In this document: positions 1 through 33,460 of the stretch, piece by piece
Position numbering within the stretch: the stretch's first letter is position 1
How the letters are laid out: every line of letters begins with the position of its first letter
Source of the DNA: Rhizobium sp. Q54
Lineage (GTDB): Bacteria; Pseudomonadota; Alphaproteobacteria; Rhizobiales; Xanthobacteraceae
NCBI GenBank assembly: GCA_945861265.1
Contig: CAMAUC010000033.1
Span: 1-33,460, forward strand
Direction: 5' to 3'
DNA length: 33,460 nucleotides
The notes under the pieces: generated by a model
Told to the model about the DNA's origin: nothing
The model's input: the letters and a program-made list of their open reading frames with translations, nothing else
Database searches by the model: none
Program-made: the position numbers and the translations under genes

Positions 1-2
1 AA

Positions 3-1396
3 CCGAACCATGCCGATGCGCGCTTCGCCGACTGTTTCGCCGAACTGCCGATCGTCTATCGCGACACCGCCGAAATCGACAGCCGCCGGGCCGCCTACGA
101 ACAAAAGCTCACAGCGCTGCGCGACGACGTCGTCGCCGGCAAGCTCCCCCCGTCGACAAGGCGATCTCGACACGCCAGCCGTTCTATCTGGCCTATCAGG
201 GCCGCGACGACCGCGACCTGCAAAACATCTATGGCGACATGATTTCCCGCGTCGTCGAGCGGCAACACTCGCCGACCTTGATGCCGCCACCGCCGCAGGC
301 CGGCGAAAAAATCCGCGTCGGCTTTGTCAGCAGCTTCTTCGTCAACCATTCAAACTGGAAAATGCCGATCAAGGGCTGGCTCAGCCAGCTCGATCGTAAT
401 CGATTCGAGTTGTTCGGCTACGATCTGGCGCTGGAGCGCGATGCCGAGACCGACGCCGCCGCGGCGATGTGCGACCGCTTTGTGCAATTGCCGCTCGACA
501 TCGCCGGCTGGCGACGCGAGATTCTCGCCGACGCGCCGCATGTGCTGATCTATCCCGGCATCCTCATGGATACGATGTCGACGCAATTGGCCGCGCAGCG
601 TCTCGCGCCGGTGCAATGCAATTCCTGGGGCCATCCGGATACGTCGGGCCTGCCGACGCTCGATTACTATCTGTCCAGCGACCTGATGGAGCCGGCAGTG
701 GCGGCCGCCAGCTATTCCGAGAAGCTGGTGCGGCTGCCAAACCTGTCGGTTTATTATGAGCCGGTGGCGGTAAACCCCGTGATCATGAGCCGCGCGGCGC
801 TCGGCATTCGCGACGACGCCTTCGCCTTCTGGAGCGGCCAGTCGCTGTTCAAATATCTGCCCGAGCACGACGACGTGTTCGCGCGCATTGCCGTGCAGGC
901 GCCGCGGAGCCAGTTCGTCTTCATCCGCCACCGCGGCAGCGCGCATGTCACGGAAGTTTTCCAGGCGCGCCTGGATAGCGCCTTCGCCGCGCACGGGCTG
1001 GCGTGGCGCGATTACTGCATCTTTCTCGACAAGCTCGGCCAGAGCGAATTCGTCGCGGCGCAGGGCCTTTGCGATGTCTTCCTCGACAGCGTCGGCTGGT
1101 CGGGCTGTAACTCGACCTTGGAAAGCCTCGCCAACGATCTGCCGATCGTCACCATGCCGGGCGGCCTGATGCGCGGCCGGCACAGCGCCGCGATATTGCA
1201 AATGATGGGCGTCACCGACACCATCGCGCCAACGGTCGACGACTATGTCGCGCTGGCCGCGCGGTTGGCCAACGCGCCGGACGAACGCGCGGCCGCGAGC
1301 CGCCGCATCGCCGATAACAAGCACAAGGTCTATCGCGACCGCGCTTGCGTCACCGCGCTGGAGGAATTCCTCGAGCGCGCGGTGCGGGGCGAGTAG
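3..1396 (+). pseudogene. SPINDLY-family O-linked N-acetylglucosamine transferase, 3' part, with a 1-base frameshift
   Basis: This is the C-terminal catalytic part of a SPINDLY/OGT-like glycosyltransferase, which moves GlcNAc from UDP-GlcNAc to protein Ser/Thr. The ORF 239-1396 carries family blocks: SFFVNHSNWK, WGHPDTSGLPTLDYYLSSD, and FLDSVGWSGCNSTLES followed by MPGGLMRGRHSA (the nucleotide-sugar binding region). Family-like coding extends upstream of the ATG at 239: the 239 frame reads RQPFYLAYQGRDDRDLQ from 173, but from 3 to about 150 the coding lies in another frame (ELPIVYRDTAEIDSRRAAYE). The two join cleanly (GKLPP-VDKAIS) if one C is missing from the six-C tract at 146-151. The usual N-terminal TPR repeats would lie before the window. 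The frameshift may be real or a homopolymer error. The stop touches the stop of the convergent crotonase gene with no gap. Confidence 0.75.
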
Positions 1397-2185
1397 CTAC
1401 TTCCCTGTCCACTTCGCCGGCCGCTTTTCGACGAACGCTTTCACGCCCTCGTGGAAATCCGCGCTGCCGTAAGCCGCGCGCACCAGATCGTCATCGGCCG
1501 GCAGTGCCGCCATCTGCAAGCGCCGCATCGCTTCCTTGGTGACGCGCATGGTCACCGGCGCGTTGCCGGCGAGCCGCTCGCAAATCGCAACGACCGTCGC
1601 GTCGAGCGCCATCGGGTCGACCACCGCCATCAGGAAGCCGGCGGCGAGCGCGTCCTCGGCCGGCACATTCTCCGCCATCAGCATCATGCGCTTGGCCCGC
1701 GCTTGCCCGAGGCCGACGACCAGCCGCGCATAATTGGCGACCGACAGGCAATTGCCGAGGGTGCGCGCGATCGGCACGCCAAATTTCGCCTCCGGCGTGG
1801 CGATGCGCAGATCGCAGCAGGCAGCGATCGCCAGCCCGCCGCCGATGGCCCAGCCCTCGACCACGGCGAGCGTCGGCATCGGCAGTTTTTCCAGCGCCGT
1901 CAGATAGCCTTCCATCCGCGCTTCGTAGGCGATGCCGTCTTCTCCGTCCTTGAATTCCTGGAACTGGGCGATGTCGGTGCCGGCAATGAAGGCCTTGCCG
2001 CCAACGCCGCGCAAGACGACCACGCGCACGCTGTCGTCTTTGGCGAGTTCGGCGCAGGCCGCGGCAAGCCCTTCATACATCCGCCAGGTCATGGCGTTGC
2101 GCGCCTGCGGCCGGTCGAACAGGATTGTCGCCACAACGCCTGTTGGCGTCTCTTCGCGGACCAGGCGGGTTTCGCCGTCGTTCAT
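1397..2185 (-). CDS. Enoyl-CoA hydratase/isomerase (crotonase) family protein
   Basis: A 262-residue crotonase-fold protein acting on acyl-CoA thioesters. The oxyanion-hole segments are visible: FIAGTDIAQF in the first half and EGWAIGGGLAIAACCDLRIA in the middle. The start at 2185 (MNDGETRL) is preferred over an upstream one at 2245 because a GGAG lies about 8 bases before it. Both glutamates that add water in classical hydratases appear absent: the PE position reads KFGVPIART, and the second site reads ARAKRMMLMAEN. The protein may therefore catalyse another crotonase reaction (isomerase, hydrolase or decarboxylase). It stands alone, convergent with the SPINDLY gene and divergent from the membrane protein at 2251, with no pathway neighbours. 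Family assignment is secure; substrate is unknown. Confidence 0.88.
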   Translation of the reverse strand: MNDGETRLVREETPTGVVATILFDRPQARNAMTWRMYEGLAAACAELAKDDSVRVVVLRGVGGKAFIAGTDIAQFQEFKDGEDGIAYEARMEGYLTALEKLPMPTLAVVEGWAIGGGLAIAACCDLRIATPEAKFGVPIARTLGNCLSVANYARLVVGLGQARAKRMMLMAENVPAEDALAAGFLMAVVDPMALDATVVAICERLAGNAPVTMRVTKEAMRRLQMAALPADDDLVRAAYGSADFHEGVKAFVEKRPAKWTGK

Positions 2186-2250
2186 TGCTGATGCTCCATT
2201 GCAATGGGCGGACGCTAACGGGAATTCCGCCGATGTGCTAGGCACGCCGC

Positions 2251-4227
2251 ATGGCTTCGTTTTTCAACAGTCTGATCTGCGCCGCCGCCGCGCTTTTGAT
2301 CTATGCGGGTCTCGGCCTGCCGCTGGCGTTGCGCATCGCGCCGCGCCCGCTGGCGCTCATGCTGGCGCCAGCGCTCGGCTGGGCCGTGCACAGCGCGCTG
2401 GCGCTGCCGCTGTTCTTTTTGATCGGCCTGTCGCGGCCGAGCGTTGCTCTTGTCGTCGCAGTGCCACTGCTCGCGGCTCTGGTGGTGATGGCAAAAGACC
2501 GCGTCTGGCGCGGCGAACCGATGCTCGGCCGTATCAACGCGTTGGCGCTCGCCGGCGTCGCCTTGCTGGCGTTCGTTGTCATGGCGGCGGTGCTGCCGAA
2601 AATAACGTCCGACGGCGTCGCGCTGGCCGGACCGATCTTCGATCATTCCAAGATCGCGATGATCGACGAGATGAAGCGACTTGGCGTGCCGCTGGGCAAT
2701 CCGTTCTTTGGCGGCGAGGGCGCCCCGGCGCGTCTGTCCTATTATTATCTCTGGCATTTCAGCGCCGCCGAATGGGCGTTGCTCACCGGCGTCAGCGGCT
2801 GGGAGGCCGATGCGGCCTTGAGTTTTTTCACCGCCGTTGCCTCGCTCGGCGCGTTGACCGGCCTCGCGGTCTGGCTCAGTGGCCGCGCCTGCGCCGCATT
2901 ATGGGTTGTTGCGCTGGCCGCCACCGGCTCGCTGCGGCCTTTGATCTACGCGACATTCGGCGTCGACCGCGCCGAGGCGATCATCGGCTATCAAAGCGGA
3001 TTCGGTAGTTGGCTGTTTCAGACGTCATGGGCGCCGCAGCATACCGCTTCGGCGATGGCGGCGCTGCTGTCGATCTATCTGCTGATCGAGGTCGCCAAAC
3101 GTCCGGGCGTGCTCAATGTACTGTTGCTGGCGCTGACCATGGCCGCCAGCTTTGAGAGTTCGACCTGGGTCGGCGGCGTCGCTCTGCCGCTTGCCGCCGC
3201 GCCGGTCGCGCTCGTACTGCTGGCGCGCGCCGAGCCGCAACAGCGCCTGCGTATTTTCATTTCGCTTGGCCTGTCCGCGTTGCTGGCGATGGTTCTGATT
3301 GCGCCGATGCTCTACGATCAGTTGCAAATGACGTCGCTGCGCGGCGGCGGCGCGCCGATCAGGCTGGAGCCGACGGAAGTATTCGGCGAAGCCGTCACCG
3401 ACCGCTTCGGCGCCTGGCTCAACCTGCCGGCCTTCTGGCTGATCTATCTGCCGGTCGAGTTCCCGGCCTTTTACGGGACCGGACTCGTCGGCCTTTATTT
3501 CCTGTTCAAGGACCGCGCGCTGCTGGCCGACCGCCGCGCTGTCGTCGTGGCTTTCGCGCTGACGCTCGCCGCCAGTCTTCTCGCGTCATGGCTTCTGGTC
3601 AGCACGCTCGGCGACAACAACGATCTCGGCTGGCGCGCGGTGCTGCCGGGCGTGATGCTGCTGATCGTCTTTGCCGCCGCCGGCCTGTCGCGCCGATCGT
3701 TCAAGCCTATATCGGCTGCGCCCGTCGTCGCGCTGCTGTTGCTCTTGCTGGGCATACCAGAAGCCGTGCATTCAGCGCGCAACAATATCGCCGGCACGCC
3801 GGGCGCGCAGGACAGGATTTTTGCAGCCTCGCCGGCGCTTTGGCAGGCGGTGCGGCGCGTGACGCCCGCCGATGAGCGCATCGCCAACAATCCGGATTAT
3901 CTGGAACACGTCACGCCGTGGGGAGTGAACATTTCCTGGGCGCTGTTGGCCGACCGCCGGTCCTGCTACGCCAGCCCGGCTTTGGTCGGGCCGTTCTCGG
4001 CGCTGTCGAAAGCGCGCGAGGCCGAGATCGGCGCGCAATTCGGCCGTGTCTTCTCAGGTCACGCCTTGCCCGGCGATATCGACGCGCTTGCGACGCAATT
4101 TAGGTGCGACACCGCGGTGGTGACGCCGGAGGATGGCGCCTGGGCCAGCGATCCTTTCGCGGCGAGCGCGCGCTATCGCCTCGCTGACGGCAACGCGCAA
4201 TGGCGCATCTACCGCGCGGCGAAGTGA
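2251..4227 (+). CDS. Large multi-pass membrane protein, possible GT-C-type glycosyltransferase
   Basis: A 658-residue integral membrane protein with many hydrophobic segments from residue 5 to about 500 and a soluble C-terminal tail of about 150 residues. I do not recognise a named family. After the first helices there is a loop with FDHSKIAMIDEMKRLG, NPFFGGEG and LSYYYLWHF. That D/H plus YYYLWH pattern resembles first-loop regions of GT-C enzymes that use lipid-linked sugars (DUF2298/mannosyltransferase-like); this is inference. The C-terminal tail (TPADERIANNPDYLEHVTPW) looks like the extracytoplasmic domain of such proteins. The start ATG lies 65 bases from the divergent crotonase start. 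The stop is 6 bases from the convergent molybdopterin oxidoreductase gene. A cell-surface glycan role would fit the sugar-transfer genes at 7565-10134, but they are not linked in one operon. Confidence 0.75.
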   Translation: MASFFNSLICAAAALLIYAGLGLPLALRIAPRPLALMLAPALGWAVHSALALPLFFLIGLSRPSVALVVAVPLLAALVVMAKDRVWRGEPMLGRINALALAGVALLAFVVMAAVLPKITSDGVALAGPIFDHSKIAMIDEMKRLGVPLGNPFFGGEGAPARLSYYYLWHFSAAEWALLTGVSGWEADAALSFFTAVASLGALTGLAVWLSGRACAALWVVALAATGSLRPLIYATFGVDRAEAIIGYQSGFGSWLFQTSWAPQHTASAMAALLSIYLLIEVAKRPGVLNVLLLALTMAASFESSTWVGGVALPLAAAPVALVLLARAEPQQRLRIFISLGLSALLAMVLIAPMLYDQLQMTSLRGGGAPIRLEPTEVFGEAVTDRFGAWLNLPAFWLIYLPVEFPAFYGTGLVGLYFLFKDRALLADRRAVVVAFALTLAASLLASWLLVSTLGDNNDLGWRAVLPGVMLLIVFAAAGLSRRSFKPISAAPVVALLLLLLGIPEAVHSARNNIAGTPGAQDRIFAASPALWQAVRRVTPADERIANNPDYLEHVTPWGVNISWALLADRRSCYASPALVGPFSALSKAREAEIGAQFGRVFSGHALPGDIDALATQFRCDTAVVTPEDGAWASDPFAASARYRLADGNAQWRIYRAAK

Positions 4228-4233
4228 GGTGGC

Positions 4234-5019
4234 CTAGAGCCCCGCGAACCAGTTGAAGCCCTGCTTCGACCAGAAGGTCGGGATGAAAGTATTGGTCACC
4301 TCCATCGCGGTGATCCATTTCGCGTTCTTGAAGCCGAGCTTGGTCGAGGTGCGCAGCCGCAGCGGAAAACCGAACGGATCGGTGATCGCCTCGCCGGCAT
4401 ACTTCGTCGCCAATATCGTCTGCGGATGCAGCGCGGTGGCCATGTCGAGCGTCTCGGTGTAGCCGTCGGCGCATTTGAAGGCGATATATCGGGCGCGCGT
4501 ATCGGCGCCGATGCGCTTGAGGAAGTCCGACAGGCTCGGCCCCGACCACTGGCCGATATAGTCCCACCCTTCGACGCAGATGTGGCGGACGATGAGTTCC
4601 TGCTCCGGCAGTTTGTAGATCTGCTCGGCGGTCCACGGCGCCTTATTGTCGACGAGGCCGGCGAGTTCAAGCTTCCAGCTCGCGCCATCGACCGGCTTGA
4701 CGTCCTCGATCTCGTAATAGGCGTTGAAGCGCGGCGGCTTGACCACCTGATCGGCGCTGTAGGTCGGCGCCAGCTTTTTCGGATCGAACAGCAGCGCCTG
4801 CACGCCGTCATTGAAGTCCGACACCGCGCGCAGCACGGTCTGCACGGCGTCGGTATCGCTCACCGTGCAGCCGGTCAGCATCGTCAATGCGCCGAGCGAC
4901 ACCGTGCCGCGCAGCAGATTGCGCCGGTTGATGTCGGCGACCAGTTTGCGGCCTTCGTCGAGCGGCGACTGGTCGATGCCGCCTTTCGGCCGGAAGATCG
5001 AGCGTGAGGGTGAGGCCAT
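4234..5019 (-). CDS. Molybdopterin-dependent oxidoreductase (sulfite oxidase/YedY fold), Tat-exported
   Basis: A 261-residue sulfite-oxidase-fold protein binding Mo-molybdopterin. The fold's cysteine ligand is seen in RHICVEGWDYIGQWSG (Cys148), and the FKCADGYTE and DPFGFPLRLR blocks are typical. The N-terminus has a twin-arginine-like signal, NRRNLLRG (Arg32-Arg33), a short hydrophobic stretch, and LTGC at 48-51 that looks like a lipobox, so it may be a Tat-exported lipoprotein. Start 5019 (MASPSRS) was chosen because the next ATG upstream (5073) would overlap the preceding gene by 41 bases; 5019 leaves a 13-base gap. It follows the cytochrome b gene in the same operon, recalling YedY/YedZ (MsrP/MsrQ), where the membrane haem protein supplies electrons. 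The substrate cannot be read from the sequence. Confidence 0.87.
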   Translation of the reverse strand: MASPSRSIFRPKGGIDQSPLDEGRKLVADINRRNLLRGTVSLGALTMLTGCTVSDTDAVQTVLRAVSDFNDGVQALLFDPKKLAPTYSADQVVKPPRFNAYYEIEDVKPVDGASWKLELAGLVDNKAPWTAEQIYKLPEQELIVRHICVEGWDYIGQWSGPSLSDFLKRIGADTRARYIAFKCADGYTETLDMATALHPQTILATKYAGEAITDPFGFPLRLRTSTKLGFKNAKWITAMEVTNTFIPTFWSKQGFNWFAGL

Positions 5020-5032
5020 GGCGGTCTGTCCG

Positions 5033-5707
5033 TTATTCTGCGGAAGCAGGGTGGGGCGCAACACCGGGCTCATCCGGCACGTCAGGGCCGCCGGTGATCA
5101 TCGCGCCGATGGTTTTCGGCACCAGCAGCGCCAGCGCGACGTGAACAATGAGAAAGCCGACGATCGCCGCCATGCCGATGAAATGCGCCAGCCGGCCGCC
5201 CTGGAAGCCGAAGAACAGCGCCGTCAGTTCCTGGAATTGCACCGGCTTCCAGATCGCCAGCCCGGACAGCACCTGCAAGACGATTACCAGCATGATGCCG
5301 ACATAGAGCGTCTTCTGCACCGCGTTGTAGTGCGTGATGTCGTCATGCGCGAGCTTGAAGCGCAGCGCGTCGCGCACATTGGCGACGATCTCGGCCGGCC
5401 AGATCGGCAACAATTTGCGGCGGAAGCGGCCCGTATAGACCCCGTAAAAGACATAGCAAAGGCCGTTGACGAACAGGAGCCACATCGCCGCGAAATGAAT
5501 CTGCAATCCGTGCTGCGCCCAGTGGCCGAAGGTCATCCAGTCCGGGAAATGCAGCCAGCCGAACAGCACCTCGTCATTGTAGATCTTCCAGCCGCTGCCG
5601 ATCAGCATGATCATGGCGATGGCGTTGATCCAGTGCATCGTGCGCACCGCGATGGGGTGCAGCTTGCGATGACGGCGAGTTGATTTGACCGTGAGTGGGT
5701 CCGTCAT
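5033..5707 (-). CDS. Cytochrome b561-type membrane protein (electron partner of the Mo oxidoreductase)
   Basis: About 224 residues with four hydrophobic helices and histidines placed as haem ligands: RTMHWINAIAMIML in helix 1, LQIHFAAMW in helix 2, and RLAHFIGMAAIVGFLIVHVALA near the end. This fits the bacterial cytochrome b561/Ni-hydrogenase b-subunit family rather than the smaller YedZ type. It probably passes quinol electrons to the molybdoprotein 13 bases downstream, in the inner membrane. Start choice is uncertain: ATGs at 5707, 5716 and 5722 are all in frame and none has a good ribosome site; 5707 puts the conserved basic N-terminus (KSTRRHRKLH) first. The ORF could run to 5809, but the added residues are not family-like. 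It is divergent from the PRC-barrel gene at 5838. Confidence 0.85.
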   Translation of the reverse strand: MTDPLTVKSTRRHRKLHPIAVRTMHWINAIAMIMLIGSGWKIYNDEVLFGWLHFPDWMTFGHWAQHGLQIHFAAMWLLFVNGLCYVFYGVYTGRFRRKLLPIWPAEIVANVRDALRFKLAHDDITHYNAVQKTLYVGIMLVIVLQVLSGLAIWKPVQFQELTALFFGFQGGRLAHFIGMAAIVGFLIVHVALALLVPKTIGAMITGGPDVPDEPGVAPHPASAE

Positions 5708-5837
5708 GAAGGTCATGCTCATAAAGGGCTTTATTGTCACGGATAAGACGTAAACAGCTTTTGACGTGCAACACACGACTTCGTGTAAGTTTAGCAAAGA
5801 TGCCCGCACGAAAGCGCGAGATCAGGAAAGACCGTCG

Positions 5838-6314
5838 ATGCCGCCGTTCACCCGCGCTTTATTCTGCCTGGCGCTGATCGGCCTCGTCGTGCCGGCGCTG
5901 GCCTCCGGCCCGCCGATCGCCAAACCGGAAGCCGGGGCCGCGGAAAAGGAATTGACCCCCGAGCAGAAGATGCAAAAGCGCTTCCCGCATCCAGTGCGCG
6001 TCGGCGATCTCATCGGCCTGCCGGTGCTCGACGACGACGATTCGACCATCGGTTATGTGCGCGAGGTCGTCCGCACCAGGGAGGGGAAAGTCGTCCTCAT
6101 CGTGCCATACAGCGCCTGGTTCGGCTGGGTTCGCACCGAATGGCGCAAGCGCCCGGTGGCGGTCCCGATTGAAACCGTCGCCATTCTGGCGCGCCAGCTT
6201 GATGCCATCGACATGCCGCGCAGCGACTTCGACGAGGCGCCGGATTGGGCGCCGGATCAGGGGAAATCGATACCGCCGGAGGAGAAAACCCCGATTGCGC
6301 TCGGCCGCAGATAA
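5838..6314 (+). CDS. Secreted PRC-barrel domain protein
   Basis: A 158-residue protein with a signal peptide at residues 1-24 (MPPFTRALFCLALIGLVV, then PALASG). A PRC-barrel-like domain follows: VRVGDLIGLPVLDDDDSTIGYVREVV, then a strand-rich stretch with VVLIVPYSAWFG and RKRPVAVPIETVAIL. PRC barrels act as small binding or assembly domains; the role here is unknown. Start 5838 has AGGAAAG 7-8 bases upstream. It is divergent from the cytochrome b/molybdoprotein operon and shares the 130-base gap with it, so a role in the same periplasmic system is possible but unproven. The C-terminus is acidic and proline-rich without an obvious domain. Confidence 0.8.
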   Translation: MPPFTRALFCLALIGLVVPALASGPPIAKPEAGAAEKELTPEQKMQKRFPHPVRVGDLIGLPVLDDDDSTIGYVREVVRTREGKVVLIVPYSAWFGWVRTEWRKRPVAVPIETVAILARQLDAIDMPRSDFDEAPDWAPDQGKSIPPEEKTPIALGRR

Positions 6315-6399
6315 TACCATACCCGTTTCTTGCCGCTTTCCGACGAAAATCATCTCTGCCGGCGGAACTCCCCCATAGCCATGAGGTTGGTACTTCAGG

Positions 6400-7554
6400 A
6401 TGGACGACCAGACCAAAATCAGGCTCAGCACGCGGACTCTGGTCGCCCAGGCGCTTGGATCGCACGATCCTGTGACCAAGGCGATCGTCCAGCCGATTCA
6501 TATGTCGGCCACCTTCATCCGCGACGCCGATAATGGCTATCGCGCCGGCTACGTCTATGGCCGCACCGACAATGTCTCCGTGCAGCAGGCCGAAACTCTC
6601 ATCGCCGCGCTCGAAGGCGGCGACGAAGCGCTGTTGTTCGGCTCCGGCATGGCGGCCGCGACGTCCGTGTTGATGGCGCTCGACAGACCGACGCATATCG
6701 TCGCCTCGCAGGTGATGTATTACGGCTTCCGCGCATGGTTGAAGGATATCGGCCGCTACGGCCACAACGTCACCTTCGTCGATACGTCGGACCTCGACGC
6801 GGTGCGCGCAGCCGTACAGCCCGGCAAGACCGGCCTGTTCTGGATCGAGACGCCCAGCAACCCGACCTGGAGCATCACCGACATCGCCGCGGTCGCCGAC
6901 ATCGCGCACGCGGCGAACGCCATTCTCTGCGTCGACTCGACTGTGGCGACGCCGATCTTCACCAAGCCGCTGGCGCTCGGCGCCGACATCGTCATGCATT
7001 CTGCGACCAAGTATCTAAACGGCCATTCCGACGTCGTCGCCGGCGTCCTTGTCGCGTTGAACGGCAATCCTTTGTGGGAGCGCATCGCCAGAATGCGCGG
7101 CCAGTTCGGTTCGGCGCTCAGCCCGTTCGATTCGTTTCTGCTGATGCGCGGCCTGCGCACGCTCGACGTGCGCGTGCGTGCCCAGGCGAAGACCGCGGCG
7201 CAGCTCGCCGCGCAACTGGTCGGTCATCCGGCCGTCGCACAGGTCCTTTATCCCGGTCTCGTCAGCCACGTCGGCCACGGCGTGGCAAAGCGGCAGATGA
7301 TCGGCGGTTTCGGCGGCATGTTTTCCGTGCGCATCAAGAAGGGCGCCAAGGCGGCGGTCGCGGTCGCGGCCTGCGTCGACCTATGGAAGCGCGCCACCTC
7401 GCTCGGCGGCATCGAAAGTCTGATCGAGCATCGCGCCTCGATCGAGGGCGAGGGCTCGCTTTGTCCGGGCGACCTCTTGCGGCTTTCGGCCGGGCTCGAA
7501 GACCCGGACGAATTGTATTACGATCTCACCCGCGCGCTGTCGGTCGCGACCTGA
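6400..7554 (+). CDS. metC: Cystathionine beta-lyase-like PLP enzyme (Cys/Met metabolism family)
   Basis: A 384-residue fold-type I PLP enzyme of the Cys/Met metabolism family. Visible are the phosphate-binding YVYGRTDN (Tyr53, Arg55), the GSGMAA loop at 81-86, SNPTW near 153, the aspartate of CVDSTVATP (Asp179), and the cofactor lysine in HSATKYLNGHSDVVAG (Lys204). Length is normal. Cystathionine beta-lyases cleave cystathionine to homocysteine, pyruvate and ammonia in the cytosol. The same scaffold serves gamma-lyases and synthases, so metC is the likeliest but not the only reading. It precedes the DUF2064 gene by 10 bases and might be cotranscribed with it, though their functions do not obviously connect. 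Confidence 0.85.
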   Translation: MDDQTKIRLSTRTLVAQALGSHDPVTKAIVQPIHMSATFIRDADNGYRAGYVYGRTDNVSVQQAETLIAALEGGDEALLFGSGMAAATSVLMALDRPTHIVASQVMYYGFRAWLKDIGRYGHNVTFVDTSDLDAVRAAVQPGKTGLFWIETPSNPTWSITDIAAVADIAHAANAILCVDSTVATPIFTKPLALGADIVMHSATKYLNGHSDVVAGVLVALNGNPLWERIARMRGQFGSALSPFDSFLLMRGLRTLDVRVRAQAKTAAQLAAQLVGHPAVAQVLYPGLVSHVGHGVAKRQMIGGFGGMFSVRIKKGAKAAVAVAACVDLWKRATSLGGIESLIEHRASIEGEGSLCPGDLLRLSAGLEDPDELYYDLTRALSVAT

Positions 7555-7564
7555 TGAGACACTC

Positions 7565-8284
7565 ATGAAACCAGTCGCCGTTGCGATCGTCTGCAAGACC
7601 CCCGCGCCGGGCAAGTCGAAGACGCGGCTGTCGCCGCCGCTGCGGCCGGAGGAATGCGCGGCGATATCTTCCTGCTTTATCCGCGATCTGTCGCAGACGA
7701 TCCATTCGCTACAGACCGATGGCGACGTTGTCGGCGGCGCGGTCTATACGCCGTTCGGCACCGAGGCCGCGTTGCGCCGCCTGTTGCCGGATGGCTTTCA
7801 TCTGACTTTGCAAGGCGAGGGCGATCTCGGCGCGCGTCTCCTGAAGGGCACCGCCGATTTGATCGCCGCCGGCTTTGCCGGCGCCATTCTGGTCAATTCC
7901 GATTCGCCGACGCTGCCGCGCGCGATCCTGCACGCGGCGGTCGATGCGGTGCGCGCCGGCGACAATGTCGTCCTCAGCCCGGCGCTCGACGGCGGCTACA
8001 CCTTGATCGGCTTGTCGGCGCCGCGGCCGCATTTGTTCGACGCCATGCCGTGGAGTACGCCGGAAGTCTATGAACTGACCTTGCGGCGCGCCCGCGACAT
8101 CGGCCTTGCGGTGGCCAATGTGCCGGGCTGGTACGATGTTGACGATGCCGCGTCCTTCGCCATGCTGGAGGACGAATGGCGCGGCACGCGGCCCGCCTTC
8201 GCCGATCCGCGTCTCGTTGCCGCCGACGCGCCGGCCACGTTCCAGTTCCTGCAAGAGCGCGAACGCGCCTTGCTGCGGGCCTAG
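7565..8284 (+). CDS. DUF2064/TIGR04282-family glycosyltransferase-like protein
   Basis: A 239-residue GT-A/nucleotidyltransferase-fold protein. The N-terminus AIVCKTPAPGKSKTRL matches the nucleotide-binding start of the DUF2064 (TIGR04282) family. NSDSPTLP near 117-124 is the acidic metal site, and LSPALDGGYTLIGL and GWYDVDDAASF are later family blocks. Proteins of this family are often named arsenosugar-biosynthesis or peptide-associated glycosyltransferases, names carried over from a few contexts. Here it is followed by a family-2 glycosyltransferase and an epimerase, which suggests a lipid- or surface-linked sugar pathway. The stop is immediately followed by a palindromic intergenic repeat. 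The exact reaction is unknown. Confidence 0.85.
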   Translation: MKPVAVAIVCKTPAPGKSKTRLSPPLRPEECAAISSCFIRDLSQTIHSLQTDGDVVGGAVYTPFGTEAALRRLLPDGFHLTLQGEGDLGARLLKGTADLIAAGFAGAILVNSDSPTLPRAILHAAVDAVRAGDNVVLSPALDGGYTLIGLSAPRPHLFDAMPWSTPEVYELTLRRARDIGLAVANVPGWYDVDDAASFAMLEDEWRGTRPAFADPRLVAADAPATFQFLQERERALLRA

Positions 8285-8332
8285 CGCATGATCCCGAAAA
8301 GTGGGAACCGGTTTTCGGTTAAGATCATGCGC
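8284..8332. repeat. Rhizobial-type intergenic palindromic repeat
   Basis: A 49-base nested palindrome: outer arms GCGCATGATC (8284-8293) and GATCATGCGC (8323-8332) are perfectly complementary, and inner arms CCGAAAA (8294-8300) and TTTTCGG (8312-8318) also pair, around GTGGGAACCGG. The core matches a dispersed intergenic repeat that I recall from Bradyrhizobium-type genomes (from memory, not searched). It begins on the last base of the upstream stop codon and ends 17 bases before the glycosyltransferase start, so it can form a hairpin inside the transcript. Confidence 0.8.
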
Positions 8333-8349
8333 GAAAAAGGGCTCTAAGG

Positions 8350-9102
8350 ATGCAGTTTTCTTCAGGCAACCGCTTCGTCAGCGTCGTGATCCCGTGCCTC
8401 AACGAGGAAGAGCCGATCGGCGATGTCGTGTGCGAAGTTTTCGCGCAACAGGTCGACGAGGTCATTGTCGTCGATAACGGCTCGACCGACCGCACCGCCA
8501 TATGCGCCGCCAATGCCGGCGCCCGCGTCGTGCGCGTGCCAAAGCCTGGCTACGGCCGCGCCTGCGCCGCCGGCGCCCAGGCCGCCGATGATCGCTGCGA
8601 CATCATCTGTTTCCTCGACGGCGATGGCAGCGACGTGCCGCGCTTCATGCATGACGTGGTCGAGCCGGTGGCGTCGGATCACGCCGATTTCGTCATGGGC
8701 TCGCGCCTGCGCGGCTATCGCGAGCCCGGCAGCATGACGCCGCAGCAAATCGTCGCCGGCTGGATCGCCGGACTTCTGTTGCGGCTGACCTATGGCGTCC
8801 GCTTCACCGACATGTCGCCGTTCCGCGCCCTTCGCGCCGATCGCCTGCGCGCGCTCGGCATGCGCGAGGAGACCTATGGCTGGAATCTGGAAATGCAGAT
8901 GCGCGTTGCTGCCGCGCGCTACCGCATTGTCGAGCTTCCGGTCGATCATCGCTGTCGACAGGGCGGCGTCTCGAAAGTGTCGGGCAATCCGGTCGCCGGC
9001 ATGAAGGCGGCGTGGAAGATCGTCACCACCTTCCTGCGCCTCGCCGCCTCGTTGCGCCGCGCACCGCCGCCGCGATTTCGTCTGCGTGACAAAAAGGTCT
9101 AG
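8350..9102 (+). CDS. Family 2 glycosyltransferase (dolichyl-phosphate-mannose synthase-like)
   Basis: A 250-residue GT2 enzyme. The N-terminus FVSVVIPCLNEEEPIGDVV and the VDEVIVVDNGSTDRTA block are standard for GT-A folds. FLDGDGSDVP gives the metal/nucleotide DxD-type site, and the ETYGWNLEMQMRVA region is the acceptor-side ED(Y)-like stretch of DPM1-type enzymes. No C-terminal membrane domain is present, so it probably transfers a sugar to a polyprenyl-phosphate at the membrane surface as a peripheral protein. It is followed after 3 bases by the epimerase gene, consistent with one operon that supplies and uses a nucleotide sugar. Confidence 0.88.
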   Translation: MQFSSGNRFVSVVIPCLNEEEPIGDVVCEVFAQQVDEVIVVDNGSTDRTAICAANAGARVVRVPKPGYGRACAAGAQAADDRCDIICFLDGDGSDVPRFMHDVVEPVASDHADFVMGSRLRGYREPGSMTPQQIVAGWIAGLLLRLTYGVRFTDMSPFRALRADRLRALGMREETYGWNLEMQMRVAAARYRIVELPVDHRCRQGGVSKVSGNPVAGMKAAWKIVTTFLRLAASLRRAPPPRFRLRDKKV

Positions 9103-9105
9103 TTC

Positions 9106-10134
9106 ATGCGCGTTCTCTTGACCGGCGGCGCTGGCTTTATCGGCCGTCACGTCCTGCGTGAGTTGCTGGCGCGCGGTCTTGAGGTGCGCGTACTCGATTC
9201 ATTGCGGCCGGATGTACACGCGAACGGCGACACCGCGCCGCTCGATGGCGCCGAACTGATTGTCGCCGATGTGCGCGATGCCGCCGCCATCGACACGGCG
9301 CTCAAGGGTGTCGAAGCGGTGCTGCATCTCGCCGCCAAGGTCGGTCTCGGCGTCGCTGTCTCCGATTTGCCGGACTACGCGTCGTCGAACGATGTCGGCG
9401 CCGCTGAAATATTGGCCGGCATGGCGCGGGCGAATATCAAGCGGCTGACTTTGGCCAGTTCGATGGTGGTCTATGGCGAGGGCGTTGGGCATTGCGCCGA
9501 GCACGGTGCGGTGCGGCCGGGCCCGCGCATCGAGAGCGAATTGAAGCAGGGCCATTTCGAGCCGCCCTGTCCGCATTGCGGAAACCCGTTGCAAACGGCG
9601 TTGGTCGATGAAGATACGCCGTTCGATCCGCGCAACGCCTACGCCACCAGCAAGCTGGCGCAGGAATATTATGCGTCGAACTGGGCGCGCGTCACAGGCG
9701 GCTCGGTCGCGGCGCTGCGCTACCACAATGTCTATGGGCCGGGCATGCCGCGCGACACACCTTACGCCGGCGTCGCATCGATTTTCACTTCGGCCCTGCG
9801 CAATGGCGAAGCGCCGCGCGTGTTCGAGGATGGCCGCATGCGCCGCGATTTCATCCATGTGCGCGACATCGCCTCGGCGACTGTTGCCGCCTGCGAGGCT
9901 CATACCGTCGGCGTGCGCGCCTTCAATGTCGGCTCCGGCACGCCGCGCACCGTCGGCGACATGGCTTTGGCTCTGGCGCAGGCCTTGAAAGGCCCGCTGC
10001 CGGTTGTCACCGGCGGTTACCGACTCGGCGATGTGCGTCACATCACGGCGGATTCCTCGCGCCTTCGCCGCGAGCTCGGCTGGAAGCCGCAAGTCGACTT
10101 CACTGACGGCATGAAGGAACTGACGGGGCTTTAA
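9106..10134 (+). CDS. NAD-dependent nucleotide-sugar epimerase (dTDP-L-rhamnose 4-epimerase-like) with CPxCG insert
   Basis: A 342-residue extended SDR. The Rossmann motif TGGAGFIG is at residues 6-13, the catalytic Tyr-Lys lies in NAYATSKLAQEYY, and YHNVYGPGMP and RRDFIHVRD are typical of sugar epimerases. Between the active-site serine region and the YxxxK motif there is an insert, PPCPHCGNPL, with a CPxCG zinc-knuckle-like half site. I associate a similar insert with dTDP-L-rhamnose 4-epimerases of the WbiB type; that is a family-level guess. A ribosome site AAAGGT lies 7 bases before the ATG. The stop overlaps the convergent livF stop by 4 bases (10131-10134), so the two operons end back to back with no room for a separate terminator. 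Confidence 0.87.
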   Translation: MRVLLTGGAGFIGRHVLRELLARGLEVRVLDSLRPDVHANGDTAPLDGAELIVADVRDAAAIDTALKGVEAVLHLAAKVGLGVAVSDLPDYASSNDVGAAEILAGMARANIKRLTLASSMVVYGEGVGHCAEHGAVRPGPRIESELKQGHFEPPCPHCGNPLQTALVDEDTPFDPRNAYATSKLAQEYYASNWARVTGGSVAALRYHNVYGPGMPRDTPYAGVASIFTSALRNGEAPRVFEDGRMRRDFIHVRDIASATVAACEAHTVGVRAFNVGSGTPRTVGDMALALAQALKGPLPVVTGGYRLGDVRHITADSSRLRRELGWKPQVDFTDGMKELTGL

Positions 10135-10829
10135 ACCTGAAGGTAGCGCTGCTTCACCGTCGCGTCCGCCGCCAAAGCCTGCGAACTCCCGGTCCACACC
10201 ACGCGACCCTTCTCGATCACCACATGGTTGTCGGCGATCTTCATCAGCGCATTGAGATGCTTGTCGACGACGAGAATGGCCTGGCCTTCCTGCTTCAGCT
10301 TGATCAGGCAATTCCAAATTTCGGTGCGGATCTTCGGCGCCAGACCTTCGGTCGCCTCGTCGAGAATGAGCAGCTTCGGATTGGTCATCAGCGCGCGGCC
10401 GATCGCCAGCATCTGCTGCTCGCCGCCGGACAGCTCATTGCCCATGTTGCTCTTGCGCGCGGCGAGCGACGGGAAGAAATCGTAGACGCGGCTCAACGTC
10501 CACTGCGCCTTGCCGAATCGGGAAGCCGATGTGGCGATCAGGTTTTCCTCAACCGACAGAGTGGGGAATATCTGGCGGCCTTCCGGCACCAGGCCGATGC
10601 CGGCTTGCGCGATCGTATAGGGCGGCAGGCCGACCAACGACAGACCGTTGAAGGTGGCCGCGCCGCTTGTCGCCGGCAGCAGGCCCATCAGTGCGAAGAT
10701 CGTCGTCGTCTTGCCCATGCCGTTGCGGCCGATGAGCGTGACCACTTCTCCGTCTTTGACGGAAAAAGAAATATCGAACAGCACCTGCGCCGGGCCGTAC
10801 GAAGCTGCGAGGTTTTCGACGGTGAGCAT
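10131..10829 (-). CDS. livF: Branched-chain amino acid-type ABC transporter ATPase LivF
   Basis: A 232-residue ATPase subunit of a HAAT-type importer. Walker A GRNGMGKTT is at 34-42, the signature LSGGEQQMLAIGRAL follows in the middle, and Walker B is KLLILDEATEGLAP. The start ATG overlaps the livG stop by one base (TAATG), indicating coupled translation. It is the last gene of livK-HMGF. Family importers take branched-chain amino acids, amides or aromatic acids; the neighbouring aromatic-acid cluster suggests the last, by inference. Confidence 0.93.
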   Translation of the reverse strand: MLTVENLAASYGPAQVLFDISFSVKDGEVVTLIGRNGMGKTTTIFALMGLLPATSGAATFNGLSLVGLPPYTIAQAGIGLVPEGRQIFPTLSVEENLIATSASRFGKAQWTLSRVYDFFPSLAARKSNMGNELSGGEQQMLAIGRALMTNPKLLILDEATEGLAPKIRTEIWNCLIKLKQEGQAILVVDKHLNALMKIADNHVVIEKGRVVWTGSSQALAADATVKQRYLQV

Positions 10830-11593
10830 TACTCCAGCTCCTCGCCGAGATAGGCCGTCATCACGGCGGGATCGGCGCGCACCTGTGCCGGCGGGCCGCT
10901 CGCCAGAATGCGGCCATAGGTCAGCACGGAAATGCGATCGGCCAGCGCGAACACCGCGTTCATGTCGTGCTCGACCAGCATCATGGCAAAGCGGCCCTTG
11001 AGCTTTTGCAAGACAACGATGAGGCGTTCGGATTCCTCGGGCCCGGTGCCGGCCATCGGCTCGTCGAGCAGGAGAAGTTTCGGCTGCATCGCCAGTGCAA
11101 TGGCAAGCTCCAGCGCGCGCTTTTCGCCGTGCGACAGATGCGCCGCCAGCACGTCGGCGCGGGCGTCGAGCGAGACTTCGGTGAGCGCTTCCATCGCCGC
11201 GTCGTTGAGCGCGCTTTCCCGGTCGGCGCGGCCGATGAATTGATAGCTCGAGCCGGAGCGCGCCTGCACCGCCAGCGCCACATTCTCCAGCGCGGAAAAA
11301 CGCGGCAGGACCGAGGTGATCTGGAACGAACGGGCAAGGCCGAGTTCGGCGCGCTTGTTCGGCGGCAGCGCGGTGATGTCCTCGCCGTTGAGGTAGATCG
11401 CGCCGGCCGAGGGCTCGAGCGTGCCGGAAATCTGGTTGATCAGTGTCGTCTTTCCGGCGCCGTTCGGCCCGATCACCGCGTGCAGTTCGCCGGCTTTGAT
11501 ATCCAGCGACACGCCGTCGGTGACGACGAGGCCGCCGAAATTCTTGCGCAGGTTTTCGATTCTTAAGACAGGATTTGGAACCGGCTCAGCCAC
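10829..11593 (-). CDS. livG: Branched-chain amino acid-type ABC transporter ATPase LivG
   Basis: A 254-residue ATPase with Walker A GPNGAGKTT, signature LSHGEKRALELAIALA and Walker B KLLLLDEPMAG. The N-terminus PVLRIENLRKNFGGLVVTDGV is typical. The start is taken as GTG at 11593, because GGGAAAGG lies about 7 bases upstream and the overlap with livM is then 8 bases; an ATG at 11629 would give a 44-base overlap and a non-family extension. It pairs with LivF as the heterodimeric motor on the cytoplasmic face of LivH/LivM. Confidence 0.92.
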   Translation of the reverse strand: MAEPVPNPVLRIENLRKNFGGLVVTDGVSLDIKAGELHAVIGPNGAGKTTLINQISGTLEPSAGAIYLNGEDITALPPNKRAELGLARSFQITSVLPRFSALENVALAVQARSGSSYQFIGRADRESALNDAAMEALTEVSLDARADVLAAHLSHGEKRALELAIALAMQPKLLLLDEPMAGTGPEESERLIVVLQKLKGRFAMMLVEHDMNAVFALADRISVLTYGRILASGPPAQVRADPAVMTAYLGEELE

Positions 11594-12563
11594 GGCGCAG
11601 CCTTTCCCAAACGCTTTGTGCCAGCCCAAGCAACCCGCCGCGCGCGAACAAAACGATCAGCACCAGCATCGGTCCGAAGATCAGTTTCCAGTTCTCGGTG
11701 ATACCGCCGAGCATGTCTTCCAGAAGCAGAAACGCCGCCGCGCCGACAATGGCGCCGTGCAAGGTGCCGATGCCGCCGAACAGCACCATGATGATCAGCT
11801 CACCCGAGCGCTGCCACGACATGAAGGATGGCGACACGAACTCGGTCGCGTTGGCGAGCAGAAAGCCGGCGAGGCCGCCGAGACAGCCGGCGATCACGTA
11901 GGCGACGCGTTGATAGCGGAACACGTCATAGCCGATGGTCGCCATGCGCGTCGGGTTGTCGCGCGCGCCGCGGAACACCCGGCCGAAGCGCGACGAAACG
12001 ATGGCGCGCAGCAGCAGGTACGACACCAGCAGGAACGCCAGCACGGCGTAATACAACGCGCGGTCGTTCTGCAGCACGGGAAAGCCGAACAGAGTCGAGC
12101 GCAGCTTCAGCGTCATGCCGTCGTCGCCGCCATAGGGCGACAGCGAGCCGGCGACGAAATAGATCATCTGGCCGAAGGCGAGAGTGATCATGATGAAATA
12201 GACGCTCTTGGTGCGAAGACACACCGTGCCGGTGAGCCAGGCAAACAGTGCGCTAACGATCAAAGCCACAGGCAGCGTGATCGCCATATCGGTGATGCCA
12301 TGCGCGCTGAAGATGCCGGCGGTATAGGCGCCGATGCCGACGAAGGCGGCATGGCCGAATGACACCAGCCCGCCATAGCCGCAGATGAAATCGAGCGCCA
12401 GCGCGGCGATGCCGTAGATCATCACCCGCGTGAAAAGGCCGAGCAGATAAGTCTCGGCGCCGAACGACGCGGCGAGCGGCGCCAGCGCCAGCACGAGAAA
12501 GATAGCGATGGGCAGCGCCTCATAGTTGCGGGCGCGGGGCAAAGCGGTGACGCTCAGCGACAT
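11586..12563 (-). CDS. livM: Branched-chain amino acid-type ABC transporter permease LivM
   Basis: A 325-residue integral membrane permease. The family block GLVSFGHAAFVGIGAYTAG is near residues 66-84, and the EAA-like cytoplasmic loop FRGARDNPTRMATIGYDVFRYQ contacts the ATPase. Several hydrophobic helices extend to RGGLLGLAQSVWERLRRG at the C-terminus. The ATG directly abuts the livH stop (12564) with no gap. It forms the membrane channel with LivH. Confidence 0.92.
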   Translation of the reverse strand: MSLSVTALPRARNYEALPIAIFLVLALAPLAASFGAETYLLGLFTRVMIYGIAALALDFICGYGGLVSFGHAAFVGIGAYTAGIFSAHGITDMAITLPVALIVSALFAWLTGTVCLRTKSVYFIMITLAFGQMIYFVAGSLSPYGGDDGMTLKLRSTLFGFPVLQNDRALYYAVLAFLLVSYLLLRAIVSSRFGRVFRGARDNPTRMATIGYDVFRYQRVAYVIAGCLGGLAGFLLANATEFVSPSFMSWQRSGELIIMVLFGGIGTLHGAIVGAAAFLLLEDMLGGITENWKLIFGPMLVLIVLFARGGLLGLAQSVWERLRRG

Positions 12564-13487
12564 CTAGCGCCCCTTCGCCGGAAACAGCCCGGCCGGGCGG
12601 AAATACAGCACCAGTGCCATCAGCACATAAATGAGCATCGAGGCGATGGCCGGACCGACGGTGCGCGCCGGCGAGGGCGGCATCACCAGCCGCAATATGT
12701 CGATGGCGAAGGAACGTCCCAGAGTATCGACCAGCCCGATCAGCAATGCCGCGATGAAGGCGCCGCGCATCGAGCCGATGCCGCCAATGACGATGACGAC
12801 AAACGCCAGAATAAGCACGCTGTCGCCCATGCCCGGCTCGACCGACAATATCGGCGCGATCATCACGCCGGCGAAGGCCGCCAGCATGGTGCCGAAGCCA
12901 AACACGATCATGAACAGGCGGCGGATATCGACGCCGAGCGCCGAGACGATTCGCGCATGCGTCGCCCCGGCGCGCACCAGCATGCCCACGCGTGTCCGCG
13001 ACACCAAAAGATAAAGAAGGAGTGCGACAGCAAGCCCCGAGCCGATGATCATCAGCCGCCAGACCGGATAGAGAATGCCCGGCGACAGCACGATGGTGCC
13101 GGAAAACATGTCGGGGATCGGCAGCGACAAAGGCGCCGCGCCCCAGACGACCTTCACGCCCTGATTCAGGAACAGAATGATGCCGAAGGTGGCGATCACC
13201 TGTTCGAGATGGTCGCGGTCGTAGAGATGCCGGAACACGGTGAATTCCAGCAGCAGTCCAAGCAGCAGCGCGGCGGCGAGCGCGGCGATCAGCGCGATCA
13301 GGAAATTGCCGGTCAGCGCGTAGAACATCACGGCGAGATAGGCGCCGAGCATGTACTGGACGCCGTGCGCGAGATTGATGAAGTCCATGACGCCGAAGAC
13401 CAGCGTCAACCCGGCGGCGATCAGGAACAGCAGCACGCCGAATTGCAGGCCGTTCAGCGTCTGGACGATGAGGAGGGTGAAGGACAT
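12564..13487 (-). CDS. livH: Branched-chain amino acid-type ABC transporter permease LivH
   Basis: A 307-residue permease starting with MSFTLLIVQTLNGLQFGVLLF. It has the LivH blocks GVMDFINLAHGVQYMLGAYLA and RAGATHARIVSALGVDIRRLF (the ATPase-contact loop), and GIGSMRGAFIAALLIGLVDTLG late in the protein. Its start lies 85 bases after the livK stop, a gap filled by a terminator-like hairpin, so the permease and ATPase genes are probably expressed below livK. Confidence 0.92.
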   Translation of the reverse strand: MSFTLLIVQTLNGLQFGVLLFLIAAGLTLVFGVMDFINLAHGVQYMLGAYLAVMFYALTGNFLIALIAALAAALLLGLLLEFTVFRHLYDRDHLEQVIATFGIILFLNQGVKVVWGAAPLSLPIPDMFSGTIVLSPGILYPVWRLMIIGSGLAVALLLYLLVSRTRVGMLVRAGATHARIVSALGVDIRRLFMIVFGFGTMLAAFAGVMIAPILSVEPGMGDSVLILAFVVIVIGGIGSMRGAFIAALLIGLVDTLGRSFAIDILRLVMPPSPARTVGPAIASMLIYVLMALVLYFRPAGLFPAKGR

Positions 13488-13529
13488 CGTTCTTTTATCC
13501 TGCGCACCCTGGGCGCTTCAGAAAGAAAA

Positions 13530-13561
13530 ACCCTCCCCACACGAAGCCGCGCGGGGAGGGT
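13530..13561 (-). terminator. Terminator-like hairpin between livK and livH (attenuator)
   Basis: ACCCTCCCC (13530-13538) and GGGGAGGGT (13553-13561) form a perfect 9-base-pair stem with a 14-base loop. Read on the minus strand, the direction of the liv genes, the stem is followed by TTTTTCTTT. It starts about 11 bases after the livK stop. Partial termination here would give far more periplasmic binding protein than permease and ATPases, as is common for such operons. Confidence 0.8.
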
Positions 13562-13572
13562 GAAACGAAGAA

Positions 13573-14742
13573 CTACTTCATCGCGCAATCTTTGACGTGC
13601 GGATCGGCGTAATCCGAGAACACCTTCTTGTCGATCGAGGTGGCGAACTTGTCGCCGACCTGCACCACCTTCACCTGGTAGAAATCCTGGATCGGATAGT
13701 GGTTGGTGTTGAACTTGAAGGCGCCGCGCAGCGAGGTGAACGGCGCTTTCGCCAAGGCCGCGCGCAGCGCGTCCTTGTTGTCGGTCTTGCCGCCGGTCGC
13801 CTTCAACGCGCCGTCGATCAGCAGCCCAGCGTCGTAGGCCTGGAAGGCGTAGGTCGCAGGGATAGCGCCGTTATATTCCGCCTCGTAAGCCGCGACGAAC
13901 TTCTTGTTCTGCGCGTTGTTCAGATCCGGCGCCCAGTTGGCGCCGCCGAAGAAGCCGAGCGCCGCTTCCTTCTGCGCCGGCAGCGTCGATTCATCGACGG
14001 TGAAGGCGGAGAGGAATTTCACCTTGTCGGCGAGGCCGGCCTGGCGGAACTGCTTGACGAAATTGACGCCCATGCCGCCGGGCAGGAACACGAACACCGC
14101 GTCCGAGCCTGAGGCCGCGATCTTCGACAGTTCGGCCGAATAGTCGAGCTGGCCGAGCGGCACGTAGACTTCGTCGGCGACCTCGCCCTTGTAGAAGCGC
14201 TTGAAGCCGGCGAGCGAATCCTTACCGGCCGGATAATTCGGCGCCATGATGAAGACCTTCTTCAGGCCCGCGTCCTGCGCGTATTTGCCCATCACCTCGT
14301 GGTTCTGGTCGTTCTGGTAGGAGGTGACGAAGAAGTTCGGGTTGCAGTCCTTGCCGGCGAAGTTCGAGGTGCCGGCGTTCGGCGAGATCAGGAAGGCGCC
14401 GCTTTCGGTCACCGGCTTCATAATGGCGACGAGAATGTTGGAGAAGATCGGTCCGACGACGAAGTCGACCTTGTCGCGGTCGATCAGCGCCTTGGCCTTC
14501 GACACCGCGACGTCCGGCTTCAACTCGTCGTCCTGCACGAACAGTTCGACCTCGCGGCCGCCGAGTTTGCCGCCATTGTCCTTGATGGCGAGCTGCAAGC
14601 CGTTGCGCAACTGCTGGCCGAGCACCGCGGCCGGTCCCGACAAAGTGGTGACGACGCCGATCTTGAGCTTTTCCTGCGCCTGCGCCGCGCCGGCCGCGCC
14701 GATCAGCGCGATCGCGGCTACCGAACTCAACAACTTGTTCAT
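13573..14742 (-). CDS. livK: ABC transporter substrate-binding protein, LivK type (probable aromatic-acid binder)
   Basis: A 389-residue periplasmic type I binding protein. Signal peptide MNKLLSSVAAIALIGAAG ending near AQAQ, then the mature start EKLKIGVVTTLSGPAAVLG, which is the family N-terminus. Start 14742 has GGGGAAGAG just upstream; the reading frame is open to 15027 but that extension is not protein-like. In the family this protein delivers substrate to LivHM. The family includes binders of benzoates and other aromatic acids in Rhodopseudomonas. Its promoter region holds a palindrome closely related to one upstream of the aromatic-CoA operon at 18887, which suggests shared control and an aromatic substrate (inference). 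Confidence 0.9.
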   Translation of the reverse strand: MNKLLSSVAAIALIGAAGAAQAQEKLKIGVVTTLSGPAAVLGQQLRNGLQLAIKDNGGKLGGREVELFVQDDELKPDVAVSKAKALIDRDKVDFVVGPIFSNILVAIMKPVTESGAFLISPNAGTSNFAGKDCNPNFFVTSYQNDQNHEVMGKYAQDAGLKKVFIMAPNYPAGKDSLAGFKRFYKGEVADEVYVPLGQLDYSAELSKIAASGSDAVFVFLPGGMGVNFVKQFRQAGLADKVKFLSAFTVDESTLPAQKEAALGFFGGANWAPDLNNAQNKKFVAAYEAEYNGAIPATYAFQAYDAGLLIDGALKATGGKTDNKDALRAALAKAPFTSLRGAFKFNTNHYPIQDFYQVKVVQVGDKFATSIDKKVFSDYADPHVKDCAMK

Positions 14743-14823
14743 CGCTCTTCCCCTTTTGGAAAAATTCGTTGCGCCTTGAGGGCGCTGGCAAACTATGCCC
14801 GGCCCCTGCGGGCAAGGCCAGAG

Positions 14824-14837
14824 ACTATGGCCATAGT
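14824..14837. promoter_or_regulatory. Perfect 14-base palindrome upstream of livK
   Basis: ACTATGG is directly followed by its complement CCATAGT, about 85 bases before the livK start and 24 bases from the second palindrome. Perfect palindromes of this size in a promoter gap usually bind a dimeric regulator. I found no second copy in the window. Confidence 0.45.
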
Positions 14838-14860
14838 TCAAGGCTGGCGGCCCGCCGGAA

Positions 14861-14882
14861 GATATTTTAGGTCTAAAACATC
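14861..14882. promoter_or_regulatory. Candidate MarR-type operator upstream of livK
   Basis: The core TTTTAG-GT-CTAAAA (14865-14878) is a perfect inverted repeat with a 2-base centre. Extended arms match at all but one position over 22 bases. On the opposite strand it reads as TTTTAGACCTAAAATAT, closely matching TTTAAACCTAAAATAT upstream of the fusion hydroxylase gene (18804-18819). It lies about 120 bases before livK, in the livK/cupin divergent gap. Confidence 0.6.
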
Positions 14883-15174
14883 TCCCCTGGGAAGCCCTAT
14901 CTTTAAGCATGAAAGCGCCCGCCGTGACGATATTTACCGCAACGCCGGGTTTGTCGCGCGCGGCCTCAGGCGGCATGCTAAAGGCCGTGCTCGAGTTAAG
15001 TATTGTGGAGACCTGGCGTTGCCGCACGGCATATTACCCGCGACCTTGACCGCCTGGCTGGAGAAGCGCGCCGCCGGGCAGAGCCTGATCGCGGCGCCAG
15101 CCGTCGGCGCGGCGGCGGAAACGACGCTGGACTTAAAGACGACGGACATAGTGACGCACAACCGGAGTGAGGGC

Positions 15175-15630
15175 ATGAACACGCTGACCGCAGGGATCAC
15201 CAAAGCCGGCACCGGCATTGACGGCATCTCGTGGAATATTCTCGGCCAGACTTATGTGCCGAAGACCTTGTCGGAGAATACGTTCTCCTGGCACGCGACC
15301 TTGCCGCCGGGCACCTTCGTGCCGCCGCACATTCATCCTACGCAGGACGAGTTCATCTATCTGTTCGAGGGTCGGCTCGATCTCGTGCTCGACGGCCGCG
15401 ACTTCGTCGCCACGCCGGGCGACGTCATCCGCCTGCCGATGGGCATCCCGCACGGCATCTTCAACAAGTCGGATCAGACGGTGAAATGCTTCTTCTGGGT
15501 GTCGCCGACGCGCAAGCTGTACGATCTGTTCTGGGCAATCCACTCGATGAAGGAGCAGAACCCGCCCGACGTCGTCGCGCTCGCCGCGCGCTACGAAATC
15601 ACGTTCCTGCCGCCGCCTCCGGGGGCGTGA
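15175..15630 (+). CDS. Cupin domain protein
   Basis: A 151-residue single-domain cupin. Motif 1 is HIHPTQDEFIYLFEG (two His and one Glu as metal ligands) and motif 2 is PGDVIRLPMGIPHGIFN. Start 15175 is supported by GGAG/GAGGG just upstream; the frame is open much further up, but the added residues have no family character. Single cupins can be dioxygenases, isomerases or binding proteins; this one is too short to be a classical gentisate dioxygenase. It is divergent from livK and shares its regulatory gap, so it may belong to the same aromatic-acid regulon. Confidence 0.85.
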   Translation: MNTLTAGITKAGTGIDGISWNILGQTYVPKTLSENTFSWHATLPPGTFVPPHIHPTQDEFIYLFEGRLDLVLDGRDFVATPGDVIRLPMGIPHGIFNKSDQTVKCFFWVSPTRKLYDLFWAIHSMKEQNPPDVVALAARYEITFLPPPPGA

Positions 15631-15656
15631 GGCGCGGCGTCGCCGCCATTCTCCGC

Positions 15657-15820
15657 TGTCGTCCCCGCTCTCTCAATGTCGTCCCCGCGCAGGCGGGGAC
15701 TCAGCACTTAATCGCAGCTAATCAAGGAAGCGCTGGATGCCCGCCTTCGCGGGCATGACGGCGAGAGGATACTGCGCGTCCACACCCACCGCCATCATGG
15801 CCGGGCTTGTCCCGGCCATC
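15657..15820. repeat. Cluster of three short palindromes (dispersed-repeat type)
   Basis: Three perfect hairpins in a row: GTCCCCGC/GCGGGGAC (15681-15700), ATGCCCGC/GCGGGCAT (15737-15756) and ATGGCCGGG/CCCGGCCAT (15797-15819). A direct repeat TGTCGTCCCCGC occurs at 15657-15668 and 15677-15688. These look like the short intergenic palindromes scattered through many alphaproteobacterial genomes. They fill the 231-base gap between the cupin gene and the convergent serine protease gene and could also slow transcription from either side. Confidence 0.7.
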
Positions 15821-15861
15821 CACGTCTTTAACGCTTTGATCGGTATAATCCGTCCGATGGG

Positions 15862-16701
15862 TTATTTTAATTCAGGGCCTTTGATGTTGCCCTTCCGAAT
15901 CAGATCGACCGCGTGATCGATACTATAGGCAATAATTATCCCTGTATTTCTTCGAATAACTTGATCCGTTGGCGTTAGCTTGCGATATGAGCCATCCGCG
16001 AAGCTAATTATTAGATTCAGCGCGCGATCTTCATCGGTAATCTCCTCAGGTTTTATCGGCACCATTTTCATAACTTGATCGATATCGGATCGATAGCCGG
16101 AAACAACGGCCGCAACTTTGAAGTCAAATCCTGGTTTTCCCTGCTCCAAGTACACAATCGGACTGCCAGAAAATCCCGAGTTATTACGCCCGTCAAAATA
16201 CATGCGGTTGAAATTATCTTTTCTCTCTTGCGCCGACCATACTGCCTTCCGAACGAACCCGATCGATTCGGTCTGAACAGTCGTAGTCAATGCCTGATCC
16301 GCGTAGGGGAATCCTACGAAATAAACATCTTGTCCGAGCACCATCCCATCTGAGGTTGCGGGGAGAGGAAAGGTTACTGTTTGTAAAGCGCGCGGAACGA
16401 GAACAGCTATATCAATAGGATCTTCACAACGAAGAATTGACACTTCCGTATCGATGCATTTACCGCCGCTTCCGCAAATTTGTACCTTCTCGTCAGCCTT
16501 CTTTAGCGTCGCGATTACGTGTTTGGCGGTTACAAGGTATTGACGTCCATCTACGTCGATTGTGAATGCAGTGGCCGAGGCTGGCCCGACAACTATTCGA
16601 ACGACGCGCTTTAATACGTTTGAGGTTACCCCAGTAACTTCGGCCATAGCTCGGCCTCCTAAGTAAAATAATATTAGCGTTGCGAAAAACAGCGCGCGCA
16701 T
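15862..16701 (-). CDS. Secreted trypsin-like serine protease
   Basis: A 279-residue protein with a signal peptide (residues 1-20, MRALFFATLILFYLGGRAMA) and a complete S1-type triad: His61 in LVTAKHVI, Asp97 in EDPIDIAVL, and Ser178 in GFSGSP. It should act in the periplasm or outside the cell. There is no PDZ domain, so it is not a standard DegP/HtrA protein. The gene is visibly richer in A+T than all neighbours, with many TTA, ATA and AAT codons, and is flanked by short-palindrome clusters on both sides, suggesting acquisition by transfer. No strong ribosome site was seen before 16701. Its target is unknown. Confidence 0.85.
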   Translation of the reverse strand: MRALFFATLILFYLGGRAMAEVTGVTSNVLKRVVRIVVGPASATAFTIDVDGRQYLVTAKHVIATLKKADEKVQICGSGGKCIDTEVSILRCEDPIDIAVLVPRALQTVTFPLPATSDGMVLGQDVYFVGFPYADQALTTTVQTESIGFVRKAVWSAQERKDNFNRMYFDGRNNSGFSGSPIVYLEQGKPGFDFKVAAVVSGYRSDIDQVMKMVPIKPEEITDEDRALNLIISFADGSYRKLTPTDQVIRRNTGIIIAYSIDHAVDLIRKGNIKGPELK

Positions 16702-16783
16702 TTAATTCACCCGAATCGCAATCAATCGCCAGTCTTAAGGCGATCTGACGAAGCGTAATCCGCCGCTGCTAATCCTTCAACGC

Positions 16784-16811
16784 GGCGGGTTACGCCTTCG
16801 GCTAACCCGCC
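16784..16811. repeat. Inverted repeat of dispersed-intergenic type
   Basis: GGCGGGTTA (16784-16792) pairs perfectly with TAACCCGCC (16803-16811), and GCC-TTC-GGC (16794-16802) pairs inside it, giving one long hairpin with a single unpaired C. It lies 83 bases upstream of the protease start. Short hairpins of this sequence type are, from memory, widespread between genes in rhizobia. Confidence 0.65.
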
Positions 16812-16848
16812 CTACGCAGGGACGAATGGAATTTTCCGGCCCACCCCC

Positions 16849-16877
16849 TTGACTGTATAAATCCCTAGGACTATATA
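16849..16877 (+). promoter_or_regulatory. Candidate sigma-70 promoter reading into the structured block
   Basis: TTGACT (16849-16854) and TATATA (16872-16877) are separated by 17 bases, giving a predicted start near 16884 on the plus strand. A symmetric, imperfect 26-base palindrome (16854-16879, centre CCTAGG, ends TGTATA/TATACA) overlaps the -10 element and could be an operator. No coding gene follows in this orientation before 18887. Confidence 0.5.
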
Positions 16878-16883
16878 CATCCT

Positions 16884-17390
16884 ATCCCGTCCCATCTACG
16901 AGGGGCGTTTGATCAGCGTCGTCAGATGCTGGGGCGGGGAGCGGTGGCCGGCGGGGCGTTGGAGATGCGACGCAAATGAACCCGACCGGCGGTCCAAGCC
17001 GCTCCGTCCCGGCGCACCTCCCCGTGCGTCGCTGTGGCCCCGTTGGTGACGTGGTGACAAGGCATCCGGCCAAAAGGAAGCCAAAACCCGTCAGGGCCTG
17101 AAGCGGTGGAAAGGCGCACCTTTCGTAAGAAAGGGCGCCTGAAACGGCAGTCCACCGGGGGCGGAGCGGAGCAAACCTATAAACATCGCGCGCGGAGCGC
17201 CGGGAGACCGGCAACTTCGTGGTGACTAACCTGCGTATTTTTAAAATATCTACGCAGGGCTATGGGGTTGTTGCGACCCCGGCGTTCCGCGCGCCCTCGT
17301 TTTATGAGGGAGCAAGAGGATGCACTTCCCAAGCGACGGCCTGCCCGGGGCCGCTCAAGAACACGGGCGATGACGCACGTCTGCTGTTTG
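16884..17390 (+). ncRNA. Candidate structured non-coding RNA or structured repeat element
   Basis: A 500-base block without a credible gene but with dense pairing. AGGCGC-A-CCTTTC (17112-17124) pairs with GAAAGG-GCGCCT (17129-17140) around a GTAA loop, and is enclosed by GGTGGA (17105-17110) and TCCACC (17151-17156). GCCGG-GAGA-CCGGC is at 17199-17212. CCTGCGTA (17230-17237) pairs with TACGCAGG (17251-17258). GGGGTTG pairs with CGACCCC at 17264-17280. GCGACGCA (16967-16974) pairs with TGCGTCGC (17025-17032). Two loops, GTAA and GAGA, are GNRA tetraloops only when read on the plus strand, the direction of the promoter at 16849. Ends are approximate. It may be one copy of a repeat family; I cannot test that here. 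Confidence 0.5.
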
Positions 17391-17418
17391 AAAATAGAAT
17401 CGGTATCGAAGCGGCGGC

Positions 17419-18666
17419 TTACGCCGCCTTGCCCTTGTTCACCTGGTTTTGCACGAAGCCCGCTGTCGAGGCATAGCCACGCACGATCGCCAGCCGCTGG
17501 TCGTGGCTCAGGACATCGTCGATATTGGCAAAGCCTTCCGGCGCGAGACGCTCGGCCACGTCGATGACGCCTTCCGGGCCGCCCTTGCGGTTCATGCGCA
17601 CGATCTGCGCCGTCATTGGCAAACGCTCCTGCTCGTACAGCCACAGCGCATGCATCGGATTGTCGGCGCTCGCCAGCCGGTCGGCGATGCATCTTGCATC
17701 GAGGATCGCCTGCGACGCGCCATTCGAGCCGACCGGATACATCGGATGCGCGGCATCTCCCAGCAAAGTCACGCGGCCATGCGACCAGCGCGGCAGAGGC
17801 TCGCGGTCGCACAGCGGATATTCCCAGAATTCGCCGGTCGCCTCGATCAGATGCGAGACATCGACATAAGGCAGTTTGAATTTCTGCAAGTAAGGCCGCA
17901 GATCGTCCCAGCGACCGGGCCGCGACCAGTCTTCCTTGCGCGGCGGCGTGCCGCCTTCCGACACTTTCGCCATCACCGCCCAGTTGGTGAGCTTGCGGTC
18001 GGGCGCGGTGCCGGCGGCGATCGGGTAGAGCACGAATTTCGCTTCCATGCCGCCGGCGATGATCATCGAGCGGCCGGTCAGGAACTGCGGCCAGTCCACC
18101 GCGCCGCGCCACAGCATGGTGCCGTTCCAGAGCGCGGGGCCTTCGTTCGGAAACAAAGTCTCGCGCACGAAAGAATGAATGCCGTCGGCGCCGATCAGCA
18201 CGTCGCCTTGCGCGGTCTTGATATGGCTGCCGGCGCGGTCGAAGAAAAACGCCGAGACGCCGCCTTCGCTTTGCGTGAACGAGCCGAGCCGGTGGCCGGT
18301 GTGGATTTTTCCTTCGCCGAGGCGGGCCCGCGCCGCCTGGTAGATGACGCCCTGCAACTTGCCGCGATGGATCGAGAATTGCGGCACGTCGAAGCCGGCG
18401 TCCGTGCCGCGCAGTTCGTGCCAGACCGTCTGGCCGAAGCGGTTGGCGTAGAAAAGCTCATGCGTGCGGATGGCGACCGCGTCGAGACGTTCGAGCAGGC
18501 CGAGGTCTTTGAGTTCGCGGATGGCGTGCGGCAGCGTGTTGATGCCGACGCCGAGTTCGCGAATGGTGTCGGCCTGCTCATAGACCTCGCAGTCGATGCC
18601 GCGGGCATGCAGCATCAGGGCCGTTGTCAGTCCGCCGACGCCGCCGCCGATGATGATCGCCTTCAT
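17419..18666 (-). CDS. FAD-dependent aromatic monooxygenase (salicylate/hydroxybenzoate hydroxylase-like)
   Basis: A 415-residue group A flavoprotein hydroxylase using NAD(P)H and O2. It has IIIGGGVGGLTTAL at the N-terminus (FAD ADP-binding fold), GADGIHSFVRE (the DG motif) and VTLLGDAAHPMYPVGSNGASQ (the GD motif). Length and domain order fit salicylate 1-hydroxylase or 3-hydroxybenzoate 6-hydroxylase relatives; the substrate is not readable. Start 18666 (ATG) has AGG 8-9 bases upstream; a TTG two codons earlier is possible. It is divergent from the CoA-dependent aromatic operon across a 220-base gap with a candidate operator, so it may process a related aromatic acid. A GGCGGC/GCCGCC hairpin spans its stop codon but lacks a T run. 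Confidence 0.87.
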   Translation of the reverse strand: MKAIIIGGGVGGLTTALMLHARGIDCEVYEQADTIRELGVGINTLPHAIRELKDLGLLERLDAVAIRTHELFYANRFGQTVWHELRGTDAGFDVPQFSIHRGKLQGVIYQAARARLGEGKIHTGHRLGSFTQSEGGVSAFFFDRAGSHIKTAQGDVLIGADGIHSFVRETLFPNEGPALWNGTMLWRGAVDWPQFLTGRSMIIAGGMEAKFVLYPIAAGTAPDRKLTNWAVMAKVSEGGTPPRKEDWSRPGRWDDLRPYLQKFKLPYVDVSHLIEATGEFWEYPLCDREPLPRWSHGRVTLLGDAAHPMYPVGSNGASQAILDARCIADRLASADNPMHALWLYEQERLPMTAQIVRMNRKGGPEGVIDVAERLAPEGFANIDDVLSHDQRLAIVRGYASTAGFVQNQVNKGKAA

Positions 18667-18802
18667 ACGCAATACCTAAAAAGCACGCTTGATCTGGTTA
18701 ATGTCATCGCACCGGGCGAATGTCCGGGCAACCCGGAGTTTGGAATAGGGTAACTGCGGCGGCGGCGGGGCTTACCGGGCTTTGTGAAAGGGCGGGAAAG
18801 TA

Positions 18803-18819
18803 CTTTAAACCTAAAATAT
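18803..18819. promoter_or_regulatory. Candidate MarR-type operator upstream of the aromatic-CoA operon
   Basis: CTTTAA-AC-CTAAAA (18803-18816) followed by TAT. It has the same centre and right half as the livK-upstream palindrome on its reverse strand; the left half differs at two positions. It lies about 70 bases before the fusion hydroxylase start, in the gap shared with the divergent FAD monooxygenase, the usual place for an autoregulating MarR repressor site. Confidence 0.5.
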
Positions 18820-18886
18820 TTATGTTGCAGGCATTCCGCCTGGGGCGCACACTGGCCTCCTGATCCTCCGATGAAGGAGCCGGCCG

Positions 18887-21190
18887 ATGCGTGCGGCGAT
18901 GCGTACGGTAATTCTGGGCGGCGGCCCGGGCGGGCTGTATTTCGCGATCTCGCTGAAGCTGCGCAACCCGGCGCACGAGGTCATCGTCATCGAGCGCAAC
19001 CGTCCGGACGATACGTTCGGCTGGGGCGTGGTGCTCTCCGAGGATACGCTCGGCAATCTCGACGCCAATGACCCGGTCTCCGCGGCGGCGATCCGCAGTT
19101 CGTTTGTCTACTGGGACGATGTCGCCGTGCATTATCGCGGCGCGGTGATGCGCTCGGGCGGTCACGGCTTTTCCGGCATCGGCCGTCAGCGGCTGTTGAA
19201 CGTGTTGCAGGAGCGGGCACGCTCGCTCGGCGTCGACCTGCGCTTCGAGACGGAAGCGCAAAGTCTTGAGGCCTATAAAGACTACGACCTGATCGTCGGC
19301 GCCGATGGCGTCAACTCGCGGGTTCGCGCGGCGCATGCCGATGTGTTCAAGCCGGATATCGATGTCCGCGCCTGCAAATATATCTGGCTCGGCACGCACC
19401 AGAAATTCGACAAGGCCTTCACCTTCATCTTCGAGGAAACCGAGCACGGCTGGATCTGGGCGCACGCCTATCAGTTCGATGCCGATACCGCGACATTCAT
19501 CGTCGAGTGTTCGGAAGAGACCTGGCGAAAGGCTGGCTTCGATACGATGCAGGGCGAAGAAGCGCTGCGCGCCTGCGAGAAAATCTTCGCCGCTTACCTG
19601 AACGGCAATGCCCTGATGTCGAATGCCAAACATCTGCGCGGCTCGGCCTGGCTCAATTTCAATCGCGTTCTGTGCGAGCGCTGGTCGACCGGCAATGTCG
19701 TGCTGCTCGGGGACGCGGCCGCCACCGCGCATTTCTCGATCGGCTCCGGCTCGAAATTGGCTTTGGAAAGCGCGATTGCGCTGGCCAATTACCTCGATAG
19801 CGAGCCGACTATGGCAGACGCTTTCGCACGTTATGAGGACGAGCGCCGGATGGAGGTGCTGCGCCTGCAAAGCGCGGCGCGCAATTCGATCGAATGGTTC
19901 GAGGACGTCGAACGCTATCTGCATCTCGATCCGGTGCAGTTCAATTATTCTCTGTTGACCCGTTCGCAGCGCATCAGTCACGAGAATTTGCGCGAACGCG
20001 ATCCCGACTGGCTGGCCGCCGCCGAAATGTGGTTCGAGCAGAAGGCGACCGGCGCGGTGCCGAAGGCGGCGCGTCCGCCGATGTTCGTGCCGCTGCGTGT
20101 GCGTGGCGTCGAGCTGAAGAACCGCGTCGTCGTCTCGCCGATGGCGCAGTATCGTGCGATCGATGGCGTGCCGACCGACTGGCACTTCGTGCATTACGCC
20201 GAGCGCGCCAAGGGCGGCGCCGGTCTGGTGTTCACCGAGATGACCTGCGTCTCGCCGGAAGGACGCATTACGCCCGGCTGCACCGGCCTCTATAACGAGA
20301 CGCAGGAAAAAGCGTGGAAGCGCATCGTCGATTTCATTCATGCCGAGACCGATGCCAAGGTGGCTTTGCAACTCGGCCATGCCGGTCCGAAAGCCTCGAC
20401 CCAGCTCGGCTGGGAAGAATCCGACGCGCCGCTTGAATCCGGCAATTGGCCGATCATGTCGGCCTCGGCGCAGCCTTGGGGTCCGATCAACCAGACGCCG
20501 CGCGCGCTCACGCGCAAGGACATGGACGAAGTGCGCGATCAGTTCGTGCGTGCGGCGGAGATGGGCAACCGCGCCGGTTTCGACTGGCTCGAACTGCACT
20601 ACGCGCACGGCTATCTGATGTCGGCCTTCATCACGCCGTTGACCAACAAGCGTACGGATGAATACGGCGGCAGCCTTGAGAACCGCATGCGCTTCCCGCT
20701 CGAAGTCTTTCATGCCGTGCGCAAGGTCTGGCCCGATGATAAGCCGATCTCGGTGCGCATCTCGGCCAATGACTGGGTCGGCCCGCAGGGCGTCACGCCG
20801 CGGGAGGCCGTGGCGATTGCGCAGATGCTGAAGGACGCCGGCGTCGATTTGATCGACGTGTCGGCAGGCCAAACTTCATTGGAAGCGAAGCCGGTCTACG
20901 GCCGCATGTTCCAGACGCCGTTCTCGGACCGCATCCGCAACGAGGCCGATGTCGCCACGCTCGCCGTCGGCAATATCTATGAGCCCGATCACGTCAATTC
21001 GATCCTGATGGCGGGCCGTGCCGATCTCGTGTGTCTCGCCCGTCCGCATCTCGCCAATCCCTATTGGACGCTGCACGCTGGCGCCGATGCGCACTATCAG
21101 GGCACAAGCTGGCCGAAGCCCTATTGGCCCGGCCGCGATCAGTTGCACCGCCTTAGATCGCGGCCCGACGTGCTGACGGGGAAGGTGTGA
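18887..21190 (+). CDS. Fused FAD monooxygenase/old-yellow-enzyme reductase acting on aryl-CoA (2-aminobenzoyl-CoA monooxygenase/reductase or salicylyl-CoA 5-hydroxylase type)
   Basis: A 767-residue two-domain flavoprotein. Residues 1-390 form a group A monooxygenase: GGGPGGLYF (11-19), [12 protein letters not shown] (136-147) and [16 protein letters not shown] (273-288). Residues from about 398 form an old-yellow-enzyme FMN reductase: [20 protein letters not shown], and [20 protein letters not shown] followed by DEYGG. This architecture is known from Azoarcus evansii 2-aminobenzoyl-CoA monooxygenase/reductase, which hydroxylates and then reduces the ring, removing aromaticity. Homologues are also named salicylyl-CoA 5-hydroxylase. 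A ligase and RidA in the same operon favour an amino-aryl-CoA substrate. Start 18887 has AAGGAG 7 bases upstream. Its stop overlaps the SDR start (TGATG). Confidence 0.9.
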
Positions 21191-21951
21191 TGGGCGCGCT
21201 CGACAGTCGGCATGTTCTGATCACAGGAGGTGGTACGGGCATCGGTGCCGCGATAGCGCGCGCGCTGAGCAAGGAGGGAGCAAAGCTCTCGCTCGCCGGC
21301 CGGCGCAAGGCGCCGCTCGATGCGATGGCGGCCGAATTGCCGAAGACTGTGGCGATCATTGCCGATATCACCAAGGACACCGATTGCACCGCGATGGTCG
21401 CCGCCGCGAATGCCGCGCACGGCCGCATCGATATCGTCATCGCCAATGCTGGCGCCGCGTCCAGCGCGCCCGTCGGCAAGATCGATCTGAAAGCCTGGCA
21501 GCAGACGATCGACGTCAATCTCACCGGTGCATTCTTGACCGTCAGCGCCGCGCTCGCCGATGTCACGCGCGCGCCCGGCGGCCGCGTTATCTTCATCGCC
21601 TCGACGGCAGGGCTTAAAGGTTATCCTTATGTCGCGGCTTACGTTGCCGCCAAACACGGCGTCATCGGCTTGATGAAAGCGATGAGCCTCGAACTGGCCG
21701 CGAAGGGCGTCACCGTCAATGCCGTCTGTCCGGGATATACCGACACGCCTTTGGTCGATGCCGCCGCGGCGAAAATCTCCGCCAAAACCGGCCGCAGCGC
21801 CGACGATTCGCGTGCGGCGCTCGCGAAAGACAATCCGCACGGCCGCCTGATCAAGCCGGAAGAAGTTGCCAGTACGGTGCTTTGGCTGTGCTCGCCCGAG
21901 GCGGCGTCGATCAACGGCCAGGCCATCGCGGTCACTGGAGGACCGCTATGA
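21190..21951 (+). CDS. SDR-family dehydrogenase (probable 3-hydroxyacyl-CoA dehydrogenase)
   Basis: A 253-residue classical short-chain dehydrogenase/reductase using NAD(P). It has TGGGTGIGAAIA for cofactor binding, NAG in IVIANAGAAS, and the active-site Ser and YxxxK in IASTAGLKGYPYVAAYVAAKHG. The end GQAIAVTGG is typical. In the aryl-CoA operon it is the natural candidate for the 3-hydroxyacyl-CoA oxidation step after ring reduction. Start 21190 shares its A with the upstream TGA (TGATG), with GGGGAAGG before it. It overlaps the MarR gene as ATGA, so translation is coupled. Confidence 0.9.
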   Translation: MGALDSRHVLITGGGTGIGAAIARALSKEGAKLSLAGRRKAPLDAMAAELPKTVAIIADITKDTDCTAMVAAANAAHGRIDIVIANAGAASSAPVGKIDLKAWQQTIDVNLTGAFLTVSAALADVTRAPGGRVIFIASTAGLKGYPYVAAYVAAKHGVIGLMKAMSLELAAKGVTVNAVCPGYTDTPLVDAAAAKISAKTGRSADDSRAALAKDNPHGRLIKPEEVASTVLWLCSPEAASINGQAIAVTGGPL

Positions 21952-22439
21952 GTGTCGCCAGCAGAAGGCGCGAGAACAGCACCGTGCGCCCCTTGAGCAA
22001 GCAGCGGCTGCGCCTGTGGATCAGGCTGTTGCGCGCCGCGCGTGGCATCGAAGGCGAATTGCGCGAAAGATTGCGCAAACAGTTCGCGATCACGCTGCCG
22101 CAGTTCGACGTGATGGCGGCGCTTGCCCGCAACGAAGCCGGCATGAACATGACCGAATTGTCGCGTCTGCTGATGGTGTCGAACGGCAACGTTACCGGCA
22201 TCATCGACCGGCTCGCCACTGACAAGCTTGTGCTGCGCCAGGCGCCGGCCAGCGACCGCCGTTCCTATATCGTGCGGCTGACGCCGAAAGGCGCGGCGCA
22301 ATTCGCCATCGTCGCCAAAGCGCACGAGGGCTGGATCGACGAATTGCTCGCCGGTTTCGGCGCGGCAGAGGCCGAAGAACTCATTCAACAACTGAGCGGC
22401 CTGGCCGCAGGCCACCGCGGCGGAGACCAAAGGTCATGA
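21948..22439 (+). CDS. MarR-family transcriptional regulator
   Basis: A 163-residue winged-helix dimer. It has [25 protein letters not shown] leading into the recognition helix [18 protein letters not shown], and the wing [17 protein letters not shown]. The N-terminal and C-terminal helices that form the MarR dimer are present, and length is normal. Start 21948 overlaps the SDR stop by 4 bases (ATGA), with GGAGG 6 bases upstream. MarR proteins in aromatic-CoA clusters usually repress the operon until an aryl-CoA binds. The paired palindromes at 14861-14882 and 18803-18819 are the obvious candidate sites. It overlaps the next gene as ATGA too, so the regulator is made with the enzymes. Confidence 0.92.
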
Positions 22440-23245
22440 CCCTGTCTGGCTTCAAACCCAAGTATTTCAACTGGCGCGTTGACGGCAAGGTTGCCGTCAT
22501 TACGCTGTCGCGGCCCGAACGCAAGAACCCGATGACGTTCGACTCTTATGCCGAAATGCGCGACACTTTCCGTGCGCTCACCTATGCCGACGACATCAAG
22601 GCGGTGGTGATCGGCTCGAACGGCGGCAATTTCTGTTCCGGCGGCGACGTGCATGACATTATCGGTCCGCTGGTCGACAGGGACATGAAGGGTCTGCTCG
22701 CATTCACCCGCATGACCGGCGATCTGGTCAAGGCGATGCATTCCTGTCCGCAGCCGGTGATCGCTGCGGTCGATGGCGTCTGCGTCGGCGCCGGCGCAAT
22801 GATCGCGCTTTTCAGCGATATGCGCATCGGCACGCCGCAGGCCAAGACCGCGTTCCTGTTCACCCGCGTTGGATTGGCCGGTTGCGACATGGGCGCCTGC
22901 GCCATGCTGCCGCGCGTCATCGGCCAAGGTCGTGCATCTGAATTGCTGTTCACCGGCCGCACCATGTCAGCGGACGAAGGCGAACGCTGGGGCTTCTACA
23001 ACAGGCTCGTCGATGCAGCTGCACTGGAAGCCGAAGCGCTCAAGCTGGCGCATCAATTGGCCGACGGTCCGAACTTTGCGCACATGATGACCAAGACCAT
23101 GCTCAGGCAGGAATGGTCAATGTCGATTGACATGGCAATAGAGGCGGAGGCGCAGGCGCAGGCGATCTGCATGCAGACTCAGGATTTCCGCCGCGCCTAC
23201 GAGGCGTTTGTCGCCAAGGGTAAACCGACGTTCGCGGGGGACTGA
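22436..23245 (+). CDS. Enoyl-CoA hydratase family protein of the aromatic-CoA operon
   Basis: A 269-residue crotonase. The oxyanion-hole segments [13 protein letters not shown] and [20 protein letters not shown] are clear. One catalytic glutamate position is kept (RASELLFTG); the other reads [10 protein letters not shown] and lacks the usual PE. The C-terminus runs to KGKPTFAGD, typical of clades found in benzoate and 2-aminobenzoate clusters. It would hydrate or cleave a ring-derived cyclic enoyl-CoA. The ATG overlaps the MarR stop (ATGA). Confidence 0.9.
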
Positions 23246-23251
23246 GCGCAA

Positions 23252-24412
23252 ATGCCCGATACGACTTTCCTCCATTGGCCATTCTTTGAAGACCGCCACC
23301 GCGCTTACGCCGAAAAGCTCGACGCCTGGGCGGCGGCCAATCTGAAAGCTGTCGATCATCACGATGTCGATGCCGCTTGCCGTTCTCTGGTGGCCAGGCT
23401 CGGCGATGCCGGATTTTTGCAGCACACCGCGCCGGGCGACAGCGAGGCCGAGAAGATCGACGTGCGCACTCTGGCACTCAGCCGCGAAACATTGGCGCGC
23501 CATTCGGGCCTCGCCGATTTTGCCTTCGCCATGCAGGGCCTCGGCGCTGGACCGATCTCGCTGTTCGGTACAACCGCGCAACGCGCCGCCTGGTTGCCGA
23601 AGACGCGCGCCGGCAAGGCCATCGCCGCCTTTGCCTTGACTGAAGCGGCGTCCGGCTCGGACGTCGCCAATATCACGACGAGCGCGCGTAAGGATGGCGA
23701 TTCTTATGTCATCGACGGCGAGAAGTGCTGGATCTCGAATGGCGGCATCGCCAATCTCTATGTCGGTTTCGCCCGCACCGGCGAGGCGCCGGGCGCGCGC
23801 GGCCTGTCGGCCTTCATCGTCGAAGGTGCGAACCCGGGCCTGTCGATTACCGAGCGTATTGAAGTCATCGCGCCGCACCCGCTGGCGCGCCTGACGTTCA
23901 AGAACTGCCGCGTGCCGGCCGATGCACTGATCGGCAAGGCCGGCGATGGTTTCAAGATCGCCATGGCGACGCTCGATGTGTTTCGCACCACGGTCGGTGC
24001 CGCCGCGCTCGGCTTTGCCCGGCGCGCGCTTGATGAGACGCTCAAGCGCGCCGCGACGCGCAATTTGTTCGGCGCGCCGCTCGGTGAATTGCAGATGGTG
24101 CAGGGCCATCTCGCCGACATGGCGCTCGACATCGATGCCGCCGCTTTGCTCGTCTATCGCGCCGCCTGGACCAAGGACAAAGGCGCGGCGCGGGTCACCC
24201 GCGAAGCGGCGATGGCCAAGCTCTACGCCACCGAAGCCGCACAGCGCGTCATCGATACCGCGGTGCAGATTCACGGCGGCGACGGCGTCCGTTCCGGCCA
24301 TCCGGTCGAGACGCTCTATCGCGAAATCCGGGCGCTACGCATTTATGAAGGCGCGTCCGATGTCCAGAAGATCATCATAGCCCGGGCCGTTCTAGCGTCG
24401 GTGGAGAGCTAA
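23252..24412 (+). CDS. Acyl-CoA dehydrogenase family protein
   Basis: A 386-residue flavoprotein dehydrogenase. [15 protein letters not shown] is the flavin/substrate signature, and [18 protein letters not shown] and [16 protein letters not shown] are the other two blocks; the last contains the position of the catalytic base Glu. It introduces a double bond into an acyl-CoA and passes electrons to ETF. In this operon it fits a ring-derived acyl-CoA oxidation step. It starts 6 bases after the enoyl-CoA hydratase and ends 1 base before the ligase gene. Confidence 0.92.
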
Positions 24413-24413
24413 C

Positions 24414-26048
24414 ATGGCAAAGGTTCAACTCGGTCCGTCCGCGCATATCGACACCTTCGCGCGCGACAATCTGCCGCCGTTCGATCAATGGCCCGAACTG
24501 CTGCTCGATCGGCCGGAATTCCAGTATCTGGATTATCTCAACGCCGCGGTCGAACTGACCGACCGAAATGTCGAGCGCGGCTTCGGCGATCGCGTCGCGC
24601 TGATTGGCAATGGCCGCCGCCGTACTTACAAGGAGTTATCCGACTGGACGAACAGGCTGGCGCATGCGCTGGTGGAAAATTATGGCGTCAAGCCGGGCAA
24701 TCGCGTGCTGATCCGTTCCGGCAATAATCCGGCGCTTGTCGCGGCGTGGCTCGCCGCGACCAAGGCGGGCGCGGTTGTCGTCAACACCATGCCGATGCTG
24801 CGCGCCGGCGAACTGGCCAAGATCGTCGACAAGGCCGAGGTGAGCCTTGCTCTTTGCGACAGCCGCATCGCCGATGAACTGATCGCCTGCGCCAAGACCA
24901 GCAAGTTTCTCAAGCAGGTCGTCAACTTCGACGGCACCTCGAATCACGACGCCGAGCTCGATCGCGTCGCGCTCGACAAGCCGGTGAAGTTCGATGCGGT
25001 CAGGACCGGTCGCGACGACGTCGCTCTGCTCGGCTTTACGTCGGGAACGACCGGCGAGCCGAAGGCGACCATGCATTTCCACCGTGATCTGTTGGCTATC
25101 GCCGATGGCTATGCCCGCGAGGTGCTTAACGTCACCGAAAGCGATGTCTTCGTCGGCTCGCCGCCCTTGGCCTTCACCTTCGGACTTGGCGGGCTGGCGA
25201 TCTTCCCGTTGCGCTTTGGCGCCACCGCGACGCTTCTGGAAAGTGCATCGCCGCCGAACATGATCCAGATCATTGAGACCTATAAAGCGACCATCTGTTT
25301 CACCGCGCCGACAGCCTATCGCGCCATGATGGCGGCGATGGACAAGGGCGCCGATCTGTCGTCGCTGCGCATCGCGGTCTCTGCCGGCGAAACATTGCCG
25401 GCGCCGGTGTTCGAGGAATGGAGCGCTAAGACAGGCACGCCGATTCTCGACGGCATCGGTTCGACCGAACTTCTGCATATCTTCATCACCAACCGAATCG
25501 GCGATGCGCGCCCCGGCGCAACGGGAAAGCCGGTCGGCGGCTATGTCGCGCGCATCGTCGACAAAAATATGAACGAAGTTGCGCGCGGAGAATTCGGGAG
25601 GCTCGCGGTGCGCGGTCCGACCGGCTGCCGCTATCTCGACGACAAGCGCCAGAAGGACTATGTCCGTGACGGCTGGAACCTGACCGGCGACACCTTCATG
25701 CAGGATGCCGACGGTTATTTCCACTTTGTCGCCCGCGCCGACGATATGATCGTCTCGGCCGGCTACAACATCGCGGGTCCCGAAGTCGAGGCGGCGCTGC
25801 TCACCCACCAGGATGTCGCCGAATGCGCCGTGGTCGGCGCCACCGATGTCGATCGCGGCGAGATCGTCGCCGCGTTTGTTGTGCTCCGGCCCAACGTCGT
25901 CGGCGACGAAAGCTGCGCGAAAAAATTGCAGGACCACGTCAAGGCGACGATCGCGCCCTATAAATATCCCCGCGCCGTGCATTTCGTCGAGGCTCTGCCG
26001 AAGACGCAGACCGGCAAGATCCAGCGCTTCCGCTTGCGCCAGCCATAG
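24414..26048 (+). CDS. Benzoate-CoA ligase family protein (probable 2-aminobenzoate-CoA ligase)
   Basis: A 544-residue adenylate-forming ligase: aryl acid + ATP + CoA gives aryl-CoA + AMP + PPi. The P-loop is FTSGTTGEPK (208-217). DGIGSTELLHIF (346-357) is characteristic of the benzoate-CoA ligase family. The ATP site continues with NLTGDTF (422-428) and DDMIVSAGYNI, and the catalytic lysine is in KTQTGKIQR (Lys535). The ligase feeds the fused hydroxylase/reductase upstream. Which ring acid it takes (2-aminobenzoate, salicylate or another) cannot be read, but the operon composition favours 2-aminobenzoate. Confidence 0.9.
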   Translation: MAKVQLGPSAHIDTFARDNLPPFDQWPELLLDRPEFQYLDYLNAAVELTDRNVERGFGDRVALIGNGRRRTYKELSDWTNRLAHALVENYGVKPGNRVLIRSGNNPALVAAWLAATKAGAVVVNTMPMLRAGELAKIVDKAEVSLALCDSRIADELIACAKTSKFLKQVVNFDGTSNHDAELDRVALDKPVKFDAVRTGRDDVALLGFTSGTTGEPKATMHFHRDLLAIADGYAREVLNVTESDVFVGSPPLAFTFGLGGLAIFPLRFGATATLLESASPPNMIQIIETYKATICFTAPTAYRAMMAAMDKGADLSSLRIAVSAGETLPAPVFEEWSAKTGTPILDGIGSTELLHIFITNRIGDARPGATGKPVGGYVARIVDKNMNEVARGEFGRLAVRGPTGCRYLDDKRQKDYVRDGWNLTGDTFMQDADGYFHFVARADDMIVSAGYNIAGPEVEAALLTHQDVAECAVVGATDVDRGEIVAAFVVLRPNVVGDESCAKKLQDHVKATIAPYKYPRAVHFVEALPKTQTGKIQRFRLRQP

Positions 26049-26055
26049 GCATCCC

Positions 26056-26463
26056 ATGAAAAATCAAATGCAGGTTCTTCAGCCCGAGGGCTGGGCGGCG
26101 CCCAAGGGCTACGCCAACGGCATCCTCGCCGATGGCCGCCAGGTCCATATCGCGGGACAGATCGGCTGGACCGCCGAGGCGAAACTGGTGAGCGCCGATT
26201 TTGTCGCGCAGGTTGAACAGGCGCTCGCCAATATCGTGCAGGTTCTGGCCGAGGCCGGTGGGGAGCCTGCCCACATTGTACGCCTGACATGGTACATAAC
26301 CGACAAATCCGAGTATATGTCTCGGCAGAGGGATATCGGGGCGGCGTATCGGCGCATCATCGGCCGGCACTTTCCGGCCATGTCAGCGGTCATCGTCGCG
26401 GGCTTGATCGAGGATGGCGCCAAGGTCGAAATCGAAGCGACGGCGGTGCTGCCGCCGAAATAG
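26056..26463 (+). CDS. RidA (YjgF/YER057c) family protein, probable enamine/imine deaminase
   Basis: A 135-residue RidA-fold protein. It has GRQVHIAGQIGWTAEAKLVS and the family C-terminal block MSAVIVAGLIEDGAKVEIEATAVLP, including the IEATA motif. RidA proteins hydrolyse reactive enamines/imines to ketones and ammonia. Placed 7 bases after the ligase, it could remove the amino group from the 2-amino-5-oxocyclohexenyl-CoA made by the fused enzyme, which would favour an anthranilate pathway over salicylate (inference). The usual arginine of canonical RidA should be checked by alignment; the segment near AHIVRLTWYITDK is atypical. Confidence 0.88.
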   Translation: MKNQMQVLQPEGWAAPKGYANGILADGRQVHIAGQIGWTAEAKLVSADFVAQVEQALANIVQVLAEAGGEPAHIVRLTWYITDKSEYMSRQRDIGAAYRRIIGRHFPAMSAVIVAGLIEDGAKVEIEATAVLPPK

Positions 26464-26513
26464 CGCGGCCGGTCCGGCAGTGGTAAAAAGATAAAAAGCT
26501 CAAGGGAAGAACA

Positions 26514-28832
26514 ATGTCGGACAACGGTCTCTTCAAATACAAAGGTCGCCGGGAAGACGGACGCCTCGTCACCGGTCAGGGCCGTTACGCCAACGACCAT
26601 AATCTTCCCGGCCAGGCCTATGCCTGCTTCCGCCGCTCCGACCGCGCCCACGCCATCATCAAGTCGATCGACGTCGAGGCTGCGAAAAAGAGTCCCGGTG
26701 TTCTGGCGGTTCTCACCGGCAAGGACGTTGCATCCGAAGGTTTCGGCACGCTGCCGCCGATCCAGCCGCCGCCGGGCCGGGGCGGGATGGCGCTTCTTTG
26801 GGTCGATCGTCCGATCCTGGCGCGCGATCGCGTCCGCTTTGCCGGCGAGGAAATCGCCGTGGTAGTCGCCGAGACGCAAGGACAGGCGCGCGATGCGGCC
26901 GATCTGATCGAGGTCGAATTCGAAGACCTGCCTATTCTCATCGGTCCCAGGAAAGCGATGGCGCCGGGTGCATTTCAGATGCACGACAAGATTCCGGGCA
27001 ATCTTTGCTTTGATTTCCAATACGGCAACGAGAAAGCCGTCGCCGACGCCTTCGCCCGCGCCGCCGGCACCGTGTCGCTGACCGCGGAAAGCCCGCGTGT
27101 CGCACCCAATCCGATGGAAGTCCGCAGCGCGCTCGCCGCTTATGACGAAGCCAAGGACGTCTACACTTTCTACAGCCCGAACCAGGGCGGCCCGTCCTTC
27201 GGTCACGAACTGTCGATTATTTCCGGCGTCCCGCACGAAAAAATTCGCATTCCGATGCTGGATGTCGGCGGCGCCTTCGGCGCGCGCACCGCGCCGTTCT
27301 CCGAATATCCGGTACTGATGGTGCTGGCGAAAAAACTCAAACGCCCGGTGAAATGGTCGTCGACACGCTCGGAGGATTTCCTTACCGACAACCACGGCCG
27401 CGCCGTGTCGCTGAAAGGCGAACTGGCCTACGACGCCAATGGCAAGTTCCTCGCCATCCGCACCGAATGGCTGTGCGACTCTGGCGCCTACCTGTCGCAC
27501 GCAGGCGCGTTTACCAACTCCATCAACGGCTTTGTCATCGGCGCCGGAGTTTATAACGTCGAAGCTTTGTATGGCCGCCACTATCAGGTGATGACCAACA
27601 CCGCGCCGACCAACGCCTATCGCGGCGCCGGCCGGCCGGAAGCCAATTACATCGTCGAACGTCTGGTCGACGAAGCCGCCGCCAAGCTCGATATGGATCC
27701 GTTCGAGCTGCGCCGCCGCAACATGATCAAGAAGACGCAGTTCCCCTACAAGACGCTGACCGGTGCGATGTTCGACAGCGGCGATTTCCACGCGTTGGTG
27801 GCCAAGGCCAAGGAAGAGGCCGACTGGAAAGGCTTCGCCGCGCGGCGCCGTCAGTCGAAGAAAGCCGGCAAATTGCGCGGCATCGGCACGGCGGTATTCA
27901 TCGAGCCGTCGGGCGGCGGCGGCATGAAGAAGGACGAGGTCGCGGTGCTGTTCGACAAGGACGGCCGCGCCACCATTCACAACGTTGCCGGTTCGAGCGG
28001 GCAGGCGCACGAAACCGTATTCCCGGAACTGGTCGCGGGCTGGCTCGGTATCGACGCCGAGAAAATCGTCAGCAAGTCGGGCGATCCGGACGGTCCGCAT
28101 TTGATCGGCCATCCGTCGATCGGTTCGCGCTCGGCATTCTCGCAAGGCAGCGCCTTCAAGGTCGCGGCCGACATCATCATCGAAAAGGCGCGAAAGATCG
28201 CTGCTGATGAGCTGGAAGCCGGTGTCAACGATATCGAATTCGCCAATGGCGTCTTCACCATCGCCGGCACCGACCGCAGCATGACGATGACCAAGGTCAT
28301 TGAGAAAAGCTGCGCCATCGTGCCGAGCCCGCTCGATACGGTCGCCGAGCGCGGGATTTCGATGGCGTTCCCTAGCGGCGCGCATGTCGTGGAAGTCGAG
28401 ATCGATCCGCAAACCGGCAAGGTCGACGTCGTCAATTACATCGCGGTTGACGACATGGGCACCGTCATCAATCAGGTGCTGGCCGACGGCCAGGTTGTCG
28501 GCGGCATCTTCCAGGGCGCGGGCCAGGTGTTCGGTGAAAACTGCCAGTACGATGCCGACGACGGGCAGCTGCTGACCGGCAGCTTCATGGACTACTGCAT
28601 GCCGCGCGCGGATCTCGTACCGTCCATCGGCCTGTTCAATGTCGTTGTGCCGTCGCCGAACAATCCGATGGGCGTCAAGGGCGTCGGCGAAGCCGGATCG
28701 ACCGGCTCGCTGCCGGCCTGCATGAATGCGGTGTTGAATGCCTTGCGAACGATTGGCGTCACGCACTTCGATATGCCGGCGACGCCGTCGCGCATCTGGA
28801 GCGCCATCGCCGCGGTCAAACCGTCGGCGTGA
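26514..28832 (+). CDS. Xanthine dehydrogenase/CoxL-family molybdopterin-binding subunit, stand-alone
   Basis: A 772-residue large subunit of the xanthine oxidase superfamily. VGGAFGAR at about 257-264 is the glycine-rich Mo-cofactor loop, TNAYRGAGRPEA matches form II (AYRGAGR), and the active-site glutamate is in GVKGVGEAGSTGS near the end. True CO dehydrogenase has the Cys-containing AYXCSFR loop instead, so this is a hydroxylase of unknown substrate. The iron-sulfur small subunit and FAD medium subunit that normally accompany it are not in the window. It starts 50 bases after RidA, with GGGAAG just upstream, and may hydroxylate an aromatic intermediate or be separately controlled. Confidence 0.9.
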   Translation: MSDNGLFKYKGRREDGRLVTGQGRYANDHNLPGQAYACFRRSDRAHAIIKSIDVEAAKKSPGVLAVLTGKDVASEGFGTLPPIQPPPGRGGMALLWVDRPILARDRVRFAGEEIAVVVAETQGQARDAADLIEVEFEDLPILIGPRKAMAPGAFQMHDKIPGNLCFDFQYGNEKAVADAFARAAGTVSLTAESPRVAPNPMEVRSALAAYDEAKDVYTFYSPNQGGPSFGHELSIISGVPHEKIRIPMLDVGGAFGARTAPFSEYPVLMVLAKKLKRPVKWSSTRSEDFLTDNHGRAVSLKGELAYDANGKFLAIRTEWLCDSGAYLSHAGAFTNSINGFVIGAGVYNVEALYGRHYQVMTNTAPTNAYRGAGRPEANYIVERLVDEAAAKLDMDPFELRRRNMIKKTQFPYKTLTGAMFDSGDFHALVAKAKEEADWKGFAARRRQSKKAGKLRGIGTAVFIEPSGGGGMKKDEVAVLFDKDGRATIHNVAGSSGQAHETVFPELVAGWLGIDAEKIVSKSGDPDGPHLIGHPSIGSRSAFSQGSAFKVAADIIIEKARKIAADELEAGVNDIEFANGVFTIAGTDRSMTMTKVIEKSCAIVPSPLDTVAERGISMAFPSGAHVVEVEIDPQTGKVDVVNYIAVDDMGTVINQVLADGQVVGGIFQGAGQVFGENCQYDADDGQLLTGSFMDYCMPRADLVPSIGLFNVVVPSPNNPMGVKGVGEAGSTGSLPACMNAVLNALRTIGVTHFDMPATPSRIWSAIAAVKPSA

Positions 28833-28842
28833 GCCGTCGTGC

Positions 28843-29049
28843 TCAATTCAGGCGATGAGCGGCCGGTTCGGTATTGGTTTCACCGGGAAAGGCGCCGGCC
28901 TCGATGGAGGTCGGGTCTTCGGCTTCGGCAAGGGTCAGGTAGAGCTGCTCCAGCCTTAGATAACGTTCGCGGCTTTCTTCGTCATACGTCGCGTCCGCGA
29001 GGGCGGCACAGGTGGCCGCTTGCCGTTTCAAACATTTTGCAGTCGTCAT
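28843..29049 (-). CDS. Small hypothetical protein (68 residues)
   Basis: A 68-residue, largely helical protein with MTTAKCLKRQAATCAALADA and ESRERYLRLEQLYLTLAEAED. The pattern of a Cys-rich start followed by a short Glu/Leu helix resembles small uncharacterised proteins common in Bradyrhizobium-like genomes (recall only). A ribosome site AAAGG lies about 9 bases before the ATG. No domain or signal was recognised. It converges on the CoxL-like gene, with 10 bases between the stops. Confidence 0.6.
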   Translation of the reverse strand: MTTAKCLKRQAATCAALADATYDEESRERYLRLEQLYLTLAEAEDPTSIEAGAFPGETNTEPAAHRLN

Positions 29050-29153
29050 GGTCGCAGACCTTTCGACTAATTGCTCGTTTGCATTGCAGCATTAAAAATG
29101 CGGCATTGCAACAAAAATTCACAAAACCCTCACATATCGGAAAATCGTGTCGC

Positions 29154-29981
29154 TTAGGCGAAACCGAATAGCCGGCGTGGGGTGTCGATAAACAACGCGC
29201 GGCGGTCGTTAACGTTCGGAAAAAACTGCGCGACGAGTTCCACCAAGGGACCGTAATCCTGCCGTTGCGGCGCGCGCAAATAGGGCCAATCCGATGCCCA
29301 CAGGCAGTGTTCAAGCGTGAAAGCATCGACGACGGCGCGGACGAACGGCCAGCAATCCTCGAACGGATAGCCGCGTTGTGAGAATTTGGAGTAACCGGAC
29401 AATTTGACGCTGACCCGCTTCGTTTTGGCCAATTTCAGCAAGGCTGCAAAGCCGGGCTGGCCGAGGCCCGCGGAAGGGGTCGGCCGGCCGAGATGGTCGA
29501 TCAACACCTTGACCGGGATGGACTCGATCCACGGCACATACATCAGAAGCTGGTCATGCTCGCTCTGGATTTGCATGAACATGTCGAGGTCGGCCAGTCT
29601 GCGAATCAACGGCTCGGCGACCTTGTAATAGTCGTTGCCGTGAAAGGTTGGATTGAATGCGGCGCCGATAATGCCTTGCTTTTTCAATGCCCGCAGATCG
29701 TCGAGGCTGGCGTTAAAATCGATAATGGCGATGCCCTTGAGGCGGTCTTTATCCTGGGCGATCGCGTCGAGCATGCAGCTGTTGTCGCCGCCGTAGCCGG
29801 AATTCGGCTGCACCAATAATGAATGGGACACGCCGTAGGTTTTCATGACCTGGCGCAGTTGCGCGGCGGTGCCGATTTCCTGCCCTGATGGGTGGTAGGC
29901 AATGTCCTTGCCGTACGAAAACCGGGCGGGGTCGAAGACATGGGTATGGCAGTCGATTTTCGGTTCTTCGAAAATGCTCAT
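29154..29981 (-). CDS. Amidohydrolase family 2 (PDC hydrolase-like metal-dependent hydrolase)
   Basis: A 275-residue TIM-barrel metallohydrolase. The metal-site pair is in IDCHTHVFDP (His12, His14), a conserved histidine is in LIDHLGRPTP, and the C-terminal metal ligand is in WASDWPYLR. This pattern matches the 2-pyrone-4,6-dicarboxylate lactonase/amidohydrolase 2 group, which opens lactones or amides of aromatic ring-cleavage products. It may take part in aromatic catabolism with the operon at 18887-28832 but is transcribed separately. No clear ribosome site is seen before 29981. Confidence 0.87.
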   Translation of the reverse strand: MSIFEEPKIDCHTHVFDPARFSYGKDIAYHPSGQEIGTAAQLRQVMKTYGVSHSLLVQPNSGYGGDNSCMLDAIAQDKDRLKGIAIIDFNASLDDLRALKKQGIIGAAFNPTFHGNDYYKVAEPLIRRLADLDMFMQIQSEHDQLLMYVPWIESIPVKVLIDHLGRPTPSAGLGQPGFAALLKLAKTKRVSVKLSGYSKFSQRGYPFEDCWPFVRAVVDAFTLEHCLWASDWPYLRAPQRQDYGPLVELVAQFFPNVNDRRALFIDTPRRLFGFA

Positions 29982-30119
29982 AGCGTGATGCTGCCTAACG
30001 GAATACCGCCCGGCAATAAGCCCTTACGAACGGATTTCTCTGCTATCTAAGCATGGAATAGCTCTTGCATGCCAAACAGGTCAGAATCCGCGTATCAGGT
30101 TCTGGTGGAGTGCTCATAG
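29982..30119. other. Divergent gap between amidohydrolase and nasT
   Basis: 138 bases with no gene. I see no palindrome or sigma-54 site here. A GGAG at 30107-30110 precedes the nasT start. Confidence 0.5.
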
Positions 30120-30767
30120 TTGGCTGAAACGCGCAAAGGTTCGGATTCATCAAGCCCTGGCTCCCAGCCGCAGGGCGGGCAACGCGATTCGTCGCTGAAG
30201 ATCGCGATCGTCGACGAAAGCCCGATCCGCGCCGCCATCCTCGAAGACGGCCTGCGCGAGGCCGGCTTCACCCAGGTCGAGCGCATCGCCGAAACCCACA
30301 ACCTGCTGGTGCGCATCTATGCGATGGACCCGGACGTCATCCTGATCGACCTGGAAAGTCCAAGCCGCGACATGCTCGAGCAGATGTTCCAGATGAGTCG
30401 CGCGGTGAAACGCCCGGTGGCCATGTTCGTCGACCAGAGCGACACCGCCTCGATCCAGGCGGCGGTCGATGCCGGCGTCTCGGCCTATATCGTCGGCGGG
30501 CTGAAGAAAGAACGCATCACCAGCATTCTCGATCTCTGCATCTCGCGCTTCAACGCCTTTCATCGTCTGCAAACCGAACTCGATCAGGCCAAGGACGCGC
30601 TCGACGAACGCAAGGTTATCGATCGCGCCAAAGGTGTGCTGATGAAAGCCAAGAAGTTCAGCGAAGAAGAGGCCTATGCGCTGATGCGCAAAACCGCGAT
30701 GAACGAGAACAAGAAGATCGTCGACATCGCGCAATCGGTACTGACCGCGGCGGAGTTGTTCAAATGA
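30120..30767 (+). CDS. nasT: NasT: ANTAR-domain antiterminator
   Basis: A 215-residue pseudo-receiver plus ANTAR RNA-binding protein. Residues 27-145 form the receiver-like part (KIAIVDESPIRAAIL; ILIDLES with Asp77; GVSAYIVGGLKKE). Residues about 155-212 form the ANTAR domain (ERKVIDRAKGVLMKAKKFSEEEAY, then IAQSVLTAAELF). In the family NasT binds two-hairpin leader RNAs and prevents termination when NasS releases it on binding nitrate. The start is TTG at 30120 with GGAG 9 bases upstream; no ATG or GTG gives the full domain. A Ser/Gly/Gln-rich segment of about 25 residues precedes the receiver. It overlaps nasS as ATGA. Its likely target lies 1.3 kb downstream at 32147-32227. Confidence 0.9.
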   Translation: MAETRKGSDSSSPGSQPQGGQRDSSLKIAIVDESPIRAAILEDGLREAGFTQVERIAETHNLLVRIYAMDPDVILIDLESPSRDMLEQMFQMSRAVKRPVAMFVDQSDTASIQAAVDAGVSAYIVGGLKKERITSILDLCISRFNAFHRLQTELDQAKDALDERKVIDRAKGVLMKAKKFSEEEAYALMRKTAMNENKKIVDIAQSVLTAAELFK

Positions 30768-31954
30768 GCGCAATCAGACTTCGTATCGGTTACATTCCAC
30801 TGGTCGACGCCGCCGCGTTGATTGTCGCCGCCGATCTCGGTTTCACCGCCGCCGAAAATCTCGACGTCGAGTTGGTGCGTGAAGTGTCGTGGTCGAATGT
30901 GCGCGACAAGCTCAATATCGGCCTGTTCGACGCCGCGCATCTGCTGGCCCCGGTCGCGGTCGCATCCAGCCTCGGCATTGGCCACGTACGGGTGCCGATC
31001 GTTGCGCCCTTTAATCTCGGGCTGAACGGCAATGCCATCACCATATCGCCGCGGCTGTTCGCGGCTCTGGAAAGCCGCGCCGATGGCGATATAGCCGACC
31101 CTAAAGTGTCGGCACTGGCGCTGGCGCGCGTTGTGGCGGAGCGCAAGACGCGCAACGCCGAGCCGCTGACCTTCGGCATGACGTTTCCGTTCTCGCATCA
31201 CAATTATCAGTTGCGCTACTGGATGGCGGCCGGCGGCATCGATCCGGACGAAGACGTGCGGCTTGTCGTATTACCGCCGCCTTACATGGTGGAGAGCCTC
31301 ACGAATGGACATGTCGATGGCTTCTGCGTCGGCGCGCCGTGGAATTCGGTCGCGGTCGACGCCGGCATCGGCCGTATTTTGCACTTCGGCTGCGAAATTC
31401 AGTCGCGCGTTACCGAGAAAGTCTTCGCGGCACGCGAAAGCTGGGCCAACGAACATCCGGACGTCCTGGCCGCGCTGATCCGCGCCCTGGCCGCTGCGGC
31501 GGATTTCGCCGAGGCGCCGGAAAGCCTGACGGCCGTTTCGACGGCCATAGCGGGCCGGCTGGGGGTCACGCCCGAACTGGTCGCCCGCGCGCTCACCGGC
31601 AACCTGAAAGTCGCGTTCGACGGCACAGTGCGCGCGAACGATCGCTACCTGATGATCGGCCGCAACGGCGCGGCACGCCCCGATCCCGTACAAGCCGCGT
31701 GGATTTACGCGCAGATCGTGCGCTGGGGACAGGCTCCGTTGTCGGAGGAATCGCTGGCGCTCGCGCAAGCCGTATTCCGGCCGGACCTTTACGACGCCGC
31801 TGTCGGCGTTTCCCCGCCGCTTGGACCCGGCGAGGCTGCCGACGGCATTGGCGGCTTTATTGGCCCCGCATTCAACCCCGCCGATATTGCCGGACACATC
31901 GCTTTCTGGCGCACCAAGCGGGCGGGAAAGCCGCAGCTTTCCGTGGTCCGCTAA
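30764..31954 (+). CDS. nasS: NasS: cytosolic nitrate/nitrite sensor of the NrtA family
   Basis: A 396-residue binding protein of the NrtA/CmpA family lacking a signal peptide: it begins directly with MSAIRLRIGYIPLVDAAALIVA, the start of the mature fold. Shared family blocks are MTFPFSHHNYQLRYWMAAGGIDPDEDV and VDGFCVGAPWN, also seen in the exported nrtA protein here (GTHDLWMRYWLAAGGIDPDKD; MDAFCVGEPWP). The missing export signal identifies it as the sensor NasS, which holds NasT inactive until nitrate binds. The start overlaps nasT (ATGA), giving matched synthesis of the pair. A glycine/proline-rich C-terminal extension (SPPLGPGEAADGIGGFIG) is present. Confidence 0.9.
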   Translation: MSAIRLRIGYIPLVDAAALIVAADLGFTAAENLDVELVREVSWSNVRDKLNIGLFDAAHLLAPVAVASSLGIGHVRVPIVAPFNLGLNGNAITISPRLFAALESRADGDIADPKVSALALARVVAERKTRNAEPLTFGMTFPFSHHNYQLRYWMAAGGIDPDEDVRLVVLPPPYMVESLTNGHVDGFCVGAPWNSVAVDAGIGRILHFGCEIQSRVTEKVFAARESWANEHPDVLAALIRALAAAADFAEAPESLTAVSTAIAGRLGVTPELVARALTGNLKVAFDGTVRANDRYLMIGRNGAARPDPVQAAWIYAQIVRWGQAPLSEESLALAQAVFRPDLYDAAVGVSPPLGPGEAADGIGGFIGPAFNPADIAGHIAFWRTKRAGKPQLSVVR

Positions 31955-32088
31955 ATCTGCTGCGCTGCACAATAAATACGCATGCTGCGGGCGATGTGAG
32001 CATACGGCGAATTTTCGCGCGGCAATTTACCGCCGCCAGCTTCATTTAACATATTGAAATCATTGATTTATGCCGTCAGCCCCTGAGT

Positions 32089-32103
32089 TGGCACGGCGCT
32101 TGT
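32089..32103 (+). promoter_or_regulatory. Sigma-54 promoter of the nitrate transport operon
   Basis: TGGCACG (32089-32095), four bases, then TTGT (32100-32103): an exact -24 element and a near-exact -12 element (consensus TTGC). Transcription should start at about 32114-32116, just before the leader hairpins. This implies NtrC-type control by nitrogen status, as in other nitrate assimilation operons. Confidence 0.8.
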
Positions 32104-32146
32104 ATAGATGAAGTCCAAGACGCGCCGCTCTCGAGCAGGCGCATCG

Positions 32147-32178
32147 GGTCCAATGACGGGCCACCAGCAACGCCGCTG
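32147..32178 (+). promoter_or_regulatory. ANTAR (NasT) RNA-binding site: two hexaloop hairpins
   Basis: Hairpin 1 is GGTCC-AATGAC-GGGCC (32147-32162), and hairpin 2 is CAGC-AACGCC-GCTG (32165-32178). Both loops are six bases with A at position 1 and G at position 4, the defining feature of ANTAR targets. Two bases separate the stems. Hairpin 2 uses bases 32172-32178, which also form the 5' arm of the terminator, so binding of NasT to hairpin 2 would prevent termination. Confidence 0.85.
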
Positions 32179-32227
32179 TCCTGAGGAGGAGCGCTTTTTC
32201 ATGCGCCTCGGGACTGCGGCTTTTTTT
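32172..32227 (+). terminator. Rho-independent terminator in the nrtA leader (attenuator)
   Basis: GCCGCTGTCCTGAGG (32172-32186) pairs with CCTCGGGACTGCGGC (32206-32220): 15 positions with one mismatch and one G-U pair, followed directly by seven T (32221-32227). It stands 60 bases before the nrtA start and should block expression unless NasT stabilises the competing hairpin. Confidence 0.9.
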
Positions 32228-32287
32228 ATGCGCTGACGGCGAATGACGACAGACCGGGTCACTCGAATGAAAAGGATGACGCTTCCT

Positions 32288-33460
32288 ATGACGAACAAAA
32301 AAAATTCCAAGGGCCTCAGCCGCCGGTCGCTTCTCAAGGCTGGCGCCGGCACCGCCGCGCTGATGAGCGCGATCGGCACGCAATTCCCGTTCGGCCTCCA
32401 CGTCGCCGAGGCCGCCGGCCCGGAAGTAACCAAGGCGATCCTCGGATACATCGCGTTGACCGACGCCTCGGCGCTGGCGGTTGCCAAGGAGAAGGGCCTG
32501 TTCGCCAAGCACGGCATGCCCGATGTTGAAATCGCCAAGCAGGCGTCATGGGGTGCGACCCGCGACAACCTCGTGCTCGGCGCCGAGAATAACGGCATCG
32601 ACGGCGCGCACATCCTCTCGCCCATGCCGTATCTGATCTCGACCGGCAAGGTGACACAGAACAACGTGCCGACGCCGATGTATCTCCTGGCGCGGCTCAA
32701 TCTCGATGCCCAGGCGATCTCGGTTTCCAACGAATTCAAGGACCTCAAGGTCGGCACCGATGCGTCGCCATTGAAGGCTGCCTGGGCCGCGAAGAAGGCC
32801 GCCGGCAAAGATGTGAAAGTCGCCATGACTTTCCCCGGCGGTACCCACGATCTGTGGATGCGCTACTGGCTTGCCGCCGGCGGCATCGATCCGGACAAGG
32901 ACATTGCGCTGATCACCGTGCCGCCACCGCAAATGGTGGCGAACATGAAAGTCGGCAATATGGACGCCTTCTGCGTCGGTGAGCCGTGGCCGAACCAGCT
33001 CGTCAACCAGGAGATCGGCTACACCGCCTGCACGACAGGCGAGGTCTGGGCCAAGCATCCGGAAAAAGCGCTCGGCATGCGCGCCGCATGGGTCGACAAA
33101 AATCCGAACGCCGCCAAGGCCATCCTGATGGCGGTGATGGAAGCCCAGCAATGGTGCGAGAAGATGGAAAACAAGGAAGAGCTCGCCACCATCGTCGGCA
33201 AGCGGCAATGGTTCAACGTGCCGGTGCCGGACATTCTCGGCCGCCTCAAGGGCGACATCAACTACGGCAACGGTCGCGAAGTTAAAGGCACCAAGCAGTA
33301 CATGAAGTTCTGGAGCGAGCACGCCTCGTATCCGTTCAAGAGCCATGACGCCTGGTTCGTCACCGAGGACATTCGCTGGGGCAAGTTCGAAACCTCAACC
33401 GACGTCAAGGCGCTGGTCGACAAGGTGAATCGCGAAGACCTGTGGCGCGAGGCCGCCAAG
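32288..33460 (+). CDS. nrtA: Nitrate-type ABC transporter substrate-binding protein NrtA, cut by window end
   Basis: At least 391 codons with no stop before the window end. The N-terminus has a Tat signal: GLSRRSLLKAGAGTAALMSA, then a hydrophobic stretch and a cut near AEAAGP. The mature part is a CmpA/NrtA-family binding protein (ILGYIALTDASALAVAKEKG; IDGAHILSPMPY; GTHDLWMRYWLAAGGIDPDKD; MDAFCVGEPWP). It supplies nitrate to an ABC permease expected downstream. Start 32288 has AAGGA about 11 bases upstream; in-frame ATGs at 32267 and 32276 are possible. It parallels NasS, which keeps the same fold without the export signal. Confidence 0.88.
   Translation, partial: MTNKKNSKGLSRRSLLKAGAGTAALMSAIGTQFPFGLHVAEAAGPEVTKAILGYIALTDASALAVAKEKGLFAKHGMPDVEIAKQASWGATRDNLVLGAENNGIDGAHILSPMPYLISTGKVTQNNVPTPMYLLARLNLDAQAISVSNEFKDLKVGTDASPLKAAWAAKKAAGKDVKVAMTFPGGTHDLWMRYWLAAGGIDPDKDIALITVPPPQMVANMKVGNMDAFCVGEPWPNQLVNQEIGYTACTTGEVWAKHPEKALGMRAAWVDKNPNAAKAILMAVMEAQQWCEKMENKEELATIVGKRQWFNVPVPDILGRLKGDINYGNGREVKGTKQYMKFWSEHASYPFKSHDAWFVTEDIRWGKFETSTDVKALVDKVNREDLWREAAK

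Follow-up and report, generated by a model that had tools for sequence, protein, structure and literature searches.

The biological role of the ornate large RNAs of bacteria is largely open, and other large folded RNAs, such as the HEARO/omega RNAs and group II introns, occur in many copies. Among the ornate kind, OLE, GOLLD and ROOL are described in PMC12286853: these bacterial RNAs are large and non-coding, and covariation supports their elaborate fold. For Bradyrhizobium and Rhodopseudomonas, passages of PMC5082802 describe Br-REP1 and Br-REP2, intergenic repeats that are partly transcribed, and, for Bradyrhizobium japonicum, BjsR1-BjsR10, which are intergenic, mostly possess predicted promoters of their own and in some cases have 2-4 imperfect copies. 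The BjrC small RNAs of B. japonicum are mentioned in passages of PMC4842269, and CGTC-tagged repeats of alphaproteobacteria are described in passages of PMC3733652.

The sequence analysed here (the window, a 33,460-nt stretch of Rhizobium sp. Q54) harbors one copy of a dispersed family, a unit of promoter plus body that extends on the plus strand from 16845 to approximately 17403. The family has a plus-strand fold that is kept by selection, a conserved promoter-like unit and many dispersed copies, and it is spread in one bacterial family. We consider it reasonably probable that 16845-17403 is a stand-alone gene of a large structured non-coding RNA family, apparently undescribed, whose product would act in trans as a scaffold bearing a variable arm. 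Like the ornate large bacterial RNAs, it has a long, covarying multi-junction structure, which in this case is known from sequence alone; unlike them, it lacks an Rfam match, belongs essentially to one alphaproteobacterial family and, in many of its hosts, has about 10 or more dispersed copies in a genome, the domains being common to the copies and exchanged among them. The ornate RNAs thus appear to be the nearest kind, and they are not relatives by any test run. None of the 4227 models of Rfam 15 matched the window, and permissive searches of 16700-17500 and of 16 cross-genus loci returned sub-threshold matches only. Likewise, searches of an open-access library turned up no description of this repeat family, which may nevertheless have been described before under a different name, and the consulted passages of PMC4842269, on transcription starts, and of PMC3927601, on the USDA6 genome, mention no such repeat.

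The remaining described systems differ in more specific ways. Unlike HEARO/omega RNAs (IscB, TnpB), the element has no Rfam match in the window or at the 16 cross-genus loci, as far as Rfam models omega types; the scanned neighbours of the window copy, which encode a trypsin-like peptidase and an FAD-binding protein, include no nuclease or reverse-transcriptase gene. On the downstream side of other copies, 10 of 11 same-strand genes show no nuclease family, two of these 10 being without any Pfam match. Unlike a group II intron, it matches no Rfam intron model and contains no coding frame. Br-REP1 and Br-REP2 are short palindromes, whereas the element measures about 500 nt and has pairs over long ranges. 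A search for the Br-REP1 consensus and for a stretch of 18-20 bases of Br-REP2 found neither in the window at up to 3 mismatches, nor, at up to 4 and 5 mismatches, in L248, a plasmid-borne partial copy, or in 11 loci of Bradyrhizobium-like type. We therefore think that the larger repeat of PMC5082802 is probably another element. By their descriptions, rather than by sequence, BjsR1-BjsR10 and BjrC are set apart by having 2-4 paralogues per genome, as opposed to 10 or more here.

The features of the window that enter the argument are the following.
16845-16882, plus strand: conserved promoter (TTGACT/TATATA); the homology of many copies begins at 16844-16848, 16864-16866 or 16884.
16884-17403, plus strand: structured RNA body of about 500 nt with an expected start near 16884 and an approximate 3' end, from the 38-copy alignment, consensus fold and G-U skew.
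16886-16938, plus strand: 5' hairpin domain of the consensus fold, comprising P1 (16886-16893/16931-16938) and inner hairpins 16898-16908 and 16916-16929.
16941-17189, plus strand: central multibranch domain of the consensus fold, with closing helix 16941-16946/17184-17189 and passing pairs in helices 5, 9, 10, 11 and 13.
16999-17005/17163-17169 and 17006-17010/17158-17162, plus strand: long-range helices of the central domain (consensus fold).
16947-16952/16985-16990 and 16956-16961/16968-16973, plus strand: further helices of the central domain (consensus fold).
17022-17098, plus strand: hypervariable, exchangeable central arm, recognised by its range of identity across copies.
17105-17156, plus strand: stem 17105-17110/17151-17156 around hairpin 17112-17140, from pairing counts over the aligned copies.
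17164-17302, plus strand: 3' domain (model R1), with helix 17190-17201/17281-17292, hairpins 17235-17253 and 17264-17280 and then conserved GCGCCCTC, from the 43-sequence alignment A2.
17338-17382, plus strand: two 3' hairpins (17338-17352 and 17365-17382) common to sister sub-family B, from the consensus fold and comparison with that sub-family.
17383-17403, plus strand: A/T-rich 3' tail GCTGTTTGAAAATAGAATCGG, seen by sequence comparison also in some copies of sub-family B and some of the main family.
15862-16701, minus strand: trypsin-like peptidase gene at the same intergenic site as the RNA, from the neighbour gene scan.

A preliminary description, made from the letters of the window alone, had proposed a structured RNA behind a TTGACT-17-TATATA promoter at 16849. 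This promoter is present, with the -35 TTGACT at 16849-16854, the -10 TATATA at 16872-16877 and a 17-nt spacer containing CCTAGG. The block outlined at the time, 16849-17390, is real, although the unit proves larger, reaching from 16845 to about 17403. The 3' limit of homology lies at approximately 17381-17388, and some copies run on into the tail at 17383-17403. Among 60 loci, 44 copies were usable for a promoter count, and 41 of these possess TTGAC no more than 60 nt upstream of the body, followed in 39 of the 41 by a TA-box 17 or 18 nt away. Given that the body begins at the expected transcription start and that TTGAC lies upstream of it in 41 of 44 copies, promoter plus RNA is the natural reading of the unit.

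We next assessed the fold. For the stretch 16880-17420, the plus strand has a folding energy of -273.7 kcal/mol (z = -6.9), a value equalled by none of 100 shuffles, whereas the minus strand reaches z = -2.65 and is equalled by one of 100. For comparative evidence we aligned 38 full copies, consisting of the window copy and 37 of the 60 loci L037-L096 that remained after a coverage and length filter (alignment A1). The consensus fold comprises 92 pairs, in which 97.3% of 3477 cells can pair, compared to 38-49% when the partner is slid by 1-3 columns. Double changes occur in 26 pairs, as opposed to 11-16 in slid structures and a shuffled mean of 15.4, and in 192 cells, as opposed to 23-53 in slid and 52 in shuffled structures; none of the five observed fold values of A1 was equalled by any of 500 shuffles. 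Across the 38 copies, G-U cells outnumber A-C cells by 425 to 21, and the selected RNA is therefore the plus strand, in agreement with the difference between the two folding z-scores.

Covariation was scored with an R-scape-like test of our own, which takes its null from a tree and has a passing level of E<=0.05. When the structure was given, 15 of the 92 pairs of A1 passed (helices 5, 9, 10, 11, 13, 15 and 17) with a mean score of 6.09, against a null maximum of 0.53 and mean scores of 1.05-2.57, with 0-5 passing pairs, for slid structures. When all column pairs were tested, two passed in A1 (one 97% and one 70% paired) and one in the cross-genus alignment A2. Since slid structures outscore the null maximum and some of their pairs pass, the tree-based null is not strict enough for copies that are related and mosaic: with recombination among them, one tree cannot describe them all. 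Comparison with the slid controls is safer, and the fold exceeds these two- to several-fold. By both the slid controls and the given-structure test, then, the homologues covary, and the structured-RNA reading of the preliminary description is supported by this covariation together with the non-coding evidence below.

Cross-genus evidence for the 3' domain, which directly adjoins the central domain, comes from A2, an alignment of 43 sequences made up of 30 of the 40 loci L123-L162, 12 Pseudolabrys copies and the window. It omits loci read as chance motif matches (L137, L145, L154, L158 and L159) or as rearranged or decayed (L142 and L157), one at a contig end (L126), one whose inner hairpin is missing (L123) and a near copy of L143 (L162). 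Seven of its 29 pairs pass the given-structure test. One pair of the 14-bp helix is CG in 32 sequences, GC in 6, UA in 2, GU in 2 and AU in 1, and the aligned copies of genus g41 carry GGC[ACT]TTCCCTGCGCCCTC on one strand and GCGCAGGGAA, then the matching base, on the other; since strand and partner are both altered and still match, helix 14 is kept by exchange. At the opposite end of the body, P1 is changed on both sides between genera, for example CCCGGCTC/GAGCCGGG versus CTCACCC/GGGTGAG. A P1 arm of at least 6 pairs is possible in 30 of the 31 loci of other genera that were used out of 40, to be read against a shuffled mean of 19.1 and maximum of 24, this control being high because the P1 arms are G/C-rich.

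Viewed against this architecture, the stems listed in the preliminary description are real, but the list had missed the long-range helices 16941-16946/17184-17189, 16999-17010/17158-17169 and 17190-17201/17281-17292, which bear much of the fold. The 12-pair stem with one bulge at 17112-17140 exists with its GTAA loop at 17125-17128, and across copies its outer pairs are kept in 31-37 of 37, while its inner pairs drop to as few as 12 of 36. The enclosing stem 17105-17110/17151-17156 also holds, its six pairs forming in 34, 38, 33, 34, 37 and 30 of the 38 copies. Both claimed GNRA loops can be found, the second being a GAGA closed by GCCGG/CCGGC at 17199-17212, but GTAA occurs in 15 of 38 copies and is not a fixed feature. 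Within the 3' domain, two mutually exclusive pairings involve 17199-17212 and 17264-17292, one forming local hairpins and the other lengthening the long helix; the local hairpins covary better (7 of 29 pairs pass) than the extension (4 of 44), and the alternatives are possibly a switch.

To describe how widely the element is distributed, we combined BLAST, motif and covariance searches. The query 16840-17420 gave 23 matches in the source genome, some of them pieces of a single copy, and had matches in 19 of 24 genomes of the genus (the source included) and none of 16 others in a set of 40; presence is therefore patchy, with 5 of the 24 lacking a match. A pattern from the 5' part retrieved 16 named stretches, assigned to Pseudolabrys (7), uncultured Rhizobiales (6), Rhizobium sp. 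Q54 (2) and Bradyrhizobiaceae (1). Of 198 family genomes, 68 contain the motif GGCNTTCCNNGCGCCCTC and 3 its reversed control pattern, once each, and GAGGGGCG lies 331-474 nt upstream of GGCNTTCCNNGCGCCCTC in 30 of 40 loci, with 5 of the 40 read as chance matches. R1, a covariance model of the 3' domain with 146 positions that scores the window copy at 128 bits, matches 103 of the 198 family genomes and 25 of 47 genera; its counts refer to the 3' domain rather than to full-length copies, and, with no more than 15 candidates scored in each genome, high copy numbers are minimum values. When a sample of the order was searched, R1 matched 10 of 199 genomes, seven in the family of the source and three outside it; among these three, G342 (1e-21) and G369 (8e-16) give clear matches, and G025 a weak one. 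Matches in a sample of the class were limited to 2 of 289 genomes, namely the source and one weak match. Within the source genome, R1 has 14 matches at 11 distinct places, three being opposite-strand matches of the same place.

Where the upstream sequence was read, short BLAST matches to the 3' end mostly belong to a divergent sister sub-family B, found at L219-L222 (G004 and G012) and at L210, L211, L213, L214, L216 and L217 (G000). Four of these loci (L217 and L219-L221) were aligned and the rest read by eye. The aligned loci have an equivalent long helix, then a C-rich CCCTC-like sequence and the same 3' hairpins and tail, and three of the four possess a TTGACT-TATA promoter. R1 does not report the sub-family B places in the source genome, and family totals are therefore minima. 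An earlier suggestion that such blocks recur in Bradyrhizobium-type genomes is borne out in part: by name, a Bradyrhizobium plasmid carries a partial copy, and genus g41 has at least 15 scored R1 matches in 9 of the 10 genomes listed. The plasmid copy (L248, NZ_CP100605.1 325410-325579) is the 5' part of the element on a conjugative plasmid, without an R1 match to the 3' domain at that locus, and underlies an antisense gene annotated as a hypothetical protein.

Comparison of the copies domain by domain indicates extensive mosaicism. Pairwise identities of the domains correlate poorly with one another (Spearman 0.02-0.42), and, counting gaps as differences, 14 pairs of copies combine an identity of 97% or more in one domain with less than 55% in another. 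On the same count, the pairs listed have anything from 18% to 100% identity in the central domain (alignment columns 124-290, approximately 16999-17094). For example, L042 and L049 have a common downstream flank (89%) and a central domain of 22% identity, the upstream side of L042 being a contig end, while the central domain of L042 is 100% identical to that of another locus, L056. Two pairs of loci that match on both flanks in two genomes, L037/L058 and L041/L094, are 47% and 55% identical in the central domain as opposed to 86% and 88% in the 5' domain, and the window copy is 97% identical to L048 in the central domain and 53% in the 3' domain. Because near-identical domains occur in otherwise different copies, it appears that entire domains are transferred from locus to locus, for which recombination or gene conversion would be the simplest means. 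The arm of the window copy (17022-17098) is found in the source genome in itself, in one other copy and in two weak short stretches. A phage-derived guide was considered as an identity for the arm and rejected, there being no phage match at E up to 5.

With respect to genomic context, the window copy is flanked by a cupin gene and a FAD-binding gene and shares this site with the trypsin-like gene. Twenty loci and the window were fetched for comparison, and 16 copies could be placed (L234, L237, L238, L240 and L243 were unplaced by motif). These are mainly intergenic, overlapping predicted genes by 183 nt at L232, 32 nt at L236 and 2 nt at L233, and no common neighbour gene was seen among the 16 copies or the 10 downstream genes scanned. 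By hand tally, 11 of the 16 copies are followed downstream by a gene on the same strand and five, the window copy among them, by an opposed one. Ten of the 11 same-strand genes were scanned, eight having Pfam matches of seven kinds and two having none. Six of the 10 scanned genes (L225-L241) encode membrane proteins or transporters, in a small, non-random sample without a control, and cation-efflux genes lie downstream of copies in two different genera. We also searched 40 genus genomes with the FAD-binding gene and obtained 27 near full-length matches, the source included. At this orthologous site the element is, by BLAST, present in 9 of 27 cases and absent in 13 with both flanking genes in view (intergenic distance -4 to 776 nt), 5 being undecided; R1 found the same 8 among the 26 other loci and no more. 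The 13 empty sites imply that the element is not needed at a given site. L181 and L187 have no match to the element and, by eye, a tail-like remnant.

These observations bear on several explanations other than a trans-acting RNA gene. Long open frames are common in GC-rich DNA, and the element includes a 110-aa frame on the minus strand (16882-17214), with some frame open over 80% of the length in 11 of 38 copies. Nonetheless, under a hexamer model trained on long frames of the same stretches, the element scores -0.20 to -0.42 in six frames, whereas 84 predicted genes above 200 aa score +0.51 on average and +0.10 at the lowest; the copies have a median of 4 stops in each of the six frames and vary in length from 497 to 601. 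We thus rejected a protein reading, and a coding gene or its remnant has a negligible probability. The statement that no credible protein lies here accordingly stands, and conservation of the block is not as protein. Selection of the inverted repeats as DNA, in a cruciform or a cluster of protein-binding palindromes, could draw on the REP-type palindromes of related genomes described in passages of PMC3733652, one of which lies in the same intergenic region as the window copy, but DNA pairing predicts no skew such as 425 G-U to 21 A-C cells. This skew already contradicts a DNA-level repeat, which is very improbable given also the nested junctions and the reach of the helices, as much as about 250 nt. 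A leader or 3'-UTR element controlling the adjacent gene in cis would fit the 11 of 16 copies with a same-strand downstream gene and the six membrane proteins or transporters among 10 such genes. This hypothesis is not supported by the strand tally, with an opposing gene in 5 of 16 copies including that of the window, or by the variety of the downstream genes, and the distance to same-strand genes varies up to about 460 nt; we regard cis control as unlikely.

The main rival is a selfish, non-autonomous mobile unit, in which the RNA or its DNA would serve its own spread by an enzyme acting in trans and copies would decay in place. Dispersed copies, presence and absence at one orthologous intergenic site, the tail-like remnants at L181 and L187 and the varied downstream genes are all in keeping with it. 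However, flank tests of 36 copies (38 of 61, minus L042 and L065, which begin at contig ends) gave no signal of target-site duplications, the longest word common to both flanks averaging 6.25 versus 6.29 when mispaired, although the exact 5' edge is not fixed and short duplications could be missed. Nor did the same 36 copies exhibit an excess of inverted ends (approximately 5.5 versus 5.45 shuffled, with approximate edges), and an insertion sequence or MITE was rejected for want of both signals. The promoter lies upstream of the expected start and is copied nonetheless, which argues against copying through RNA. The window copy has no phage match, and three plasmid searches yielded one partial match to a Bradyrhizobium plasmid, with the L151 query, and none with the window and L128 queries. 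The suggestion of a remnant of a mobile structured RNA is thus not demonstrated, there being no Rfam match, duplication, inverted ends or phage match for the window copy, and we hold the selfish unit to be a serious but rather improbable alternative to the RNA gene.

For a stand-alone RNA gene, we would expect a sigma-70-type polymerase to transcribe from approximately 16884, and the folded RNA, or an RNA-protein particle, to act in trans. A common scaffold would be built from the 5' domain, the closing helix and the 3' domain, all conserved, and the central arm (17022-17098), which differs among copies, may give each its own specificity. Copies would arise as DNA units with their promoter and be reshuffled by recombination. 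Going further, we tentatively propose, as a conjecture more doubtful than the RNA gene itself, a new class of modular RNA genes in which a promoter-bearing scaffold is present in about 10 or more copies per genome and the arm is swapped in a cassette-like manner between loci and genomes, recombination continually making variants; such exchange can be likened to the swapping of specificity domains in some protein systems. If transcribed, the family would constitute a structured RNA, roughly 500 nt in length, that can be detected by its 3' domain in 25 of 47 sampled genera of one family, apparently including Bradyrhizobium. It would supply a structure backed by covariation, a promoter and a wealth of natural variants for further work, as well as a case of RNA evolution through domain exchange between gene copies. 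The family may also explain some intergenic blocks that are called hypothetical proteins, of which L248 is one example.

Lastly, the sequences bordering the body vary among copies. In other genera, TTGAC is kept in the interval tested in 15 of 31 loci, and in genus g41 it is absent from that interval in 9 of 10 loci, where another promoter may be in use. By eye, boxes resembling TATTCCTA / CCTAGGACTAT lie before or between the -35 and -10 elements at L071, L072, L074-L076, L080, L085 and L219 and are possibly an operator. Just 3' of the last hairpin, a pyrimidine stretch and then palindromes resembling CCCTCCCC...GGGGAGGG were seen, also by eye, at L040, L041, L050, L053, L056, L058, L059, L070, L072, L073 and L076; these are perhaps terminators or REP insertions. 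In the window, the intergenic region that holds the RNA also contains CGTCCCCGCGCAGGCGGGGAC, a REP-type palindrome at 15680-15700 of which 0 are expected by chance.
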